This document shows, one piece after another, positions 1 to 64,000 of a DNA stretch of 64,000 nucleotides. Source of the DNA: Candidatus Binatia bacterium (lineage in GTDB: Bacteria > Desulfobacterota > Binatia > UBA12015); NCBI GenBank assembly GCA_029248525.1, contig JAQWJE010000043.1, forward strand, positions 1 through 64,000. The letters run 5' to 3'. Every line of letters begins with the position of its first letter. Position 1 is the stretch's first letter. A program made the position numbers and the translations under genes. A model generated the notes under the pieces. It was not told the DNA's origin. It searched no databases and worked only from the letters and a program-made list of their open reading frames with translations.

Positions 1-120
1 TCCATCTCGACCTCCACCGTCCGCCTTGACGCACAAACGCCGCGCCCAGCCCGCTTCATGAGCAGGCCGCACGCGGCGTTTGGAGACATCGATTTGTGTT
101 CGTCGTCGTTTTTCAAACAG

Positions 121-134
121 CCCGCAGGTGCGGG
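121..134 (-). terminator. small stem-loop 3' of the Cys-rich secreted protein gene
   Basis: A perfect 6-bp inverted repeat, CCCGCA / TGCGGG, with a 2-base loop lies about 20 bases past the stop of the minus-strand gene at 154. Reading the minus strand, only a short mixed T stretch follows, so termination is a weak inference. Nothing else recognisable is in bases 1-153. Confidence 0.25.
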
Positions 135-153
135 ACGGGCGGGGTGCGCCTAG

Positions 154-864
154 TCACTCACAGGTAAGGAAGTATAAGGCACCATTGATAGGGATGCCTG
201 TGGGACTGATATTTGAAACAAAACTCACGTTCGCTTCCCAATCAAACTCAACGCATCCAGAGGTAGCCGCGGTGTGTCCGACATAATTGTTGGGGGAACA
301 CCCCATAGCCTCCGGATGTTTCGCGGCGCAGGCGCTACACATCGCGCCAATCGTGCAATTGTAGCCCGGGGTGCAAGTGTCGGTGCCTGCATCATAGGTG
401 CCGCCGGCATCCGTACAGAGCGCCGCGTTGTCCGAGGTGATATCGACGGCATCTACCGCGTCATCAATCAGATCTTGAATATCTTGGTAAAGTGGCAGGT
501 CGCCGGAGTCGAGGCCGTAATCGGCCAACGCGACACCAGCAGCCACTAGATCAAGCGCCTTGATCGCATCGACCGCTTCCTGATTCAGGCTGCACTCGGC
601 TTCGGTGACATTCAGCTTGTCGTTCACAAACTTGGTCTTCGCTTTGGCAATGCCTTGGTCGAACTTGGTCACGCACTTGGCGCGGTCTCCCGTCTTGCCT
701 TTCGCCTCCAGCAGATTGGCGACCTTCAGGCATTTGGCGAAGTTCATCTCCGTCTTGGCGCGGAAGACTTCGCACTTGTCTGCGTTACTCAGCGCGGCAT
801 CAGCCGGGACGGCGGTAAACGAGAAAGCCAGCGCGATGGCTAGAGGGAGGATTGTGGTTTTCAT
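154..864 (-). CDS. secreted Cys-rich protein of unknown function
   Basis: This 236-aa protein starts with a clear Sec signal peptide (hydrophobic residues 4-18, likely cleavage after PADA near residue 23). The mature part begins with a helical Cys/Lys-rich segment in which DKCEVF, AKCLKV and AKCVTKF space cysteines 10-20 residues apart. An acidic middle follows, and then a C-terminal block with about ten cysteines that probably form disulfides. A GGAG Shine-Dalgarno sequence sits 9 bases before the ATG, and a leadered promoter lies further upstream. I know similar Cys/Lys repeat exoproteins from uncultured deltaproteobacterial-grade genomes, but no function is established. It is transcribed away from its neighbours and appears monocistronic. 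Confidence 0.75.
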   Translation of the reverse strand: MKTTILPLAIALAFSFTAVPADAALSNADKCEVFRAKTEMNFAKCLKVANLLEAKGKTGDRAKCVTKFDQGIAKAKTKFVNDKLNVTEAECSLNQEAVDAIKALDLVAAGVALADYGLDSGDLPLYQDIQDLIDDAVDAVDITSDNAALCTDAGGTYDAGTDTCTPGYNCTIGAMCSACAAKHPEAMGCSPNNYVGHTAATSGCVEFDWEANVSFVSNISPTGIPINGALYFLTCE

Positions 865-906
865 GGGATCTTGCTCCGTTCGTGGTTAGTCGATCTTGGA
901 CTACAA

Positions 907-936
907 GTAGTACCTTTGGATAACCGCGACCGTCAA
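907..936 (-). promoter_or_regulatory. putative sigma70 promoter of the Cys-rich secreted protein
   Basis: On the minus strand, TTGACG (931-936) and TACTAC (907-912) are separated by 18 bases. They lie about 45 bases upstream of an ATG that has its own GGAG ribosome site, so the mRNA would carry a normal leader. Confidence 0.45.
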
Positions 937-1044
937 CAGAGAGAGCGAATTCCGGAATCCATGTGACGAAGACGGGATAGGGAACGACCCTGCCCCCAGA
1001 AAACCTTGCGAGATCAGTTGCTTACGGCTAAAGCTTGGAGAAGA

Positions 1045-1893
1045 ATGTCATCGCCTGACGTCCCACCCCGCGAATACCCCCCACCCCGACATATTCTTCG
1101 CGATCTACAGTTGGAGATGGAAACCGGGCCCGAAAACTACTTTCGATCGCGGATGCCCGTGGTGCCCGAGGTCCTCTCCCCCGACGGTCGGGTCGAAGCC
1201 TCGGTACTGGCAACGCTGGCCGACCTCGCAGGGGCAACCGTCACCTTCCAGTTTCTGCTGCCTGACTGGATGGCGACCGCTGATCTGGCCCTGCATGTGC
1301 TCGAGGCGCCCGCAGGCCCGACGTTGGTCGCCCGCGCCGAGATCCTGCGCGCCGGCAGGCGGAACATCATCACCGAGGTCACCATCGAAGATGAGGGGCC
1401 TGCCACACCGAGACCCGTCGGCCATGCGACCTTGACGTTCGCCCGCATTGAGCGCCCCGAGCTGACCTTGAACCTCAACCCCGTCGACGCGCCGGTTGCC
1501 CGAGAGCGGAAATCCTTCGGCGCGGCAGGCGGTGGCCTGCATGCCGCGCACCGTGAGCAGACGGGAATTGAGCTGACGGACCCCGAAAACGGCATCTGCA
1601 CGCTGCGTCGAACCGACTATACCCTGAACTCGTTTGGCACATTACAGGGAGGATCTGTGGCTGCATTGGCAGAGGCCGCCGCCGAATCGCTGCTGACCGC
1701 GCGCGGGTTCTCGGCCATTACTGAGGACCTCACCGTCCGCTACCTGGCTCAGGGGCCCAAGGGGCCCTACCGAAGCCAGGCGTTCTTGCTGCGCTGCCGC
1801 GAAGATGAGGCGCTGGCCCGCGTCGAGGTTCATGACACCGGGACCAACACCCTCATGAGCGTCGCCGATATTCGGCTCCGCCTTCTCGGCTAG
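1045..1893 (+). CDS. double-hotdog PaaI-like acyl-CoA thioesterase
   Basis: 282 aa with two hotdog domains: residues ~20-140 (DGRVEASVLATLADLAGA) and ~165-280 (NSFGTLQGGSVAALAEAAAE). The second matches the PaaI/4HBT helix with G-x-x-x-x-G-G-x-x-A-x-L-A-E. Such proteins hydrolyse acyl-CoA thioesters in the cytoplasm. I chose the ATG at 1045 over the upstream TTG at 1006 because GGAG sits 4 bases ahead of it and the extra 13 residues do not look conserved. The gene is convergent with the catabolic operon that ends at 1902, only 8 bases away. The substrate cannot be read from sequence. Confidence 0.75.
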   Translation: MSSPDVPPREYPPPRHILRDLQLEMETGPENYFRSRMPVVPEVLSPDGRVEASVLATLADLAGATVTFQFLLPDWMATADLALHVLEAPAGPTLVARAEILRAGRRNIITEVTIEDEGPATPRPVGHATLTFARIERPELTLNLNPVDAPVARERKSFGAAGGGLHAAHREQTGIELTDPENGICTLRRTDYTLNSFGTLQGGSVAALAEAAAESLLTARGFSAITEDLTVRYLAQGPKGPYRSQAFLLRCREDEALARVEVHDTGTNTLMSVADIRLRLLG

Positions 1894-1901
1894 GTCCCGC
1901 T

Positions 1902-2780
1902 TCAGAGAAGCGCTGCCGCCAGGGTCTCCCACTCAGCCGTCGGTACGTGCGACATATCGGGTCCGACCACCTGCAGGCAGACATGATCAGCACCCGCTTC
2001 CTGATGCTGAATCACGCGCTCTCGAATGACTTCGATATCGCCCCAGGCAACAATTGCATCCACGAGTCGATCGCTGCCGCCGTTTTCAAAATCGGCCGCC
2101 TCGAAACCGAGGTTCTCCAGATTGCGGCGGTAGTTGGGCAGGCCGATATAGATCTGCATATGGGTCCGGGCCCATGCGCGCGCCTTTTCGGGATCCGTCT
2201 CGAGACAGACCGCCTGTTCGGGCGCGAGGAATTTATCGGGGCCAAGAGCCTCGCGGGCCTTCGCCGTATGGGAAGGCGGCACGAAATAGGGATGCGAACC
2301 GGCCGATTTCTCGGCGGCCAGCGCGAGCATCTTGGGGTGCAGGGCAGCCAGAACTCGCTGCGGCGGCTCGGCCGGGGTCGCCGCAAAAAACGGCGCCTGA
2401 TCCATCTTGTCGAGATATTCGCGCATATACGTCAGCGGCTTGTTGTAGGCATGTCCACGAACGGAATCGACCATGGGAGCATGGCTTACGCCCATGCCGA
2501 GCAGGAAGCGTCCATCGTAGGCTTCACAGAGCGTCTTTTGCGCCGACGCCATCGCCATCGCATCGCGCGCCCAGACGTTCGCGATCCCGGTCGCCACGAC
2601 CAGCTTGTCGGTCCCCGCGAGAAGAAGGGCCGAGCTGGTAAAGATCTCGCGCCCCACCGCCTCGGGAATCCACAAGGCACCAAAACCGAGATCCTCGATC
2701 TGTTTGGCACAGCGCTGGGACTCCTGCGCCGGCATCATGTCGAGAAAGGCCCAAATTCCAATTTTTCCAAGATCGATCAT
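1902..2780 (-). CDS. LLM-class F420-dependent oxidoreductase
   Basis: 292 aa, a luciferase-like TIM barrel starting MIDLGKIGIWAFLD. Motifs typical of the F420-dependent LLM subfamily (TIGR03620-like) include CAKQIEDLGFGALWIPEAVG near residues 25-45, GIANVWARD, and GRFLLGMGVSHAP near 90-102. These enzymes take hydride from F420H2 or give it to F420 on unknown alcohols, ketones or enones. The reading frame stays open 45 codons further upstream, but that part is a low-complexity VATR/VAIP repeat, so I start at 2780, where a -10-like GATCGT lies six bases before the ATG. It lies 77 bases downstream of the small kinase partner gene and may be the last gene of that operon. Confidence 0.8.
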   Translation of the reverse strand: MIDLGKIGIWAFLDMMPAQESQRCAKQIEDLGFGALWIPEAVGREIFTSSALLLAGTDKLVVATGIANVWARDAMAMASAQKTLCEAYDGRFLLGMGVSHAPMVDSVRGHAYNKPLTYMREYLDKMDQAPFFAATPAEPPQRVLAALHPKMLALAAEKSAGSHPYFVPPSHTAKAREALGPDKFLAPEQAVCLETDPEKARAWARTHMQIYIGLPNYRRNLENLGFEAADFENGGSDRLVDAIVAWGDIEVIRERVIQHQEAGADHVCLQVVGPDMSHVPTAEWETLAAALL

Positions 2781-2857
2781 GTGTTGACGATCCGGTTTGG
2801 CAACAGGAATTGCAACCCGAGTCGCGACCCGACTCGCAAACCGCCGTGCCACAGCGC

Positions 2858-3301
2858 TCAGAGAGGCTGGGAGGCGAGCGACCTTCTTTGGGTGGAAGCC
2901 TTCAGCTCCTCCCACATGCGCTGCTCGAGTGCGGCAGCCGGCGGCGAATCGATCTCTTCGAGCGCTGCCTGCAAATCCGCAAACACGGCGCGCATCCCGT
3001 CGTTCTCTGCCTGCAGGATCGAGACACGCAGGGAGTTTTGCGAGACCATCGACGCCTCGAGACGCCCGACCAGATCGGCATCCTCGACCAGATCGTCGGC
3101 ATCGCGGAAGATCTCGCGCATCGCGGCATTTTCCTCGTGCAGGCGTTCGGCCATCTTGTCGGCATCCTCGGCAAACATCATGAGAAGCACGCCGGCGAGC
3201 ATCGAAGATTTCGTCTCGTAGGACCCACGCGGTGCCACGACCTGCCCCATCAAGAAGCTGGCAGCGAGAGTCTGCGCAATTTTCATCGGTTGTACGCTCA
3301 T
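2858..3301 (-). CDS. small partner protein of APH-fold kinase (DUF6285/LvaB-like)
   Basis: 147 aa, start ATG at 3301, with its first bases inside the stop of the kinase gene (ATGA, 4-base overlap), so the two are translationally coupled. The N-terminal half has SFLMGQVVAPRGSYETK followed by an amphipathic helix. The middle is acidic and helical (EDADKMAERLHEENAAMR) and the C-terminus has a second long helix. Small DUF6285-type proteins occur next to aminoglycoside-phosphotransferase-like genes. In the levulinate system of Pseudomonas putida the small LvaB is needed for activity of the kinase LvaA. From memory of that gene arrangement and size I infer this is the LvaB-like subunit. No catalytic motif is visible. 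Confidence 0.65.
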   Translation of the reverse strand: MSVQPMKIAQTLAASFLMGQVVAPRGSYETKSSMLAGVLLMMFAEDADKMAERLHEENAAMREIFRDADDLVEDADLVGRLEASMVSQNSLRVSILQAENDGMRAVFADLQAALEEIDSPPAAALEQRMWEELKASTQRRSLASQPL

Positions 3302-4329
3302 CGTCGCCTCTCCATCACCGCCAGAGTCCCCACATCCTGCGATAGAGCGATCGACCACGCCGACAGCGCCATCACGACATCCTTGTTGGAACCCTCGACG
3401 TACTCGCGGGCGGCCGTCACCCAGATTGCTTGTCCCTTCACACAGGAAAACAGCTGCCACCAATACAAGGCATCCCGATCCGCCTCGCGACCGGCAGCCT
3501 TCTCCCAGATCGAAATTGCCTGCTCGGGGAGAACCAACCCTCCTGCTCGATCATCTTTCGCAAAATGCCATAAGGGAGAGAGGCTCCAACCGAGATCCTC
3601 GAGAGGGTCTCCCAAATGAGACATCTCCCAATCCAGAATGGCCTGCACGCCTTCCGTATCGAAAAGGAAGTTTCCGCTGCGGTAGTCGCCGTGCACGACA
3701 CCAATGCGGTCCGGCGGCGGGGGCGGATTGCGACGCAGCCAACGAATCGCTGCCCGGGTTACGGGCTGCGGCGTACGCTCCTCCTTGTCGAGAATGGTCT
3801 CCCATTTATCCAACTCACGACGCCAGCATTGATCACGCTCGGGCACCTCGAAGGCTTCGTTGAGCCCGACATCGGCGGGGTCCAGACGCGCCAAATTGCC
3901 GAGAATCGTCCATTTGGACTCGGCCAGCTTGTCGGCCAATGGGGCGTAGGTGGGGGACACCAGATCGGTCAGGTCCGAGCTGTACCCGCGCAGCTCCTCC
4001 ATCACGAAAAACGGCGCACCCAACCAGCCGTCGCCTTCCTCCAGCCACAGAGCCTCCGGCACCGGAATCGCCGTGCCGAGCATCGCCCGGTAGGCCGCAA
4101 ATTCCACGCTGCGCTCGGTTTCGATCAAACTCCCCTCGGGGTCGCGCCGCAGGATCAACCGGCGTTCCCGGGTCTGCCCATCTTCATCGTACTGCAGCCG
4201 CAGTCGGTAGGTTTCGCGCGAAGCTCCCCCATGAATCCGATCGACCTCGTCGACCAGAACATTGCTCACGTCGGGAAGCTTTGCCGCAACAAATCTTGCC
4301 AGCCCCGTTTCAATCGAATTATCAGCCAC
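3298..4329 (-). CDS. APH-fold phosphotransferase, LvaA/ACAD11-kinase-like
   Basis: 343 aa. The kinase fold is evident: VHGDYRSGNFLFD near residues 205-217 is the Brenner catalytic loop (H-G-D-x-x-x-x-N), and ILDWEMSHLGDPLEDLGW near 223-240 carries the metal-binding Asp. An N-lobe strand with RRLILRRDPEGSLIETE supplies the ATP-binding Lys/Arg region. Although the family is called aminoglycoside phosphotransferase, members beside acyl-CoA genes phosphorylate the 4-hydroxyl of 4-hydroxyacyl-CoAs (LvaA, the ACAD10/11 kinase domain). Here it lies between an acyl-CoA synthetase (56 bases upstream) and its coupled small partner, so that role is more likely than drug resistance. Confidence 0.8.
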   Translation of the reverse strand: MADNSIETGLARFVAAKLPDVSNVLVDEVDRIHGGASRETYRLRLQYDEDGQTRERRLILRRDPEGSLIETERSVEFAAYRAMLGTAIPVPEALWLEEGDGWLGAPFFVMEELRGYSSDLTDLVSPTYAPLADKLAESKWTILGNLARLDPADVGLNEAFEVPERDQCWRRELDKWETILDKEERTPQPVTRAAIRWLRRNPPPPPDRIGVVHGDYRSGNFLFDTEGVQAILDWEMSHLGDPLEDLGWSLSPLWHFAKDDRAGGLVLPEQAISIWEKAAGREADRDALYWWQLFSCVKGQAIWVTAAREYVEGSNKDVVMALSAWSIALSQDVGTLAVMERRR

Positions 4330-4385
4330 TTCTCGGAGTACTCTCAGGCGAAAGCCGGACTTGCAAGACGCAAACGCAACAATCC

Positions 4386-5957
4386 CTACCCCGCAAACGG
4401 AGAGCGATCGCCCCAGAGCTCCTGGCGCACCTGATGGCGCAAGAGCTTGCCCGTGCCGTCGCGCGGCACCTCCGTGCGGACCAGAAAGCGACGGGGCCGT
4501 TTGTACCCGGCCAGACGTTGCTCGCAGGCAGCTTCGATTCGCGCCACTGCCGCGTCTTGCTCGGCAGCCGCCGCCGGAGCGAGCACCAGGCAGGCAACAA
4601 CGCTCTCGCCGCGGATCTCGTCGGGCTCACTGGTCACGCAAGCATCGGCGACCTCCGGGAGTCCATGCAGCAGGTCCTCGATCTCGGCCGGATAGATATT
4701 GACCCCACCCGACACGATCAGATCCGCTTTACGGCCCGAGATAAACAAATAGCCCTCGTCGTCGAGGAAACCGATATCTCCCACCGTAAAAGCACCCTCG
4801 TCGAGATAGGCGTCGTCGGTCTTCTCGGGTTCATTGCGGTAGCGGAAGGTGCGTCCGGCCGGATTGCGGAAATAAATCACCCCCGAGGATCCTGCGGGCA
4901 GTTTCTCGCCCTCCGGTGATCGGATCTCCACGGACATGCCTCGCGTGGCCCGCCCCACCGTCCCGGGCCGGCCGAGCCATTCGCGGGCATTGGCGACTGT
5001 CATGCCCCCTTCGGTCATGCCGTAATACTCGGTCAAAATCGGGCCCCACCACGCAAGCATCTCGTGTTTCAGAGGCTGCGGACAGGGCTCGCCACCGTGC
5101 AGGACGCAATTGAGCGCGGGTGCCGAAAATCGCGCGCGCACTTCCTCGGGCAGACTCAGAATTTGGCGGAACATCGTGGGCACCATGCAGGTCGAATGGA
5201 TTCCGTCGGCAAGTGCCTCGAGCGCGAGTTCGGCATCCCAGCGACCCAAAATATGCATCGGCGCCCCGGCTGCCAGAAGCGATAGGCTGAAGGCCAGAGG
5301 TGCCCCATGAAAAAGCGCCGAGACATTCAAATGGGGCCCGAAGCTCGGCACCTCAAGGATGCGTGCAAATTGGGAACTCGCCGCAAAGGCATCGGCAAAC
5401 GGCCGCGCGACATCCATCGCCCGCATCACACCCTTGGGGCGCCCCGTCGTGCCCGAGGTATAGGACATGCGGACGCCGCATCGATCGTGCGGCAAGGGTG
5501 CTTCGTCCTGCTCGGACAGCCAGTCCTCAAAACTCTGATTGAAACCCTGCTCGACACCCTGCCCGGGACTCTTCCCGACGCCCTGATCCAGATCCAGAAC
5601 CGGGACGGCTTGTGCGTCGGCGGTCTCGCGAGCCACGGCACCGTCAGTCATCACCAGGCGCGTATCGGCGTCCTGAAGCACATAGGCCAACTCTTCGGCG
5701 CGCCAACCGGTCTTGACCGGTGTCACCACCATCCCGGCACGCATGCCGGCAAGAAGGCTTTCGATAAATTCCCGCCGATTGCTTGCCGAGAGAACGATAT
5801 GGTCCCCGGGCACCAGCCCGAGACCCTCAATTCCGCGGGCGAGCTGGTTGGTCCGCGCCTCGAGTTCGAGCCAGGACATCGAGCCGCGAGCATCCACAAG
5901 CGCCGGAGCCGACGGGTTTGTTCCCGCCAATATCCAAAGAGGCGGCGCCTCCTGCAT
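4386..5957 (-). CDS. AMP-binding acyl-CoA synthetase
   Basis: 523 aa, full length for the ANL superfamily. Visible core motifs are MSYTSGTTGRPKGV (P-loop, ~168-181), ILTEYYGMTEGGM (~307-319), FTVGDIGFLDDEGYLFISGR (~392-411, hinge) and VPRDGTGKLLRH near the C-terminus with the adenylating Lys. It would activate a free carboxylic acid to its CoA thioester through an acyl-adenylate. Five bases separate its start from the stop of the upstream acyl-CoA dehydrogenase, so the two are co-transcribed. In the operon it is the entry step. Chain length or substrate class is not evident from the sequence. Confidence 0.88.
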   Translation of the reverse strand: MQEAPPLWILAGTNPSAPALVDARGSMSWLELEARTNQLARGIEGLGLVPGDHIVLSASNRREFIESLLAGMRAGMVVTPVKTGWRAEELAYVLQDADTRLVMTDGAVARETADAQAVPVLDLDQGVGKSPGQGVEQGFNQSFEDWLSEQDEAPLPHDRCGVRMSYTSGTTGRPKGVMRAMDVARPFADAFAASSQFARILEVPSFGPHLNVSALFHGAPLAFSLSLLAAGAPMHILGRWDAELALEALADGIHSTCMVPTMFRQILSLPEEVRARFSAPALNCVLHGGEPCPQPLKHEMLAWWGPILTEYYGMTEGGMTVANAREWLGRPGTVGRATRGMSVEIRSPEGEKLPAGSSGVIYFRNPAGRTFRYRNEPEKTDDAYLDEGAFTVGDIGFLDDEGYLFISGRKADLIVSGGVNIYPAEIEDLLHGLPEVADACVTSEPDEIRGESVVACLVLAPAAAAEQDAAVARIEAACEQRLAGYKRPRRFLVRTEVPRDGTGKLLRHQVRQELWGDRSPFAG

Positions 5958-5962
5958 GCGCC

Positions 5963-7075
5963 CTAATCCACCACCAACCGGCCCAATGCCTGCAGCTGGC
6001 GACTTTCACCGCCCATGGTCAAACCGAGATGCCGCATGGCGAGAAAAAAGCGATGCAGCGGATAGTCCCGGTCCACACCGACACCGCCATGGAGGTGCTG
6101 GGCAGCATGAAGCACCCGATCCCCACCGGTGGTGGCCCAATAGGCGGCGATCGCTACTTCGGTCTCCGAGGGCAATCCCTCGGAGATTCGCCAGGCAGCC
6201 TGGCGGGCCACAAGTCGCAGAGCTTCGGTATCGATGTAGGAATCTGCAGCCCGGTGGGCGACGGCCTGAAACATCGCAATCGGCTGATCGAATTGCTTGC
6301 GGGTCTTGATATAATCCGACGTCAGGGCCAAGGCCGACTCGCAAGCACCGACCGCGTAGGAACAAAGTGCGGCATTTGCCTGCAAGACCATTTCCGCGAC
6401 AATCGGCGCGCCCTGATCGAGGCCGCCGACGATCGCCTCGGACGCGACCCGAACCCCGTTGAGCCTGATATCGGCCTCGGGCTGACCAGTCGTGGTATCC
6501 AGTGCGGTCAGATGCACGCCGTCAGCTGTGGGATCCACAAGAAAGATCGTGATCCCGTTCGCGGTTTTCGCCGGCACCAGAATCTGGCTGGCGAGTTCCG
6601 CAGCGCGCACCGCAATCTTGTGGCCGTCGAGAACCCATCCATTTCCGTCCGCCGCCGCTGTCGTGCCAGGATCCACCGGTTCCCGCAAATCCTCGAGAAG
6701 AGCGGCGGTGACGATCTGCTCGCCCGAGGCAATCGCGGGCAAAAGTGTTTTTTTCTGTTCTTCGGTTCCGTGAGCGGCCAGAGGCATGCCCCCCAGGACC
6801 ACGGTCTCGAGCAATGGCACCGGTGCGACCGTCTTGCCGACCTTTTCGAGAATCGCCGAAAATTCCAGAAAACCCATGCCGGCCCCACCATAGGCTTCCG
6901 GCAAGGCCACACCGATCAACCCGCTGGTGCCCAAAGTCTTCCACAAATCGGCATCGAAGCGTGGGCCTTCGGCGCGCTCGATGGCGCGGATACTTTCATG
7001 CGTTGCCTTCTCGGTCAGAATCTGGTCGGCCAGATCGACCAGCGCGGTTTGTTCTTCATTCAACGAAAAATCCAT
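5963..7075 (-). CDS. acyl-CoA dehydrogenase family protein (short form)
   Basis: 370 aa beginning MDFSLNEEQTALVDLADQIL, the usual N-terminal helix. The middle beta domain (~120-230) and the C-terminal helical domain containing YIKTRKQFDQPIAMFQAVAHR (FAD/dimer interface) are recognisable. HLHGGVGVDRDYPLHRFFL near the end is the FAD-contacting segment. FAD oxidises an acyl-CoA to the enoyl-CoA. It lies 44 bases after the 392-aa paralogue. Paired unequal acyl-CoA dehydrogenases often form heteromeric enzymes (FadE pairs of steroid catabolism in actinobacteria), so a heterotetramer is possible. In an lva-like pathway one of the pair could instead act on a 4-phosphoacyl-CoA. Confidence 0.85.
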   Translation of the reverse strand: MDFSLNEEQTALVDLADQILTEKATHESIRAIERAEGPRFDADLWKTLGTSGLIGVALPEAYGGAGMGFLEFSAILEKVGKTVAPVPLLETVVLGGMPLAAHGTEEQKKTLLPAIASGEQIVTAALLEDLREPVDPGTTAAADGNGWVLDGHKIAVRAAELASQILVPAKTANGITIFLVDPTADGVHLTALDTTTGQPEADIRLNGVRVASEAIVGGLDQGAPIVAEMVLQANAALCSYAVGACESALALTSDYIKTRKQFDQPIAMFQAVAHRAADSYIDTEALRLVARQAAWRISEGLPSETEVAIAAYWATTGGDRVLHAAQHLHGGVGVDRDYPLHRFFLAMRHLGLTMGGESRQLQALGRLVVD

Positions 7076-7119
7076 ATCGACTCCTGCTCTCTGCCTGCCT
7101 TGACTTGTATCTTCGGGAT

Positions 7120-8298
7120 TTAGTGACGAGGAATCCGGGGCAAACCCATCCCGAACAATCCGATGAGATCTCGTTGGACCTCATTGGTGCCGCCACCAAA
7201 TGTCAGGATCAGCAAGGAGCGGTAGAGATTCTCGAGACGCCCGCCAATCACGGCCGCTTCGGAGTCGGCGCTCAGGTAACCGCGAGGACCGAGCACCTCC
7301 ATCAGCATGCGAACCGAATCCAGATAGAACTCGGTCCCGTAGACCTTGATGCTCGAGGCATCCGCCACATCCAGAGGGCCTTGCTCGGAGGCCCAGGCAA
7401 CCTTCCAGTTAAGCAACTTCAGGTATTCCAGACCGGCCCGGATCTTGGCGAAGTTGGCCTGGACCCATTCCTGGTCCGCCACGCGCTTGCCGTCCGGCAT
7501 CCGGGTTTCGCGGGCCCAATCCATACAAGCCTCATAGGCACCGGAAAGCATACCGACGGAACAAAGAGTCACGCGTTCGTGGTTGAGCTGGTTGGTGATC
7601 AACGCCCAGCCGTCGCCCGGATTCCCCACCACGCCCGAGGCGGGCACTCGCACGTCATCGAGGAATGTCGTGTTGATGTCATGCGAGGACAATAACGTCA
7701 TGGGGTCGACCTTGATCCCCGGCGTCTTCATGTCGACGACGAAAATCGACAGGCCCTTATGCTTGGCGACCTCCTGGTCCGAGCGCGCAGCAAGCCAGAT
7801 GAAATCGGCGTCGCCGGCCAAGCTGGTATAAACCTTCTGCCCGTTGATCACGAACTCATCGCCTTCGCGGTCGGCTCTGGTGGTGAGGGACGCAAGGTCG
7901 GTACCGGCGGCAGGCTCGGTGTAGCCGATACAAAAATGAATCTCGCCTTTAAGAATCTTGGGCAGGAAGAAGGACTTCTGCTCTTCGCTGCCGAACTTCA
8001 TGATCGAGGGACCGACGGTGTTGATGGTCAGCATCGGCACAGGCGCTCCCGAGCGCATCGATTCATCAAACCAGATGAATTGCTCGATCGGGCTGAGACC
8101 ACGGCCGCCGTATTCCTGCGGCCAGCCCACGCCCAACCATCCGTCCGCGCCCATCTGCTTCACAACCGAGCGCATCACCTCACCGGTGCCCTGCCCCTCG
8201 TGAAGACCGCGGACGACTTCCGGGGTCAGCAAATTCTCATAGTACGAGCGAAGCTCACTGCGGAGCGCTTCCTGTTCCTCGGTATATCCAATGTACAT
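7120..8298 (-). CDS. acyl-CoA dehydrogenase family protein (long form)
   Basis: 392 aa, complete. MYIGYTEEQEALRSELRSYY opens the N-terminal helical domain, FCIGYTEPAAGTDLASLTTR (~137-156) is the substrate/FAD-binding loop in the FadE17/34-like form, and FGGGTNEVQRDLIGLFGMGL near the C-terminus is the conserved G-G-x-x-E end motif. This is the first gene of the minus-strand operon running to 2858 or 1902. No Shine-Dalgarno sequence is visible. Instead TTCAAT lies six bases upstream of the ATG, with TTGACT 17 bases further, and a CATTGAATCAATG palindrome covers the -10. The protein is probably the partner of the 370-aa dehydrogenase that follows it. Confidence 0.88.
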   Translation of the reverse strand: MYIGYTEEQEALRSELRSYYENLLTPEVVRGLHEGQGTGEVMRSVVKQMGADGWLGVGWPQEYGGRGLSPIEQFIWFDESMRSGAPVPMLTINTVGPSIMKFGSEEQKSFFLPKILKGEIHFCIGYTEPAAGTDLASLTTRADREGDEFVINGQKVYTSLAGDADFIWLAARSDQEVAKHKGLSIFVVDMKTPGIKVDPMTLLSSHDINTTFLDDVRVPASGVVGNPGDGWALITNQLNHERVTLCSVGMLSGAYEACMDWARETRMPDGKRVADQEWVQANFAKIRAGLEYLKLLNWKVAWASEQGPLDVADASSIKVYGTEFYLDSVRMLMEVLGPRGYLSADSEAAVIGGRLENLYRSLLILTFGGGTNEVQRDLIGLFGMGLPRIPRH

Positions 8299-8303
8299 AT
8301 GCT

Positions 8304-8333
8304 CATTGAATCAATGGGGTCGGAAGGAGTCAA
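8304..8333 (-). promoter_or_regulatory. promoter and palindromic operator of the acyl-CoA catabolic operon
   Basis: Minus strand: TTGACT (8328-8333), 17-base spacer, TTCAAT (8305-8310), then six bases to the ATG. The 13-base odd palindrome CATTGAATCAATG (8304-8316) covers the -10, a plausible repressor site. Hexamer matches are 5/6 and 4/6. The transcript would be leaderless or nearly so. Confidence 0.45.
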
Positions 8334-8697
8334 TGGTGAAGTCGCTTGACCTTCCTCTGCCAAACTCGATGAAGGCGAGGGAAACTCATGGAGATTCAGC
8401 GACATAGAGAAGGCAAGTGGCGACTTTAGACCGTGGATCCGACGCCAGAGAGCCGCGAGACAAAGGTGGTCGAGGCTGACTCGGATTCAGCCGCACGCGT
8501 GCGGCCCGGTGGGGAGCGACCGCCCGACCCTCGCTGAGGCTTGGCGCAAAACTCCGGGGCGGCTGCCGCTCCGGGAAGCTCCGGGAAGCTGCAGCAAGAC
8601 CAGCGAGAGAACAAGCGCGATTCGCGATGTCCGACTATCCCGCGCCAGCACTGGGGATATCCTTCCTTCTCTTCGCGAGGCCATTGGGCGGCCTTGC
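8334..8697. other. 364-base stretch without a gene
   Basis: This lies between the 3' end of the cob operon and the promoter of the acyl-CoA operon. I see no credible ORF. It contains a perfect 16-base palindrome GCCGCACGCGTGCGGC (8490-8505) with no T run after it on either strand, and a tandem 10-base duplication CTCCGGGAAG near 8570-8590. Function unknown. The palindrome may help end cob transcription. Confidence 0.5.
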
Positions 8698-9273
8698 CTA
8701 ACTGGAGATACTTGGTCTTCGAAACCGGTCCTGAATCGAATGCTGGATCGAATGCTGGATCCAGCCCAGAAAAGGATTGTCAGATGCCATCGCTTCCTCC
8801 CAAGTGGCCCCACCCAAGGCTCGAAAGACGCGAATGACGCCTGCGTGGGTCACGATCGCGTCTGTGGGTGACGGCGCCTGGTCCTCCAACCACCCCCCGA
8901 CTCGGCTGGCAAAGGCATGCAAAGATTCTCCACCCGGGGGCGTTATCGTCTGCCAGTCCGCACACCATGCGCGCCAACGCGGGCCATCCTCGGCGTCGAT
9001 CGCATCGTACGTCCGGCCCTCCCATTCTCCGAAGTCCATCTCGCGCAGCCGAGCATCCGTGCGCACCGGCACCGACCAGGCCGCCGCCAAGTCACGGGCC
9101 AATGTCGCGCATCTCGGAAGGTCCGAACTGAACAACTTTCCCGGCCGAAAAGGCGCCGCCTCCATGGCCAATGCAACGGCGTCCGCACCGGATATGGTGG
9201 TCTCGATGACCGTTTGCCCCACACACCTGCCTTGGCGGTCCACAGGAGGGTGACGTAGCGTCCAGATCGTCAC
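8698..9273 (-). CDS. cobC: alpha-ribazole phosphatase (histidine phosphatase family)
   Basis: 191 aa. The GTG start at 9273 overlaps the TGA of cobS by four bases (GTGA), which fixes the start. TLRHPPVDRQGRCVGQT at the N-terminus is the R-H catalytic motif in the CobC-specific form, LREMDFGEWEGRTYDAI gives the second conserved block, and DAIVTHAGVIRVFRAL carries the second catalytic His. The enzyme removes the 5' phosphate of alpha-ribazole phosphate or adenosylcobalamin phosphate, the last step in lower-ligand assembly. The C-terminus contains a short tandem duplication (IQHSIQHSIQD) caused by a repeated TCGAATGCTGGA, just before the stop. It is the last gene of the cob operon. Confidence 0.85.
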   Translation of the reverse strand: MTIWTLRHPPVDRQGRCVGQTVIETTISGADAVALAMEAAPFRPGKLFSSDLPRCATLARDLAAAWSVPVRTDARLREMDFGEWEGRTYDAIDAEDGPRWRAWCADWQTITPPGGESLHAFASRVGGWLEDQAPSPTDAIVTHAGVIRVFRALGGATWEEAMASDNPFLGWIQHSIQHSIQDRFRRPSISS

Positions 9274-10025
9274 GTCGAAACCAGCGCCATCAAAATGACC
9301 AACTCCGAAACCTGCTGCAGTGCTCCCATGAAGTCTCCGGTCAACCCGCCGGCACGTCGCTGGAAATAAACCCCCAGCACCACACCGACCACCACCATCC
9401 CGAAAAGAGCCTCCAGGATCCCCCGGGCCGGGACGCCCCAAGCCCAAGCCGCCCCAGCGATCAATACGACCCAAGCCATGGCGATCAGCGCCTGCACCCG
9501 GCCAGACCGCGCCACATCTCGCGATTTGGATTGGGGGTCGTCTCTTCGGGCATAGGGCTGCAGTCCCAACTGCATGACCGGCAAGGCTCGCGACAAGGAT
9601 TGGCCCAGAACCAGACCGACCGGGGCCAGAGCGCCCAGGTCAACCAGCAGGCTTACCTTGAGCAATAGAGCGACGATCAAGGCAAGCGCACCAAAGGCAC
9701 CGATGCGGCTGTCTTTGAGAATCCGCATCACATTATCCCGGTCGTAGCCTCCCCCAAGTGCATCGACCGAGTCGGACAGACCATCTTCGTGAAATCCGCC
9801 GGTCACCAGAATGCCCAGGGTGACGACAACGATCGCCCGGGTGGGATCCGAGTAGCCGTCCAGTCCTACCCACACCAGAACTTGCAGCAAGCCGATCAGG
9901 GCACCCACCAGAGGAAACCAGATGGATATCCATTCCCAGGTTTTGGGCGGATAGGGGAACCCGCCCACCGGTATCCTCGTGAGGAACGTGAACGAGGCAC
10001 GAAATGCGCGCAACCACTCCGGCAT
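9270..10025 (-). CDS. cobS: adenosylcobinamide-GDP ribazoletransferase
   Basis: 251 aa integral membrane protein, start MPEWLRAFRASFTFLTRIPV at 10025, sharing one base with the cobT stop (TGATG). TGGFHEDGLSDSVDALGGG (~75-95) is the CobS signature, with the acidic residues used for Mg and GDP-cobinamide. About six hydrophobic helices follow, and GGLTGDFMGALQQVSEL near the end is the conserved C-terminal motif. It joins adenosylcobinamide-GDP with alpha-ribazole (phosphate) in the inner membrane to make adenosylcobalamin (phosphate). It is flanked by cobT and cobC, both overlapping, so this is a tight lower-ligand operon. Confidence 0.92.
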   Translation of the reverse strand: MPEWLRAFRASFTFLTRIPVGGFPYPPKTWEWISIWFPLVGALIGLLQVLVWVGLDGYSDPTRAIVVVTLGILVTGGFHEDGLSDSVDALGGGYDRDNVMRILKDSRIGAFGALALIVALLLKVSLLVDLGALAPVGLVLGQSLSRALPVMQLGLQPYARRDDPQSKSRDVARSGRVQALIAMAWVVLIAGAAWAWGVPARGILEALFGMVVVGVVLGVYFQRRAGGLTGDFMGALQQVSELVILMALVST

Positions 10026-11071
10026 CACTCTGCCTTGTCGGGCACGGAGGCCTCTTCGAACGTCGCCATTTGGTTGTGCAAGGCAACGCTGGCCTGGATC
10101 AGCGGCAAGGAGGCCAAGGCGCCACTCCCTTCGCCCAGCCTCATGCCGGCATCGATCAGGGGAGAGGCGCCTAATGATGCGAGAATCCGAGCATGGCCGG
10201 GCTCGCCGGAGCGATGAGCAAACCACATATGGTCACGTATTTGCGGATCGTGTCGGGCGGCTACCAGCGCTGCACTGCTCACGATGAACCCGTCAACCAG
10301 GATCGCCATGCCCCGTTCTGCCGCTCGCCCCATGGCGCCGACAATGGCCGCGATCTCACGTCCACCCAATCGGCGAAGCACGGCAAGGGGTTCGTCTGTA
10401 CCTAGCGTTCGGTCAAGAGCCTTCTCGACCAGGGCGCGTTTGGCTTCCAATGCTTCGCCCTGCACGCCCGTTCCGGGGCCGACCACTTCGGCTGCCGTCG
10501 TTTGCATCAAGCGAGCGCTGATGGCGGACGCCGGGGTGGTGTTGCCGATGCCCATTTCGCCAAAGATCGCGATCCGGGTTCCCGTAGGCAACGCATCCAC
10601 GGCCTCTGCGCCTGCCTTGAGGGCAGCCTCGAGCGCGCGCTCGTCCATTGCATCCGACGTTACAAGGTCGCCAACGACCCCTGCCGGATCGACGCGGGTC
10701 CAATGGAGTCCCGGTCCCGGTTGGGGGTCGGGGTAGGCCTCGGTGCCTACATCCACAACATGAAGAGGGATGCCGTTCATCCGAGCCAGAACCGAAGCGG
10801 CCGCGCCGCCGGTTGCGAGGTTGATCACCATCATCGGCGTCACCTCGCGCGGGTAGGCACTCACGCCCATCCGGGAAACGGGGTGATCCGATGCGAATAC
10901 GATGGTCGCCGCAGGGTCAGCGATCGGTTGGTCGGACTGCTGGATATCGGCCAACCAGACCGCGACGTCCTCCAATGCACCCAGAGCGCCTGCGGGCTTG
11001 GTCAAACGCGCCTGACGCGCCAAGGCCGCGGCTTTGTATCCGCCGTCACGGGTCGGAATGTTCCATTTCAT
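10025..11071 (-). CDS. cobT: nicotinate-nucleotide--dimethylbenzimidazole phosphoribosyltransferase
   Basis: 348 aa, the standard CobT length. RIAIFGEMGIGNTTPASAI (~173-191) is the family hallmark, PGTGVQGEALEAKRALVEKA the following conserved helix, and LGEGSGALASLPLIQASVAL the C-terminal block with the catalytic Glu. It makes alpha-ribazole-5'-phosphate from nicotinate mononucleotide and a benzimidazole base. The first intact gene of the cob operon. I found no B12-box sequence upstream, so cobalamin-riboswitch control is not supported. Confidence 0.93.
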   Translation of the reverse strand: MKWNIPTRDGGYKAAALARQARLTKPAGALGALEDVAVWLADIQQSDQPIADPAATIVFASDHPVSRMGVSAYPREVTPMMVINLATGGAAASVLARMNGIPLHVVDVGTEAYPDPQPGPGLHWTRVDPAGVVGDLVTSDAMDERALEAALKAGAEAVDALPTGTRIAIFGEMGIGNTTPASAISARLMQTTAAEVVGPGTGVQGEALEAKRALVEKALDRTLGTDEPLAVLRRLGGREIAAIVGAMGRAAERGMAILVDGFIVSSAALVAARHDPQIRDHMWFAHRSGEPGHARILASLGASPLIDAGMRLGEGSGALASLPLIQASVALHNQMATFEEASVPDKAE

Positions 11072-11107
11072 GCTAACGCCATCACCCTGAAACCTCGGAG
11101 GCTCAGC

Positions 11108-11294
11108 CTACTGAATGGAACCTCTTTTAGCCAAGGGAAGCATGGCTGTCCCGAGGCCCGCCGGCATATCAAGGTCGAGCCGCACGTCACCGTCGGGATC
11201 CTTGACCAGCAAGCGCAGGTCCGGGGGCGGATCGCCCTCCCTCCACACGCTCGAAAATCAGCCCGGCTTTGTATTCGAGCTTGCCTTTGGCCAT
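11108..11294 (-). pseudogene. frameshifted 60-aa conserved-looking small gene before cobT
   Basis: Reading from ATG at 11294, the frame gives MAKGKLEYKAGLIFERVEGG. Conserved-looking sequence then continues in another frame as DLRLLVKDPDGDVRLDLD and ends ...LAKRGSIQ with TAG at 11108. The two frames meet at a 4-base tandem duplication, GGAGGGAG on the minus strand (11237-11244). Removing one copy gives one continuous 60-residue reading frame. It lies 36 bases before cobT. Either a recent slippage mutation broke it or it is an assembly error. The product is unknown. Confidence 0.5.
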
Positions 11295-11376
11295 CACGGA
11301 GTTGGTAGCCCTGAGGAGGGCGCGGCAGGCCGGGCCAGCGCCCGTGCCGGGGGCGCATGCAGACTTCTGGCTGGTC

Positions 11377-11414
11377 AGCCGAGCCCCGAAGCTCAGGGCT
11401 CGGGCTAGCCGAGC
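11377..11414. repeat. three-arm repeat able to form two exclusive hairpins
   Basis: AGCCGAGC occurs at 11377-11384 and again at 11407-11414, with the inverted copy GCTCGGGCT between them (11398-11406). The middle arm can pair with either flank: a longer stem with the first (AGCCGAGCCC / GGGCTCGGGCT, one bulge) or a tight stem with the second. It lies in the non-coding stretch between the small pseudogene and the secreted protein gene. Confidence 0.5.
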
Positions 11415-11455
11415 GCCAAGCAAGTCAATCGGTCTTTGCCGCGCAGCCCTGCTCG

Positions 11456-11483
11456 TTGGACCTGCCCGCGCGGCCTGGTCCAA
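11456..11483 (-). terminator. stem-loop directly after the NTF2-like secreted protein gene
   Basis: TTGGACC (11456-11462) pairs perfectly with GGTCCAA (11477-11483), with a further GCC/GGC pair inside. It begins 3 bases past the stop codon of the minus-strand gene. No T tract follows, so it is either a weak terminator or an mRNA 3'-end stabiliser. Confidence 0.4.
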
Positions 11484-11486
11484 TTT

Positions 11487-12044
11487 CTAGGGCTGATACT
11501 CCAGCGACGAATGGTGCGTGGCGATTCTCGGCGTTCCCAAGTCGTCTTTGACGAACACCCAGGTCTTGTCGACCGAGGTCTTGTTTCCGTCCTTGTCGGT
11601 AAAATGCACTTTCCCCATGGTCGTTGCGCTATCGCCCGTAATGAAGATGGCCGCGTTTTCGATCTCGCACTTCTTCCAGCCCTTGAGCGCAAAACCATCG
11701 TCGTTGGGGAACGCCGAGTCTCCTCCGACAAAATAGGACAGCGCGCCATCGCGGGTCGTACGGAAGGTCTGCGGGTTCACCGTCAGTGTGGGCTTAAAGA
11801 GAACGGCGCCCATCTGATACGCGTACGCCCCATCAATTACCTGGCCCGCGAGAGCCTTGGCAGCCGCGTGGCCTTCTTTCGTGTGGACGTTGCCGATATC
11901 GAGCAACGCCTTGCACCATCCTTGCTGCGCATCCAGCACTTCCTGTTCCGACATGGATCGATCAACAACGACGGTTTCACTCGCGGCCGCGAAGTTCGCG
12001 CCAAGACCAATGACTGCTGCCACCAACCAAATAGACAATTTCAT
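11487..12044 (-). CDS. secreted NTF2/SnoaL-like protein (often mislabelled phosphoribosyl-AMP cyclohydrolase)
   Basis: 185 aa with a signal peptide (residues 1-21, cleavage after FAAA). The mature sequence matches a periplasmic family I recognise by MSEQEVLDAQQGWCKALLDI, YAYQMGAVLFKPTL, LSYFVGGDSAFPNDDGFAL and the end ATHHSSLEYQP. Database members are frequently labelled phosphoribosyl-AMP cyclohydrolase, but none of the HisI metal-binding motifs are here. The pattern of a long helix followed by curved beta strands suggests an NTF2-like cone fold that could bind a small ligand. AGAGGA lies 8 bases before the ATG. It has no operon partners. Confidence 0.7.
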   Translation of the reverse strand: MKLSIWLVAAVIGLGANFAAASETVVVDRSMSEQEVLDAQQGWCKALLDIGNVHTKEGHAAAKALAGQVIDGAYAYQMGAVLFKPTLTVNPQTFRTTRDGALSYFVGGDSAFPNDDGFALKGWKKCEIENAAIFITGDSATTMGKVHFTDKDGNKTSVDKTWVFVKDDLGTPRIATHHSSLEYQP

Positions 12045-12477
12045 TTTTCGTATCCTCTGGCGCCAGGCAAATGATCCCGGCCGAACAAGGCTGCCGCATC
12101 GGACAGTCAGGGCTATGGAGAAAATTCCGAATTTGCGGGATTATCCCCTTTCCATCGCAGATTCAAGAGACCGACTGCTCAGCCGGAAAGCTGTGCCGCC
12201 CCGGCCAGCAGCCGCAGAGATCTCGCGCCCAAACCTCTCCGGGGATGCCGCCGGACGCCGAACCTGTCGTCTCCGGAGGAATTGCTGCAGGTAATCCTAC
12301 CCTCGAAACAGGACGCGGCGTCGCTGCCACCGCGCCGAAGGTTTCGCGGGATGGCTCATACGGATCTGGACGAATTTCCAAGGGATTGCCTCAGGAAATC
12401 GGCCACAATGCGTGGCTGTGGACCATCGCTCCGCCCGGAAGGGCCCGGCCCGACACCGGTTCGAGACGGAACAGGGC
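12045..12477. other. 433-base stretch without a supported gene
   Basis: This lies between two divergently transcribed genes. The open frames here have no recognisable similarity and no ribosome site. I found no tRNA, known riboswitch core or long hairpin. The region presumably holds the promoter of the secreted NTF2-like gene, though I could not place hexamers with confidence. Confidence 0.5.
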
Positions 12478-12504
12478 TTGACTCGCCCGCATCATTTCTA
12501 TACT
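12478..12504 (+). promoter_or_regulatory. promoter of the His-rich protein/ArsR operon
   Basis: TTGACT (12478-12483) and TATACT (12499-12504) with a 15-base spacer (16 if CTTGAC is used). Between the -10 and the ribosome site lie A/T-rich repeats: GAATTGAT/GAATTGAA direct copies around 12517-12531, and TTCAT...ATGAA inverted arms from 12504. A metal-sensing ArsR repressor could bind here. Confidence 0.5.
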
Positions 12505-12544
12505 TCATGGATCGTTGAATTGATGAATTGAAAAGGAGCTCAAC

Positions 12545-12877
12545 ATGAAGCACGAGACGCACGACGGACATAATCACGCACACGGCACGAATTGCGGTCA
12601 TGTGGCGATCCGCCACGACGGACACGTCGACTACCTGCACGATGGCCATATGCATCACGACCACGAAGGACACGTCGACGAGTGTCGTGTCGAGATCGGT
12701 GACACGAACCCGGATGGATGCCGACCGGCCGCCGCAGAGGCCGAGCACGTCCATGGAGCCAGTTGCGGACACCCTGCCGTGCCGCATGGGGATCATACCG
12801 ACTATCTGGTCGATGGCGTGCTGCACCACCCGCATTCCGATCACTGCGACGACCACGGTCGCGTGGACGTCGTTTGA
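12545..12877 (+). CDS. His/Cys-rich metal-binding protein with internal duplication
   Basis: 110 aa, 24 of them His. Two halves repeat the same pattern: HG-x-x-CGH-x-A, then H-x-x-H-x-DYL-x-DG-x-x-HH (residues ~13-39 and ~67-94). Such density suggests a cytoplasmic zinc (or nickel/cobalt) buffer or delivery protein; there is no signal peptide and no transmembrane segment. AAGGAG lies 6 bases before the ATG. Its TGA overlaps the TTG start of an ArsR regulator with a zinc-site signature, so metal-controlled expression is likely. Which metal binds cannot be settled by reading. Confidence 0.8.
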   Translation: MKHETHDGHNHAHGTNCGHVAIRHDGHVDYLHDGHMHHDHEGHVDECRVEIGDTNPDGCRPAAAEAEHVHGASCGHPAVPHGDHTDYLVDGVLHHPHSDHCDDHGRVDVV

Positions 12878-13227
12878 CCAAAAGCCATCGTTCGCCGCCG
12901 GATGATTCGTGCAGCCACGAGCCGCACGAGCATCAGCCCAGCGCGCCGGCAGTCATCGAGCGGGCGGCGGCACTGTTCCGCTGCGCAGGCGACGAAAGTC
13001 GCCTGCGCCTACTCGAACTGCTCATGACTGGCGAGCATTGCGTCACCGAGCTCGCAGAAGAGCTGGACGAAAAAATGTCGACAATGTCCGAGCGGCTGCG
13101 CTTGCTCCGAGCCGATGGGCTCGTCAGCCGACGCCGAGAGGGCAAGCATATGTATTACCAACTCGCCGACGACCACGTACGAGCCATTCTCCGCATGGGC
13201 CTGGATCACGCATCCGAGGATCTCTAG
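12874..13227 (+). CDS. ArsR/SmtB-family zinc-type metalloregulator
   Basis: 117 aa from a TTG start that overlaps the previous stop (TTGA). An upstream extension of 52 codons in the same frame is only the shadow of the His-rich gene. The winged helix is clear: CVTELAEELDEKMSTMSERL (recognition helix region ~51-70) then LRADGLVSRRREGKHMYYQL (wing). The last helix carries D99-x-H101-(10)-H112-(2)-E115, the alpha-5 zinc-sensor pattern of the SmtB/CzrA/ZiaR group. The N-terminal tail has SCSHEPHEHQ, a second possible metal site. By family rules apo-protein represses and metal binding releases. It probably autoregulates the promoter at 12478. Confidence 0.88.
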   Translation: MTKSHRSPPDDSCSHEPHEHQPSAPAVIERAAALFRCAGDESRLRLLELLMTGEHCVTELAEELDEKMSTMSERLRLLRADGLVSRRREGKHMYYQLADDHVRAILRMGLDHASEDL

Positions 13228-13262
13228 GCTCGGATGCAATCGATTTCGCGGGCGGAATAAAT

Positions 13263-13721
13263 CTAGCCGAGGTCGACCCGCACCACGATCAAATCTGCCG
13301 CCCCGGCGGCCAGGCTCTCTTCCCTCACCTGCTTTTGCGCATCGAGTTTCAGCGCATAGATCGGGGCGTCCCGCGGCACCGCGGCGATGAATCGGCGCAC
13401 GCCATCACGCAGCGCTTCACTATCGCCTTCGAATAGCCGGGCATGACCCGGATAATATTTTCCGGCGATTTCCATCTCGACCGGAAGAGCATCAGCGCCG
13501 CGAAAATTCATCCACCAGCGGGTCGTTGTGGCCGAGAGCAGCCAAATCGTTTCGCCCTCCCGCATAAAGCTCAGCGGCGTGTCCAACGAACGCCCGGTGC
13601 GGCGGCCCTTGAAGTGCAAGATACCGATGCTGCCACTCGCAATCCCATGCAGGGGCGATCGCAAAAGAGCACGCATCACGGGATTCAGCATGTAGCGGTA
13701 AAAGGCGGCTTGGGCAGTCAT
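13263..13721 (-). CDS. DDN-like (deazaflavin/F420H2-dependent) nitroreductase-family protein
   Basis: 152 aa split-beta-barrel protein. ILHFKGRRTGRSLDTPLSFM (~31-50) is the hallmark of the actinobacterial-type DDN family (cofactor-phosphate-binding R-x-T-G-R), followed by EGETIWLLSATTTRWWMNFR. These proteins reduce quinones or other substrates with F420H2, often at the membrane; residues 6-20 are fairly hydrophobic. I take the ATG at 13721, but ATG 12 codons earlier is possible; neither has a good ribosome site. It stands alone, convergent with the ArsR operon 35 bases away. Confidence 0.65.
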   Translation of the reverse strand: MTAQAAFYRYMLNPVMRALLRSPLHGIASGSIGILHFKGRRTGRSLDTPLSFMREGETIWLLSATTTRWWMNFRGADALPVEMEIAGKYYPGHARLFEGDSEALRDGVRRFIAAVPRDAPIYALKLDAQKQVREESLAAGAADLIVVRVDLG

Positions 13722-13938
13722 GAGAGAGAGCCTGACGGATCGGAGAACAAAACGCATACTCTGCACGACCTGCCCTTGATTCGTCAAACCGGACCCTGCG
13801 ATCAGATGTCCGCCTCTCCCCCGGCCGCCACTGATTGCGGCATGCAATGCACGCAATGCCCCGGAGTCGCCCGCCTGGATCGTGCAGGCATCATTTCTGC
13901 GTTTGCAAACGGCCCCCGACTTGGCTGAAACTCATCAA

Positions 13939-14085
13939 ATGCATGAACAACGCTTTCTACTCGCCATCGGCCTGCTTCTTGCGGCCTCTTGTGGCGACTC
14001 GAAGACCAGTGACAGTCCGGGCGACGAGGTCAAAAATCAGATGGAGAGTTTCGAGGAGTGCATCCTCAATCCCGGACACTCCTGA
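13939..14085 (+). CDS. 48-aa lipoprotein coupled to the following secreted hydrolase
   Basis: A very short protein: signal segment RFLLAIGLLLAAS then Cys18, a plausible lipobox, and about 30 hydrophilic residues (GDSKTSDSPGDEVKNQMESF ... ECILNPGHS). Its TGA overlaps the ATG of the next gene (TGATG), which supports it as a translated gene despite its size. It could anchor the secreted hydrolase or act as its chaperone, but no function can be read from the sequence. Confidence 0.5.
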   Translation: MHEQRFLLAIGLLLAASCGDSKTSDSPGDEVKNQMESFEECILNPGHS

Positions 14086-15836
14086 TGCGGAGACTGTTTC
14101 AGAAAATCTTTCGCTGCTGCCTCGCGGCTGCGGCCCTGCCGCTCGGCGTTTTGCTCGCCAGCCCGGCATCCGCTGGTGGAATCAAGGATGATCTGATCCG
14201 TGAGCAATTTGCACTTGGACCCGAAACGGTCGAGGCACTGAAAAACCGTTGTGACGACACGAGCACCGGGACCGAATGCCTCCGCCTGTTGCGAACGATC
14301 TACGCGACCCCGCGGGCATTGGATACGGATGCGCTGAGGCGAGCCAAGACCCGCAATATTCGTAATATTCTGGCGGAAATGATCGTCAGCCGTCAGAACG
14401 CAGTTCTTCCCGAAGGCGCAATCCCGGCGCGCTTTCGGCCCCTCGGAAATGGTTCGTTGGTGCACCTCGAACCGCAGGTCGCACTATCTCCGGGAGTCAC
14501 CTACCAAGTTCTCCTCGAGGGCCTCCCGGTGCGCACCCTCCAGACCGGGACTTCATCGCCGGCACTCCGATCCTCAATGGAAGCCTCGTTCCGCGAGGCG
14601 ACCTCCGGGCGCGAGTTATCCGAACTCGAAGTTCCTCTCGCCAAGTTGCAGCGGCAACTCGAAGACCAGGCTGAAACCGCGACGGGCGTGCCCACGTTGG
14701 CGGGCGTGCGCATTCTTCTGGAACATGAACTCACCGCTGCCGAGTTGGAAAAGCTCCGCGTGGGATTTCTGCCGGTAGCCGAGCCCTCCGCTTCAATAAC
14801 GTCGCTATCGATCGCAGACTCGGTAGGCGCGCTTCGAGCGAGGCATGACGCGCTGGATACCTTGCCGTGCAGTCCGGTTGCCCTGCGCGCCGATCGAATG
14901 GCTCCCGGAGCCGAGAAATGGCGAGGCCGCTTCCCCTCTCTCGATGAATCGGGCTCGATCGTTTGGTTGCCGTTTCTGATCGCCCTGCCCGCGCCGGGAG
15001 AGGAAGCGATAGATTTAGTGTTCCTGGTCGACGGCCTGGGGGGAAGCATGGAGCGATTTGCCACAGATCAGATCCGCAGCCTGCGCGCTCGCGGGCTCGG
15101 CGTCGTCGCCGTCGAACTGCCCGCCCATGGCATGCGACACGACGGCGATCGCTACATGAACGCTCAAGATCCCGCGCGCCTGGCGAGGTTCCTCCAGTTG
15201 GGTGCGCTCGATGTCGCAGCCGCGATCCGGCAAGTCCGCCAATGCGGCCTGGCGGTGCCGGGCGACCGGGCGCCGACCGCCGGCGCTATTCGCTATCTCG
15301 GCTACTCACTCGGCGGAATGACCGGGATTCTCGTGCGCGCCATCGTGCCGGAGATCGATCGGATGGCACTGGTCGCACCTTCCGCGGATCTGGCCGACTG
15401 GCTCCTCCTCCAGGTGGTCGCCGGAAGCGGCGTTCCGATGCTGACCTGCCTTGGCGGAAAAAGCGCTGGTGAGAACTGTTTTGGCCATGGCCAATGTCCC
15501 GGAGGTGAATGTGTGATTGATCCTCTTCTGCAATCCGCGAGTCGCCATCTTCGCTGGTCCTGGCAGGTAGCGGCGGCAGGCGCCGATCCGGCCGACTACG
15601 CCAGTCGACCCGCCGGCGATACAAAGCTGCTGATCGTCAGCGGCGGCAAGGACGGGATTCTCGCGCCGCGGCAAACCTATCGATTGGCCGAAGCGCTGGG
15701 CATGAAACCCGCCGGGCCGCACCGATGGAGCGGGGACAATACCCTTCTCGAAGAGTGGCCCGATTTGGATCATGGCTTGATCAGCCATCCCGAAGTCCGC
15801 GCTCGAGTCCAGAATTTTCTTGCCGCAGCACCTTAA
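14085..15836 (+). CDS. secreted alpha/beta-hydrolase-like protein
   Basis: 583 aa, start fixed by TGATG overlap with the small lipoprotein. Signal peptide residues 1-30 (cleavage after SPASA). Residues 31-290 form an extra N-terminal domain of unknown type. The hydrolase part follows: DLVFLVDGLGGSMERF (oxyanion-side strand), RYLGYSLGGMTGILV with the G-x-S-x-G nucleophile elbow (~409), LLIVSGGKDGILAPRQT with a candidate catalytic Asp, and DLDHGLISH with a candidate His near the end. So it is probably an active esterase, lipase or depolymerase outside the cytoplasm. A Cys-rich loop (GENCFGHGQCPGGEC) inside the hydrolase domain suggests disulfides. Confidence 0.65.
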   Translation: MRRLFQKIFRCCLAAAALPLGVLLASPASAGGIKDDLIREQFALGPETVEALKNRCDDTSTGTECLRLLRTIYATPRALDTDALRRAKTRNIRNILAEMIVSRQNAVLPEGAIPARFRPLGNGSLVHLEPQVALSPGVTYQVLLEGLPVRTLQTGTSSPALRSSMEASFREATSGRELSELEVPLAKLQRQLEDQAETATGVPTLAGVRILLEHELTAAELEKLRVGFLPVAEPSASITSLSIADSVGALRARHDALDTLPCSPVALRADRMAPGAEKWRGRFPSLDESGSIVWLPFLIALPAPGEEAIDLVFLVDGLGGSMERFATDQIRSLRARGLGVVAVELPAHGMRHDGDRYMNAQDPARLARFLQLGALDVAAAIRQVRQCGLAVPGDRAPTAGAIRYLGYSLGGMTGILVRAIVPEIDRMALVAPSADLADWLLLQVVAGSGVPMLTCLGGKSAGENCFGHGQCPGGECVIDPLLQSASRHLRWSWQVAAAGADPADYASRPAGDTKLLIVSGGKDGILAPRQTYRLAEALGMKPAGPHRWSGDNTLLEEWPDLDHGLISHPEVRARVQNFLAAAP

Positions 15837-15915
15837 GGGCGTCCGATCGAATAGAAGGCCCCATGTGCAAGAGCGGTCGACCACCACAGAGCCCCGAGGG
15901 GGCGGAGGAGCACCC

Positions 15916-16371
15916 ATGCAGAAGCCCAGATTCAGACATGCAGATGAAGAAAAATGGCAAGAGGTGCGGGCGGTCGAAATCGATGGTCGTCGAGCCTGCG
16001 TGCGAGAGAAGTGGCTTGAATTTTCCAAAAATTGCCTTTCCCTGGTCGCCGACTGGGACCCCGGGATGATGATTCACAAGCACGGCCATAATAGCGATCA
16101 CATCCTCTACGTGATTTCGGGAGAAATGAGCTGCGGCGACGTTGTCTGCAGTGCAGGCATGCATATCACCCTCGACCAGGGAGCAGCTTTCGGCCCCTTC
16201 GTTGCAGGTCCGGAAGGTGTTGTCCTGTTTGAGGTCATGATGGGCGACCCACGCTCCTGGGCGGCAGACCCCGAAGGCTTTGAGCGACTCCTCAAACAAA
16301 AGAACGCGAGGAAGTTACCCAACCCGGAGATCAACTTGCCGGACTGGCTCGAGGATACCCGCAGCACCTAG
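15916..16371 (+). CDS. cupin-domain protein
   Basis: 151 aa; ATG at 15916 preceded by GGAGGAG. A single cupin barrel: MMIHKHGHNSDHILYVISGE (~56-75) is motif 1 with three His and an Asp available for metal, and AGMHITLDQGAAFGPF (~83-98) is motif 2, where the usual His is less obvious. Proteins like this are dioxygenases, isomerases or simple binding domains. It lies 79 bases after the secreted hydrolase and may be co-transcribed. No specific function. Confidence 0.7.
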   Translation: MQKPRFRHADEEKWQEVRAVEIDGRRACVREKWLEFSKNCLSLVADWDPGMMIHKHGHNSDHILYVISGEMSCGDVVCSAGMHITLDQGAAFGPFVAGPEGVVLFEVMMGDPRSWAADPEGFERLLKQKNARKLPNPEINLPDWLEDTRST

Positions 16372-16516
16372 GCGGAATCGCGTCGGGGCCTTTCGGACCT
16401 GTAGCGCCACCGTCAGGAACAGTCCTCGAATCAGCATCCATCCGACCAGGCGAGTTCTTGACCGTCGGTTTCAGGTCCGGGTAGTTTGCTTGAATCGAAC
16501 TGGGGGTCAGGCAATT

Positions 16517-17962
16517 TTGAAGTGGCAACAACATCTAATCTTGTTTCTGGTCGCCCTGGTGGCCGGCACTGGCGCCGCGTTTCTCACCGTCGACCTCCTC
16601 TTTCCCGAGGAGGAAGCCTCGATCACCGAGAGTGCCCCGCCGCGACAAGACAACGTCGTCCTGATCAGCATCGACACGCTGCGGCCGGATCATCTAAGCC
16701 TCTACGGCTACCCTCGAGAGACCAGCCCGGAGATCGACGCCTTTTTCGGCAAGTCCGAACTTTGGAAGAATGCCTACGCCGCAGAAGCCAGCACTGCGCC
16801 GAGCGTGGTCTCCCTCCTGACCGGTCGCCTGCCGCAAAACCACGGCGTCCGACTTTTCTACAGGCACCTCGGCGACGACATCCCGACATTGGCCGATATC
16901 CTGACCACCAACGGCTACGATACGAGCGCCATCGTCTCCAACATCGTCCTGACCGCAGAAGCCACCGGCCTCGATCAACGGTTCGACCATTACGATGATT
17001 TTGTCGATGAACGCGAAGGCATCCGAAAGGTCTGGGAACGGCGCGCCTCTCGGACCACCGACGCCGCACTCGAATGGCTCGGGAATCGCGCCTCGAGCGC
17101 CTCGCCCCATTTCCTTTGGGTTCATTATATCGACCCGCACGGTCCCTACCGATCGCCGGCCGACAAGCCTCGCAGCTTTTCCCACGAAGGACGTCAGGAA
17201 ATCCCCCTGAATCGAGTCCCGCGCTATACCCGACTCAAGGAAGACCCTACCGACGGACTCCTCTATATCGACCGCTACGACGAGGAAATTGCCTATATGG
17301 ACCGCGAAGTCGGCCGACTGCTCGACGAGTACAAGACAGCCGGCCTTGTGGAAAACACGATTTTTATTTTCACGGCCGATCATGGGGAGACCATGACCGA
17401 CGCCGACCGCTACTTCACGCACGGTTACGACACCCTTGAACCGGTCATGCGGGTGCCGCTGGCCGTGCGGCGTCCCGGCAATCCCGACGGCGTCTCGACC
17501 CAACCCGTTTCCACGATGGATATCGCACCCTCGGTTCTCGCCTGGCTGGGCCTGCCGGTGCCCACCTATATGGATGGTTTTCCACTTGGCGACCGCCCCG
17601 CCGAAGCGCCTGTTTCGCTCGAAGCGACCAGCCGTAAAAAGCAGATTCGCGCCGCCATTTCCGGCAACCGGAAATGGACCGTTCGACGAGATGCCCAAGG
17701 AAAGGTGCAAAGCCGACAAACGGGCCAATTCCGCGAGACCGACAGCCCTCTGGCAGCGACGGTTATCGCTGAGCCCGAGGCAGGAGACTGGGTCGAGTCA
17801 CCTGCCGCCGAAGTTTTGGAACATTGGATGCGGGATGATTCCTATCCGGAAAATTTGACCCCGGAAGGCGCACCTCCGCAATGGATCTCGGGGCCAAAAG
17901 TCGCTCCGGGACGCAGCGAGAAACAGATCGAAGGACTGCGCGCGCTCGGATACGTCGAATAG
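16517..17962 (+). CDS. membrane-anchored sulfatase-superfamily protein with Thr at the nucleophile position
   Basis: 481 aa from a TTG start (upstream GGGGG/CAGG); an N-terminal helix at 7-24 anchors it, so the catalytic domain is periplasmic. VLISIDTLRPDHLSLYGY (~48-65) and FIFTADHGETMTD carry the alkaline-phosphatase-superfamily metal ligands. At the site where true sulfatases have C/S-x-P-S-R for formylglycine, this protein reads T93-A-P-S-V followed by VSLLTG. It therefore cannot carry formylglycine and may be a phosphoesterase, phosphotransferase or other hydrolase. It ends with LRALGYVE, a tail shared with the second protein of this kind at 51480. The exact start is uncertain. Confidence 0.75.
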   Translation: MKWQQHLILFLVALVAGTGAAFLTVDLLFPEEEASITESAPPRQDNVVLISIDTLRPDHLSLYGYPRETSPEIDAFFGKSELWKNAYAAEASTAPSVVSLLTGRLPQNHGVRLFYRHLGDDIPTLADILTTNGYDTSAIVSNIVLTAEATGLDQRFDHYDDFVDEREGIRKVWERRASRTTDAALEWLGNRASSASPHFLWVHYIDPHGPYRSPADKPRSFSHEGRQEIPLNRVPRYTRLKEDPTDGLLYIDRYDEEIAYMDREVGRLLDEYKTAGLVENTIFIFTADHGETMTDADRYFTHGYDTLEPVMRVPLAVRRPGNPDGVSTQPVSTMDIAPSVLAWLGLPVPTYMDGFPLGDRPAEAPVSLEATSRKKQIRAAISGNRKWTVRRDAQGKVQSRQTGQFRETDSPLAATVIAEPEAGDWVESPAAEVLEHWMRDDSYPENLTPEGAPPQWISGPKVAPGRSEKQIEGLRALGYVE

Positions 17963-18104
17963 CACCGCCGACGAGTCCGATTCATCGGCCCGGAATCTTG
18001 CCCCCGCACAGGGACCCTTCCCAGCGACCCGAAAAACAACCCGCGAACCAAGCCTTTTCGGGCCGATTGCATCCGGGTCGGTCCTATCGTTACGCATTGA
18101 TGAG

Positions 18105-18770
18105 ATGGAGCCCGCTGCCACACGTATTCGCAAGCAAGACCTCGCCGAAGCACGCACCCGGATGTACCGGGATCTGGTCTTTCAGGCAGGTGAAAAGGTT
18201 TTTGCACACAAGGGTTTCAGCGAGAGCAGAATGGAAGATATCGCGGCGGAAGCCGGGATATCGCTGCGAACGCTTTATGCGACCTATCGAGGCAAGAAGG
18301 AGCTCTACCGACAGATCGAAGAAACTCGGATCGGCCAGCTTTTTGCCTCTGTCGTCATCGATACAGGCCTTCCCCCCCTGCCCCGGCTCCTCGCGGTGGT
18401 GCGCTGCTACCTGACTTTCCTCACCTCGCATCCCGCCTACCTGCGCATGCATCTGCGGCAGGGACAGTCCTGGGCCGTCCAGATCGGAGAAGGACCCCAA
18501 AATATGGAGGGCCGGATCGAGTTGGGTGTCCCCGAATTGGAAAAGATTTTTCGGGAAGGCATGCAAGACGGGACATTCTTCGATGGGGACCCCGAGGTTG
18601 CCGCTAGACTGATGCTCGCCAACCAGCAGATCCTGCTGGCGGATTGGGTGCGACGCGGCGCGCCCGGGAATCCCGATCAGATCCTCGAGACCGTGATCAC
18701 GCAAATCGAACGCAGCTTTGTCCCTCCGGCCAAACTCGGCCACGACCTCTCGCTCGCCGCGCGCGCCTGA
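18105..18770 (+). CDS. TetR/AcrR-family transcriptional regulator
   Basis: 221 aa. The N-terminal three-helix DNA-binding domain is plain: MEDIAAEAGISLRTLYATYR (~44-63) then GKKELYRQIEE. The C-terminal ligand domain (~85-215) is divergent. It stands alone between a plus-strand sulfatase-like gene and a minus-strand RNA methyltransferase gene, with no obvious target beside it. I cannot match it to the TetR-type palindrome at 58890, which is 40 kb away. Confidence 0.85.
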   Translation: MEPAATRIRKQDLAEARTRMYRDLVFQAGEKVFAHKGFSESRMEDIAAEAGISLRTLYATYRGKKELYRQIEETRIGQLFASVVIDTGLPPLPRLLAVVRCYLTFLTSHPAYLRMHLRQGQSWAVQIGEGPQNMEGRIELGVPELEKIFREGMQDGTFFDGDPEVAARLMLANQQILLADWVRRGAPGNPDQILETVITQIERSFVPPAKLGHDLSLAARA

Positions 18771-18779
18771 GCAGCAGCG

Positions 18780-19979
18780 TCAGCTTCGCCAGCCGGGACC
18801 GGATTTTTCAGGCGGCTTTGCCGAGATCGGAAACTCGAGAAATCGGCATTCGATGGGTCCGTTGAAAACAGGACGACGCGCCGAGGGCTTCAGACCCAGA
18901 GCGCCCGCATGAAACTTGTTGGCAACGATCACGCCGGCATGCCAGCCGAGAAACTTGCGCCGCAGGCGGTCCCCAAACTCTTGATAAAGACCCACCAACG
19001 CCTCCGGGTCCCCGAGCCTTTCGCCATAAGGTGGATTGGCCACCAGAAGACCCGGCGGGGCGTCCGGCGGCGGCGCCAGCGAGCGCATATCGCCTTTCAC
19101 CACCTCGACCAGGGACGCGACGCCAAGCCGCGAGAAATTCGCGCGCGCATCGCGAATACTGCGCCGGTCGACATCGCCGCCTGCGAGCAGATTGGGGATC
19201 TCTTCGATCGGCAGGAGCTTCGCCCGGGCCTCTTCCTGCAGTTCCCGCCATACGTCGGGCTGATGACCTGACCAGCCCACAAACCCGAAAGACTCCCGGC
19301 CGAGTGCGGGCGCCCGTTGTTGCGCGATACCGGCGGCCTCGAGCAGCAAGGTACCCGAACCGCAGAAAGGATCGTAAAAAGATTCGCCGGCGGCTGATCG
19401 CTCGGGCCACCGACAAAACAGGAGAAGTGCCGCGGCCAAAGTTTCGCGCAACGGGGCGGCCCCGGACATCCGACCGCCACCTCCGCGCAAATGCAAAGGT
19501 GCGCCGCAGAGATCCAGACTGAAGGTCGCTACCGAATGGTCGAGATAGACGTGAATGGGTACGTCGGGGTTTGCCGCATCGACATCGGGGCGCACGCCCC
19601 GTTGATCGCGCAGACGATCCACGATGGCATCCTTCACCTTGAGCGCGCCAAATCGAGTGTCTCGGATTTCGGGTGATTTGCCGACAAAGGAGACCGCGAT
19701 CGTGCGATCTCGATCGATATGATCCTCCCAGGCCACTTCGCGAGCCCCGGCGTAGAGACCATCGGCATCATGCACCTCCGCCCGCCCGAGGCGAAGAAAA
19801 ATTCGGCTGGCAAGCCGGGACCAAAGCACCGCACGATAGCCGTCACGCAGGCGGCCCTGAAATTCGACCGCCCCGCGTTGCGGCTTGACCTGACGCATTC
19901 CCAGACCTCGCAATTCCTCTGCGAGAACTTCCTCGATCCCCCGGGTGGAGGTCGCAACAAAATGGAGAGCCCGTGCCAT
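18780..19979 (-). CDS. THUMP-domain class I RNA methyltransferase (RlmL N-half/COG0116 type)
   Basis: 399 aa from ATG at 19979. The N-terminal THUMP region begins MARALHFVATSTRGIEEVLA. The catalytic domain has FYDPFCGSGTLLLEAAGIA (SAM-binding motif I), GGDVDRRSIRDARANFSRLG and LLVANPPYGERLGD, the N-P-P-Y active-site motif for N2-guanine methylation. The size fits single-domain orthologues that methylate one 23S rRNA guanine, not the long fused RlmKL of gammaproteobacteria. Its precise target base is inferred from family only. The gene is convergent with tetR, 9 bases apart. Confidence 0.85.
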   Translation of the reverse strand: MARALHFVATSTRGIEEVLAEELRGLGMRQVKPQRGAVEFQGRLRDGYRAVLWSRLASRIFLRLGRAEVHDADGLYAGAREVAWEDHIDRDRTIAVSFVGKSPEIRDTRFGALKVKDAIVDRLRDQRGVRPDVDAANPDVPIHVYLDHSVATFSLDLCGAPLHLRGGGGRMSGAAPLRETLAAALLLFCRWPERSAAGESFYDPFCGSGTLLLEAAGIAQQRAPALGRESFGFVGWSGHQPDVWRELQEEARAKLLPIEEIPNLLAGGDVDRRSIRDARANFSRLGVASLVEVVKGDMRSLAPPPDAPPGLLVANPPYGERLGDPEALVGLYQEFGDRLRRKFLGWHAGVIVANKFHAGALGLKPSARRPVFNGPIECRFLEFPISAKPPEKSGPGWRS

Positions 19980-20112
19980 GACGTCCCCGGAACCGTTACC
20001 AGCTAAAGCGCTCACAAGCTCGCGCAAAGGCCTCCGGGGCGATTTCTCCAGCCCGACCCATCGGATTCACCCCGGGCGTTGGCAAGTTGGCCTGCTGTGA
20101 TACCACCCCTGT

Positions 20113-21429
20113 ATGCAAGAGTTCTTTCCCGGCATCGGAAAAATCCCCTTCGAAGGACCGCGGTCCAGCAACCCCTTTGCGTATCGGTTCTACGAAGCCG
20201 ATCGAATGGTGCACGGCCGCAGAATGGAGGACCATCTGCGCATTGCTGTCTGCTGGTGGCATACCCTCTGCGCGCCCGGCAGTGATGTTTTCGGGGCGCC
20301 GACGCTCAACCGGCCCTGGCATGCCGCGGGCGGCGACGAGATGGCGCAGGCAAGGCAGAAGGTCGCCGTTGGTTTCGAGTTCTTCGAGAAGCTCGGGAAT
20401 CCCTATTTCTGCTTTCACGACCGCGACATCGCCCCGGAAGGAGACACTCTTGCCGCGAGTTGTGACCTTTTTGATCGGATCCTTGAAGACGTCGAAGCCG
20501 CGATGGCACGCAGCGGCACCAAACTCCTATGGGGCACGGCCAATCTTTTCGGTCATCCCCGCTACGCCGCCGGTGCCGCTACCAATCCCGACCCGGAGAT
20601 CTTCGCTTATGCGGCCGCCCAGGTTAAGCATGTCCTCGAGGCGACGCATCGGCTTGGCGGCGAAAATTATGTGCTTTGGGGCGGACGCGAGGGCTACGAT
20701 ACGCTGCTCAACACCGACCTGCGCCGTGAGCAGGAACAACTCGGGCGGTTCTTGAGTCTCGTCGTCGAACACAAGCATCGCATCGGTTTCTCCGGCACCA
20801 TTCTCATCGAACCGAAACCCTGCGAGCCGACCAAGCATCAATACGACACCGATGCCGCTACCGTGATCGGTTTCTTGCGACGCTTTGGTCTGGAAAAAGA
20901 AGTAAAGCTTAATATCGAGGTCAATCATGCCACTCTGGCCGGACATTCCTTCCATCACGAAATTGCCTGGGCGCTCGCCGAAGGCATGCTCGGTAGCGTG
21001 GATGCCAACCGAGGCGACCCCCAAAACGGGTGGGATACCGACCAATTCCCCAACGATCACGTCGAGCTGACGCCTGCTCTTTTCGAGATTCTCAAAGCCG
21101 GCGGACTCGACAGCGGCGGTTTCAACTTTGACGCCCATTTGCGGCGACAGAGTATCGCACCCGAGGACCTCTTCCATGCCCATATCGGCGGGATCGACAC
21201 ACTCGCCCGAGCGCTTCTTTGCGCCGAAGCGCTATTCGCTGATGGCGCTCTGCAAGCGCACGTCGATGAACGCTACGATGGCTGGGAGGGTTCTCTTGGC
21301 AAGGAGATCCTGAGCGGGGAGGCGTCTCTTGCCGATCTGGACAAACGGGTCCGTGATCAAAGTCTGGACCCCTCGCCACGCAGCGCGCGACAGGAAATGC
21401 TCGAAAACCTTCTCAATCGCTTCACCTGA
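20113..21429 (+). CDS. xylA: xylose isomerase
   Basis: 438 aa, the class II length. [16 protein letters not shown] (~96-111) holds the catalytic His-Asp pair, [16 protein letters not shown] (~233-248) the first metal Glu and Lys, [17 protein letters not shown] (~273-289) further ligands, [18 protein letters not shown] (~295-312) the Asp metal site, and [13 protein letters not shown] the last. All catalytic and metal residues are present. It interconverts D-xylose and D-xylulose (and glucose/fructose). No xylulokinase or sugar transporter is near, and the next gene is a CoA-transferase 28 bases on, so the local role is not a classic xyl operon. Confidence 0.95.
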
Positions 21430-21457
21430 GGCGCGCCGAGCCCGAGGAGAGACGGCC

Positions 21458-23707
21458 ATGGCTGCCAATTCCACAGATACGCCCCTGCGCGGTATTGAGG
21501 TTATCGATCTGGCCGGAGAAGCCGGAGCGATGACCGGCAGGATTCTCGCTGATCTCGGGGCCAGCGTGGTTCGTCTGGAAGCCCCTGAGGGCGATCCTCT
21601 GCGCGCTACAGCGCCCCGTGACGACCATGGGCAGTCGCTGCGTCATCGGGCATGGAGCCTTGGCAAGAAACTGGAACGACTTGATCGACCAGCCGACCTG
21701 CCCGCTCGGCTCTCCCACGCCGACATCATTCTCGATACGCCTGACGCTACTCCTTTCGGAAGGCTCGACCCGGCAATCGCCCCGCAATCCGTCTGGGTCC
21801 GCATCACTCCTTTCGGTGCCATCGGCCCGCGGGCCCATTGGCGCGGAACCGACCTCGGAATTCTGGCCTCCACGGGCAACCTCTTCGCCACAGGCGAGCC
21901 TGACCGTCCCCCCGTCCGATGCGCCGAACCTGTCGCCTACGCTCACACGGGACCGGAAGCCGCCTTCGCCGCGCTCACGGCGCTGGCCAGCGGACGGCCA
22001 CAAATCGTGGATCTGTCGATGCAGGAGACCATCCTCAGCGCGAATATGGGCGGCCCGGGCAATTTCCCCGGTACCGGTGAGCGCGGATTGCGCAAGGGCG
22101 CTGTCACTGGACGCACGCGCGAAATTTGGCGCTGCCGGGATGGGTATGTGAGTTTCGGCTTGCGGGGCGGTCGAGCGCGGCTCAAAAGTTTGGCGATTTT
22201 GACCGACTTGCTGCGCGAGGAAGGCTTGCTCAACCCGGCATGGGAGGAGCGGGATTGGCTGAGCTATGACGCCAAAACCGCAGCGGAAGCCGAGCTACGA
22301 TCGCTGGAGGAACCGCTCGGCAAACTCTTCTCTCGTCGCTCGATGCGGGAATGGTACCAACTTGCGTGCGAGACAAACCTGATGCTGGCCCCGGCGGCAG
22401 GCCCCGACGAGATTCTCGCGCGGGCGCAAAATCAGGACCGAGAAGTTTTTCATACCGAGGGTGAGCTCCGCGGGCTGCCGGCGCGGATGGCACTTTGGCG
22501 AAGCGGCCCCGATACCGGCCTCTCCCAGGCCGTCGAGGCAACAAGCAACACGCCGGATCAGGGCTGCTGGGAGGGCCTTCGCGTTGTCGAATTCGGCAGC
22601 GGCGCCGCCGGACCGATCGCAGCCCGCTACTTTGCGGAAAACGGTGCTACCGTCATCAAGGTCGAATCCAGAGAAAGACCCGATTTCCTGAGGGCGATGT
22701 GGGCTCAGGCCAGCCCGCATGGGCTCGAGGGCTCCCCTCTCTTCAGCGCGCTGAACCCGGGCAAGAAAAGCATCACCCTGGACCTCAAGGACCCCACAGG
22801 TCTCGCTCGCGCCCGCGACCTGATCCAGTGGTCCGACCTCGTTCTGGAAAACTTTGCCCCCCGCGCCATGAGGGGCTTCGGTTTGGACTTCGAGTCTCTG
22901 GTGGCCGACCAACCCGACCTGATCATGATCTCCACCTGCCTGAACGGACAAACTGGCCCGCACCGCAACTACCCCGGGTTTGGCGGACAAGGCTCGGCGC
23001 TCGCGGGCTATAATTTCCTCACCGGATGGCCGGATCGCGAACCTCTCGGCCCCTACGGCACGATCACGGATTCGCTGGCGCCTCGCTTTACCGCGACCCT
23101 GGCTGCGGCCGCCCTGCTCCGCAGGCGCCGCAACGGACAAGGCGGGCATTACGACCTCTCGCAGGTCGAGGCGGCCGAGTATGCTCTGGGGCCCTGGCTG
23201 CTCGCCTACGCCCAGACCGGGAAAGCGGGCACACGTAACGGAAATCGGCATCCGGACGCGGCACCGCATGGCGTCTTTCCCACCCGTGGCAAAGAACGCT
23301 GGATCGCCATCGCCTGCCACACCGACGCGCAATGGGTTTCGCTGGCCGAGGAACTGAACCTCGCCACAGAAGGCCGCGCCCGTGCGGCCCAGCGCCAGAC
23401 GGATCTCGATTCACTGGAAAGCGAAATCCGCCAGGCCACCAAGGAGCTCGACGCCGAAGCTTTGGCCACGCGCCTGCAGGAACGCGGAATCGAGGCAGTT
23501 CCCGTAGCCGACTTCGGTGACGTCTTTGGAGATGCCACGCTCCGTGCCCGCGACCACTTCCAAACCTTGCAGCACCCAATTCTCGGCGAACGCTTCTATG
23601 AGCGCAACGGTTTCCGCATGAGTCAGGCAACGGCCGGGTACCGTGCCCCGACACCATTGCTCGGCCAGCATGACGACGAGCTTGCACAAATTCTCGCTGG
23701 CGACTGA
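21458..23707 (+). CDS. tandem fusion of two CaiB/BaiF (class III) CoA-transferase domains
   Basis: 749 aa, about twice the normal family length; ATG at 21458 follows GAGGAGAG. Domain 1 spans ~10-370 (GIEVIDLAGEAGAMTGRILA, GASVVRLEAPEGDPLR). Domain 2 spans ~375-745 (RVVEFGSGAAGPIAARYFAE, KSITLDLKDPTGLARARDLI, VLENFAPRAMRGFGLDF). In class III enzymes an Asp forms the aspartyl-CoA anhydride. In domain 2 the stretch HYDLSQVEAAEYALGPWLLA carries the usual context of the catalytic region. Domain 1 has VDLSMQETILSANMGGPGNF there. So a head-to-tail fused dimer is likely, perhaps with one degenerate half. It transfers CoA between carboxylic acids; the substrate is unknown. Confidence 0.85.
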   Translation: MAANSTDTPLRGIEVIDLAGEAGAMTGRILADLGASVVRLEAPEGDPLRATAPRDDHGQSLRHRAWSLGKKLERLDRPADLPARLSHADIILDTPDATPFGRLDPAIAPQSVWVRITPFGAIGPRAHWRGTDLGILASTGNLFATGEPDRPPVRCAEPVAYAHTGPEAAFAALTALASGRPQIVDLSMQETILSANMGGPGNFPGTGERGLRKGAVTGRTREIWRCRDGYVSFGLRGGRARLKSLAILTDLLREEGLLNPAWEERDWLSYDAKTAAEAELRSLEEPLGKLFSRRSMREWYQLACETNLMLAPAAGPDEILARAQNQDREVFHTEGELRGLPARMALWRSGPDTGLSQAVEATSNTPDQGCWEGLRVVEFGSGAAGPIAARYFAENGATVIKVESRERPDFLRAMWAQASPHGLEGSPLFSALNPGKKSITLDLKDPTGLARARDLIQWSDLVLENFAPRAMRGFGLDFESLVADQPDLIMISTCLNGQTGPHRNYPGFGGQGSALAGYNFLTGWPDREPLGPYGTITDSLAPRFTATLAAAALLRRRRNGQGGHYDLSQVEAAEYALGPWLLAYAQTGKAGTRNGNRHPDAAPHGVFPTRGKERWIAIACHTDAQWVSLAEELNLATEGRARAAQRQTDLDSLESEIRQATKELDAEALATRLQERGIEAVPVADFGDVFGDATLRARDHFQTLQHPILGERFYERNGFRMSQATAGYRAPTPLLGQHDDELAQILAGD

Positions 23708-23791
23708 AGCGAATGGCGGTCGATCCGCATCAGGGCTCGCGGCGTCACCCGGGAAGATGCAGAGAGGGGCAAAGCAGGATAAAAGCTCCCC

Positions 23792-24268
23792 ATGAGTGAA
23801 GAGAAGCCCAAATACCCGCCCTCCACCGAAGCCCAGCTGCGAATCGCAAAACCCCTTCTGAAGATTGGCGGCCGCATCAACACCTGGATCTACCGGGCCA
23901 CGGGCGGCACATGGGGACGCAGCTTTTTCGGAGACGGCGAAGTCGGGATCTTGCGGGTCACGGGTCGCAAGAGCGGGAAGATCTTTGATATCCCGCTCTG
24001 TTTTGCGCGAGACGGCGAGGACGTGATCATCATTGCCTCACAAGGCGGGATGCCCAAGCACCCACTCTGGTACCTCAATTTGGTCGCCAATCCCGAGGTC
24101 ACCTTCGAGATCGGGCCCAAGCGTGTCGACTACCGCGCCGAGACCGTGCCAGAGGGCGAAACCCGGGAACGACTCTGGGCGCTCGCAATGGAATCCTACG
24201 GGGATTTCGACAACTATCAGGCTCGAACCACGCGCAAGATCCCGGTCATCCGACTCTCGCCGAGCTAA
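23792..24268 (+). CDS. DDN-like F420H2-dependent nitroreductase-family protein
   Basis: 158 aa. GILRVTGRKSGKIFDIPLCF (~51-70) is the conserved cofactor-binding strand, followed by DGEDVIIIASQGGMPKHPLW and NLVANPEVTFEIGPKRVDYR, all typical of the deazaflavin-dependent nitroreductase (DUF385) family. It is the second member of the family in the window (see 13263) and closer to the canonical Ddn sequence. Its stop overlaps the stop of the opposing WYL regulator by four bases (CTAA). Substrate unknown; quinones are typical. Confidence 0.85.
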   Translation: MSEEKPKYPPSTEAQLRIAKPLLKIGGRINTWIYRATGGTWGRSFFGDGEVGILRVTGRKSGKIFDIPLCFARDGEDVIIIASQGGMPKHPLWYLNLVANPEVTFEIGPKRVDYRAETVPEGETRERLWALAMESYGDFDNYQARTTRKIPVIRLSPS

Positions 24269-25308
24269 TCTCCGTTATAAAGACGCGCCGCCGCCTGGTG
24301 TTCCTCGGCGACATATTTGCGCAGATCGGATGGGCTCAGGACCTCGATGTCGCGTCCCCAGGAGAGAATCCACCAAGCCAACTCCTGCCACCCGCGCAGC
24401 TTGGCCTTCAGCAAAACGTCGCCACCTTGAGTGGTCGACAGCCGAACGGTTCTTTGGTGCAGGCGCTCGGGAACCTGCTCGGCCGCGCGGCCCGACAAAC
24501 GCAAGGCAACCTCGCATTCCTTTCCACTCCAGATGCCGAACCCGTCACGCGTCATTTTTTCGGGATCGTAGTCTTTGGGAATGCGGAACTTCTCTCCGGT
24601 TACCTCAAGCTCCTCGATGCGATCCACCGCAAGGTAAATAGGATGTGCGTGTCGATCGGATGCCCCGAGGATATAGATCGCGTCCCGGTACAACACCATC
24701 GTGAAGGGATGAAAGGAATGCCAATTTCGTCGCCCCGACGGCTTGCGATACGCAAGACGCACCGTGCGACGCCTCAATACGGCCTGAAAAAGGACATCGA
24801 GCACCTCATCGTGATCCCGGTAATCCTTTGGCGCGAACGGCACATAGAAAAAGCGTTTCTCGATTTGATCGAGGGCTTCCCGCGTCTTCAACGGAAGTTT
24901 TTTCAGCGTCTGTTGCCACAGAACGTCGCCACTCTCGCCCACCGCTGTCCCCCGCAGCGCACGCAAAGCTGCCACCGAGAAAAACATCGCTGCAGCCTGA
25001 TGTGCGGCCGGATCGACACCGACTTCGGCGCCCCGGACACGCAAATGCCGACGAGCCCCTTGCTGACGGACTTCGACAAGAGGCTGGTTGGTCTCGTCGA
25101 ATAAAGACTCCTGCAGGATCTTGGTATAGCGGGTCATCGTTCGAGACGAGACGTCCAGCTGGTCTGCGAGGGTCTCCAAATCGCGTCCCCCCGGAGTCCG
25201 CAAAAGTTCCAGAAAGACTTGCAGGCAACGCTTGGTCGCCCCGTAGTTCGGCTTGCGAGACTCGCCTGCCTTTTCGACTCCCTTCGCTGCAGCCATCATC
25301 TGCGGCAT
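24265..25308 (-). CDS. WYL-domain HTH transcriptional regulator
   Basis: 347 aa from ATG 25308 (another ATG pair follows four codons on). RDLETLADQLDVSSRTMTRY (~42-61) is the HTH, then a linker, and the WYL region (~165-250) with TVRLAYRKPSGRRNWHSFHP and AIYILGASDRHAHPIYLAVDRI. The C-terminal WCX extension includes WILSWGRDIEVLSPSDLR. These regulators bind a ligand or nucleic acid through WYL and control DNA-damage, defence or metabolic genes. Nothing nearby looks like defence. It is the last gene before a convergent DDN-like gene. Confidence 0.85.
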   Translation of the reverse strand: MPQMMAAAKGVEKAGESRKPNYGATKRCLQVFLELLRTPGGRDLETLADQLDVSSRTMTRYTKILQESLFDETNQPLVEVRQQGARRHLRVRGAEVGVDPAAHQAAAMFFSVAALRALRGTAVGESGDVLWQQTLKKLPLKTREALDQIEKRFFYVPFAPKDYRDHDEVLDVLFQAVLRRRTVRLAYRKPSGRRNWHSFHPFTMVLYRDAIYILGASDRHAHPIYLAVDRIEELEVTGEKFRIPKDYDPEKMTRDGFGIWSGKECEVALRLSGRAAEQVPERLHQRTVRLSTTQGGDVLLKAKLRGWQELAWWILSWGRDIEVLSPSDLRKYVAEEHQAAARLYNGD

Positions 25309-25421
25309 CTCAAATTCCACGGAGAATCGCAAGTTTCTCCGGCAAGAACCGACAACCGTTGTCTTTTTCGCCGGAAGAGTCGGGGGCGTCGAAAGGGCCC
25401 GGAATGCCCGCAACCTCGGGA

Positions 25422-26012
25422 TCAGGTCAGAATTTTCTCGATATACGGAATCCGGTCAGCGCCAAAGAACATCTCCTCATCGAGAAAGAAGGTCGGAGCC
25501 CCGAAAGCCCCGCGCTCCACGGCCTCCTCGGTCGTATCCCGCAGCTCTGTCTTCACATCAGGCTCCAGAGAAGCCGCAAGCAGGGCCTCCGCGGGCAATC
25601 CCGCTTCCCGCAAAATACTGGCGAAGACACGCAGGTCACCAATCGCCTTCCCTGACCCCCAGAAGGCCGTGTAGACCGCTTGATGAAAGGCATCGAAAAC
25701 GCCCTCACGCTGTGCCGCGTGCGCGGTCCGCATGATTTGCAGCGTATTGATCGGCCAGCCCGGGGGGCTCTCGAACGGAACCCCGTAGTGAGCCACCGAT
25801 CGCCGTAGCTCCACCGCAAAATGACGGCGCTTGGCCTCGACCGGTTCGGCCGCGGGCGAATGACTTCCCACAGATTTGAACACTCCGCCCAACAGCATCG
25901 GGCGATAGGCAACTTCACAGCCGGTGCGCTCGATCAGACCGGGCAGTTGCGTGTCGGCAAAGTAACTATAGGGGCTTCCGTAATCGAAAAAGAATTCCAA
26001 GCGCTGGGCCAT
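25422..26012 (-). CDS. DsbA-fold 2-hydroxychromene-2-carboxylate isomerase-like protein
   Basis: 196 aa thioredoxin-fold protein of the NahD/kappa-GST group. LEFFFDYGSPYSYFADTQLP (~5-24) has Ser in place of the CxxC active site, the substrate or GSH-contact Ser of this family. ERGAFGAPTFFLDEEMFFGA near 165-184 is the conserved cis-Pro loop and end motif. In aromatic catabolism such enzymes isomerise hydroxychromene carboxylates with glutathione, but many members act on unknown substrates. It is followed 113 bases upstream on the minus strand by the WYL regulator gene, possibly its controller. A second homologue lies at 38667. Confidence 0.8.
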   Translation of the reverse strand: MAQRLEFFFDYGSPYSYFADTQLPGLIERTGCEVAYRPMLLGGVFKSVGSHSPAAEPVEAKRRHFAVELRRSVAHYGVPFESPPGWPINTLQIMRTAHAAQREGVFDAFHQAVYTAFWGSGKAIGDLRVFASILREAGLPAEALLAASLEPDVKTELRDTTEEAVERGAFGAPTFFLDEEMFFGADRIPYIEKILT

Positions 26013-26085
26013 GAGCCAACGTTAACCTAACGAGTCTCACCTTGCCTCCCCAAATGGCGCTCCCCCTCGCGATAGTGCAGAGCGA

Positions 26086-27735
26086 CTACCGCTGCGGCGC
26101 ACCACAGGGGTATTGGTCATCATCACAAACCTGCATCGCGGCCATCATTCCCGCATCGCTGGCATTCGCTGCAGCCGATCGAAAGGTGAATTTCCCGACG
26201 GCAATTTCCGAAAACGGAATCCGCACCACCACCTCGCCTCGAGGATCATTTGCGGTCGGGCAACTGTAGATCGGGTAAATCTTCTGCTCGATCTCAACGG
26301 CCTGACATTCGGTGGCATCGCTCTCGTATCGGTCACAATCCCGAAAAGGCATCGTCACGGTATCCTGATAGCCGGTAAATTCCACTGGCACTCCGTTGAC
26401 TTCAAGAACCTGAAAATCGACCTGCCCTATATGGAAAACATGGTTTTGCCCACTGCAGTTCTGCAGGCGCCATTCCTCCACGCAATTCTCCTCGGACGCC
26501 AATCGGACCTCGGCATCGATGCGATAAGGATCAAAGGGCCGACCATCAATCGTATATACATCGCCGGTCGGTCCCTGCTCGAATCGGAAGACGCGCCTGC
26601 GACAACGATTCTCTTCCCGCAGATCTGTCAGGGCTGGAAACTGATCCTCCGAGGGTAACTGCGGGGCCAGAACCTTGTCGTCCGCAACGACGAGCGTTCC
26701 CAGAGACCCGCCCACCACACAGGGGCCTTGAGGCCCCATACAGGTGCTTGCATCGAGGTCCTCACAACCGGTGGTCTCCGCGAGTTCCGCCTCTCCGCAG
26801 GCACCCGCCCGATACAAGGATGAGCCTTCACCAAAGAATGCGTCATAGTCCGGGGGGCGATTGCCCAGGGTCGCTGTCGAGAACTCATATTGCCCTTCGC
26901 CACGCGCGACGATCAGGAACTGCGAACGCGCCGAAGGGGGCAAGTCGATATTCTGCAAGGCAAGCAAACGCGTATGGCGATTCCCGTCGCGCGCCACCTC
27001 GTAGAAGGTATGGTTGGCCAGAGCCAACCGGTAGTAAAGATTCGCGCTTGCGTTCGCGACGCTCCAGAATTGCATTTCACCCGGATTCGCCTTGAATCGC
27101 GGTCGCACCTGACCATTGACGGTCAGCATCTTGAGTTGCTCCGGGTCAGGCTGCTCAAAAATGGTCCCTCCGGAGCGCTGCAGATCCTTGAGGACGAGCG
27201 TTCGCTGAGTAACTCCCGAGAGCTGCGGGAACGGATCGAGGACTCCCTCCACAACAATCGCCCCGGCCATCCCGTTGCCCAACTGACTGGCGATCTCCCC
27301 GAAGCGCGAAGGACGATAGGTAAAGATACCCTGAGGATGATCCTCGGGAACAACCACGCTGTAGAGCTGCCCCTCACCGGGCTCGACATCAAGAAAGACG
27401 TCGTCGCCAGCCACCCACCCCTGCATCAGCGGACTCAGACTCATGCCATCGAAATGAAGATTCGTGGACTCGCTCGGCAATTGATTCTCGAGAAGAATCT
27501 CAAATCGATCACCGCGGGCAACGCGCAATGTCGCTGGCGCAAACAGCCCCATATAGGCCCTGCCCTCGAGATCGAGGTCGTTGACCGACAGGTTGGTATA
27601 TTTAGGCGTGAGAGTAAGTGAGAGCACCCCGTCCTCTGCCTCGATCACCGGCGGCTCCAGAAACACCGGCGTCGATTCCCCACACCCGGAAGCCAAAAGA
27701 ACCAGCAAGCCCCACGACAGCATCAATGCACGCAT
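26086..27735 (-). CDS. cupredoxin/multicopper-oxidase-fold lipoprotein lacking the copper ligands
   Basis: 549 aa, ATG at 27735, lipobox ASGC with Cys18, so an outer-membrane or periplasmic lipoprotein. The three-domain MCO layout is intact, but the ligand motifs are replaced. The usual LHxHG reads NLHFDGMSLSP (H94 kept, second His is Asp96). HPHxHG reads TYRPSRFGE (Arg141, Ser143). HPxHxH reads HVFHIG (third His is Gly). The final HCHxxxH reads RSAAANA just before GMM. The type-1 Cys and most type-2/3 His are gone, so it should not bind the copper cluster. A Cys-rich insert (GCEDLDASTCMGPQGPC) is also unusual. Like SufI, it may use the fold for binding. Confidence 0.8.
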   Translation of the reverse strand: MRALMLSWGLLVLLASGCGESTPVFLEPPVIEAEDGVLSLTLTPKYTNLSVNDLDLEGRAYMGLFAPATLRVARGDRFEILLENQLPSESTNLHFDGMSLSPLMQGWVAGDDVFLDVEPGEGQLYSVVVPEDHPQGIFTYRPSRFGEIASQLGNGMAGAIVVEGVLDPFPQLSGVTQRTLVLKDLQRSGGTIFEQPDPEQLKMLTVNGQVRPRFKANPGEMQFWSVANASANLYYRLALANHTFYEVARDGNRHTRLLALQNIDLPPSARSQFLIVARGEGQYEFSTATLGNRPPDYDAFFGEGSSLYRAGACGEAELAETTGCEDLDASTCMGPQGPCVVGGSLGTLVVADDKVLAPQLPSEDQFPALTDLREENRCRRRVFRFEQGPTGDVYTIDGRPFDPYRIDAEVRLASEENCVEEWRLQNCSGQNHVFHIGQVDFQVLEVNGVPVEFTGYQDTVTMPFRDCDRYESDATECQAVEIEQKIYPIYSCPTANDPRGEVVVRIPFSEIAVGKFTFRSAAANASDAGMMAAMQVCDDDQYPCGAPQR

Positions 27736-27787
27736 GCTGCCGTCTCTATCAGCTACCGGATCGGGTTCCCATGGGTTTGCGGGACAA

Positions 27788-29281
27788 TCAATCCTCGAGA
27801 ATCTCCGCCCAGAGACTCCGGCGCTCTTCGAGCGGTGCGTCGGAGGCAACGGAATCCTCGGCGAAATCCATCGTTATCCGACGCGAGGGCTCATAGGGGC
27901 CCCATGCGGGAATACCCGGATGTGAAGGATCCCCGGCTCTCGCAAAGGCAATCCAGGAATCCATCACCTGCAAGGCGAGCGCCTCGGCCGCCGGCCCGGC
28001 GCCGGAGAACCGGTCCATACCCGGGGCGTCAAGAGTGCCAAAGACAAAAGGCAATTCCACAGCGTGACAAGCACCCAGCATTCCCCGCACCGCCGGGGAG
28101 GGCCACGAAAACCGATACATATAGGTGCCAGCCTGATGGGCCTGCTGCGCTTCGGCCAGCTGGACTGCCGGCATCCAGAAGACTCGGTCGGTTTCGATCG
28201 CGTCAAAAACCTGCCATGGCTCGGAATGCGGATAGAGCGCCAGAACCTCATCCGCGTCCCCCTTGCCAATGCTGGACAGGCGCTGCGCCAGACGCTTGCG
28301 CAAGGCTGCTCGATCCATCGATCGATGGTGCGGCATCGCAATCGTAAAAAGACGCCACTCGTCGGCGGTCGAGCCGATCAGCAGAGGAATATTCTCGGCC
28401 TGACCGGCACTCACGGCAAGCATCGGGTGTTCGGGAACAATCAATCCGTCGACCACGGGCGCCCACGGCATCACGCGGTTGGCCTGCAATCGCGCGGTTA
28501 CCTTCAATTGTGCGGCGAGAAGGTCCTCGATGGATCGTTCCCGCAAAGAGGAAGCCTCCAGCTGCGCCAACCCCAACTCGGCCGCCAGGACATCTCCGGC
28601 TTCGGCTGCCTGCGCCGGCGAAAGCGTGGCCTGCGCCGCGCCGCTTTGGGCAATGACCTTATGAAACAAACCGCGCGCGGAAGGCGTGGCCATGAGGGTC
28701 GTCACAGACATCCCACCTGCCGATTCCCCGAAAATCGTCACATTCTCCGGGTCGCCGCCAAAATCAGCAATATTCTCCCGCACCCAACGGAGGCCGGCAA
28801 TCTGGTCTTGAAGACCGACATTCGGCGCGAAATCACTCCCGTTCAGTCCCGGGTTCAGCCACCCGAGCACACCGAGGCGATAGTTCAGAGCCACGACGAC
28901 CACATCGCCGCGACAAGCCAACGGTCCTCCATCGTACATCAATTGGCGGTTGGACCCCGTCGTGCACGCGCCTCCGTGAATCCACACGAGGACCGGACGC
29001 GCACCGCTCCCGGCCTCCGGGGTGTAGACGTTCAAGGTCAGACAACCCGCCTCCTCCTGCGGACCCGGGGCCATCCCGGGCAAAGCACTATCCGGCTGGG
29101 GGCATGCCGGGCCGAATTCGGTTGCCGGACGAATATCTGCCCAGGGAGTCGCCGGCACCGGGGCCTGAAAGCGAAGTTCGCCCACGGGAGGTGCGGCGAA
29201 GGGAATCCCCAAAAATGCATGGTGGCCATCACGAGGGGCGCCCTGCACGCGTCCATTCTTCGTCGCTACGATTGTACCCAT
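27788..29281 (-). CDS. type-B carboxylesterase
   Basis: 497 aa. FLGIPFAAPPVGELRFQAPV (~23-42) and CLTLNVYTPEAGSGARPVLV are the family N-terminal signatures. TIFGESAGGMSVTTLMA (~184-200) holds the nucleophile Ser, LIGSTADEWRLFTIA the acid region, and GACHAVELPFVFGT (~401-414) the catalytic His. The triad looks complete, so it should hydrolyse carboxylic esters. No signal peptide is visible, unlike the second type-B esterase at 33185. It lies 52 bases upstream of the MCO-like lipoprotein gene and may be transcribed with it. Confidence 0.88.
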   Translation of the reverse strand: MGTIVATKNGRVQGAPRDGHHAFLGIPFAAPPVGELRFQAPVPATPWADIRPATEFGPACPQPDSALPGMAPGPQEEAGCLTLNVYTPEAGSGARPVLVWIHGGACTTGSNRQLMYDGGPLACRGDVVVVALNYRLGVLGWLNPGLNGSDFAPNVGLQDQIAGLRWVRENIADFGGDPENVTIFGESAGGMSVTTLMATPSARGLFHKVIAQSGAAQATLSPAQAAEAGDVLAAELGLAQLEASSLRERSIEDLLAAQLKVTARLQANRVMPWAPVVDGLIVPEHPMLAVSAGQAENIPLLIGSTADEWRLFTIAMPHHRSMDRAALRKRLAQRLSSIGKGDADEVLALYPHSEPWQVFDAIETDRVFWMPAVQLAEAQQAHQAGTYMYRFSWPSPAVRGMLGACHAVELPFVFGTLDAPGMDRFSGAGPAAEALALQVMDSWIAFARAGDPSHPGIPAWGPYEPSRRITMDFAEDSVASDAPLEERRSLWAEILED

Positions 29282-29358
29282 CCTGCGGTGCTACGCAGCC
29301 GAGAGCCCCAGCGCAACCGGCAGCCATCCGACGACTTGAACAGCTCTGGAGCGGGTTT

Positions 29359-30339
29359 TCAGCTGGTTTTTCTCGCGGTCGATTCCTCGACCACCTTTTC
29401 CCATCGCAGCGGCGAGACCATTTGCGAGAAAAAACCCATCGGAAAATGCGGCAGCGAATCCATCCCGATCTCGGCCGGCGATTTGCGATCCTTCGGGAGC
29501 CACCGCGTCCCGAAAACCACATCCCAAATGATCAGATTGCCGCCATAATTATGATTCGCTTCCTCGACCACCGGCGAATGGTGCCAGCGATGCAGTTCGG
29601 CCATGCTGAAAATCCAGTTCAAGGGACCCAGCTTCAGCTTCAAATTGGAATGCTGAAATGCCCCGTGCACGGCCGCAAAGAGCGTCACCAACCCCAGCAC
29701 TTCCGGCGACGCTCCCAGAACGGCGATGGGAAGCAACTTGCCGGTCCCGATCAGAAAGATGTCCACCGGGTGAAAGCGCACCGCGTTCAGAAAATAGAGC
29801 CGCGGCGCGGAATGATGTGTGGCATGGAACCGCCACATCCAATCGATTTCGTGCATCCCCCGATGGCACCAATACTCAACGAACTCTGCCAAAACCAAAG
29901 CGAGGACCAACTGCCCGAGGATGGGCCATGCGGTAGGCCAATAGCCCGTCCCGAAGTCCTCCGACACCAGCATCGCCAAATAGACCACGCCAGAGAGCAT
30001 CAGCGGTTCGGTCAAGCGCACCATCGAGCCATTGGTGAATAAATACCCAAGATCAACCGAGAGATCCCCACGCGAGCGGAGCCAATCTTCGTGATGGGGG
30101 AAAATTCGCTCCAGTATCGCCAGCAAAAAATAGGTCCCGGCAATCACGGGAAAGACCGCGACTTCCGCCGGCACTCCGCTCTCCATCCAGGCGTAACCCA
30201 CCCAGACAGCCGTGGTCAGCACGACCGGAAAAACCAGGACCGAAAATACCCGCTCGACAAAAGACCATTCCCGGGGAAAGCCCCCCGGGCTCGAAGCGAT
30301 CGCGGAGCCCTCCGGCCCCTCGGATACCGACTGATTCAT
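29359..30339 (-). CDS. sterol desaturase/fatty acid hydroxylase family membrane protein
   Basis: 326 aa with four to five hydrophobic helices and the di-iron histidine boxes: HRGMHEIDWMWRFHATHHSA (boxes 1 and 2, ~181-200), HGAFQHSN (~240) and LHRWHHSP (~268). These enzymes use two irons and O2 to hydroxylate or desaturate sterols, fatty acids or carotenoids in the inner membrane. No ribosome site is seen. TAGGAT lies six bases before the ATG (30346-30351 on the plus strand), suggesting a leaderless mRNA. It sits between a type-B esterase and an SDR/LLM/crotonase operon. Confidence 0.88.
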   Translation of the reverse strand: MNQSVSEGPEGSAIASSPGGFPREWSFVERVFSVLVFPVVLTTAVWVGYAWMESGVPAEVAVFPVIAGTYFLLAILERIFPHHEDWLRSRGDLSVDLGYLFTNGSMVRLTEPLMLSGVVYLAMLVSEDFGTGYWPTAWPILGQLVLALVLAEFVEYWCHRGMHEIDWMWRFHATHHSAPRLYFLNAVRFHPVDIFLIGTGKLLPIAVLGASPEVLGLVTLFAAVHGAFQHSNLKLKLGPLNWIFSMAELHRWHHSPVVEEANHNYGGNLIIWDVVFGTRWLPKDRKSPAEIGMDSLPHFPMGFFSQMVSPLRWEKVVEESTARKTS

Positions 30340-30438
30340 GCTTCGATCCTACCTAGGATTCGCTCTTTCCGAAACCGATTTCGTCGCATCCCATCTCTGT
30401 AAATTTTGGAGACAAAACAGTTCGAATTCGGAGAAGCC

Positions 30439-31206
30439 TCAGCCAATTTCCAGGCGATGTCCCGCCGTCCAGCCGCCGTCAACAACCAAAGCCGTGCCCG
30501 TGACAAAAGATGCCTCATCCGAGGCAAGAAACACCGCACAATTAGCGACTTCTTCCGGTTGCCCCATGCGTTTCAGGGCATGGAGTTCCACCATGCGTTC
30601 ACGTAAAACCTGCAACTCGGGCTCCTGCAGCATGGCCGTCATCGGGGTCTCGATCAGCCCGGGACAAAGGCAGTTCACCCGAATCCCTTCGACCCCGTAA
30701 TCCAGCGCCATATTCTTGGTCATCAAGATCACGGCTCCCTTCGAGGCATTATAGGCCAACTGCATGCTGATGGCCGAGATCCCCTCCACGCTCGCGATAT
30801 GAATAATATTGCCCGCCTGGCGCTCGCGCATACCCGCCAACGCGTGCTTGGCCACGAGAAAAGATCCTTTCAAGTTGATATCGAGGACGCGATCCCACTC
30901 GGCCGCATCCAGATCGTGCGCGGAGCCGTAGCCATTGACCCCTGCTGCATTCAGGAGGACATCGATTTGCCCGAGACTGCCTGCAGCCCCCTGCACGGCC
31001 GCCTCGACCGAGGCTTCGTCACGAACATCGAGCGAATGCGTGCTCACGACCGAAGAGCCGAGTTCGTCCAGCAAAGCGCTCGGAATCTCCTGCAGATCCG
31101 CCAGAGCTACCGAGGCACCCTCGGCAACGAACCGCCGGGCCGATGCTGCGCCGATTCCCGACGCTCCACCCGTGATCAACACTTTCTTTCCTTGCAATCG
31201 ACTCAT
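30439..31206 (-). CDS. short-chain dehydrogenase/reductase
   Basis: 255 aa; I start at ATG 31206, which has AGAGGA six bases ahead, and not at TTG 31212. VLITGGASGIGAASARRF (~10-27) is the nucleotide-binding T-G-x-x-x-G-x-G, NAAG-type motif LLNAAGVNGYG is present, and IASVEGISAISMQLAYNASK holds the Ser and the Y-x-x-x-K pair. It oxidises an alcohol or reduces a ketone with NAD(P). It is the last gene of a three-gene operon after a crotonase and an LLM oxidoreductase, two bases past the stop of the latter. Confidence 0.9.
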   Translation of the reverse strand: MSRLQGKKVLITGGASGIGAASARRFVAEGASVALADLQEIPSALLDELGSSVVSTHSLDVRDEASVEAAVQGAAGSLGQIDVLLNAAGVNGYGSAHDLDAAEWDRVLDINLKGSFLVAKHALAGMRERQAGNIIHIASVEGISAISMQLAYNASKGAVILMTKNMALDYGVEGIRVNCLCPGLIETPMTAMLQEPELQVLRERMVELHALKRMGQPEEVANCAVFLASDEASFVTGTALVVDGGWTAGHRLEIG

Positions 31207-31208
31207 CT

Positions 31209-32225
31209 TCAATCCTCTCCGTGCACGCCCGCGGCGATCTTGGGCAGAGCTTCCGGATCACCGCTCTCATCGTAAAGAATGACGCTGGTCCGCGCCGCAA
31301 AATTATTTCGCTCACGCAGCCGGCGACCGACTTCCTCCGGCGTGCCGATGACGCCGATCTTCTCCAGCATTTCGTCCGAAATCAGACCCGTCATTTCGGC
31401 CCAGAGCCCCGCCTTGCTCATCCGGTTGAGTTCAGGCTGCAGATCGCCCCAACCCTCGTGCTCGAGCGCTACCCGGTAGGCAGGCGTCGATCCATAAAAG
31501 GATATCTGCATCTTGGCGGCGGCCTTGGCCTTTTCGATCTGCTCCTCGGTCCGGCCGACCATGCAGATTGTTTGCGCGGAGATCTCGCAGTCCGCTGGCG
31601 TCCGCCCACCCTTGGCGAGGCCTTCGTGCAAGGCCGGAATCGCAACATCATGCATATAGCCGGTCGTATGCAGCGGATGAACCATCCACCCATCGGCAAC
31701 TTCGCCAGCGACGCGGATCATCCCGGCGCCGAACCCGGCCAGATAGATCGGCGGTGGGCCATGCGGGTTGGGCTGAGGGCTCAAAAAGGGAGTCATCAGG
31801 GTATGCCGATAGAACTCGCCTTCAAATTTCAGCGGCTCACCCTCATTCCAGGTCCGGAAAATAGCCCGTATCGCGAGCACAAACTCACGCATCCGGGAAT
31901 TGGGCTTGGACCAGGTCTGGCTGAATCGACGCTCGATATGCGGGCGGATTTGCGAACCCAGGCCAAGGATGAAACGGCCTTCGGAAATCAGCTGCAAATC
32001 GTTCGCGGCATACGCACACACCATCGGGTTGCGCGCGAAGGCAATTGCGACCGCGGTCATGATTTCGATTCGCTTGGTCTCATGAGCCGCCAGAGCCAGC
32101 GGCATGAAGGGTTCGTGCGGGCCCTCGAAACTGAGCGCGCCATCAAACCCCTGCTCCTCCAGACGTGCCGCTGCGGCACCGGCGTGGCCGGGCCCTGCGA
32201 AGGAAAGTGCACCATCAATCTTCAT
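31209..32225 (-). CDS. LLM-class F420-dependent oxidoreductase (TIGR03617-like)
   Basis: 338 aa TIM-barrel protein. MKIDGALSFAGPGHAGAAAA at the start, FDGALSFEGPHEPFMPLALA (~28-47), RFILGLGSQIRPHIERRFSQ (~88-107) and PPIYLAGFGAGMIRVAGEVA (~157-176) match the MSMEG_2256-type group of LLM enzymes. It is expected to use F420. The ATG is inside the stop of the upstream crotonase gene (ATGA overlap), so the genes are translationally coupled. Probable substrate: a hydroxy- or oxo-acyl intermediate, by context only. Confidence 0.85.
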   Translation of the reverse strand: MKIDGALSFAGPGHAGAAAARLEEQGFDGALSFEGPHEPFMPLALAAHETKRIEIMTAVAIAFARNPMVCAYAANDLQLISEGRFILGLGSQIRPHIERRFSQTWSKPNSRMREFVLAIRAIFRTWNEGEPLKFEGEFYRHTLMTPFLSPQPNPHGPPPIYLAGFGAGMIRVAGEVADGWMVHPLHTTGYMHDVAIPALHEGLAKGGRTPADCEISAQTICMVGRTEEQIEKAKAAAKMQISFYGSTPAYRVALEHEGWGDLQPELNRMSKAGLWAEMTGLISDEMLEKIGVIGTPEEVGRRLRERNNFAARTSVILYDESGDPEALPKIAAGVHGED

Positions 32226-33049
32226 TCGTTTTCATCTTTCCCTGGCCATTTCGGCCAGTCTCGGCTCACGGACAAATTCCACTGAGGCTTGCGCCTCTCC
32301 AGCCATGCCATCGGCCCCTCCATGGCATCAGGAGTGCCCATCAGGTGTCGATGCAATTCGGTTTCCTTGCTTTCGATTTCGGCGGCGGACAGCGCGAAGC
32401 TCTCCCACAGAAGCCGCTTGGTAACCGCGACCGACAGAGGTGCAGTCTCGACAACCATCTCTCGTGCCAATTCCAACGCGGCCGGGAGAACCTTGTCGGC
32501 CGGCAATACGCGATTGGCAATCCCCAGCCTCTCCGCTTCCGCCCCGTCGAAACGTCGCCCGGTGAGCAGCACTTCGGCTGCTCGCGCCACCCCGATCAGG
32601 CGCGGCAGCGTAAAGTGCGCATAGGCGTCCGGCATCATGCCGCGGCGGACCTGCAGAACGCCGTACTTGCCCTCGGCAGCGAAAAGGCGAAGATCGGCCT
32701 GCACCGCCAGGGTGAATCCAACCCCGATCGCATGACCGTTGACCGCGGCAATCACGGGCTTGCGTACCCGAAAAGCAGGGAAGGCCGCCCCAGCGGCGCT
32801 GAAGTTTTCCAGATCGGGCGAATCGAAAACTTCCCCACTCATCTCGGCGCCGGCACAAAAAGCCGGCCCGGCACCCGTGACCACGACCGCCCGTACAGCG
32901 TCGTCCTCGTCACATCTTTGGTAGGCCTGCGCCAGATCTTCGCCCATGGCGCCGGTGAAGGCATTGCGAGCCTCGGGTCGATTCAATGTGATTTGAGCGA
33001 CTCCATCCTGCAGTTCCCACAGGATGTCTCGATACGGCGACTTCGGCAT
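32222..33049 (-). CDS. enoyl-CoA hydratase/isomerase (crotonase) family protein
   Basis: 275 aa. VAQITLNRPEARNAFTGAMG (~14-33), GPAFCAGAEMSGEVF (oxyanion-hole strand, ~62-76) and VNGHAIGVGFTLAVQADLRL (~101-120) are standard crotonase blocks. In the active-site segment VRRGMMPDAYAHFTLPRLIG the Glu expected of true hydratases is not at the usual place, so isomerase or another crotonase reaction is possible. First gene of the operon continuing to 30439. It is divergent from the esterase lipoprotein gene at 33185, sharing a 135-base intergenic region. Confidence 0.85.
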   Translation of the reverse strand: MPKSPYRDILWELQDGVAQITLNRPEARNAFTGAMGEDLAQAYQRCDEDDAVRAVVVTGAGPAFCAGAEMSGEVFDSPDLENFSAAGAAFPAFRVRKPVIAAVNGHAIGVGFTLAVQADLRLFAAEGKYGVLQVRRGMMPDAYAHFTLPRLIGVARAAEVLLTGRRFDGAEAERLGIANRVLPADKVLPAALELAREMVVETAPLSVAVTKRLLWESFALSAAEIESKETELHRHLMGTPDAMEGPMAWLERRKPQWNLSVSRDWPKWPGKDENE

Positions 33050-33184
33050 AGTCTCTTCTTACTGCCTCGCATGCCGTTGCGCGACTTGCACTATCGCGGC
33101 GCTTGCGCCACGCCCCGAAGGCAGCGGCCAGACTTGCGACGAGCGGCTGAAGCGGTTTCATTCAGGGTCGTGGGGGGACAATTC

Positions 33185-34960
33185 ATGAACAACCGACGAA
33201 TTCAAAAGGTAGCGGTCCTGTGCGGGATGGGCGTCGGCCTCACTCTGGCCGCCTGCACCTCAGGGGAAAAGCCCGATATCGCCGATCCGACTTCGCAAAG
33301 AACCGCACCCGCAGGAAGTTATATCGGCACGCGCGATATGTCCGGCAATCATGTCTGGCGAGGCATTCCCTATGCCGCGGCGCCCACCGGCGATCGACGC
33401 TGGAGAGCCCCCGTCCCGGCAGCGCCCCGGGCAAACCTCTTTTCGGCAATCGATCCCGGACCCGCCTGCCCGCAATTCGCCAGTCGATTCGGTGGCGAAT
33501 CGGGGGCGAGCAAAGAACTCCGCGGCGACGAGAATTGTCTCACCCTCGACATCTATGCGCCTCGCGAAATCGCACCTGATGAAACCCTGCCGGTCATGGT
33601 CTGGATCCATGGAGGGGGAAACACCATCGGGAACTCGTCCTTTTACCAGGGGGCCGAGCTGGTGCGAAACGGGCGCGTTGTCGTAGTCGCCATTCAATAC
33701 CGCATGGGCCCCCTCGGCTTCCTGCGTCACGCCTCGTTGCGGAACGATCGTGATCCCGTCGAAGCCTCGGGCAACTTCGCCATTCTGGATATGATCGAAT
33801 CCCTGCGCTGGGTCCGGACAAACATCCGCGCCTTCGGAGGCAACCCCGACAATATTACGATCTTCGGGGAATCTGCGGGCGGGCGGAACGTCTTCAGCCT
33901 GCTTCTCGCCCCGCAGGCGGCCGGGCTGTTTCATCGCGCCATCTCGCAAAGCGGAAGTCTCGGTGCCCATACGGCAGCCGAGGCGGAAAATTCTACGGAT
34001 GCGACTCCACCCGGCCATCCCAGATCCTCGACCGAGGTTCTCTACACTCTGCTGCAACAAGACGGCAGGGCCGCCAATCGAGAACAAGCCCGCACGCAAT
34101 TGGCCACCATGTCCGACAGCGAGACTGCGGCATACCTGCGGAGCAAAACCACGCAGGAGATTTTCGACGCTTATGCCGATGGCGAAATGTTGGGCATGAT
34201 CGATATGCCGCGCACCTTGCGCGACGGAACCGTATTGCCGGCCGGGGATCCTCTCGATTCCCTTCAGGCGGGCAACTTCAATCACGTTCCCGTAATCCTT
34301 GGCACGAATCGCGACGAGCAGAAACTCTTCCTTGCCGCCGACCCCGACATGACCACCGCATGGCTCGGCTGGCTGCCGCGGATCAAGGATCCCCGACGCT
34401 ATGAGGCCTTTGCCCGTCACGCCTCCCGAAACTGGAAAGCTGTCGGTGCCGATGAACCCGCTGCGGCGATGCGGGCAAGCGGCCACCCTGACGTCTGGGT
34501 GTATCGCTTTGACTGGGACGAAGAAGGCGAACTCCTCGGTACCGATTTCAGCCAGTTGATCGGCGCCGGCCATGCCATCGAGATCCCGTTTATTTTCGGA
34601 AACTACGATATGGGCTCCGAACTATCGTTACTCTTCACAGATGAAAACAAGGCCGGCCGCAAGGAACTCGAAAGCGCGATGATTGGCTACTGGTCGACAT
34701 TTGCCAAAACCGGCACTCCCGGGAACGGCGGAGACCCCGCACGCGCGACGTGGCCGAGGGGGCCGGAATTCCTGCTTCTGGACACCGAAGCAGGCGGGGG
34801 GCTGCGGCCTTCCACCGACACTCTCACCGAGAGACTCGTCCTGCAGGAAATCGTTCAGGACTCCGACCTCTCACCCCTGGAAAGATGCGAGGTCCTGCGG
34901 CGGACCCTCGAGAGACAAATCCGACCGGACCGAGGCGTTCTCGCCAAAGCCGGCTGCTGA
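33185..34960 (+). CDS. type-B carboxylesterase lipoprotein
   Basis: 591 aa; ATG after GGGGGGA. Lipobox LAAC places the lipid on Cys24, so the enzyme is exported and membrane-tethered. WRGIPYAAAPTGDRRWRAPV and NCLTLDIYAPREIAPDETLP are the family signatures, ITIFGESAGGRNVFSLLLAP (~218-237) carries the nucleophile Ser, and IGAGHAIEIPFIFGNYD (~459-475) the His. The oxyanion loop MVWIHGGGNTIGNSSF is intact. It is longer than the cytoplasmic homologue at 27788, mainly in the middle (~260-340). The long frame upstream of 33185 is only a shadow of the crotonase gene. Confidence 0.88.
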   Translation: MNNRRIQKVAVLCGMGVGLTLAACTSGEKPDIADPTSQRTAPAGSYIGTRDMSGNHVWRGIPYAAAPTGDRRWRAPVPAAPRANLFSAIDPGPACPQFASRFGGESGASKELRGDENCLTLDIYAPREIAPDETLPVMVWIHGGGNTIGNSSFYQGAELVRNGRVVVVAIQYRMGPLGFLRHASLRNDRDPVEASGNFAILDMIESLRWVRTNIRAFGGNPDNITIFGESAGGRNVFSLLLAPQAAGLFHRAISQSGSLGAHTAAEAENSTDATPPGHPRSSTEVLYTLLQQDGRAANREQARTQLATMSDSETAAYLRSKTTQEIFDAYADGEMLGMIDMPRTLRDGTVLPAGDPLDSLQAGNFNHVPVILGTNRDEQKLFLAADPDMTTAWLGWLPRIKDPRRYEAFARHASRNWKAVGADEPAAAMRASGHPDVWVYRFDWDEEGELLGTDFSQLIGAGHAIEIPFIFGNYDMGSELSLLFTDENKAGRKELESAMIGYWSTFAKTGTPGNGGDPARATWPRGPEFLLLDTEAGGGLRPSTDTLTERLVLQEIVQDSDLSPLERCEVLRRTLERQIRPDRGVLAKAGC

Positions 34961-34973
34961 ACGGGACACGATA

Positions 34974-35762
34974 ATGCAACCCCAACCCGACTCGCCCGAG
35001 AAAACTTTTTGGGCAGAGAACCATTACCTGCTTCGAGAAAGCGTATTTACCGGCGCCGATCTCGCGGACCTGGTGGCGTGGACCGACGAGCTCGCCGGAT
35101 GGCCCGAAAAACCGGGCCATTGGATGAAATATTTCGAGCGGGCCGATCGGGACGAGCGCCAACTCTGCCGGATCGAGAATTTTCTGGAGCACCATCGCGG
35201 CCTGCGCGAATTGATTCTCGGCCCGGCCACCCTGGAGATGGTGGGTGCCCTGATGGGGGAACCAGCGATTCTTTTCAAGGAAAAATTGAATTACAAGCTA
35301 CCGGGCGGATCCGGTTTCCTCGCCCATCAAGACGCCCCGGCTTTCGCAAGCTTCGGACAACATTACCATATTACAATGCTCGTGACCGTCGACCCGATGA
35401 CCACCCGCAACGGATGCCTGGAGGTTTCCGATCCGGTCGACGGCCAGGAACTCCTTGCTCAGGAAGCCGACGGCACGGTCTCCCGGGCCATCGAAGCCGA
35501 GCGAAACTGGTACCCGCTCGAGCTTCCCGCAGGCTCCGTCCTGTTTTTCGACTCCTACATCCCCCACCGCTCCGCGGCCAATGGCTCGGAGAGCCCCCGC
35601 CGAGCACTTTATATCACCTACAACCGCTCCCGCGAGGGAGACCGTCGAGCAGCCTACTACGAAAACAAGAGAGCTGTTTTCCCTCCTGAATGCGAACGAG
35701 AAGCTGGCGTTGATTATGGAGCCAAATCCGGACCCTTCAATCTGGGGAATCCCATCCGCTGA
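34974..35762 (+). CDS. phytanoyl-CoA dioxygenase family protein (PhyH)
   Basis: 262 aa Fe(II)/2-oxoglutarate oxygenase. FLAHQDAPAFASFGQHYHIT (~113-132) has the H-x-D iron motif, LFFDSYIPHRSAANGSES (~190-207) the distal His, with an Arg in ESPRRALYITYN for 2-oxoglutarate. NGCLEVSDPVDGQELL is the usual strand between them. It should hydroxylate next to a carbonyl or at another carbon of a lipid-like substrate. It starts 13 bases after the esterase lipoprotein, so the two are likely co-transcribed. A further PhyH gene begins at 63607. Confidence 0.85.
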   Translation: MQPQPDSPEKTFWAENHYLLRESVFTGADLADLVAWTDELAGWPEKPGHWMKYFERADRDERQLCRIENFLEHHRGLRELILGPATLEMVGALMGEPAILFKEKLNYKLPGGSGFLAHQDAPAFASFGQHYHITMLVTVDPMTTRNGCLEVSDPVDGQELLAQEADGTVSRAIEAERNWYPLELPAGSVLFFDSYIPHRSAANGSESPRRALYITYNRSREGDRRAAYYENKRAVFPPECEREAGVDYGAKSGPFNLGNPIR

Positions 35763-35773
35763 GCGTCTGGCTC

Positions 35774-35802
35774 TAGACCTGCTTGCTGATCCTGTGTAGA
35801 TT
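35774..35802 (+). promoter_or_regulatory. putative promoter giving a leaderless GOLPH3-like mRNA
   Basis: TAGACC (35774-35779), 17-base spacer, TAGATT (35797-35802), then six bases to the GTG start codon. Each hexamer matches four of six consensus bases. No Shine-Dalgarno sequence is present. Confidence 0.35.
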
Positions 35803-35808
35803 CTCGGC

Positions 35809-36462
35809 GTGCTCACCCTGACAGAAGATCTCGTGCTCCTGGCCCTCGACGATCATTCCGGACGCATTCTACCAGTCGACGATATCGGCTACCGACATGC
35901 TCTCGCCGGGGCCGTACTTCTCGACCTCGCGCTGCTCGGCCGGCTGGAGAATCATCACGGAGACCTTCGCGTCGCCGACCCCGCCGACACCGGCGAGACC
36001 TTGCTGGACGGATGGCGCCAAACCATCGAAGCCGAAACAACTCCTCTCGAGGTCCGGGTCTGGATCGCACGCCTCGCTTTGGCGGCCGACCAGATCGAAA
36101 CGGCGGCCCTGACGCGCCTGGTCCAGCGCGGCATCCTCGAAAAACAGGAGACAAATTTTCTGTGGGTCTTCGAGACCCGTCGCTACCCGATGCTCGATGG
36201 CACCGAGGAAAAAGAAGTCAAACGACGGATTTGCGACGTGCTGCTGAGCGACGAGGAGCCTTCGCAGGCCGATGCCATTCTGGTCGGCCTGGTCGATGAT
36301 GCGCGACTGCTCCCACATATTTTGAGCGATGCGGAAACCCGAGAATCGGCCCGCCGAGTAGCGCAAGTCCGCGACATGGACGTGATCGGGAAGGAAGTGG
36401 CCACAGTCATCGAGCACCTTCGGCTCGAGATGTTGCAGGTCCTCACGCAAACACACCAATAA
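35809..36462 (+). CDS. GPP34/GOLPH3-family phosphoinositide-binding-type protein
   Basis: 217 aa from a GTG start. LTLTEDLVLLALDDHSGRIL at the N-terminus and HALAGAVLLDLALLGRLENH (~29-48) are the opening helices of the GOLPH3/VPS74 fold; RGILEKQETNFLWVFETRRY (~107-126) matches the beta-hairpin region, and the C-terminal helices follow. In eukaryotes the fold binds PI4P on Golgi membranes. Bacterial members exist in actinobacteria and deltaproteobacterial-grade lineages with unknown function, perhaps at membranes. It sits alone between a PhyH and an SDR gene. Confidence 0.75.
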   Translation: MLTLTEDLVLLALDDHSGRILPVDDIGYRHALAGAVLLDLALLGRLENHHGDLRVADPADTGETLLDGWRQTIEAETTPLEVRVWIARLALAADQIETAALTRLVQRGILEKQETNFLWVFETRRYPMLDGTEEKEVKRRICDVLLSDEEPSQADAILVGLVDDARLLPHILSDAETRESARRVAQVRDMDVIGKEVATVIEHLRLEMLQVLTQTHQ

Positions 36463-36523
36463 TTCAAAAGGGGCGCTACCCTCCGGACCGACCGGAGAAC
36501 GGTGAGCCCCATCGGGAGAGATA

Positions 36524-37297
36524 ATGGCCGCAACCAAAACACCCAATGAACTTTTTGACCTTGGTGGCCGGGTCGCCATCGTGACCGGCGGCAGTCGCGG
36601 CATCGGCGAAGCGATCGCTCGGGGTTTCGCTGCCGCCGGCGCCAAAGTGGTGATCGCCTCGCGCAAGCCCGACGCTTGCGAGGCAGTGGCCCAGTCCATC
36701 AAAGCCGCAGGGGGCGAGGCGATCGCCGTACCCACGCACCTTGGAGAACTCGACGGACTCGAGAATCTCGTCAACCAGACCGTCGAGCATTTCGGACAGA
36801 TCGACATCATCGTCAACAATGCCGCAAACCCTCTCGCGTTGCCGGTGGGCCAGATTACCGCCGATGCCTTCGATAAATCCATGCACGTCAATCTGCGCGG
36901 CCCACTCTTTCTAGTCCAGAATGCTCTCCCCTGGCTGGAGAAAAGCTCGCACGCATCCGTGATCAATATTATCAGCGCGGGCGTCTACACGAACGGGGCT
37001 TACGTGGCTCTCTATACCGCTGCCAAGGCAGGCTTGCGGATGATGACGCGCTCGATGGCTCATGAATTGGTTCGTCACGGAATCCGCGTCAACGCAATCG
37101 CCCCGGGAACCGTCGACACGCAGATGGTCCGCAACACTCCCCCGGAGATGCAGGCGGGCATGCGGGACGCCGCACCAGTCAAGCGAATGGCTTCCCCCGA
37201 GGAGATGGTCGGTGCCGCCCTGCTGCTTGCCAGCGATGCCGGCAGTTTCTCCACAGGCCAGACGATCATTCTCGATGGCGGCATGACGACCTCCTGA
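36524..37297 (+). CDS. short-chain dehydrogenase/reductase
   Basis: 257 aa; GGGAGAG lies 3 bases before the ATG. VAIVTGGSRGIGEAIARGFA (~17-36) is the cofactor motif, IIVNNAANPLA the NNA motif, NIISAGVYTNGAYVALYTAAKA supplies Ser, Tyr and Lys of the active site (~146-166), and IAPGTVDTQMVR the following loop. The C-terminus GQTIILDGGMTTS is typical. It likely works on acyl-CoA-derived or terpenoid alcohols given the P450 gene 182 bases downstream, but this is context only. Confidence 0.9.
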   Translation: MAATKTPNELFDLGGRVAIVTGGSRGIGEAIARGFAAAGAKVVIASRKPDACEAVAQSIKAAGGEAIAVPTHLGELDGLENLVNQTVEHFGQIDIIVNNAANPLALPVGQITADAFDKSMHVNLRGPLFLVQNALPWLEKSSHASVINIISAGVYTNGAYVALYTAAKAGLRMMTRSMAHELVRHGIRVNAIAPGTVDTQMVRNTPPEMQAGMRDAAPVKRMASPEEMVGAALLLASDAGSFSTGQTIILDGGMTTS

Positions 37298-37479
37298 GTC
37301 CTCGACGCCGAGCACATCGGAGCCCTGCGAACGGCCGCTACCAGCAAAGAATTGCTCAACCGTGGCGGCCAGCTAATTCACCTTGAAACGAGTTTTTCGT
37401 CGATTGAAGTTGCCAGACACGAAAGAGGCGCATACCACAGGGCCATCAGGCTTTGTCCCGATCGGAAGAGGACTCCCGC

Positions 37480-38670
37480 ATGCCCAGTGAACTCTACTAC
37501 GACCCCTACGATTACGCGATTGACGCCAACCCGCATCCGGTCTGGCAGCGCCTGCGGGAAGAGGCGCCTCTCTACTACAACGAGAAACTCGACTTCTATG
37601 CCCTGTCCCGATTCGATGACGTCTGGGATGCCTCCATCGACCACGATACCTTCAGCTCCGCCCACGGCACCGTGCTCGAGGTCATCAGCGACAACGTGAA
37701 CTACGGCCCCATGATGATCTGGCTCGACCCGCCAGATCATACCCAACTGCGTAAATTGGTCGGGCGCGCCTTCACGCCGCGTCGCATCCGCAGTCTGGAA
37801 GAGCGCATCCGTGAGCTTTCGGCCGACTACCTCGACCCTCTGGTCGAACAGGGTCGTTTTGATTTTGTCGAAGATTTCGGAGCCCGACTGCCCGTGATGG
37901 TCATCGGGGCCCTCCTCGGACTTCCTGCAGACCAGCAAGAGCAGGTCCGCGCCTGGACCGACAGCCTTCTCCATATCGAACCCGGCGAAACGCAACTGAA
38001 CGTGAACTCGCAGGACGCCTCCAAAAACCTCCGCGACCTTTTCCAACGCGAGATTACAGCGCGGCGAAAAGCGCCTCGAGACGATCTGATGTCAGACCTT
38101 CTGGCCAGCGAAATCGAACTTCCTGATGGAAAGCGTCGTCGCCTGAACGACGAAGAGCTTCATGCCTTTGTCGCACTCCTCTCGGGCGCCGGAAATGAAA
38201 CTGTCGCACGCCTGCTCGGTTGGGCCGGCGTCGTTCTCGCACAATACCCGGAACAGCGAGAGCGACTCATCGAAGACCCCTCGCTGATTCCCAACGGAAT
38301 CGAGGAACTGCTGCGCTACGAGGCACCGTCACCCATTCAGGCACGATACGTCACCCGACCGATCGTCCTGCATGGCCAGGAAGTCCCTGCAGGATCCAAG
38401 ATGGCCCTGATGACCGGATCCGCAGGCCGAGATCCACGCGAGTACCCGGATCCGGATACCTTCGATGTCGGACGCTCCTTCAGCAGGCACGTCGCCTTCG
38501 GTTTTGGCATTCACTTCTGTCTGGGCGCCTCGTTGGCGCGGATGGAAGGTCGCGTCGCGCTCGAAGAGGCCCTGCGCCGCTTTCCACGCTGGGAGATCGA
38601 CGAGGGAGGCCTGGAAATGGTTCATACCTCCACCGTGCGTGGCTACTCGCGCGTGCCCGTTTCCATCTAG
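37480..38670 (+). CDS. cytochrome P450
   Basis: 396 aa, soluble bacterial class. I use ATG 37480 (GGAAGAGGA ahead) over the TTG nine codons earlier. AFVALLSGAGNETVARLLGW (~227-246) is the I-helix oxygen-activation groove, EELLRYEAP (~275) the E-x-x-R motif, and FGFGIHFCLGASLARMEG (~343-360) the haem-binding loop with the Cys ligand. It would hydroxylate a hydrophobic substrate with electrons from ferredoxin; no ferredoxin gene is adjacent. The pattern resembles actinobacterial-type lipid/steroid P450s, but the family number cannot be assigned by eye. Its stop overlaps the opposing gene by four bases (CTAG). Confidence 0.93.
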   Translation: MPSELYYDPYDYAIDANPHPVWQRLREEAPLYYNEKLDFYALSRFDDVWDASIDHDTFSSAHGTVLEVISDNVNYGPMMIWLDPPDHTQLRKLVGRAFTPRRIRSLEERIRELSADYLDPLVEQGRFDFVEDFGARLPVMVIGALLGLPADQQEQVRAWTDSLLHIEPGETQLNVNSQDASKNLRDLFQREITARRKAPRDDLMSDLLASEIELPDGKRRRLNDEELHAFVALLSGAGNETVARLLGWAGVVLAQYPEQRERLIEDPSLIPNGIEELLRYEAPSPIQARYVTRPIVLHGQEVPAGSKMALMTGSAGRDPREYPDPDTFDVGRSFSRHVAFGFGIHFCLGASLARMEGRVALEEALRRFPRWEIDEGGLEMVHTSTVRGYSRVPVSI

Positions 38671-39299
38671 ACGCGCACCAGAGGTGCGAGCCGATCGGCA
38701 TTCAGGTCGGGAACCTCACGCCCTTGTTCCTGATAAATCGTCCGGAGCACCCACTCCAGCCGATCATTTCCCCAGAACTTCTGGTTGGCGACAACAAATC
38801 CCGGCACACCAACCATGCCCTGTTTGGCAAAATGCATCATGCCCAGCACGACCTGCTCATGCTTTTGAGAATCATGCGCGGCTGCGAGCAGCGCGTCCGG
38901 GTCGAGGTCAATCTCCTCAGCGATTCCACGCAGCGTCTCGTCCTGTCCAAGATCCCGGTTGTGCTGGAACCGGCAGGCAAAGGCTGCCTCGAGGTACTCC
39001 ATGCGCTTGCCGTTTTCCTGAGCATGGTAAAAGGCCGCATGGCTGGGCATCCAATCGGTATCCTTGGTGTCGGGCAGGCGCAGGGGGAGCCCATAGGCCT
39101 CACAGTGGCGCTGGAAATCCTCGAGCATATAGGCGAAATGCCTCGGATCAGCGGACACGCGGGGCTCAGGACCATCGGGAGGCGGAAAGACCGGATAGCA
39201 GACCAGCTCCACATCCATTTCCGGCAGCACCTGCTTGAGGCGATGAAAGCAAAGATAGGTGTAGGAACTGCGAAACGAAAAGAAAAATTCCAGTTGCAT
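38667..39299 (-). CDS. DsbA-fold isomerase/disulfide-like protein (second copy)
   Basis: 210 aa thioredoxin-fold protein of the 2-hydroxychromene-2-carboxylate isomerase group. MQLEFFFSFRSSYTYLCFHR has Ser residues where DsbA has CxxC, and KQGMVGVPGFVVANQKFWGN (~163-182) is the cis-Pro loop and the W/F-G motif. It is distant from the homologue at 25422. GGAGGAGAG lies 5 bases before the ATG. It is convergent with the P450 gene, and aroB lies 21 bases downstream of its start in coordinate terms, reading the same way, so the two may be co-transcribed. Confidence 0.78.
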   Translation of the reverse strand: MQLEFFFSFRSSYTYLCFHRLKQVLPEMDVELVCYPVFPPPDGPEPRVSADPRHFAYMLEDFQRHCEAYGLPLRLPDTKDTDWMPSHAAFYHAQENGKRMEYLEAAFACRFQHNRDLGQDETLRGIAEEIDLDPDALLAAAHDSQKHEQVVLGMMHFAKQGMVGVPGFVVANQKFWGNDRLEWVLRTIYQEQGREVPDLNADRLAPLVRV

Positions 39300-39320
39300 G
39301 CAAGCTCTCCTCCAGCGAGT

Positions 39321-40415
39321 TCAGCGGTCCCAGGGCTGACGCAAAGTATCGAGAGTCTCGCGGACGTCCGATAGCGATACCTCGCTATTTATTTCGGCTG
39401 AGCCGAGCGCCGAAAGCAGCACGAACCGCATCTGGCCGGACTCGAATTTCTTGTCGCGAGCCATCGTCTCCAAAATCGCATCGTCGCGAAGGCCGGGATC
39501 CAGCACCAGGGGCAGATCAAATCGATGCAGGGATGCCAGAACACGTGCCGTGTCCGTCGGACTCAGTCCGCATTTACGCTCGGAGAGAATCAGAGCCGCA
39601 CGCAACCCCAAGCTGATCGCTTCGCCATGCAGGAGCGCCCCTTCTCCAGCCGCCGTCTCGATCGCATGGCCCAGCGTATGCCCGAAGTTCAAATGCGCTC
39701 GCACCCCGGCGGTCTCCAGTTCATCCTCTTCCACGACTTTCGCCTTGATCGCCACATTCCGCGAAATCAGTGGCACAAGACCGTCACGTCCCTCCAGCCC
39801 GTCCACCACCGCGAGCATATCCGGGTCCCGAATCGCCGCGTGTTTGATGATCTCGGCAAAGCCCTCCGCCCAGGCCCGCGGTGGCAAAGTGCGCAATGTG
39901 AGCGTGTCGGCCAACACAAAGGCCGGTTGATGAAACGCTCCGACAAGATTTTTCCCCTCGGGCACATCGATTGCCGTCTTGCCGCCGACGGAACTATCGA
40001 CCTGCGAGACCACCGTTGTCGGAACCTGCAGACAGGGAACCCCTCGATAGAAAAGCGAGGCCACCAAACCGCCGAGGTCACCGATCACCCCGCCGCCGAG
40101 TGCCACTACGAAGCAATGCCGGTCCAGGCCGCTTCGGACCATCGTTCGCAGAGCACCTTCGAGATGCGCGAAGCTCTTGGTCCCTTCCCCGGGAGGCAAA
40201 ACGATCACGTGGGTCACAACCCCGGCCGCATGCAAGCTCTCCACCACCACATCGAGGTGCAGAGCCTCCACATTCTCATCGGTCAGGATCGCACATTGAC
40301 CACCCAGATCGCGGGCGACGGCCTCGGCCCCCACGTCGCCGAGAATCTCCTCACCGACCCGAACCTCGTAGGCACGCCCCGAAAGCGCGACGGTAATACT
40401 TTGTTCGCTCGCCAT
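39321..40415 (-). CDS. aroB: 3-dehydroquinate synthase
   Basis: 364 aa from ATG 40415 (AGGGA ahead). [20 protein letters not shown] (~102-121) is the NAD-binding turn, [20 protein letters not shown] (~128-147) the substrate-binding stretch, and [24 protein letters not shown] and [10 protein letters not shown] supply the Glu and two His zinc ligands. All family landmarks are present. It converts DAHP to 3-dehydroquinate in the shikimate pathway. The usual partner aroK is not adjacent here. It diverges from ilvD across 118 bases. Confidence 0.96.
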
Positions 40416-40533
40416 ATTCCCTGAAGTTAGCAAGCCGAGACCCAAAACGGGAACCCCGGGCCGGCAAAGGGGATTCCCGCGCCGAGATCGACCGACTGGC
40501 GCAGACGACCTACGATCCGGTACACTTCTCGAC

Positions 40534-42378
40534 ATGCCTCAATATCGATCCAGAACGACAACGGCCGGACGCAATATGGCCGGAGCCCGCGCTCTTTGGC
40601 GGGCCACCGGGATGACGGACGAAGATTTCACCAAGCCTATCGTTGCGGTGGTCAACTCCTTCACCCAATTCGTTCCCGGCCACGTCCATCTCAAGGATCT
40701 GGGACAGTTAGTCGCTCGCCAGATCGAAGCCGCGGGAGGCGTAGCAAAGGAATTCAATACCATCGCGGTCGATGATGGTATCGCGATGGGGCACGACGGC
40801 ATGCTCTACAGCCTGCCCTCACGCGACCTGATTGCGGATTCCGTCGAGTATATGGTGAACGCCCATTGCGCCGACGCGATGGTCTGCATTTCGAACTGCG
40901 ACAAGATCACGCCGGGGATGCTCAATGCCGCCATGCGGATCAACATCCCTGCCGTCTTTGTATCCGGCGGCCCCATGGAAGCCGGGAAGACACGTCTGTC
41001 CGAAAATAAACTCGATCTGATCGACGCCATGGTGATTGCGGCCGACGATTCGGTCGATGACGAAACCGTCGCCGAGATCGAACGCTCCGCCTGCCCGACC
41101 TGCGGTTCCTGTTCGGGAATGTTCACGGCCAACTCCATGAACTGCCTGACCGAGGCGCTCGGGCTCTCGCTGCCCGGCAACGGCAGCGTGCTGGCAACGC
41201 ATGCCGATCGACGCATGCTTTTCGAGCGTGCCGGCCATTTGATCGTGAAGCTCGCGAAGGATTACTACGAAGGCAATGAGGACGCGATTCTGCCGCGCAA
41301 CATCGCGAGCTTCGACGCTTTCGAGAACGCCATGAGCCTCGACATCGCCATGGGCGGATCAACCAATACGATTTTGCACCTCTTGGCGGCTGCGCAAGAA
41401 GCCGAGCTCGATTTCACCATGAAGGATATCGATCGGCTTTCCCGCAAGGTGCCCAATCTCTGCAAGGTAGCGCCGAGCACGCCGCTCTACCATATGGAAG
41501 ACGTGCATCGCGCTGGCGGAGTGATGGGCATCCTCGGCGAACTGCAACGCGCGGGGTTGCTTCACGACCAAACGCGGACCGTCCATGCCCCGAGCCTGAG
41601 CGAGGCTCTCGACCGATGGGATGTCGCGGCGAATGCAGGAGATGCCGAACGCGAGTTCTACCGAGCCGGTCCGGCCGGGATTCCGACGCAGGAAGCCTTC
41701 AGCCAGGATACCCGCTGGGAGACCCTCGACACCGACCGTGCCGTTGGATGCATCCGTGATCTCCAGCACGCCTACTCCACCGATGGCGGTCTGGCGATTC
41801 TTTACGGCAACCTTGCACCCGATGGCTGCGTGGTCAAAACGGCCGGTGTGGATGACGACAACCTGGTCTTCAAAGGCACCGCACACGTCTGCGAAAGCCA
41901 GGACAGCGCCGTCGAGGATATCCTCAACGATCGCGTGCAGGCCGGCCATGTCGTCGTGGTCCGCTACGAAGGTCCCCGCGGAGGCCCGGGCATGCAGGAG
42001 ATGCTCTACCCGACCTCCTACCTGAAATCGAAAGGGCTTGGAAAAGCCTGCGCCCTGCTGACCGACGGACGATTTTCCGGGGGAACATCGGGGCTCTCCA
42101 TCGGGCATGTCTCCCCGGAGGCCGCCTCAGGTGGCGCGATCGCCCTGGTCGAAACCGGTGATCCCATCCATATCGATATTCCGAATCGGCGAATCGATCT
42201 GAAAATCGATGACGAGCAACTCGCCGCACGTCGGCAGACCATGGAATCGCGCGGCAACAAGGCCTGGAAACCCACCGAGGCGCGGCCCCGAAAAGTCTCC
42301 CCGGCATTGCGCGTCTATGCGGCCATGGCCACAAGCGCCGATCGCGGGGCGGTCCGCGACATTTCCGGACTCGATTGA
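40534..42378 (+). CDS. ilvD: dihydroxy-acid dehydratase
   Basis: 614 aa. [20 protein letters not shown] (~113-132) and [20 protein letters not shown] (~188-207) carry the Fe-S cysteines, and [20 protein letters not shown] (~511-530) is the C-terminal signature. It dehydrates 2,3-dihydroxy-3-methylbutanoate and -pentanoate in valine and isoleucine synthesis. The length fits the [4Fe-4S] E. coli-type form. No Shine-Dalgarno sequence is seen; TACACT (40521-40526) lies seven bases upstream of the ATG. Monocistronic by spacing. Confidence 0.96.
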
Positions 42379-42406
42379 ATCGCGGCGCCTCCCACCTTCG
42401 TTTTCG

Positions 42407-42424
42407 GGGCGCCCGGCGGCGCCC
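42407..42424. terminator. GC-rich hairpin after ilvD
   Basis: Perfect 7-bp stem GGGCGCC / GGCGCCC with a 4-base CGGC loop, 29 bases past the ilvD stop. No T run follows, so intrinsic termination would be weak. Confidence 0.4.
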
Positions 42425-42445
42425 GAATCGCTCAAATTCCGGGAC

Positions 42446-42474
42446 TTGCCCTGATCGCCTCCTGCTTCTATTGA
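42446..42474 (+). promoter_or_regulatory. putative promoter giving a leaderless dienoyl-CoA isomerase mRNA
   Basis: TTGCCC (42446-42451), 17-base spacer, TATTGA (42469-42474), then six bases to the ATG at 42481. No Shine-Dalgarno sequence lies between. Match to consensus is 4/6 and 3/6, so the support is mainly positional. Confidence 0.4.
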
Positions 42475-42480
42475 AAGCCC

Positions 42481-43323
42481 ATGAGTTACGAGTGCTTTGA
42501 TGTCGAAACCCTTGACGGGGTTACCGAAGTTCGCCTGAACCGACCGGAATCGCTGAATTCCATGATACCCGCCTTCTGGACGGAGCTACCGCGGATCATC
42601 CGGGAACTGGATGCGGGCGGGGACACCCGTGCCATCGTTCTGTCTTCAACCGGCAAGCATTTCTGCGCCGGAATGGACCTGTCCGTCTTCACTGGCGGCA
42701 GCAGCCTCGGTGGCCCGGTCGAAGGTGAAGTCGGACGACAGCGAGCCAACTTGCGTCGCCATATTCTTGAACTTCAGGAGACCTTTTCCAGCCTCGAGAA
42801 GTCGCGAGTGCCCATCCTGGCGGCGATTCAAGGTGGCGCGATCGGCGGCGCCGTAGACATGATCACCGCGTGTGACATGCGCTATATGAGCGAAGAAGCG
42901 TTCATCTGCATTCAGGAGATCAATATCGGCATGACCGCGGACGTCGGGACATTGCAACGACTCCCCAAGATCATCCCGGAAGGAATCGCTCGCGAACTGG
43001 CCTACACCGGGCGGCGCATGGGCGCTGCCGAAGCCAAGGCTTGTGGACTCATCAACGAAGTCTTCCCTGATTATGAGGCGTTGCACGCCGGCGTGATGGC
43101 CGTCGCAAAACAGATCGTGACGAAATCTCCCCTCGCGATTTGGGGCACCAAGGAGATGATCAATTATTCCCGCGACCACTCCGTTGAGGATTCGCTGAAC
43201 TATATCGCGACCTGGCAGACCGGGATGTTTCAACCCGCCGATATGGCCGAATCCTTCCGGGCGAAAAGCGAAAAGCGAGATCCCGAATTCGACGACCTGC
43301 TTCCTGCCGGAAAACCGATCTAG
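42481..43323 (+). CDS. delta(3,5)-delta(2,4)-dienoyl-CoA isomerase-like crotonase
   Basis: 280 aa. It aligns by eye with mammalian ECH1: GKHFCAGMDLSVF (~58-70), GGAIGGAVDMITACDMRYMS (~119-138) with the catalytic Asp in ACDMR, and IQEINIGMTADVGTLQRLPK (~143-162), which keeps the Glu and Asp that shift protons in dienoyl-CoA isomerase. So a move of double bonds in dienoyl-CoA during unsaturated fatty-acid oxidation is the best call. It lacks a signal or peroxisomal-type tail, as expected of bacteria. It lies 46 bases before the RNA methyltransferase gene. Confidence 0.85.
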   Translation: MSYECFDVETLDGVTEVRLNRPESLNSMIPAFWTELPRIIRELDAGGDTRAIVLSSTGKHFCAGMDLSVFTGGSSLGGPVEGEVGRQRANLRRHILELQETFSSLEKSRVPILAAIQGGAIGGAVDMITACDMRYMSEEAFICIQEINIGMTADVGTLQRLPKIIPEGIARELAYTGRRMGAAEAKACGLINEVFPDYEALHAGVMAVAKQIVTKSPLAIWGTKEMINYSRDHSVEDSLNYIATWQTGMFQPADMAESFRAKSEKRDPEFDDLLPAGKPI

Positions 43324-43369
43324 TCATGCGGACAACGCTCACCTTGGTCGGTGAGCCCGGAGAGCTTCC

Positions 43370-44626
43370 ATGCCGCGTGTGCGAATCGAATCCCTCAGTC
43401 AGGGCCCTCACGCAATTGCTCGCGTCGAAGGAAAGGTGCATCTGGTCCGAGGGGGAGCGCCGGGGGATCTCGCCGAGATCGAAGTGACCGAAGATAAAGG
43501 CAAGTTTGCCTACGCAAGGATCGCCGAACTTTTCGAGCCCGGTCCGACCAGACGCGACCCGCCCTGCCGCTACGTACCCGAGTGCGGCGGATGCGGATGG
43601 CAACACCTCGACGAAGACTCGCAACGCGACACCAAGCAGAAGAGCATCGAGGAAGTATTCGCCCGCACCGACGGCCTTGCGGGTACCACGATTGACCCGA
43701 TTCTGGCGGCTTCCGCCCCTCTGGCCTATCGCCGACGCCTATCCCTCCGGGTCGAACGCAAGGAAGTCGGCTTTTTCGCCGGAGGAAGCCACAATCTGAT
43801 CCCGATCGACGAGTGCCTGCTGGGCGTACCTGCGCTGGCGGGCGGCATTGAACTCGCCCGACGGTGGGTTCGGCGTCTGGAAACTCGAATCAATCGGATC
43901 GAGCTTGCCTGGACCGGAGAATCCGACCGGATGGCGCTGATCGGCCAATGTGACGGGGCTCTGGCCGACGGAGATCGCGCCAGCAGCGAAGCGCTGCTGC
44001 GCGAAGAATCCCGACTCTCGACTCTCGTTCTGCACGGCCGGGGCTTCTACCACGCGCTCGGCATGGACCGCATCCGAGTCGAACTCCCCGGCGAAGAAAT
44101 GCATGTCCGCGCAGGCGCTTTCAGCCAGGTCAGTGACAGTGGCAATCACCAGCTGATTTCCACCATGCTCTCTTTCGCCGAGGTGACCTCCGAGACTCGG
44201 GTCGCCGATCTCTATGCCGGTGCGGGAAATCTGAGCATCCCGCTGGCTCGATCCGGCGCTTCGGTGCTGGGGATCGAACGCGATCGCCGCGGCATTGAAG
44301 CACTCCGAGCGAACGCCGAGCGCCTCCAGCTCCATAATCTCGAGGGCCGGATCGGTCATGTACATCGAACCCTTCCGCGCTATCCGGCGGGCAGCTTTGA
44401 TCTGATCGTGCTCGATCCACCACGCAGCGGGGCGGCCGAAGCCATCGACGAATTCCTGCGACTTTTGCCCAGAAAGATCGTCTACGTATCCTGCAACCCA
44501 ACCACGCTTGCACGCGACCTGGGCCGCCTCTGTGTGTCGTACCGAATTGAACAAGTGGTACCGATCGACCTCTTTCCGCAGACACCACACACCGAGGCGG
44601 TCGCTCGGCTTGTGCGCAAGAGCTGA
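43370..44626 (+). CDS. TRAM-domain class I RNA m5U methyltransferase (RlmD/TrmA family)
   Basis: 418 aa. N-terminal TRAM domain (~1-58: RIESLSQGPHAIARVEGKVH). CRYVPECGGCGWQHLDED (~67-84) provides three clustered Cys for the [4Fe-4S] site, with DECLLGVP a possible fourth. SAM-binding region VADLYAGAGNLSIPLARSGA (~278-297), DLIVLDPPRSGAAEAID and the catalytic IVYVSCNPTTLARDLGRL (~371-388). It makes 5-methyluridine in rRNA (RlmD/RlmC-like) or tRNA; the target is not settled by sequence. Confidence 0.9.
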   Translation: MPRVRIESLSQGPHAIARVEGKVHLVRGGAPGDLAEIEVTEDKGKFAYARIAELFEPGPTRRDPPCRYVPECGGCGWQHLDEDSQRDTKQKSIEEVFARTDGLAGTTIDPILAASAPLAYRRRLSLRVERKEVGFFAGGSHNLIPIDECLLGVPALAGGIELARRWVRRLETRINRIELAWTGESDRMALIGQCDGALADGDRASSEALLREESRLSTLVLHGRGFYHALGMDRIRVELPGEEMHVRAGAFSQVSDSGNHQLISTMLSFAEVTSETRVADLYAGAGNLSIPLARSGASVLGIERDRRGIEALRANAERLQLHNLEGRIGHVHRTLPRYPAGSFDLIVLDPPRSGAAEAIDEFLRLLPRKIVYVSCNPTTLARDLGRLCVSYRIEQVVPIDLFPQTPHTEAVARLVRKS

Positions 44627-44751
44627 GCCTCGGGTCCGCGGCAGACCCAAATCTCCGCGCAAAAAACGAGCAAAGTCAGCGGTTTCACTTGCGCCCCCAA
44701 CGCAGGATCGCCACACTCCGCGTGGGAGATTTCATTCATGGGGGAAGCGAA

Positions 44752-44797
44752 TATCATCGGCATGGCCCGACCCCCCGAATCGCTGAAAAAACCGTGA
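44752..44797 (+). promoter_or_regulatory. -10-like box and 11-codon leader ORF before the ligase gene
   Basis: TATCAT (44752-44757) matches five of six -10 bases. Four bases later an ATG opens an 11-residue ORF, MARPPESLKKP, whose TGA overlaps the GTG of the next gene (GTGA, 44794-44797). Translation of the leader could couple to the ligase start. Whether it is expressed is unknown. Confidence 0.35.
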
Positions 44798-46089
44798 GCG
44801 AGCCTGGTACAGAAAGCAAGGTCTTCCGGATTCGCGGACAGGCCGTGAGTCTTTTGCTCCTCGCCGTGCCCATAGCGCTCGCTCTTTCCAATATCCTTCC
44901 GGGAGCGGCGAGCAGTGGTTGGTGGATCGCAGGAGCCCTCGGCCTTGTCGCCTGCCAAAACAAGCCACCTTCGATCGACCGATTGGAGACCGTCTGGCTC
45001 GTTTGCCTGCTCCTGATCCCGTTCGCGGCGATCATCAGCCTCACCCAAAGTGAGGACCCGCTCCTCGGAGCGAGACGCCTCGAACGTCATTTGCGGTTCG
45101 CACTCGCGGTTCCGATATACTTCGCCATCCGCCACAAATCGCCCGGGACTCAACCTCTAATCGGCGTAATCCTCAGCTTCGGAGCCATCGGATCGGGAGC
45201 TGTGGCCCTGAGCCAGGTAAGCGCCGGAGTCGACCGGGCGCATGGAGCGGTGCATCCGATTCTGTTCGGAGACACAGCCATTCTGCTTTCCTGCGTCCTC
45301 GCCGCCCTCGCTTTTGCGGCACGCGGCTGGGCCAGAATCCTGTTTTTGGTTGCGGCCCTTTGCGGCCTTTTGGCCACCAACCTCTCGCTCACGCGCAATG
45401 CTTTTTTGGTACTGCCGACCGCCGGCGTTCTCGCAGCTTTCCTCTTCCAACGGCGGGGTCAGCATCGACGGGCTTCGGGAATCATGCTGACCATGATCCT
45501 GGGCATCGGCCTCGCTTTCGTAGTCCTCCCCGACGCTGTCGGACATACACTCAGAGGTATTGAGGAAACGGCAGCGTGGTGGCAGGCGACTCCGGGCATG
45601 GCGAGCACCTCCTTGGGGGGGCGTCTGGAATTATGGGCCCTCTGTCTGGAACTTTGGCAGCAGAGCCCTGTGTTCGGCATTGGAACTGGGCACTACCTCA
45701 CGGGACTTACAGCCCTGACCGACGCGCGACAGGATCCCCTCCTCGCCGTGAACCCGAACCTCGCCGCGCACGCCCACTCGGCTTACTTGCAGAGCCTCGT
45801 AGCTCAGGGCTTGCTGGGATTCCTTCCGCTGCTGGGCGTATTGCTCCTGCCGGCTATTCGAGGGTGGCAACTGTCGATTCGCGCGAAGTCGCGGCCCGAA
45901 CTCGCATGCGGCCTCTGCTGCCTTGGCGTCGCCGGCTGCTTTCTGATCTTCGGTCTGGGCGAGGCCTGGAATGCGAAAAACTCCTTCACAAGCCTGTTCC
46001 TCCTCGCACAAACCCCATTGATGGCCTGGAGCAGCCGCACTTTGTCCGATCCGGAATTCCTCAAAGGACAAGGGACACCCGTTGCATAA
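44794..46089 (+). CDS. O-antigen ligase/polymerase (WaaL/Wzy-like) membrane protein
   Basis: 431 aa with about ten hydrophobic helices. SVSLLLLAVPIALALSN-like segments begin near residue 15. The large loop after the middle (~265-330) includes WWQATPGMASTSLGGRLELW, GTGHYLTGLTAL and NPNLAAHAHSAYLQSLVAQG (~321-340), the H-x-x-Y/L loop typical of the O-antigen ligase PF04932 domain. It would join or polymerise surface glycans on the periplasmic side. No other polysaccharide genes are nearby. The GTG start is supported only by the 4-base overlap with a short leader ORF. Confidence 0.75.
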   Translation: MSEPGTESKVFRIRGQAVSLLLLAVPIALALSNILPGAASSGWWIAGALGLVACQNKPPSIDRLETVWLVCLLLIPFAAIISLTQSEDPLLGARRLERHLRFALAVPIYFAIRHKSPGTQPLIGVILSFGAIGSGAVALSQVSAGVDRAHGAVHPILFGDTAILLSCVLAALAFAARGWARILFLVAALCGLLATNLSLTRNAFLVLPTAGVLAAFLFQRRGQHRRASGIMLTMILGIGLAFVVLPDAVGHTLRGIEETAAWWQATPGMASTSLGGRLELWALCLELWQQSPVFGIGTGHYLTGLTALTDARQDPLLAVNPNLAAHAHSAYLQSLVAQGLLGFLPLLGVLLLPAIRGWQLSIRAKSRPELACGLCCLGVAGCFLIFGLGEAWNAKNSFTSLFLLAQTPLMAWSSRTLSDPEFLKGQGTPVA

Positions 46090-46171
46090 ACCCCGTGGGT
46101 TCCGCGCGGCACCAGCATCGCCATTTACCACAGTCGCAAAAGACGCCACGACGATAACGCGGCCCTCGACT

Positions 46172-47026
46172 TCAATTCTCGTGATGGGCCAACGTCAACG
46201 CGGCAGCGGCCGCCGGAGGATGGCCTGCCGGGTCCCCCGCCTTGAAAACAGCAGCGCCCAGAACCTCCGGAGTTGATCCCCTTTGCCAGACCGACCGCCG
46301 GTACCCCTCTCCGCGAAAGCAGGGCTTGCGGAAAACAAGACAAGCACGCTCGATCCAGAGGGAATCCATCGGGGCTCCTGCGTGAAAAAGTTCGGTGAGC
46401 ACATATTCCTGCAAGACGTGAAGATAAGCCAGACTGTTCACGTGACGATTGGGATCCGTCTGCTCGTAGTGCCAGACACCACCGCTGCTTTCGGTGAAAT
46501 CCGGCAGCCGTTCTGAATCAATCAGATCTTCCGCCGCAGGGAGATCGGTCTCGCGCGTCGGTAATGGTCCGATGCCGAGCTCTGCGGGAATCTCCAGAAC
46601 CTTCCTCTTCGCCGGGTCCTTGTCGTAGCGGGTAAATACATTCACGAAGCGCACCGAGCCCAGACGCTGATCGTCCTCTCCGAACAATTCATGCAACCCA
46701 TCTCGGGTGATTTGACGGACGTTCCCGGCGCCGTCGAGAACCTTTCCGAATGCACTCGAACCGCGGGCGGTGAGGGTTTCACCCGGGCGAACTTTCGCGT
46801 CCGTGGCCTCGACCTCCAGGCAGACCAGCGGCGTAAAAATCCCGGTCAGCGAGTCGAAATCCGGCATTCGCTGTAACTGTTCCCAAGTCTGGAAATGAGA
46901 ACGAGCCACGTAGCGAGTCATCGCGCCAAGCTTGACCGATTGGCGCTCGCTAAGATCGGAAAAATCGACTCGGGCGGAAGTTTCGGCGGTAAAGAGACGA
47001 TCAGCTGGCTCAACTTGCCGAGACAT
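46172..47026 (-). CDS. hotdog-fold thioesterase-like protein
   Basis: 284 aa from ATG 47026. The C-terminal half has WHYEQTDPNRHVNSLAYLHV (~195-214), the D-x-N-x-H-V-N-x-x-x-Y pattern of 4HBT/acyl-ACP thioesterases, followed by DSLWIERACLVFRKPCFRGE. The N-terminal half (FTPLVCLEVEATDAKVRPGE) looks like a second hotdog. So it is probably a double-hotdog acyl thioesterase or a binding protein. Its 5' end overlaps the 3' end of the DUF4345 gene by 17 bases, implying co-transcription. The open frame further upstream (to 47185) is a shadow. Confidence 0.65.
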   Translation of the reverse strand: MSRQVEPADRLFTAETSARVDFSDLSERQSVKLGAMTRYVARSHFQTWEQLQRMPDFDSLTGIFTPLVCLEVEATDAKVRPGETLTARGSSAFGKVLDGAGNVRQITRDGLHELFGEDDQRLGSVRFVNVFTRYDKDPAKRKVLEIPAELGIGPLPTRETDLPAAEDLIDSERLPDFTESSGGVWHYEQTDPNRHVNSLAYLHVLQEYVLTELFHAGAPMDSLWIERACLVFRKPCFRGEGYRRSVWQRGSTPEVLGAAVFKAGDPAGHPPAAAAALTLAHHEN

Positions 47027-47405
47027 CTTCCGATCCGCGGCTCTGCAGGAAGTAGAAAGCACCGAGCGCGGTGACCCCCTCGAAGACCAGCGCTCCGATC
47101 GTATAACTTGAAAGCCCTCCATCGAGAAAAACGCCGAAGACACGGCCGAGCCACAAACCCGATGCGAGAAAGGCCAGCATGGCAAGAGCGGTCATGGCAC
47201 GATCGGGCCGCAGAGCCCCGCGCAGGCAGGAAACACCGATCGCCGCCTGCAGACCGCCATACATCGCTCGAATCTCGCTGATGCCCGTCCCATTTCCAGT
47301 CTGCAGACCGCCCTCGGTCGCGGTCACCAAAAAGGATGGATCGAAAACGAGATACAAGCCATAAGGCAGCCAGATCAGCGACTCCAGAAGCAGAAAAATT
47401 TGCAT
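47010..47405 (-). CDS. DUF4345 small membrane protein
   Basis: 131 aa with four hydrophobic helices: IFLLLESLIWLPYGLYLVFD (~3-22), a second after GISEIRAMYGGLQAAIGVSC (~41-60), MTALAMLAFLASGLWLGRVF and IGALVFEGVTALGAFYFLQS. The E-I-R-A-M-Y-G-G-L-Q segment is the mark of the DUF4345 family, whose function is unknown. It is the first gene of a two-gene minus-strand unit with the hotdog protein. It is divergent from the TauD-like gene with a 96-base gap that contains a run of eight C. Confidence 0.7.
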   Translation of the reverse strand: MQIFLLLESLIWLPYGLYLVFDPSFLVTATEGGLQTGNGTGISEIRAMYGGLQAAIGVSCLRGALRPDRAMTALAMLAFLASGLWLGRVFGVFLDGGLSSYTIGALVFEGVTALGAFYFLQSRGSEDVSAS

Positions 47406-47501
47406 AGGCGCTCAGCATCGCCCAGAACCCCCTGCACTTTCAAGCAGCGGGCCCCACCCCCCGACTGGCCCCGCCCCCCCCAACTATGGCAGGATCTGCC
47501 G

Positions 47502-48398
47502 ATGCCCAATCAAAGTTTGCAGATACGCCGCATCACCGGCAGTCTCGGTGCCGAAATCTCGGGCGTCGACTTTCTGGACCTCTCGGAAAGCGTCTTCGAG
47601 GAAATCCATCGAGCACTCCTCCAGCATGAGGTTCTTTTCTTTCCCGGTTGCGACCTCGATGACAATGCCCAGATGGCACTCGCGCACCGGTTCGGCCAAC
47701 CCAGTATCTTTCCGGTCTTGCAACTCCTCGGTTCCACCGAGCCGAGTTTTCAAGTCATCGAGGATGGCCCTGAGAGCCCGAATGAGGCCGACTACTGGCA
47801 TACCGATGTTACCTGGACAGCTGAACCTCCGAAAATTGCGCTCTTGCGGGCCGGAATCATGCCAACCTCCGGTGGCGATACGGCATGGGCCTCCATGAGC
47901 GCCGCTTACGATGCCCTATCCCCTGCCATGCAGGAGATCGTATGTCGGCTGGAGGTCATTCACGACAACCAGGCCTTTATCCAGGCCGTCCAGCGAAAAA
48001 TGAATTTCACTGCCGAATCCGAAAATCTGGCGACGGGACTGCGAGAAACTTTCCCACCCGTGACCCACCCTCTGGTGCGCACCCACCCCGAAACCGGGCG
48101 GCGCGCTCTTCTTTGGGGCGGGCGCTTCATGAAAAATATCGTCGGAATGCATCCCGACGAGAGCGCCGCGCTTCTCGGATTCCTCGAGCAGCATATTGGT
48201 CAGGTGCGGTTCCAGTGTCGGTGGAAGTGGACTACCGGCGATCTCGCCATCTGGGACGAACGATCAACCGTTCATCAGGCCGTGAATGATCATTTCCCCG
48301 CGAGGAGAAGCGTTCATCGCTGCGTGGTCGACGGTGACCGTCCCTATTTCGATCCGCAGCGCACCCCCGCCGACCCCGATTATGCGGCTACGACGTAG
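47502..48398 (+). CDS. TauD/TfdA-family Fe(II)/2-oxoglutarate dioxygenase
   Basis: 298 aa, ATG 47502 (CAGGAT ahead). ITGSLGAEISGVDFLDLSES (~10-29) is the family start, EADYWHTDVTWTAEPPKIAL (~97-116) the H-x-D iron site, GDTAWASMSAAYDAL the next strand, and WDERSTVHQAVNDHFPARRS (~252-271) the distal His and the 2-oxoglutarate Arg. All catalytic residues are present. Substrates of this family include taurine, alkylsulfates and phenoxyacids; none is favoured here by context. Twelve bases downstream begins a phospholipase D-like gene. Confidence 0.88.
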   Translation: MPNQSLQIRRITGSLGAEISGVDFLDLSESVFEEIHRALLQHEVLFFPGCDLDDNAQMALAHRFGQPSIFPVLQLLGSTEPSFQVIEDGPESPNEADYWHTDVTWTAEPPKIALLRAGIMPTSGGDTAWASMSAAYDALSPAMQEIVCRLEVIHDNQAFIQAVQRKMNFTAESENLATGLRETFPPVTHPLVRTHPETGRRALLWGGRFMKNIVGMHPDESAALLGFLEQHIGQVRFQCRWKWTTGDLAIWDERSTVHQAVNDHFPARRSVHRCVVDGDRPYFDPQRTPADPDYAATT

Positions 48399-48410
48399 AA
48401 AGGGCCACTC

Positions 48411-49817
48411 ATGCACTCGACCATCGCTCCGGCCGCTGGCGGCGCCTATCCGTGCCGAAGCGGCAATCAAGTCCGTCCACTGATTGATGGCCCTGAATCT
48501 TTCGGCCGTATCGCTGAGGTTGTCGAGGCAGCCCAACACTCCGTCTGGCTGACACTCGCCTTTCACGAGGCCGAGTTCCGTTTCCCGGGGGGGCGCGGCT
48601 CGCTATTCGACCTGCTGGGTGCTGCGGCGGAACGGGGCGTGGACGTTCGAGGGCTTTTCTGGCGCGAGCCTGACCTTGAATCTCTGGTATCGGACTCGCA
48701 AATCTTCGCAGGCACGGAAACCGAGCAGAAGATGCTGCGAGATCGTGGTTGGGGAGGGAAAATTCGTTGGGACGTCCTACCCGGATTCTGTCACCACCAG
48801 AAAAGTTGGCTGATCGACGCCGGCCAGCCGGAGGAAAGAGCGTTTGTGGGCGGCATCAATCTCGATCGCGGCTCGCTCTCTCCGAGGGGGCATGCTCTTC
48901 GGGGTACTCCCGAAAGCGGAGTAGCGGACCTCTATGCGGAAATTCATGACTTGTACCTCGAACTCCGCGGCCCCTCGACAACTGACGTCTTCCATAACTT
49001 CGTCCAACGGTGGAATCAGGCGAGCGAGAAAGAGGTTCCCGGGGGATGTTTTCCCGATCCTGCTACCGCAGACGACCTGTCATTTCCGTCCCGACTCGCT
49101 GAGGTCCAAGGCGACGTGGCCGTGCAAATTACTCGGACCGTGAAGTCCGGCGTCTATACGGGGAGCGAGAGCGCACCCGACGCCGCAGCCTTCGATATCG
49201 CGGCCGGAGAGGCCAGCGTGCGCGAGCAGATCTTGTCCGCCGTCGCCGGCGCACGTCGAACGATCTATATCGAGAATCAAATCTTCCTTTCGAGGACGCT
49301 CCTGTCGGCCCTTCACGACGCGCTCCAACGCGACGTGCAGGTGATTGCCGTCGTACCGCGAATCCCGATGAAAGAGCTCATCGAATACCGGCGACGAGCA
49401 CCGGAGGTGGCAGCGCCGATCTTCGAGTGGCTCGACCGCTGCGGTTCTCACCCCGGATTCACGCTTGTCGGACTTGCGCGCGAGGATGTTACCGGCAGAC
49501 AAGTGGACATCTATGTCCACGCGAAAATGATGCTGGTGGATGATTCCTGGGCCACGATCGGATCGACCAACTTCATGGGGCGATCCTTTTTTCAGGAAAC
49601 CGAAATGAATGCTTCGTTCTGGTGCCCCGACGCCGTAAAGCAACTGCGCACAGAACTCTTCGAAGAGCATTTGGAGGAGGATATGGGCGAATTGAACGAA
49701 CGCCGGGCCTTCGCACGTTTTGCTGAACACGCGCGGCTAAACGCGGTCCGGTTTGCTGCGCGCGAACCTCTGCAGGGTCTCGCCCACGCGCTGGAGACCG
49801 AAACCTACTGCACCTGA
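48411..49817 (+). CDS. phospholipase D/cardiolipin synthase-like protein
   Basis: 468 aa with two HKD motifs. First, CHHQKSWLIDAG then AFVGGINLDRGS (~126-155: H-x-K-x4-D and G-G-x-N). Second, VHAKMMLVDDSWATIGSTNF (~367-386). Both are complete, so the enzyme should form a phosphohistidine intermediate and cleave or transfer phosphatidyl groups. There is no signal peptide or transmembrane helix, unlike standard cardiolipin synthases. The layout is closer to eukaryote-like or ClsC-type PLD enzymes. Likely co-transcribed with the TauD-like gene. Confidence 0.85.
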   Translation: MHSTIAPAAGGAYPCRSGNQVRPLIDGPESFGRIAEVVEAAQHSVWLTLAFHEAEFRFPGGRGSLFDLLGAAAERGVDVRGLFWREPDLESLVSDSQIFAGTETEQKMLRDRGWGGKIRWDVLPGFCHHQKSWLIDAGQPEERAFVGGINLDRGSLSPRGHALRGTPESGVADLYAEIHDLYLELRGPSTTDVFHNFVQRWNQASEKEVPGGCFPDPATADDLSFPSRLAEVQGDVAVQITRTVKSGVYTGSESAPDAAAFDIAAGEASVREQILSAVAGARRTIYIENQIFLSRTLLSALHDALQRDVQVIAVVPRIPMKELIEYRRRAPEVAAPIFEWLDRCGSHPGFTLVGLAREDVTGRQVDIYVHAKMMLVDDSWATIGSTNFMGRSFFQETEMNASFWCPDAVKQLRTELFEEHLEEDMGELNERRAFARFAEHARLNAVRFAAREPLQGLAHALETETYCT

Positions 49818-49894
49818 ATCGATATCCCGACGAAAAAGCACGCTTTCGGCAACGAATTCGCGCCAAAAACGCCCAGAATTGAAGAAATATCGCC

Positions 49895-49923
49895 TTCATA
49901 ACCCATGGGCCGCGTGCTATTAA
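49895..49923 (+). promoter_or_regulatory. putative promoter giving a leaderless radical-SAM mRNA
   Basis: TTCATA (49895-49900), 17-base spacer, TGC-TATTAA (extended -10, 49915-49923), then six bases to ATG 49930. No ribosome-binding sequence is present. Confidence 0.45.
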
Positions 49924-49929
49924 TTTCCA

Positions 49930-51474
49930 ATGAAGGTCTGCTTCATTCGGCCACCCTTTGTGGAACTGCGTTACCAAATGGTGTCCTTGCCTGTGCCTCC
50001 GATCGGCTTTGCCTATATTGTGGCGGCGGCCCGCGAAGCAGGACATGACTGCGCCGTGCTCGATGCCATCGGCGAAGCACCGGAGCAGGTCACACCGCTC
50101 GAGGGCGATCGCTTCTCCTGCCGCGGGATGACCGTCGAGGAAATCCTGGAGCAAGTACCCACCGATGCCGAGGCCTATGCGGTCTCCGTGATGTTCTCGC
50201 AGGATTGGGCCTACGTGCGAAAACTCACCCTGGCCCTCAAATCACGTTTTCCTCAAGCCCATATCCTGGCCGGGGGCGAGGCGATCACGGCCCTCCCCGA
50301 GTACTCGATGGACAGTGGAGGCCTCGACCATATCGTCTTTGGTGAGGGGGAAGAGTGCATCGTTGAACTTCTCGACGCCCTCGAGAACCATAAACCTTTG
50401 ATCGAGGTGCCCGGGATCGGCACTCGGATCGACGGCAATTTTGTCAAGACATCGGCACGCCCGCGGATCAAACAAATCGATGATGTGGTCATCCCCGCGT
50501 GGGATCTCTTCCCGATCGAAAATTACCTGACAAAGGGCTTGAGCTTTGGCGTCGACCGCGGTCGCACGATGCCCATTCTCGCAACTCGAGGCTGCCCCTA
50601 CCAATGCACGTTTTGCTCCAGCCCCAGCATGTGGACCACCCGGTGGGTGGCGCGTGATCCCGGTAAGGTTCTCGACGAGATTGAGTTTTACCAAAAGACC
50701 TACGACGTCCACAGCTTCGACTTCTACGATCTGACGGCCATCATCAAGCGAGATTGGATTCTAGAATTCTGCAATCTGGTGCAGGAGAGAGAGCTTGACT
50801 TCGTTTGGCAATTGCCGACCGGCACACGATCCGAGGCAATCGACGCCGATGTCGCCGAAGCACTCTTCGCGACAGGTTGCCGTAACATCACCTACGCTCC
50901 CGAGAGCGGCTCTCCCGATGAGCTTCGCCGAATCAAGAAAAAGGTGAAGCTCCCGGTCATGCTGGACTCAATGCGATCCTGCACCCGCCACGGGCTCAAG
51001 GTGAAGGTCAATATCGTCCTGGGTTTCCCCGACGAAACTTTCCGCGACCTGATGCATACCTTCTGGTTTCTGATCCAGATGGCTGTGATTGGCGTTTCCG
51101 ATGCGCTGGTCTTTCTCTTCGAGCCTTATCCCGGTTCCGTTCTCTACGATCAATTGCTGGAAAAGAAAAAATTGCCGCCTCCGAGCGATGAGTACTTCCT
51201 CGCCTTGATGTGCGGCGGCGACCTGACTCGATCGGTTTCCTTCACGGACCATCTCAGCGCTCGGCAGCTGGGGATCGCCCGAGTACTTGCGATGGTGGTC
51301 TTTTACGCCGTGAGCTACACCGTGCGCCCCTGGCGCGCTTTCCAGAACATTTTCCGTATTTTGACCGGCCGGCACGAAACCCTTCTGGAGCGAGGGCTTT
51401 CCAATCTCATCGGTCGCCGGCGGGCTCGAGAAGATGCCCATCCGGCACCGCGCCCGGCCCTCAAGTCCTCCTGA
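49930..51474 (+). CDS. B12-binding-domain radical SAM protein
   Basis: 514 aa. The N-terminal cobalamin-binding-type Rossmann domain spans ~1-150 (VCFIRPPFVELRYQMVSLPV, ILAGGEAITALPEYSMDSGG). The radical SAM domain follows, with TRGCPYQCTFCSSPSMW (~218-234) providing C-x3-C-x2-C for the [4Fe-4S] cluster and NITYAPESGSPDELRRIKKK later. The C-terminal ~90 residues contain a hydrophobic helix (ARVLAMVVFYAVSYTV), so it is probably membrane-associated. Class B enzymes methylate unactivated carbons or cyclise lipids and natural products (for example HpnP). The local cob operon fits a B12 need. Product unknown. Confidence 0.88.
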   Translation: MKVCFIRPPFVELRYQMVSLPVPPIGFAYIVAAAREAGHDCAVLDAIGEAPEQVTPLEGDRFSCRGMTVEEILEQVPTDAEAYAVSVMFSQDWAYVRKLTLALKSRFPQAHILAGGEAITALPEYSMDSGGLDHIVFGEGEECIVELLDALENHKPLIEVPGIGTRIDGNFVKTSARPRIKQIDDVVIPAWDLFPIENYLTKGLSFGVDRGRTMPILATRGCPYQCTFCSSPSMWTTRWVARDPGKVLDEIEFYQKTYDVHSFDFYDLTAIIKRDWILEFCNLVQERELDFVWQLPTGTRSEAIDADVAEALFATGCRNITYAPESGSPDELRRIKKKVKLPVMLDSMRSCTRHGLKVKVNIVLGFPDETFRDLMHTFWFLIQMAVIGVSDALVFLFEPYPGSVLYDQLLEKKKLPPPSDEYFLALMCGGDLTRSVSFTDHLSARQLGIARVLAMVVFYAVSYTVRPWRAFQNIFRILTGRHETLLERGLSNLIGRRRAREDAHPAPRPALKSS

Positions 51475-51479
51475 AAAGA

Positions 51480-53603
51480 TCACTCAACATAGCCGAGCAT
51501 TTTCAGACGGGATTCTATCGACGGATCCGCCCTTACTTTCCGGGTGATCGGAGCCAGGAAATCTCGCCTTCGCAGCTCCTGCTCGGCCCACCCTGCAAAT
51601 GCGGCATGCTCGCCGATCACGTCCTTGCTCTCTGCCGGGTTTTCTCCCAAATCATAGACAGCTAACCGCGAGCCCGAGCCGCGCCCCTGCGACCGGACTA
51701 CCTTGAGGTCGTCGAGAATCAATCCGCTCGTGCCGGGGCGGTGCAAACGGGTCTCGGTAAAGGCCTCTCTCGGGGAGGCCTGCATCAGGGAGACGCCTTC
51801 GATCCCGGCAGACGCCGAGACGCCGAGCAGATCCAGAATGGTCGGCAATACATCGATTTGTCGCGCCAGGCCTGCCGCTCTTTGGGCCTCGTGCTCCTCG
51901 CCCCCCCATCCGAAGATCAGGGGCACCTGGACCTCTTCCGAAAATACTGAATACCCATGCCCCGCAAACCCATGCTCCCCGAAGGCCTCACCATGGTCCG
52001 AGGTAAGAACGACCAGCGTTGTCTCCCAAAGCCCGCGGGCTTCGAGATCTTTCCTCAATTGCCCCAGCATGGCATCCACCGTGGCGACCTCGGCATCGTA
52101 AAGAGAGCTTACCCAAGCCAAATCTTCGACGCGCGACGCACCCATGGAAGTTCCCGTCAGATTTGACAAATGGTCCAGTGGATCGGCGGCCGCAGCGGTC
52201 GCAGCCGAGGGCGTCCCCTGAGCGAACCGGGCTCTGGCCTCAGCCGCCGGCGCATAGGGCGCATGCGGCTCACTCAGATGGAGGTAGAGGAAGAAGGGCT
52301 GACCCGGATCCCGATCCAACCACGCCGACGCTTCGGCCTGCACCTCCTCGGCCTGCGCGTAAAAGCCCTTTCGGGCATCCGACTCGGGCAAATAGCGATA
52401 GCTCGCAAAACCTCGATCAAAACCAAGCTCCGGGCGCACATTGATATTCGTGGTGATCGCCGCCGTCGAAAAGCCTGCGCCCGCCAGAATCTTCGCCAGG
52501 CTGGGAACCGAAGGCGCGATCGTATCGCCCAATCGTCGTATGCCATGAGTCGTCGGGTTCGTTCCCGTCAAAATGGACGCCGTCGCCGGACTCGTCCAGG
52601 CAGATTGCGCCACGACGTTCTCGAAGAGAAGGCCCTGTGCTGCCAAAGCGTCGATCGACGGCGTCAGACCACGACTGTCGCCGTAGACCCCGAGGCGGTC
52701 CGCACGCAACGTATCCACGACAATCAGCAGAAGATTTCGAGGCCGTCTTTCGGGCCCTCGCAGACGTGTTGCTCTCGACGTGCCCGGGGTATCGTCAGCC
52801 ATCAACTGCAGACGGCAAATTCGCGCGCCTCGGGAACCGGCCACCAGTTCCAATCGTGCGAAACCGGATCGGTTTCCCGGCACGGCGATCTCCCGGAGCG
52901 GACCGGTTTCCAGGTCCTGCACGAATACGTCGTGCTGAGAATGCTCGGCGACCAACTTCAACGATCCGCGGCAAAGCTCCAGAGAAAATCGAGCCCCTGC
53001 CGGATGCCGCAAAAAGACCTCGAAGGTCTGCCCAGGTTCGATAACCAGAGCGCCACCATCGCTCGGCAAAGGATCCCAGCTCAGAGCGGGTCTGGGTGCT
53101 GCCCCGAGTCGCCCAATGCCGAAGAAGCTGCAGACCAGAGCGTTGGTGCCCGTAGCGGGGTCTCCCGCCGGCTTCTTGATTTCGATACGGTTCACTCCGG
53201 GACGAACGCGGCGCGCGTTCAGAGGAAACCGAGCGACCTCCATTTCCCGCGAAAATCGAACGATCCCGAGGCGGCGCCCATTGAGCAGAACCGACACACG
53301 CACCCCGCCAGTGCCCGCGTCGGGCACACCACATAGGAGCGTCAACTCCTCGGCCTCGCTCGAACGATAGCGGACGTCGATTGTGCTGCGCCGCGCGAAA
53401 GAACGTGCCTGCCGGCCGTCGGGCAGAGGCTCCCATTCCCTGCCGCGGCTGGATTGCCCCAAAAAAGACCCGAGTTCCCCCCCGCCGAGCAAAGCGCTGG
53501 TCGTAAAGGGTGCCTGCGCGAGCAAGTCGAGATTCAGCGACTGCCCGAGCACAGGGGATGCCGAGGCCAAACCCCATACGACCAGAAAAACAAGTCTTCG
53601 CAT
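51480..53603 (-). CDS. exported sulfatase-superfamily protein with Thr at the nucleophile position and a beta-rich N-domain
   Basis: 707 aa; ATG 53603, signal peptide ~1-20. Residues 20-270 are a beta-rich domain (jelly-roll-like by pattern) not found in simple sulfatases. The catalytic domain begins NLLLIVVDTLRADRLGVYGD (~290-309). Where C/S-x-P-S-R is expected it reads T337-S-P-A-T followed by ASILTG, so no formylglycine can form. LTSDHGEAFGEHGFAGHGYS (Asp-His metal site) is intact. It ends LKMLGYVE, the same tail as the homologue at 16517. It starts 13 bases after the CrtC/AttH-like gene, so the two are co-transcribed. Confidence 0.82.
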   Translation of the reverse strand: MRRLVFLVVWGLASASPVLGQSLNLDLLAQAPFTTSALLGGGELGSFLGQSSRGREWEPLPDGRQARSFARRSTIDVRYRSSEAEELTLLCGVPDAGTGGVRVSVLLNGRRLGIVRFSREMEVARFPLNARRVRPGVNRIEIKKPAGDPATGTNALVCSFFGIGRLGAAPRPALSWDPLPSDGGALVIEPGQTFEVFLRHPAGARFSLELCRGSLKLVAEHSQHDVFVQDLETGPLREIAVPGNRSGFARLELVAGSRGARICRLQLMADDTPGTSRATRLRGPERRPRNLLLIVVDTLRADRLGVYGDSRGLTPSIDALAAQGLLFENVVAQSAWTSPATASILTGTNPTTHGIRRLGDTIAPSVPSLAKILAGAGFSTAAITTNINVRPELGFDRGFASYRYLPESDARKGFYAQAEEVQAEASAWLDRDPGQPFFLYLHLSEPHAPYAPAAEARARFAQGTPSAATAAAADPLDHLSNLTGTSMGASRVEDLAWVSSLYDAEVATVDAMLGQLRKDLEARGLWETTLVVLTSDHGEAFGEHGFAGHGYSVFSEEVQVPLIFGWGGEEHEAQRAAGLARQIDVLPTILDLLGVSASAGIEGVSLMQASPREAFTETRLHRPGTSGLILDDLKVVRSQGRGSGSRLAVYDLGENPAESKDVIGEHAAFAGWAEQELRRRDFLAPITRKVRADPSIESRLKMLGYVE

Positions 53604-53616
53604 CGTAGCGAAGGTA

Positions 53617-54735
53617 TCAGGTAGCGCCGTCAACAAGCCCGCGGAATCCGGACGGAGCATGCGGGCCGATGGCAATCTGTTCGAGAACACCGATCCCTTT
53701 CTCGTTGCCCATACTCGCGCGCATCACCTGCTGAATATGCAAGTTATCCAGAGCCAATGGATCCATATCCTCACAGCGCCACGATTCGCCGGCAAATTCC
53801 AGTTCACCTTTCCAACGCCCGTGTCCCCACTCCGGGTGCTGGTAGCCAATCCCCTTCATCCGGAAAAGAAGCAACGGTTCCAGAGTAATCTCGTTGCGCG
53901 TCCCATCCCTCTGGACCAGCACAATCTCGGCACGTTTTGCCTGACGGGTACCGGGCACGTACTCCAGCCGCCGTTCGACCGAAACGACTCTCTCGATACC
54001 TTCGTCCGCATTCGCGGGAATTTCCTCAGGGGACCCGTACACCGGCACCAGAGCACCGTCGGTATGCCAGGGCGTCCCGTCGGCTTCTTCGAAGATCCCC
54101 AGATGCGTGCAGCGATTCTCCCAGTGCAGCGGTGCCCAGAGGAAGAAGACTTCCGGCATCACGAGTGCCGGTGCAGGACCGGGATCCGGCGCACCAACCG
54201 GCCGCACGCCCCAGGAACGGTCCTTGGTCCCGGGACAACTCTTGATCGACAGGGTCTTGCCCGCGTAGCGCACTTCGCCCTGCCAGTGTCCGAATTGCGC
54301 AAACCGGGTGGCATCCATCATCACGCGCCCGCCAGCATGGCGGGTCTGTCGCCCCTCCTCCACCGCGGCGGTTCGCGCCGTGAAAAGAAGATCTGCCGAG
54401 ATCCCGGTTCGATTGTCGTCGAGGATCAACCGGACCTGACGCATCGGCTCGACGATCTCGATTCGGAAAGGACCACAACTGGTATCGCTTGGGTCCAAAG
54501 GCGCCCGCCGCGAGCCATGAAACGCATGCTGCTCGCCATCGATGACCAGGCTGAAGCCGCAATCGAGAATCCCCAGGTTGGGATAGAGCCCCATACCGAT
54601 CCCGAAGTAGAATTCGCCTTCCTCCCCATAGCCGTTGAACCAGTAGCGGTCGTAAGCATTGCGATCGCCTGTCGCGCGGACGGCCACGGGTTCTGCTGTC
54701 TGGTGAATCGGGTAATCGTCGAATTTGCTGAGCAT
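53617..54735 (-). CDS. CrtC/AttH-like lipocalin-fold protein (DUF7064/7065 type)
   Basis: 372 aa, all-beta. DRYWFNGYGEEGEFYFGIGM (~29-48) and SCPGTKDRSWGVRPVGAPDP (~176-195) are typical of the double-lipocalin AttH/CrtC group, in which D-R-S-W-G-x-R sits in the ligand channel. CrtC hydrates carotenoid or hydroxyneurosporene double bonds; most bacterial relatives have no known role but bind hydrophobic ligands. GGAGGAAAG gives a strong ribosome site. It is the first gene of a unit with the sulfatase-like protein at 51480, and no signal peptide is visible. Confidence 0.7.
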   Translation of the reverse strand: MLSKFDDYPIHQTAEPVAVRATGDRNAYDRYWFNGYGEEGEFYFGIGMGLYPNLGILDCGFSLVIDGEQHAFHGSRRAPLDPSDTSCGPFRIEIVEPMRQVRLILDDNRTGISADLLFTARTAAVEEGRQTRHAGGRVMMDATRFAQFGHWQGEVRYAGKTLSIKSCPGTKDRSWGVRPVGAPDPGPAPALVMPEVFFLWAPLHWENRCTHLGIFEEADGTPWHTDGALVPVYGSPEEIPANADEGIERVVSVERRLEYVPGTRQAKRAEIVLVQRDGTRNEITLEPLLLFRMKGIGYQHPEWGHGRWKGELEFAGESWRCEDMDPLALDNLHIQQVMRASMGNEKGIGVLEQIAIGPHAPSGFRGLVDGAT

Positions 54736-54989
54736 CTTTCCTCCGGGTTACGAATCTTCTCCCTTGTCGTCTCCCGCGTCGCAAAGGGCAAGCGGATGGC
54801 GATCGGCCGTCCGCAAGCGAGTTTGCCAAGACGTGCCCCCCCGTGTCCAGCAGCCTGAAGCAGATTGCTTTCCTTGGAGGAGACGGCCATGCTTCGGCTA
54901 TTCGATCGATAGAAAACGGCCGCTTCCTCGATGGGGCGCGTCGGTGAAAGACAGATGACGCACAAGAAAATCAGCAGAAATGCGTATCC

Positions 54990-55916
54990 ATGCCGCCCAT
55001 AGAAGATCTGGGCGGCGATCTCTGGGTGCCTCTTACGCTGATGGCAGCATTCATGCAAAACCTGCGCAGTTCCTTGCAGAAATCCCTGCAACCGGAGCTT
55101 GGCACCCGCGGCGCGACCTATGTCCGTTTTCTGTTTGGCGTCCCTGTGGCTCTATTCGGACTCCTCCTCCTGACAACCGGCCGCGGGGAAGACCTCCCGG
55201 CCATCCAACCTCGCTTTCTTCTTTATTGCGTCCTCGGCGGAACGTCTCAAATTCTCGGCACCGCGGCCCTGCTGAGCAGTTTTGAGTCCCGCAACTATGC
55301 GGCCGGCATCGCCTACTCCAAAACCGAACCTCTGCTGGCAGCGCTCTTCGGTCTGATGATTTTGGGAGAACGTGTCCCCTTCGGCGGACTCGGGGCAATC
55401 GCGCTCGGGTTGGTTGCGGTCCTGGTGCTTACCGTCGGCCGCGAAGCGTTTCGTCCCACCCTCTGGGGTCGCCTCTTCACCGATCGCGGAGCTCTGCTGG
55501 GCATGTGCGCCGGAGCCGCCTTCGCGCTGGCTGCAGTTTTCTACCGAGGCGCCGGTCTCGACCTCGCCACCGGTGATTTCCTGCTGCGCTCGATCTTCAC
55601 CCTGACCTGCGTACTGATTTTTCAGGTTCTGTTGATGACTCTGGAAATCTGCGTACGCGACCCGGACATGCTGCGGAAAGTCGCGGGCTGTTGGCGGCGT
55701 GGCAGTCTCGTCGGACTGGTCGGCGCGACAGCCTCCGCCGGGTGGTTCGGTGCCTCGCTCCTTCAGAATGCTGCCTACGTCAGGGCTTTCGGACAGGTCG
55801 AACTCCTCTTCGCCATCGGCTCATCGCTGATTTTCTTCCGTGAACGACTCAAGCGCCGGGAAATCGTCGGGATCATCCTGCTCATTGCAGCTCTTCTTCT
55901 GCTTCTTCTGGATTGA
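54990..55916 (+). CDS. EamA/DMT-family transporter
   Basis: 308 aa with ten predicted helices arranged as two five-helix EamA repeats; GIAYSKTEPLLAALFGLMIL (~105-124) and AFGQVELLFAIGSSLIFFRE (~268-287) are the matching helices that end each repeat. These transporters export or exchange metabolites such as amino acids or nucleotide sugars. The substrate is unknown. No ribosome site is clear at this ATG. A start at ATG 18 codons in is possible but would cut helix 1. It overlaps the frame of the next gene only outside the latter's likely start. Confidence 0.85.
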   Translation: MPPIEDLGGDLWVPLTLMAAFMQNLRSSLQKSLQPELGTRGATYVRFLFGVPVALFGLLLLTTGRGEDLPAIQPRFLLYCVLGGTSQILGTAALLSSFESRNYAAGIAYSKTEPLLAALFGLMILGERVPFGGLGAIALGLVAVLVLTVGREAFRPTLWGRLFTDRGALLGMCAGAAFALAAVFYRGAGLDLATGDFLLRSIFTLTCVLIFQVLLMTLEICVRDPDMLRKVAGCWRRGSLVGLVGATASAGWFGASLLQNAAYVRAFGQVELLFAIGSSLIFFRERLKRREIVGIILLIAALLLLLLD

Positions 55917-55957
55917 GGCTGTTGCAAGGCAAGCCTCATCAATGCGAACCTGCTGCG

Positions 55958-56455
55958 ATGTCCATGCGTGAAAAGATCCGTCTGACCGACCCTGAAATTC
56001 GTGAACTTCTCCGTACCGCCCGTGCCATGACGCTCGTCACTCAGGGGCCTCGCGGTTATCCGCATGCCATCGCGATGTGGTTCGGGCTGGACGAGGACCT
56101 GACGGTCCGGATGTCCACCTATGCCACAAGCCAGAAAGTCCGGAATATCGAGCGGAATCCCAAAGTGACTCTGCTGGTCGAGACCGGGATCGCTTATCAT
56201 GAGCTTCGCGGTGTGATGATCGAAGCCGATGCTGAAATCATCACCGATGCTCTCGATGCGACCGTCCAAACCATGGTCGAGGCCAATGCTCGGGTGGGCA
56301 TTGAACTTCCGGCCGTCGACGACCTGCCCCTCGAACTCAAGCAACAAATGGCCGGCAAGCGCGTCCTGCTCCGTCTGACCCCGAAACGTTTCGTCAGCTG
56401 GGATCACGGCAAGCTACCCTCGAGCCAAACCCCTTCCGCAATCGAAAAATCGTGA
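55958..56455 (+). CDS. PNPOx-like split-barrel (F420/FMN-dependent) oxidoreductase
   Basis: 165 aa, start ATG 55958. AMTLVTQGPRGYPHAIAMWF (~24-43), LTVRMSTYATSQKVRNIERN (~49-68) and VTLLVETGIAYHELRGVMIE (~71-90) follow the pyridoxamine-phosphate-oxidase-like pattern; the K-V-R-N-I-x-R-N-P segment binds the cofactor phosphate. Members of this group use F420 or FMN for redox of unknown molecules. An in-frame TTG 15 codons upstream is not favoured. It is followed directly by a strong terminator. Confidence 0.8.
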   Translation: MSMREKIRLTDPEIRELLRTARAMTLVTQGPRGYPHAIAMWFGLDEDLTVRMSTYATSQKVRNIERNPKVTLLVETGIAYHELRGVMIEADAEIITDALDATVQTMVEANARVGIELPAVDDLPLELKQQMAGKRVLLRLTPKRFVSWDHGKLPSSQTPSAIEKS

Positions 56456-56460
56456 CAAAA

Positions 56461-56490
56461 AAAGGCCACACCCTGAGGGGTGTGGCCTTT
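56461..56490. terminator. bidirectional intrinsic terminator
   Basis: AAAGGCCACACCC (56461-56473) pairs perfectly with GGGTGTGGCCTTT (56478-56490) around a 4-base loop. A-rich bases precede it on the plus strand, so a seven-T tract follows on the minus strand. It ends both the PNPOx-like gene (plus) and the Ala-rich repeat gene (minus). Confidence 0.9.
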
Positions 56491-56520
56491 CCGAATCTCT
56501 CGACAGTCCGTCGGGAAGAA

Positions 56521-57081
56521 TCAGCTGTCTTTCTTTTCCTCTTCCGCAGCAGCCTCAGGCGCGGCTTCCGCAGCAGCCTCAGGCGCGGCTTCCGCAGCAG
56601 CCTCAGGCGCGGCTTCCGCAGCAGCCTCGGGTGCGGCTTCCGCAGCAGCCTCGGGTGCGGCTTCCGCAGCAGCCTCGGGTGCGGCTTCCGCAGCAGCCTC
56701 GGGTGCGGCTTCCGCAGCAGCAGCCTGAAGAGCGGCCGCTGTTTCCGCAGCCTTGGCGGCCGCTGCTTCCGCGGCAGCTTGGGCGGCAGCTGCCGCCTCA
56801 GCTTCCCGCGCGGCTTCCGCCTCGCGGGCTTCTTTCTCTCGCTGCGCTGCGGCCGCTGCCTTCTCCGAAGACTTGGTCTTGTTCGCCGCAGCGTGTTCCT
56901 GCTCCTTGGCGGTTCTGGCTGCCTGAACGGCCGCGCCATTCATCGAACGGAGCTCTCGCTTCAGCGAGCGAATGCCCCGTCGAATCTTCTTCAGACCCGC
57001 GGCGTCCTTGGCTTCTTCTGCCGTGCCACGCTGGACTTTCAGCTCTCTGATTTGCGTTTTGATTTCGGCCTTTTCCGCCAT
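56521..57081 (-). CDS. Lys/Ala-rich coiled-coil protein with a C-terminal EAAPEAAA repeat tail
   Basis: 186 aa, GGGAGG ahead of the ATG. Residues 1-60 are basic and helical (IKTQIRELKVQRGTAEEAKD, LKKIRRGIRSLKRELRSMNG), likely a coiled coil that could bind nucleic acid or another protein. Residues ~60-120 are Ala/Glu-rich. The tail holds seven tandem copies of an 8-residue EAAPEAAA unit and ends EEEKKDS. The overall look recalls histone-H1-like or other basic nucleoid proteins with low-complexity arms, but no homologue is clear to me. It is bounded by a terminator on its 3' side. Confidence 0.7.
   Translation of the reverse strand: MAEKAEIKTQIRELKVQRGTAEEAKDAAGLKKIRRGIRSLKRELRSMNGAAVQAARTAKEQEHAAANKTKSSEKAAAAAQREKEAREAEAAREAEAAAAAQAAAEAAAAKAAETAAALQAAAAEAAPEAAAEAAPEAAAEAAPEAAAEAAPEAAAEAAPEAAAEAAPEAAAEAAPEAAAEEEKKDS
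56541..56720 (-). repeat. 24-bp coding minisatellite, seven units plus a partial one
   Basis: The unit CTTCCGCAGCAGCCTC[A/G]GG (plus-strand reading, 24 bases in full) occurs seven times in frame at 56541-56708, followed by a 12-base partial copy. The first three units carry CAGGCG and the last four CGGGTG, so each variant has been amplified as a block. Confidence 0.9.
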
Positions 57082-57108
57082 GACTTTCTCTTGCCTCCCA
57101 GCAGATTC

Positions 57109-57147
57109 AAAAAGAGCCGACCCTCGGAGAGGTCCCCGGAAGTCGGC
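57109..57147 (-). terminator. intrinsic terminator of the GMC oxidoreductase gene
   Basis: On the minus strand, GCCGAC and GTCGGC form a stem (57142-57147 with 57116-57121) enclosing a smaller CCTC/GAGG stem, followed by TCTTTTTG. It lies about 60 bases past the stop codon. Confidence 0.7.
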
Positions 57148-57204
57148 CCGTCACCAATTATCAACAACCAGCGACTGATTTCTCAAGCCCAAACCCGCGA
57201 AGTT

Positions 57205-58875
57205 TCATGCAACCTTGGCTGTCGAAGCAGCATAAAAAGGAGTGTTTTCGGCAGGAAGGCACTCATTTCCAAGGAGAATATCCGCTGCGCGCTCGGCCAC
57301 CATCATGGTGGGAGCGTAGATATTCCCGTTGGTAATCGTCGGCAGGACCGATGCATCGACCACCGAGAGGCCCTCAACCCCGTGCACGCCCATGGTCCCG
57401 GGGTCCACCACCGAGAGGGGATCTGTGCCCATGCGGCAGGTACACGAGGGATGGAGCGCTGTTTCAGCATCGTTGCGAACCCACTCGAGGATTTCCGCAT
57501 CTGTCTCGACCTCGGGTCCGGGCGATATTTCTCCGTCGTCGAAGGGCTGCAACGCTGGCTGACGGAGAATTTCCCGCGCGCAACGAATGCTCTCGACCCA
57601 TTCCCGGCGGTCTCGTTCCGTCGAAAGGTAATTGAAACGCAACGCCGGAGCGATACCGGGGTCATCGGAGCGAATGCGCACCGAGCCACGTGCATCCGAC
57701 AGCACCGGGCCGACATGGACCTGATAGCCATGTCCTGCCTGCGGCGAGGTCCCGTCATAACGGATCGCTAGCGGGAGGAAATGGAATTGTACGTTGGGAT
57801 ACGGCTCGGCAGGATTGCTCCGAATGAACCCCCCAGCTTCGAAATGATTGCTGGAGGCGGGCCCGGTTTTGCCCCACAGCCACTGCAGCCCCACCCAGGG
57901 ACGCCGGCGCCACTGCAGGCTGGGCTGAACCGAAACTGGCTCGCGGCAAGCATGCTGCAAATAGACCTCGAGGTGGTCCTGCAGATTCTCGCCCACGCCG
58001 GGAAGCTCTACGCGCGGCGCCACCCCGACCGAGGATAGATGCTCTGCCGAACCGATCCCGGACAATTGCAAAAGTTGCGGAGTGTTGATCGCGCCCCCGG
58101 CCGCCACGACGGAGCCCGCAAAAAACTTCTCGATTCGACCGCGGCGCCGAGCCTCCACACCGACCACCCGTGTCCCCTCAAAGAGTAATCGGGTTGTATG
58201 AGCGTGGGTCACTACCTCCAGATTTGGTCGATGCAGAACCGGATGCAGGTAGGCGCGAGCCGCACTCCAGCGACGACCTTTGTGAATATTTCGATCAAAA
58301 GGCCCGAATCCTTCCTGCTGAAAACCGTTCGAGTCCGCGGTCGCCGGATAGCCTGCTTCGCGGGCGGCCTGCAGAAAAGCGGGAAAGAGAGGGTTCTCGC
58401 AGGGTCCTTTCTCGAGGTGCAGCGGGCCTGCCGAGCCGTGAAAATCAGCATCGCCTTCAAGGCAAGTTTCGGCGCGCCGAAAATACGGAAGGCAATGCTC
58501 GTAGTCCCATTCAGCCATTCCCGGCTCGGCGGACCACCGCTCATAATCCATCGGGTTCCCGCGAACATAGATCATCCCATTGATACTGCTCGATCCACCC
58601 AGAACCTTGCCCCGGGCGTGGTAGACCCGACGACCGTTCATCCCGGGCTCAGGCTCCGACAGGTATTTCCAATCGTAAAAGCGATTGCCGATGGGAAAAC
58701 TCAGCCCGGCCGGCATATGGATGAACAGATCCCATTTGTAGTCCGGGCGTCCCGCTTCGAGAACAAGTACCCGATTTTCCGGGTTGGCACTCAGCCGATT
58801 CGCCAGCGCACAACCAGCAGAACCACCGCCAATGATCAGGAAATCCCAGATTTTCGTCTTTTTTCTACCAAACAT
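57205..58875 (-). CDS. GMC-family FAD-dependent alcohol/choline dehydrogenase
   Basis: 556 aa. [20 protein letters not shown] (~11-30) binds the FAD ADP moiety; [20 protein letters not shown] (~88-107) and [17 protein letters not shown] (~266-282) are the two GMC signatures; [20 protein letters not shown] (~482-501) holds the catalytic His, and [18 protein letters not shown] the C-terminal FAD contact. It should oxidise a primary or secondary alcohol. A strong promoter with an operator-like palindrome lies right before the ATG, which would start within a few bases of the mRNA 5' end. It is divergent from the SDR/amidohydrolase/OYE operon. Confidence 0.92.
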
Positions 58876-58885
58876 CAGGACCGCA

Positions 58886-58913
58886 ATTATACCGTCCGGA
58901 CGGTACAGTTCAA
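58886..58913 (-). promoter_or_regulatory. strong promoter with a 16-bp palindromic operator in the spacer
   Basis: Minus strand: TTGAAC (58908-58913), 16-base spacer, perfect TATAAT (58886-58891), then ten bases to the ATG. The spacer is filled by TACCGTCCGGACGGTA (58890-58905), a perfect 16-bp palindrome of the TetR-family type. A bound repressor would block polymerase directly. Confidence 0.8.
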
Positions 58914-59044
58914 GACTTTCTTTGCGTCCGATCCGCCCACGCGCCCCGCCGGACTCGCCTGAATCGCCTGAGCCCGCGGCCCCGAACCCGCGGCCAACTC
59001 CAGTGGGCTTGCATCCCGGCGGTGACCGTAGGCATTTTCTCGAT

Positions 59045-59803
59045 ATGGATTTACGATTGGACGGAAAAGTAGCTCTGATCACCGGAAGTTCGCGTGGCAT
59101 CGGTCGCGCGATCGCCGCAAGCTTTGCAGCCTCGGGAGCCAAGGTCATGATTACCTCGCGCAACGCCGAGGCCTGCGAGAAAGCCGCGGTTGAGATCGGC
59201 CCGAATGCCTCTTTCGAACCGGGGCATGTGGGCAAACCGGAGGACGCCGCGCGGGTTGTGGGGGCCACCATCGACCGTCTCGGAGGGCTCGATATTCTGG
59301 TGAATAATGCCGCCACGAACCCCTACGCTGGCCCCATGATCCATGTGGATCGAGCGCGCTGGGACAAGACTCTGGAAATCAACCTCACAGCACCTCTGTT
59401 CTGGACGCAATTGGCCTGGCAGAAGCGCATGCAGGAGCACGGAGGGAGCGTCATCAATATTTCCAGCGTCGGCGGTCTCGCGACCAATCCCGTGCTCGGA
59501 GTTTATGACGTCACCAAGGCAGCTCTGATCCACGCCACCAAGCAACTCGCCGCCGAGCTCGCCCCGAAAGTCCGCGTCAATGCGATTGCCCCGGGTTTGA
59601 TCAAAACAGATTTTGCGCGCATGCTCTGGGAGGGTGACCGGGGTGACGAGGTGGCCAAGGCCTACCCGCTGGAACGACTCGGCGAGCCTGAGGATATTGC
59701 AGGAGCCGCCCTCTATCTAGCCGCCGAAACAGGTAGTTGGATGACGGGTCAGACTCTCGTGCTCGATGGCGGCGGCCTGATCGGCTTTCGCACCATTGCC
59801 TGA
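59045..59803 (+). CDS. short-chain dehydrogenase/reductase
   Basis: 252 aa from ATG 59045. [20 protein letters not shown] (~9-28), [14 protein letters not shown], and [20 protein letters not shown] (~138-157) followed by T-K give the cofactor motif, NNA and Ser/Tyr/Lys active site. The end [17 protein letters not shown] is typical. The frame is open upstream to 58784 but that part is a shadow of the GMC promoter region. First gene of an operon with the amidohydrolase-like (9-base gap) and dienoyl-CoA reductase-like genes. Confidence 0.9.
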
Positions 59804-59812
59804 GGAGAAAAT

Positions 59813-60634
59813 ATGCAGACCAAAGCAAACGACCTCTGGGTCAATGTGTCGATGGGCGACCAGGAACCGGCCGAATATCTCGTTCGGGTCAAGGAAGACT
59901 ATTTCAAGGCGGGCGACGAGTTCTTCGAGAATATCGAATGTGACCGGCTGGTCGCCGAAATGGATGCTGCCGGAGTCGAAAAGGTCGTTCTCACGATCAA
60001 TATCGCCGAAACACCCGAACGAATTTTTGATTTCGCGCGACGACACCCCGGACGCTTCTTCTATTCCGCCTATTGTCAGCCCACTGGAAGGATGGAGGAA
60101 GTCTGGCAGCTCGAAAAACTCGTGAGCGAACATCCCGTGGTCATGGCGCGAGTGGTCCCCTTCGCCATCGACAAACCGCCTACGGACCCGATCTACTACC
60201 CGCTTTATGTCAAATGCATCGAGCTGGACCTTCCCATCTCGATCAACACCGGACTGCCGGGGCCGCCAATGCCTGGTGATTGCCAGAACCCCATGCACCT
60301 CGACCGGATCTGTTATCAATTCCCGGAGTTGAAAGTCTGCATGGCGCACGGTGCTGATCCCTGGTGGGATGTCGCCACCCGGTTGATGATCAAATACGCC
60401 AATCTGCGCTTGATGACATCAGCCTACGCTCCCAAATACTTCCCCGAGGAACTCCTGCACTTCATGAATACGCGCGGGCAGAACCGAATCATGTTCGCCT
60501 CGGACCATCCCGTATTATCTTTCCAGAGATGCCTGGATGAAGCCCAGTCCCTCGACCTCAGAGACGGCGTTCTGGAGAAGTATCTCTACCAAAACTCAGA
60601 GGACTTCTTTTTCACCGAACGAAACCCTCGCTGA
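59813..60634 (+). CDS. amidohydrolase-2-fold protein lacking most metal ligands
   Basis: 273 aa TIM-barrel, GAGGAG before the ATG. The end RIMFASDHPVLSFQRCLDEA (~223-242) with the Asp, and KVCMAHGADPWWDVATRLMI (~177-196) with one His, match the amidohydrolase-2 family. The N-terminal D-x-H-x-H motif is DLWVNVSMGD here (Trp and Asn), and the H of the mid-barrel strand is Asn in SINTGLPGPP. Three of four usual metal ligands are therefore missing. It may be a metal-independent lyase/decarboxylase or a binding protein. Its operon position suggests action on the same substrate as the flanking SDR and OYE-type enzyme. Confidence 0.75.
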   Translation: MQTKANDLWVNVSMGDQEPAEYLVRVKEDYFKAGDEFFENIECDRLVAEMDAAGVEKVVLTINIAETPERIFDFARRHPGRFFYSAYCQPTGRMEEVWQLEKLVSEHPVVMARVVPFAIDKPPTDPIYYPLYVKCIELDLPISINTGLPGPPMPGDCQNPMHLDRICYQFPELKVCMAHGADPWWDVATRLMIKYANLRLMTSAYAPKYFPEELLHFMNTRGQNRIMFASDHPVLSFQRCLDEAQSLDLRDGVLEKYLYQNSEDFFFTERNPR

Positions 60635-60656
60635 GAGATATCGGAGAACTCATCGG

Positions 60657-62792
60657 ATGCCGTCGCACCTCTTTACGCCCCTTTCGATCGGGGCCATGAC
60701 CGTTCCCAACCGAATCGCCATGGCGCCGATGGGAGTGGAAATCCTCGACGAGGATGGGCACCTCCGCGAGCCCGCGATTCGCTACTACGAAGAACGCGCC
60801 CGGGGCGGCGCCGGCCTGATCATCACCGAGGTCAGCGCTTGCGCATATCCGATGGGGGCCAACGCCCGCCGGCAGATCGCATCCTCCTCGGATGAATATT
60901 TGCCCGGCCTGACGGAGCTGGCGCGTCGAGTGCATGGACACGGCAGCAAGATCGCCTTGCAATTGGTGCATCACGGCAAGGTATCTCGGCTGGACGCCAA
61001 GGAGGGCCGCGACATCCTCATGCCATCAAAGCCAAAATGGCATGGCAGCATGACCATGGGGAACGACCTCTCTCACGAAGAGATCACCCTGATGATCGAG
61101 GCCTCCGGCGGAGGTGGAAAAATCCGTGCAGCGGACCATGAGGATATCGCCTGGGTGATCGACAAATTCGCCTCTGCCGCCGAGCGCAGCCGGCGTGCCG
61201 GATTCGATGCCGTCGAAGTCCATGGCGCGCATGGCTATCTGCTCTCGGAGTTTCTTTCACGCTGCTGGAATCGGCGCGACGACGAATACGGCGGCTCGCA
61301 GGAAAACCGTGCCCGTCTTCTTTGCGAGGTCATCCGGGCGATCAAGGCGCGCGCCGGAGAGGATTTCCCGGTACTGGTGCGGCTGGATGCCTGCGAATTC
61401 CGGACACCCGACGGGATCACCTTCGAGGAAGCGAAGCAGACCGCAAAGCTGGCCGTCGCCGCCGGTGCCGATGCCATTCATATGACCGCCTACGCCGACG
61501 CCACCTCGGCTCCGGGCTTCACCGACGGCCCCCTCCCCCATGCGCCGTCGGCCTATGTCGATTTCGCCAAGGATATCCGCGCGCTGGTTCCCGTACCGGT
61601 GATCGCGGTGGGCCGCATTGAACCGGACGAGGCCGAATCCCTGATCGCCAAGGGCGTGTTCGACATGGTCTCCATGGGGCGCAAATTGCTCGCGGATCCC
61701 GAACTTCCGAGAAAATTACGTGACGGCAAGGCCGCGGAGATTCGGCCCTGTGTCTATTGCTACGTATGCGTGGCTCAGGCTTTCTTCGATCGCTCCGTGC
61801 GTTGCGCGGTGAACCCGGTAACGGCGCACGAAACGGAATTCGCCGACCTCGACACCGTGGGGCCCGAGGACCGCAAGCATATTCTGATTGCCGGAGGTGG
61901 GCCCGCCGGCATGGAAGCCGCGCGGATTGCCACCAGCCGCGGGCATCGCGTGACCCTTTGCGAGAAAAGCTCGCAGCTCGGCGGCGCGTTGCGGTTTGGC
62001 GCGGTCGTCTACGAACCGAATGAGCGGCTCCTGCGCTGGTACGAAAACCAGCTCCAGCTCCTCGAGGTCGAAATTCGCCTCGACACAGCCGTCGATGCCG
62101 CTCTTGTTCGAGATCTGAAACCCGACGTCCTGCTGCTTTGCCACGGAGCCTCCAAATCGCGACCGAAGATCCCGGGCGTGGATCAGGACCACGTGCTCGA
62201 CGGAGACGATTTGCGCAGCCTCCTGACCGGTGGCGAGGATGCAGGTGCTGACAAGAAGATCTCGCGCACCGGACGGCTCGCGGTCCGGATCGGCCGCGCG
62301 ACCGGACTCACCACCGACCCCGCCCGCATTCGAAAAGCCTCCTACGCCTATATGCCGATCGGCAAGAACGTGGTCGTCCTTGGCGGCGGCTTGGTGGGCT
62401 GCGAGATTGCCGAGTTTCTTGCGGAGCGAGGTCGACGGGTCAAAATCCTGGCGTCAGAAGCAATCCCGGCGTTGGAGATGGCCCACCCGCGCCGCTTTCG
62501 CGTCCTGCACGAACTCGAAGAACTCGGCGTCGAGGTTTGCCGAGAGGCCGAGGCCACCGGCATCGATGCCCATTCGGTCTTTTACACGCAGAAAAATCCG
62601 GACGGGACCGTCGGCGAAGAAACGACGCCTGCGGATGCGGTGATCATCGCCTCGGGCCTTGAGCCCGCCCCCGAGTTAGCTCGGATGCTCGACGGAATAG
62701 CTCCCGAGATACAGGTCCTCGGCGATGCCACAGGTGTCGACTATCTCGAAGGCGCCATCGGCGACGGGTTCCACGCTGCGCGCCGTCTCTAA
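60657..62792 (+). CDS. 2,4-dienoyl-CoA reductase-type NADH:flavin oxidoreductase
   Basis: 711 aa, the usual two-part size; GGAG lies 10 bases before ATG 60657. N-terminal OYE barrel (~1-370): PLSIGAMTVPNRIAMAPMGV, ALQLVHHGKVSRL and VEVHGAHGYLLSEFLSRCWN (FMN and active site). CVYCYVCVAQAFFDRSVRC (~369-387) binds the [4Fe-4S] cluster. The C-terminal half (~405-711) has ILIAGGGPAGMEAARIATSR (FAD) and VVVLGGGLVGCEIAEFLAER (NAD(P)H). Family members reduce dienoyl-CoA, enones or demethylate amines. Electrons flow NAD(P)H-FAD-FeS-FMN. Last gene of the operon. Confidence 0.92.
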   Translation: MPSHLFTPLSIGAMTVPNRIAMAPMGVEILDEDGHLREPAIRYYEERARGGAGLIITEVSACAYPMGANARRQIASSSDEYLPGLTELARRVHGHGSKIALQLVHHGKVSRLDAKEGRDILMPSKPKWHGSMTMGNDLSHEEITLMIEASGGGGKIRAADHEDIAWVIDKFASAAERSRRAGFDAVEVHGAHGYLLSEFLSRCWNRRDDEYGGSQENRARLLCEVIRAIKARAGEDFPVLVRLDACEFRTPDGITFEEAKQTAKLAVAAGADAIHMTAYADATSAPGFTDGPLPHAPSAYVDFAKDIRALVPVPVIAVGRIEPDEAESLIAKGVFDMVSMGRKLLADPELPRKLRDGKAAEIRPCVYCYVCVAQAFFDRSVRCAVNPVTAHETEFADLDTVGPEDRKHILIAGGGPAGMEAARIATSRGHRVTLCEKSSQLGGALRFGAVVYEPNERLLRWYENQLQLLEVEIRLDTAVDAALVRDLKPDVLLLCHGASKSRPKIPGVDQDHVLDGDDLRSLLTGGEDAGADKKISRTGRLAVRIGRATGLTTDPARIRKASYAYMPIGKNVVVLGGGLVGCEIAEFLAERGRRVKILASEAIPALEMAHPRRFRVLHELEELGVEVCREAEATGIDAHSVFYTQKNPDGTVGEETTPADAVIIASGLEPAPELARMLDGIAPEIQVLGDATGVDYLEGAIGDGFHAARRL

Positions 62793-62893
62793 GTCCGATC
62801 GCTCCGAAAGCATTCGATACCCGCGGCCTGGTCGCAAGAAGAGGGGCGTGGCGGACGGTCGTGGCGGAGCTACGGGCCGCAAGGCCGCCGGGG

Positions 62894-63439
62894 CTAGGCG
62901 CTGCGCAAATGCAGAGGTTGGCCCTCGCCGGCAAAGCCGCGAACCGACGGTGGCGGCGAGGATGCGGGTGGCTCTGTGGCACGCAGCAAGACGGCTGCTT
63001 CGGCGACTTCCTCGGCGGTGAATTCACGAGTGGAATGGCAAAATTCGACCATGATGCCATTGGGGTCCTGCATATAGATTGAGATGCACCACCCGTGGTC
63101 GACTTCGAGCACGTCGTAGCCGTTGCGGTTCAGTCGGCTGCGATGTTCGTCGAGATCCTCACGAGTCGGTGCATCGAAGGCCACGTGATTCACCCATTCC
63201 GGCAAACCGAGCCCCGTCGAGATCGCCGTGGTGGGCGGCGAGGGAATGTGTTCGTCGTGAATTTCCCAAAACGCAATCATCGAACCGTCCCCGGTATCGT
63301 AGAAAAAATGCTTGGACCATCCCCCCGTAGGCGTGGGGCCCACTTCGACCTTGCTGAGCGTAAATCCCATCGCCTCGCGGTAAAAACAGTCCGTGGCTTC
63401 AGTATTATGGGAAGCGAACGCCAAATGATGATAGGGCAT
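62894..63439 (-). CDS. VOC (glyoxalase/extradiol dioxygenase-fold) protein
   Basis: 181 aa; I start at MPYHHLAFASHNTEATDCFY (63439), with AAGGA ahead, though the frame opens 22 codons earlier. Two beta-alpha-beta-beta-beta modules: the first with HHLAF and FFYDTGDGSMIAFWEIHDEH, the second with WVNHVAFDAPTREDLDEHRS and SIYMQDPNGIMVEFCHSTRE. His in HHLAF, His in WVNHVAF and Glu in MVEFC are the expected metal triad. It may be a lyase or dioxygenase acting on aromatic or isomerase-type substrates; no specific function. The C-terminal tail after ~160 is Pro/Ser-rich. Confidence 0.8.
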   Translation of the reverse strand: MPYHHLAFASHNTEATDCFYREAMGFTLSKVEVGPTPTGGWSKHFFYDTGDGSMIAFWEIHDEHIPSPPTTAISTGLGLPEWVNHVAFDAPTREDLDEHRSRLNRNGYDVLEVDHGWCISIYMQDPNGIMVEFCHSTREFTAEEVAEAAVLLRATEPPASSPPPSVRGFAGEGQPLHLRSA

Positions 63440-63606
63440 TTCCAGAGTTCCTTTCTCCCGCAGTGTCTCCGGCACCTGCCCCAGCGTCAAGAGCCGGCCA
63501 CTCATATTCCAATCCCGAGGAACGGAGCCCGGATCCGCGACAAGAATAGAGAAGACCCGGGAATCGCGAAGAGAAGAGAAGAAAAGAAAAGAGCGGAGAC
63601 GAAATC

Positions 63607-64000
63607 GTGACCAGACCCATCGCCACCAGCCTCACCCCAACGGAGAAGAACGATTGGGAAGAAAACGGTTTCTTCGTGCGACGTGGCTTTGCCTCGGGCC
63701 CGACCTGCCGGAAACTCTGGGATCGCGCCGTGGAACTGGCCCGGGCGGAAGTCGCCGGAGAATCGATCGCTCCGGCCTACGTCCTGCGTGAAACGCGCCT
63801 CGACCAGCCAGGACGGCTCGGAGAAGAACGGGCCTCCAAGATCTTTCGCCTGCACCGAGACGACCCGACCTTCCATGCCGGCGCGACAGACCCCGCGCTT
63901 CTGGCCATCATGGCCGACCTTCTCGGGCCGGATGTCGACTGTTTTCTCTCACAATTCATTTTCAAACAGCCCGGGGCACTGGGGCAACCGTGGCATCAGG
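63607..64000 (+). CDS. phytanoyl-CoA dioxygenase family protein, 3' end outside the window
   Basis: GTG start at 63607 with GGAG nine bases ahead; 131 residues are visible and the frame stays open to the edge. It begins VTRPIATSLTPTEKNDWEEN and includes FFVRRGFASGPTCRKLWDRA, ASKIFRLHRDDPTF and FLSQFIFKQPGALGQPWHQ. The last segment leads into the P-W-H-x-D iron motif. This is the second PhyH-type oxygenase in the window (compare 34974). It may form a divergent pair with the VOC gene. The C-terminal half with the distal His cannot be seen. Confidence 0.82.
   Translation, partial: MTRPIATSLTPTEKNDWEENGFFVRRGFASGPTCRKLWDRAVELARAEVAGESIAPAYVLRETRLDQPGRLGEERASKIFRLHRDDPTFHAGATDPALLAIMADLLGPDVDCFLSQFIFKQPGALGQPWHQ

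Follow-up and report, generated by a model that had tools for sequence, protein, structure and literature searches.

A coupled kinase and small partner protein in a Binatia operon, with phosphosteroid-lyase homologs as recurrent neighbours and a possible role in ATP-dependent dehydration

To our knowledge, very few enzymes are known that dehydrate an alcohol at the expense of ATP, by phosphorylation followed by elimination. In Sterolibacterium, an APH-like kinase places a phosphate on the tertiary C25 hydroxyl of sterols, and its elimination by a lyase leaves an alkene (PMC8449060, PMC7411048, PMC11061730). This 25-hydroxysteroid kinase works as a monomer and needs no partner; the enriched kinase fraction also contained a luciferase-family protein and an acyl-CoA synthetase (PMC8449060). 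For the levulinate pathway of Pseudomonas putida, the small protein LvaB is reported to bind the kinase LvaA in pulldowns (Rand et al., 2017, as cited in PMC6692424) and to be needed for growth on levulinate (PMC6692424).

Here we compare with such systems an operon of an uncultured Candidatus Binatia bacterium, located in the window, that is, the whole stretch of 64,000 nucleotides analysed (contig JAQWJE010000043.1). With the Sterolibacterium denitrificans 25-hydroxysteroid kinase and 25-phosphosteroid lyase (25-PSL; PDB 9fzn, 9g2i, 9g4c) the window shares an APH-like kinase, a homologous lyase, acyl-CoA dehydrogenases (ACADs) of the steroid side-chain type, a luciferase-family protein and an acyl-CoA synthetase. 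However, the window kinase has a coupled small partner gene whereas the Sterolibacterium kinase is monomeric, and the window lyase is a paralog outside the operon, 32% identical to the solved 25-PSL over 358 aa. The window kinase is likened to the Sterolibacterium kinase SDENChol_21286 by class; the structure compared, 9fsg (25% identity), is only possibly that of the Sterolibacterium enzyme. As with LvaA-LvaB, a kinase is coupled to a small partner, here one that appears remotely homologous to DUF6285. Unlike that system, the partner is missed by the DUF6285 model, the likeness being drawn through DUF6285-adjacent stand-ins, and the operon is without an LvaC-type ACAD or an LvaD-type SDR. Animal ACAD10/ACAD11 have the same broad kinase class and the same catalytic motifs, but the window kinase falls on another branch, its ACADs are of another type and there is no fusion. 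Both subunits of Mycobacterium tuberculosis ChsE4-ChsE5 (FadE26-FadE27) and of Tcur3483/3481 are matched by adjacent window genes with the catalytic-position Glu kept, although in the window these genes are accompanied by those for the kinase, its partner and the F420-type LLM enzyme.

The operon and its dehydrogenases

The genes are transcribed in the order ACAD1, ACAD2, ligase, kinase, 147-aa protein and LLM oxidoreductase (Table 1). From ACAD1 to the kinase the intergenic gaps are 44, 5 and 56 bp, the kinase and 147-aa genes share a 4-bp ATGA overlap, and 77 bp then separate the latter from the LLM gene; given the short gaps and the overlap, a single transcription unit is plausible. Scans for promoters, terminators, Rfam families and tRNAs gave nothing above chance. 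A preliminary description of this DNA had named five of the genes, and all five are open reading frames on the minus strand where it placed them; it was equally right about the intact H-G-D-x4-N loop of the APH-fold kinase (H213, D215, N220) and about the coupling of the 147-aa frame to the kinase, the ATGA lying at the kinase stop. The sixth gene, for the LLM-class oxidoreductase, was absent from that description. A thioesterase gene is convergent on the end of the operon. The ligase has no specific function assigned to it, since its top NCBIfam model (PRK12406) scores 370 bits, under the cut-off of 701.

Table 1. Genes of the operon and the distant lyase homolog in the window
Feature	Position	Strand	Evidence
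ACAD1, acyl-CoA dehydrogenase, ChsE4/FadE26-like putative catalytic-type subunit of an alpha2beta2 heterotetramer	7120..8298	-	PDB match to 4x28 chain A
ACAD2, putative partner acyl-CoA dehydrogenase subunit, ChsE5/FadE27-like	5963..7075	-	Tcur3481 and 4x28 chain D matches
Acyl-CoA synthetase / AMP-binding CoA ligase, FadD-like	4386..5957	-	PF00501 203 bits, PF13193 54 bits
APH-fold small-molecule kinase, GTG start, HGDYRSGN loop and LDWE motif	3298..4329	-	PF01636 114 bits
147-aa all-helical putative kinase partner, probable divergent DUF6285 relative	2858..3301	-	profile comparison
LLM-class F420-dependent oxidoreductase, last operon gene	1902..2780	-	TIGR03620 345.1 bits vs cut-off 219.8
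25-phosphosteroid-lyase homolog, 49 kb from the operon	53617..54735	-	9fzn_A (25-PSL) E=3.6e-46

In PDB searches, ACAD1 matched chain A of the cholesterol side-chain enzyme 4x28 (E=1e-126, 427 bits) and Tcur3483 (385 bits), while ACAD2 matched Tcur3481 (6wy8_A; E=3e-76, 260 bits) and chain D of 4x28 (E=6e-67, 229 bits). ACAD11 was absent from the 56 matches of ACAD1 at 1e-20 and from the reported matches of ACAD2. Residue E241 of ACAD1, in the motif LNHERV, aligns with E247 of 4x28_A, which we take to be the catalytic base. The pattern is that of ChsE4-ChsE5, with both chain types encoded by adjacent genes and the catalytic-position Glu found in ACAD1 only. By these comparisons, the two proteins best match the steroid side-chain heterotetramer type and not the LvaC/ACAD11 type.

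The PDB matches of both ACADs reveal no LvaC/ACAD11-type dehydrogenase in or near the operon. Such enzymes are encoded elsewhere in the genome, on contig C8 (404 bits to ACAD11, next to a CoA ligase) and, more weakly, on contig C22, so the step is missing from the operon only and not from the cell. The earlier expectation of ACAD11-like dehydrogenases and of a complete levulinate-type pathway in the operon is therefore not supported: both ACADs appear to be of the steroid type, and the LvaC-type ACADs, together with a second LvaA-like kinase paired with a true DUF6285 protein (contig C13), lie on other contigs.

The kinase and its small partner

Conservation and translational coupling mark the kinase and the 147-aa protein as a pair. 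In the class, 12 of the 145 genomes have homologs of the small protein, as do a few genomes of another class, and in every locus examined these directly adjoin homologs of the window kinase (46-58% identity). The two genes overlap by 4 bp at nine of the 11 loci measured and by 1 and 11 bp at the remaining two; this constant adjacency and the kept overlap argue for a pairing beyond chance. The rest of the neighbourhood varies from genome to genome. Homologs of ACAD1, ACAD2 and the ligase (70%, 57% and 64% identity, respectively) accompany the pair in only one further genus, which belongs to the same family; a scan of public contigs returned matches from the same species alone.

Across 11 kinase homologs, residues H213, D215, N220, D233, W234 and E235 are invariant. 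In a maximum-likelihood tree, where DUF6285-adjacent kinases were the stand-ins for P. putida LvaA, these kinases, the window-type kinases and one partnered Rhodococcus kinase fall on one side of a branch (98/93), and ACAD11, 3dxp, 9o56 and partnerless kinases from the same genome fall on the other. By sequence and by this position, the window kinase is classed with the partnered, LvaA-like kinases instead of with ACAD11. The kinase and partner had been compared both to LvaA/LvaB and to ACAD11; the first comparison is a good one, as the kinase groups with those that have small partners, while the second fails, as ACAD11 belongs to a branch that does not include the window kinase.

Searched by sequence, the 147-aa protein scored above cut-off with neither Pfam nor NCBIfam families and matched no PDB chain; its hit to SIKE (19.8 bits, cut-off 24.3) was attributed to coiled-coil similarity and disregarded. 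The Pfam model of DUF6285 did not match the protein at E 0.1 and, among its relatives, reached one at E=0.62. On the other hand, a profile of 11 relatives matched DUF6285 genes in two genomes (G018, 6e-6; G045, 1e-3), and a full-length profile-profile comparison with DUF6285 by hhalign aligned the N-terminal ~70 residues with a probability of 84-86% and a score of 39.3, against 11.9 +/- 2.2 (maximum 23.6) for 200 column shuffles and 24.2 for the reversed profile. The likeness to DUF6285, which the preliminary description had suggested checking, is thus lost at the level of the Pfam model and retained as remote homology by profile comparison, and we take the protein to be a divergent, remote relative of that family. 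LvaB of P. putida is presumably a DUF6285 protein itself. Three genomes encode DUF6285 and its kinase as one fused protein, in support of the small protein acting as a subunit. AlphaFold models built from two-sequence alignments gave a helical small protein (pLDDT 78.5, pTM 0.33) and a kinase with a pLDDT of 37.7.

Phosphosteroid-lyase homologs beside the pair

Among the varied neighbours of the pair, the one that recurs most is a homolog of 25-PSL. A protein of ~370 aa adjoins the pair in four of ten relatives, and a profile of eight such pair-adjacent proteins matches 25-PSL in the PDB at 9e-74. On three Rhodococcus plasmids the lyase homolog comes directly after the kinase and partner, and the partner protein of Rhodococcus USK10 is of the window type (E=7e-19). 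The orientation of the lyase to the pair differs by locus (convergent, divergent, same-strand upstream, same-strand downstream), with at least three arrangements among the four relatives, and proximity has thus been kept through rearrangement. Among the 145 genomes of the class, lyase homologs are found in 11 of the 12 with the small gene as against 46 of the 133 others (Fisher p=1.5e-4, relatedness uncorrected). The lyase homolog of the window itself has no significant Pfam match.

The same genome encodes a second lyase, on contig C16, that is 53% identical to the solved 25-PSL, and its contig C35 carries a ChsE-like pair, dehydratase-like genes and an Ltp2-type lipid-transfer thiolase (PRK07855, 670 bits, cut-off 469). 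In two genomes of the same family the gene for a lyase homolog is next to one for an ACAD11-like ACAD, the two overlapping in G004. In G056 about 1.2 kb or less separates an ACAD11-like gene from ACAD1/2 orthologs. Through these adjacencies the lyase, ACAD11-like and ACAD1/2 genes form one web of associations. The Rhodococcus operons contain a P450, an aldehyde dehydrogenase, a ligase, a thiolase and an MFS or ABC transporter. This gene content resembles that of small-acid catabolism, and a terpenoid acid may therefore be the substrate instead of a sterol.

A candidate dehydration pathway and its rivals

The conserved lyase neighbour elsewhere points to the dehydration of an alcohol on a sterol- or terpenoid-like side chain. 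We see roughly an even chance that the operon removes a hydroxyl by phosphorylation and subsequent expulsion of the phosphate, in the catabolism of such a side chain. The kinase with its small subunit would phosphorylate the alcohol (probably tertiary or secondary), free or as a CoA ester, and the 25-PSL-family enzyme would eliminate the phosphate to yield an alkene, a net removal of water at the cost of ATP. The ligase would form the CoA ester of the side chain, the ACAD1/ACAD2 heterotetramer would start its beta-oxidation and the LLM enzyme would perform an F420-linked redox step. The chemistry and class of substrate, the need for the small subunit and the cooperation of the distant lyase with the kinase are inferred. 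Several observations favour the dehydration reading: ACAD1 and ACAD2 match both chains of 4x28 and of Tcur3483/3481; the lyase adjoins the pair in relatives and in Rhodococcus and co-occurs with it across genomes; the genome also holds the closer lyase and the ChsE/Ltp2-type cluster; and the succession of kinase and elimination is established for 25-hydroxysteroids in Sterolibacterium. The dehydration reading is weakened by the 49 kb between lyase gene and operon, by the activity of the Sterolibacterium kinase without a partner and by the low identity of the window kinase to 9fsg, itself only possibly the Sterolibacterium kinase. It is weakened further because CoA esters are the substrates of LvaA-like kinases, which are among the partnered ones, and because ACAD1/2 and the ligase accompany the pair in just one other genus. 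The term sterol is perhaps too narrow, given the Rhodococcus operons with their MFS or ABC transporter.

More tentatively, it is possible that widespread and so far unrecognised two-subunit alcohol kinases act together with enzymes of the phosphosteroid-lyase family to dehydrate, at the cost of ATP, hydroxylated intermediates in general, whether sterols, terpenoids or acids. The kinase partner would be a fast-diverging, helical protein with DUF6285 as one visible subfamily, and the levulinate and anaerobic-sterol phosphorylation chemistries would be united. Should the pair work with the phosphosteroid-lyase homologs, the chemistry would be far more widespread than the Sterolibacterium case, many of its kinases would depend on a subunit not recognised by present family models, and one kinase lineage would be common to levulinate-type and sterol-type phosphorylation. 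The unnamed 147-aa protein and the lyase homolog that Pfam misses would gain a directly testable role, and the uncultured source bacterium seems able to degrade sterol-like side chains.

A live rival, which we hold to be rather unlikely, is kept so by the LvaA/DUF6285-like and LvaC-like genes elsewhere in the genome. The pair would be a paralogous LvaA/LvaB that phosphorylates 4-hydroxyacyl-CoA, an ACAD11/LvaC-type enzyme encoded elsewhere would remove the phosphate, and ACAD1/2 and the ligase would serve in the following or preceding beta-oxidation. The remote DUF6285 kinship of the partner, the common branch of the partnered kinases, the ACAD11-type genes of C8 and C22 and the gene neighbourhoods of G056 and G004 are consistent with this, as is the order ACAD-ACAD-ligase-kinase-DUF6285 on plasmids of Sulfitobacter and Variovorax. 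That order also means that the arrangement is not unique to the window lineage. The Sulfitobacter ACAD that follows kinase and DUF6285 was considered as LvaC-like and rejected, ACAD11 being only its 41st PDB match. Against a 4-hydroxyacyl-CoA pathway, no LvaC-type ACAD is in or near the operon by the PDB matches, the genome already has an LvaA-like kinase with a true DUF6285 on C13, and the recurrent neighbour of the pair is a phosphosteroid-lyase homolog and not LvaC.

It is improbable that the kinase acts on a substrate unrelated to hydroxylated acids or side chains (an antibiotic, sugar or nucleoside), with its place in the operon incidental. The fold is common to antibiotic and thiamine kinases, and the neighbours of the pair vary widely, including recA/alaS and efflux genes. 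However, the NCBIfam antibiotic and thiamine kinase models all score 17-26 bits against cut-offs of 205-550, and in the PDB ranking ACAD11-class kinases reach 40-71 bits and antibiotic kinases 24 or less. On these scores an antibiotic or sugar kinase was rejected; they place the window kinase far from antibiotic kinases, with which, or with sugar kinases, a grouping would have been contrary to the proposal of the preliminary description.

That the small protein is an independent product merely translated after the kinase, and not its subunit, is highly improbable: its structure model is of low confidence and it diverges strongly between strains, but none of the loci examined has it away from the kinase, the overlap is kept, LvaB is reported to be pulled down with LvaA (PMC6692424), and DUF6285-kinase fusions exist. 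On the adjacency, the overlap and the fusions, a small open reading frame arising by coincidence was likewise rejected.

Probable partners of LvaA-like kinases beyond DUF6285

On plasmids of Novosphingobium, Sphingopyxis and Rhodococcus, a kinase of this kind is likewise present, and the proteins encoded after it are small and helical but different ones, which either escape recognition by Pfam or have no annotation beyond hypothetical. The family of kinase partners is probably much larger than DUF6285. In three genomes (L004, L005 and L015), a single uninterrupted reading frame of 496, 502 and 570 codons, respectively, spans the kinase and DUF6285, and these frames are natural fusions of the two.

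Coordinates of the features discussed
Feature	Location	Positions	Remark
Plasmid kinase/small-partner locus	L071	7851-9574	
Plasmid kinase/small-partner locus	L147	5880-7486	
Plasmid kinase/small-partner locus	L070 (Rhodococcus)	8996-9352	
Plasmid kinase/small-partner locus	L146 (Rhodococcus)	7993-8373	
Small gene	window (-)	2858-3301	147 aa
Small gene	L045	22-465	same species
Third heteromeric acyl-CoA dehydrogenase pair and surroundings	L128 (contig C22)	1620-9793	
Putative side-chain cluster	L129 (contig C35)	7325-14760	
Histidine-rich protein	window	12545-12877	110 aa
ArsR-family regulator	window	12886-13227	directly after histidine-rich gene
24-bp repeats, near-perfect	window	56541-56721	seven and a half copies, 98% matches

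Divergence of the small gene within the species

Between the two same-species genomes, the small gene differs at 8.8% of bases, with 18 synonymous and 17 nonsynonymous codon differences; the kinase differs by 1.8% and the ligase and the ChsE5-like dehydrogenase subunit by 0.4-0.5%. Such a pattern is perhaps that of a localized divergent allele, for which recombination is a possible origin, or else an artefact close to a contig end.

Dehydrogenase pairs on other contigs and further features of the window

The genome that contains the window encodes a third heteromeric dehydrogenase pair on C22. Less than 5 kb from it lie genes for a cytochrome P450 and for an ACAD11-like dehydrogenase bearing the DGPDEVH motif. 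On C35, a ChsE-like dehydrogenase pair is accompanied by dehydratase-like genes, a CoA transferase and an Ltp2-type lipid-transfer thiolase, and by its gene content the cluster looks like one for terminal sterol side-chain cleavage.

Within the window, the histidine-rich protein, which is very rich in this residue and has no match in Pfam, and the ArsR-family regulator are encoded downstream of the cobalamin genes cobT and cobS, and they may constitute a metal sensor or chaperone pair. The 24-bp repeats encode an Ala/Glu/Pro-rich segment within a 186-aa protein.
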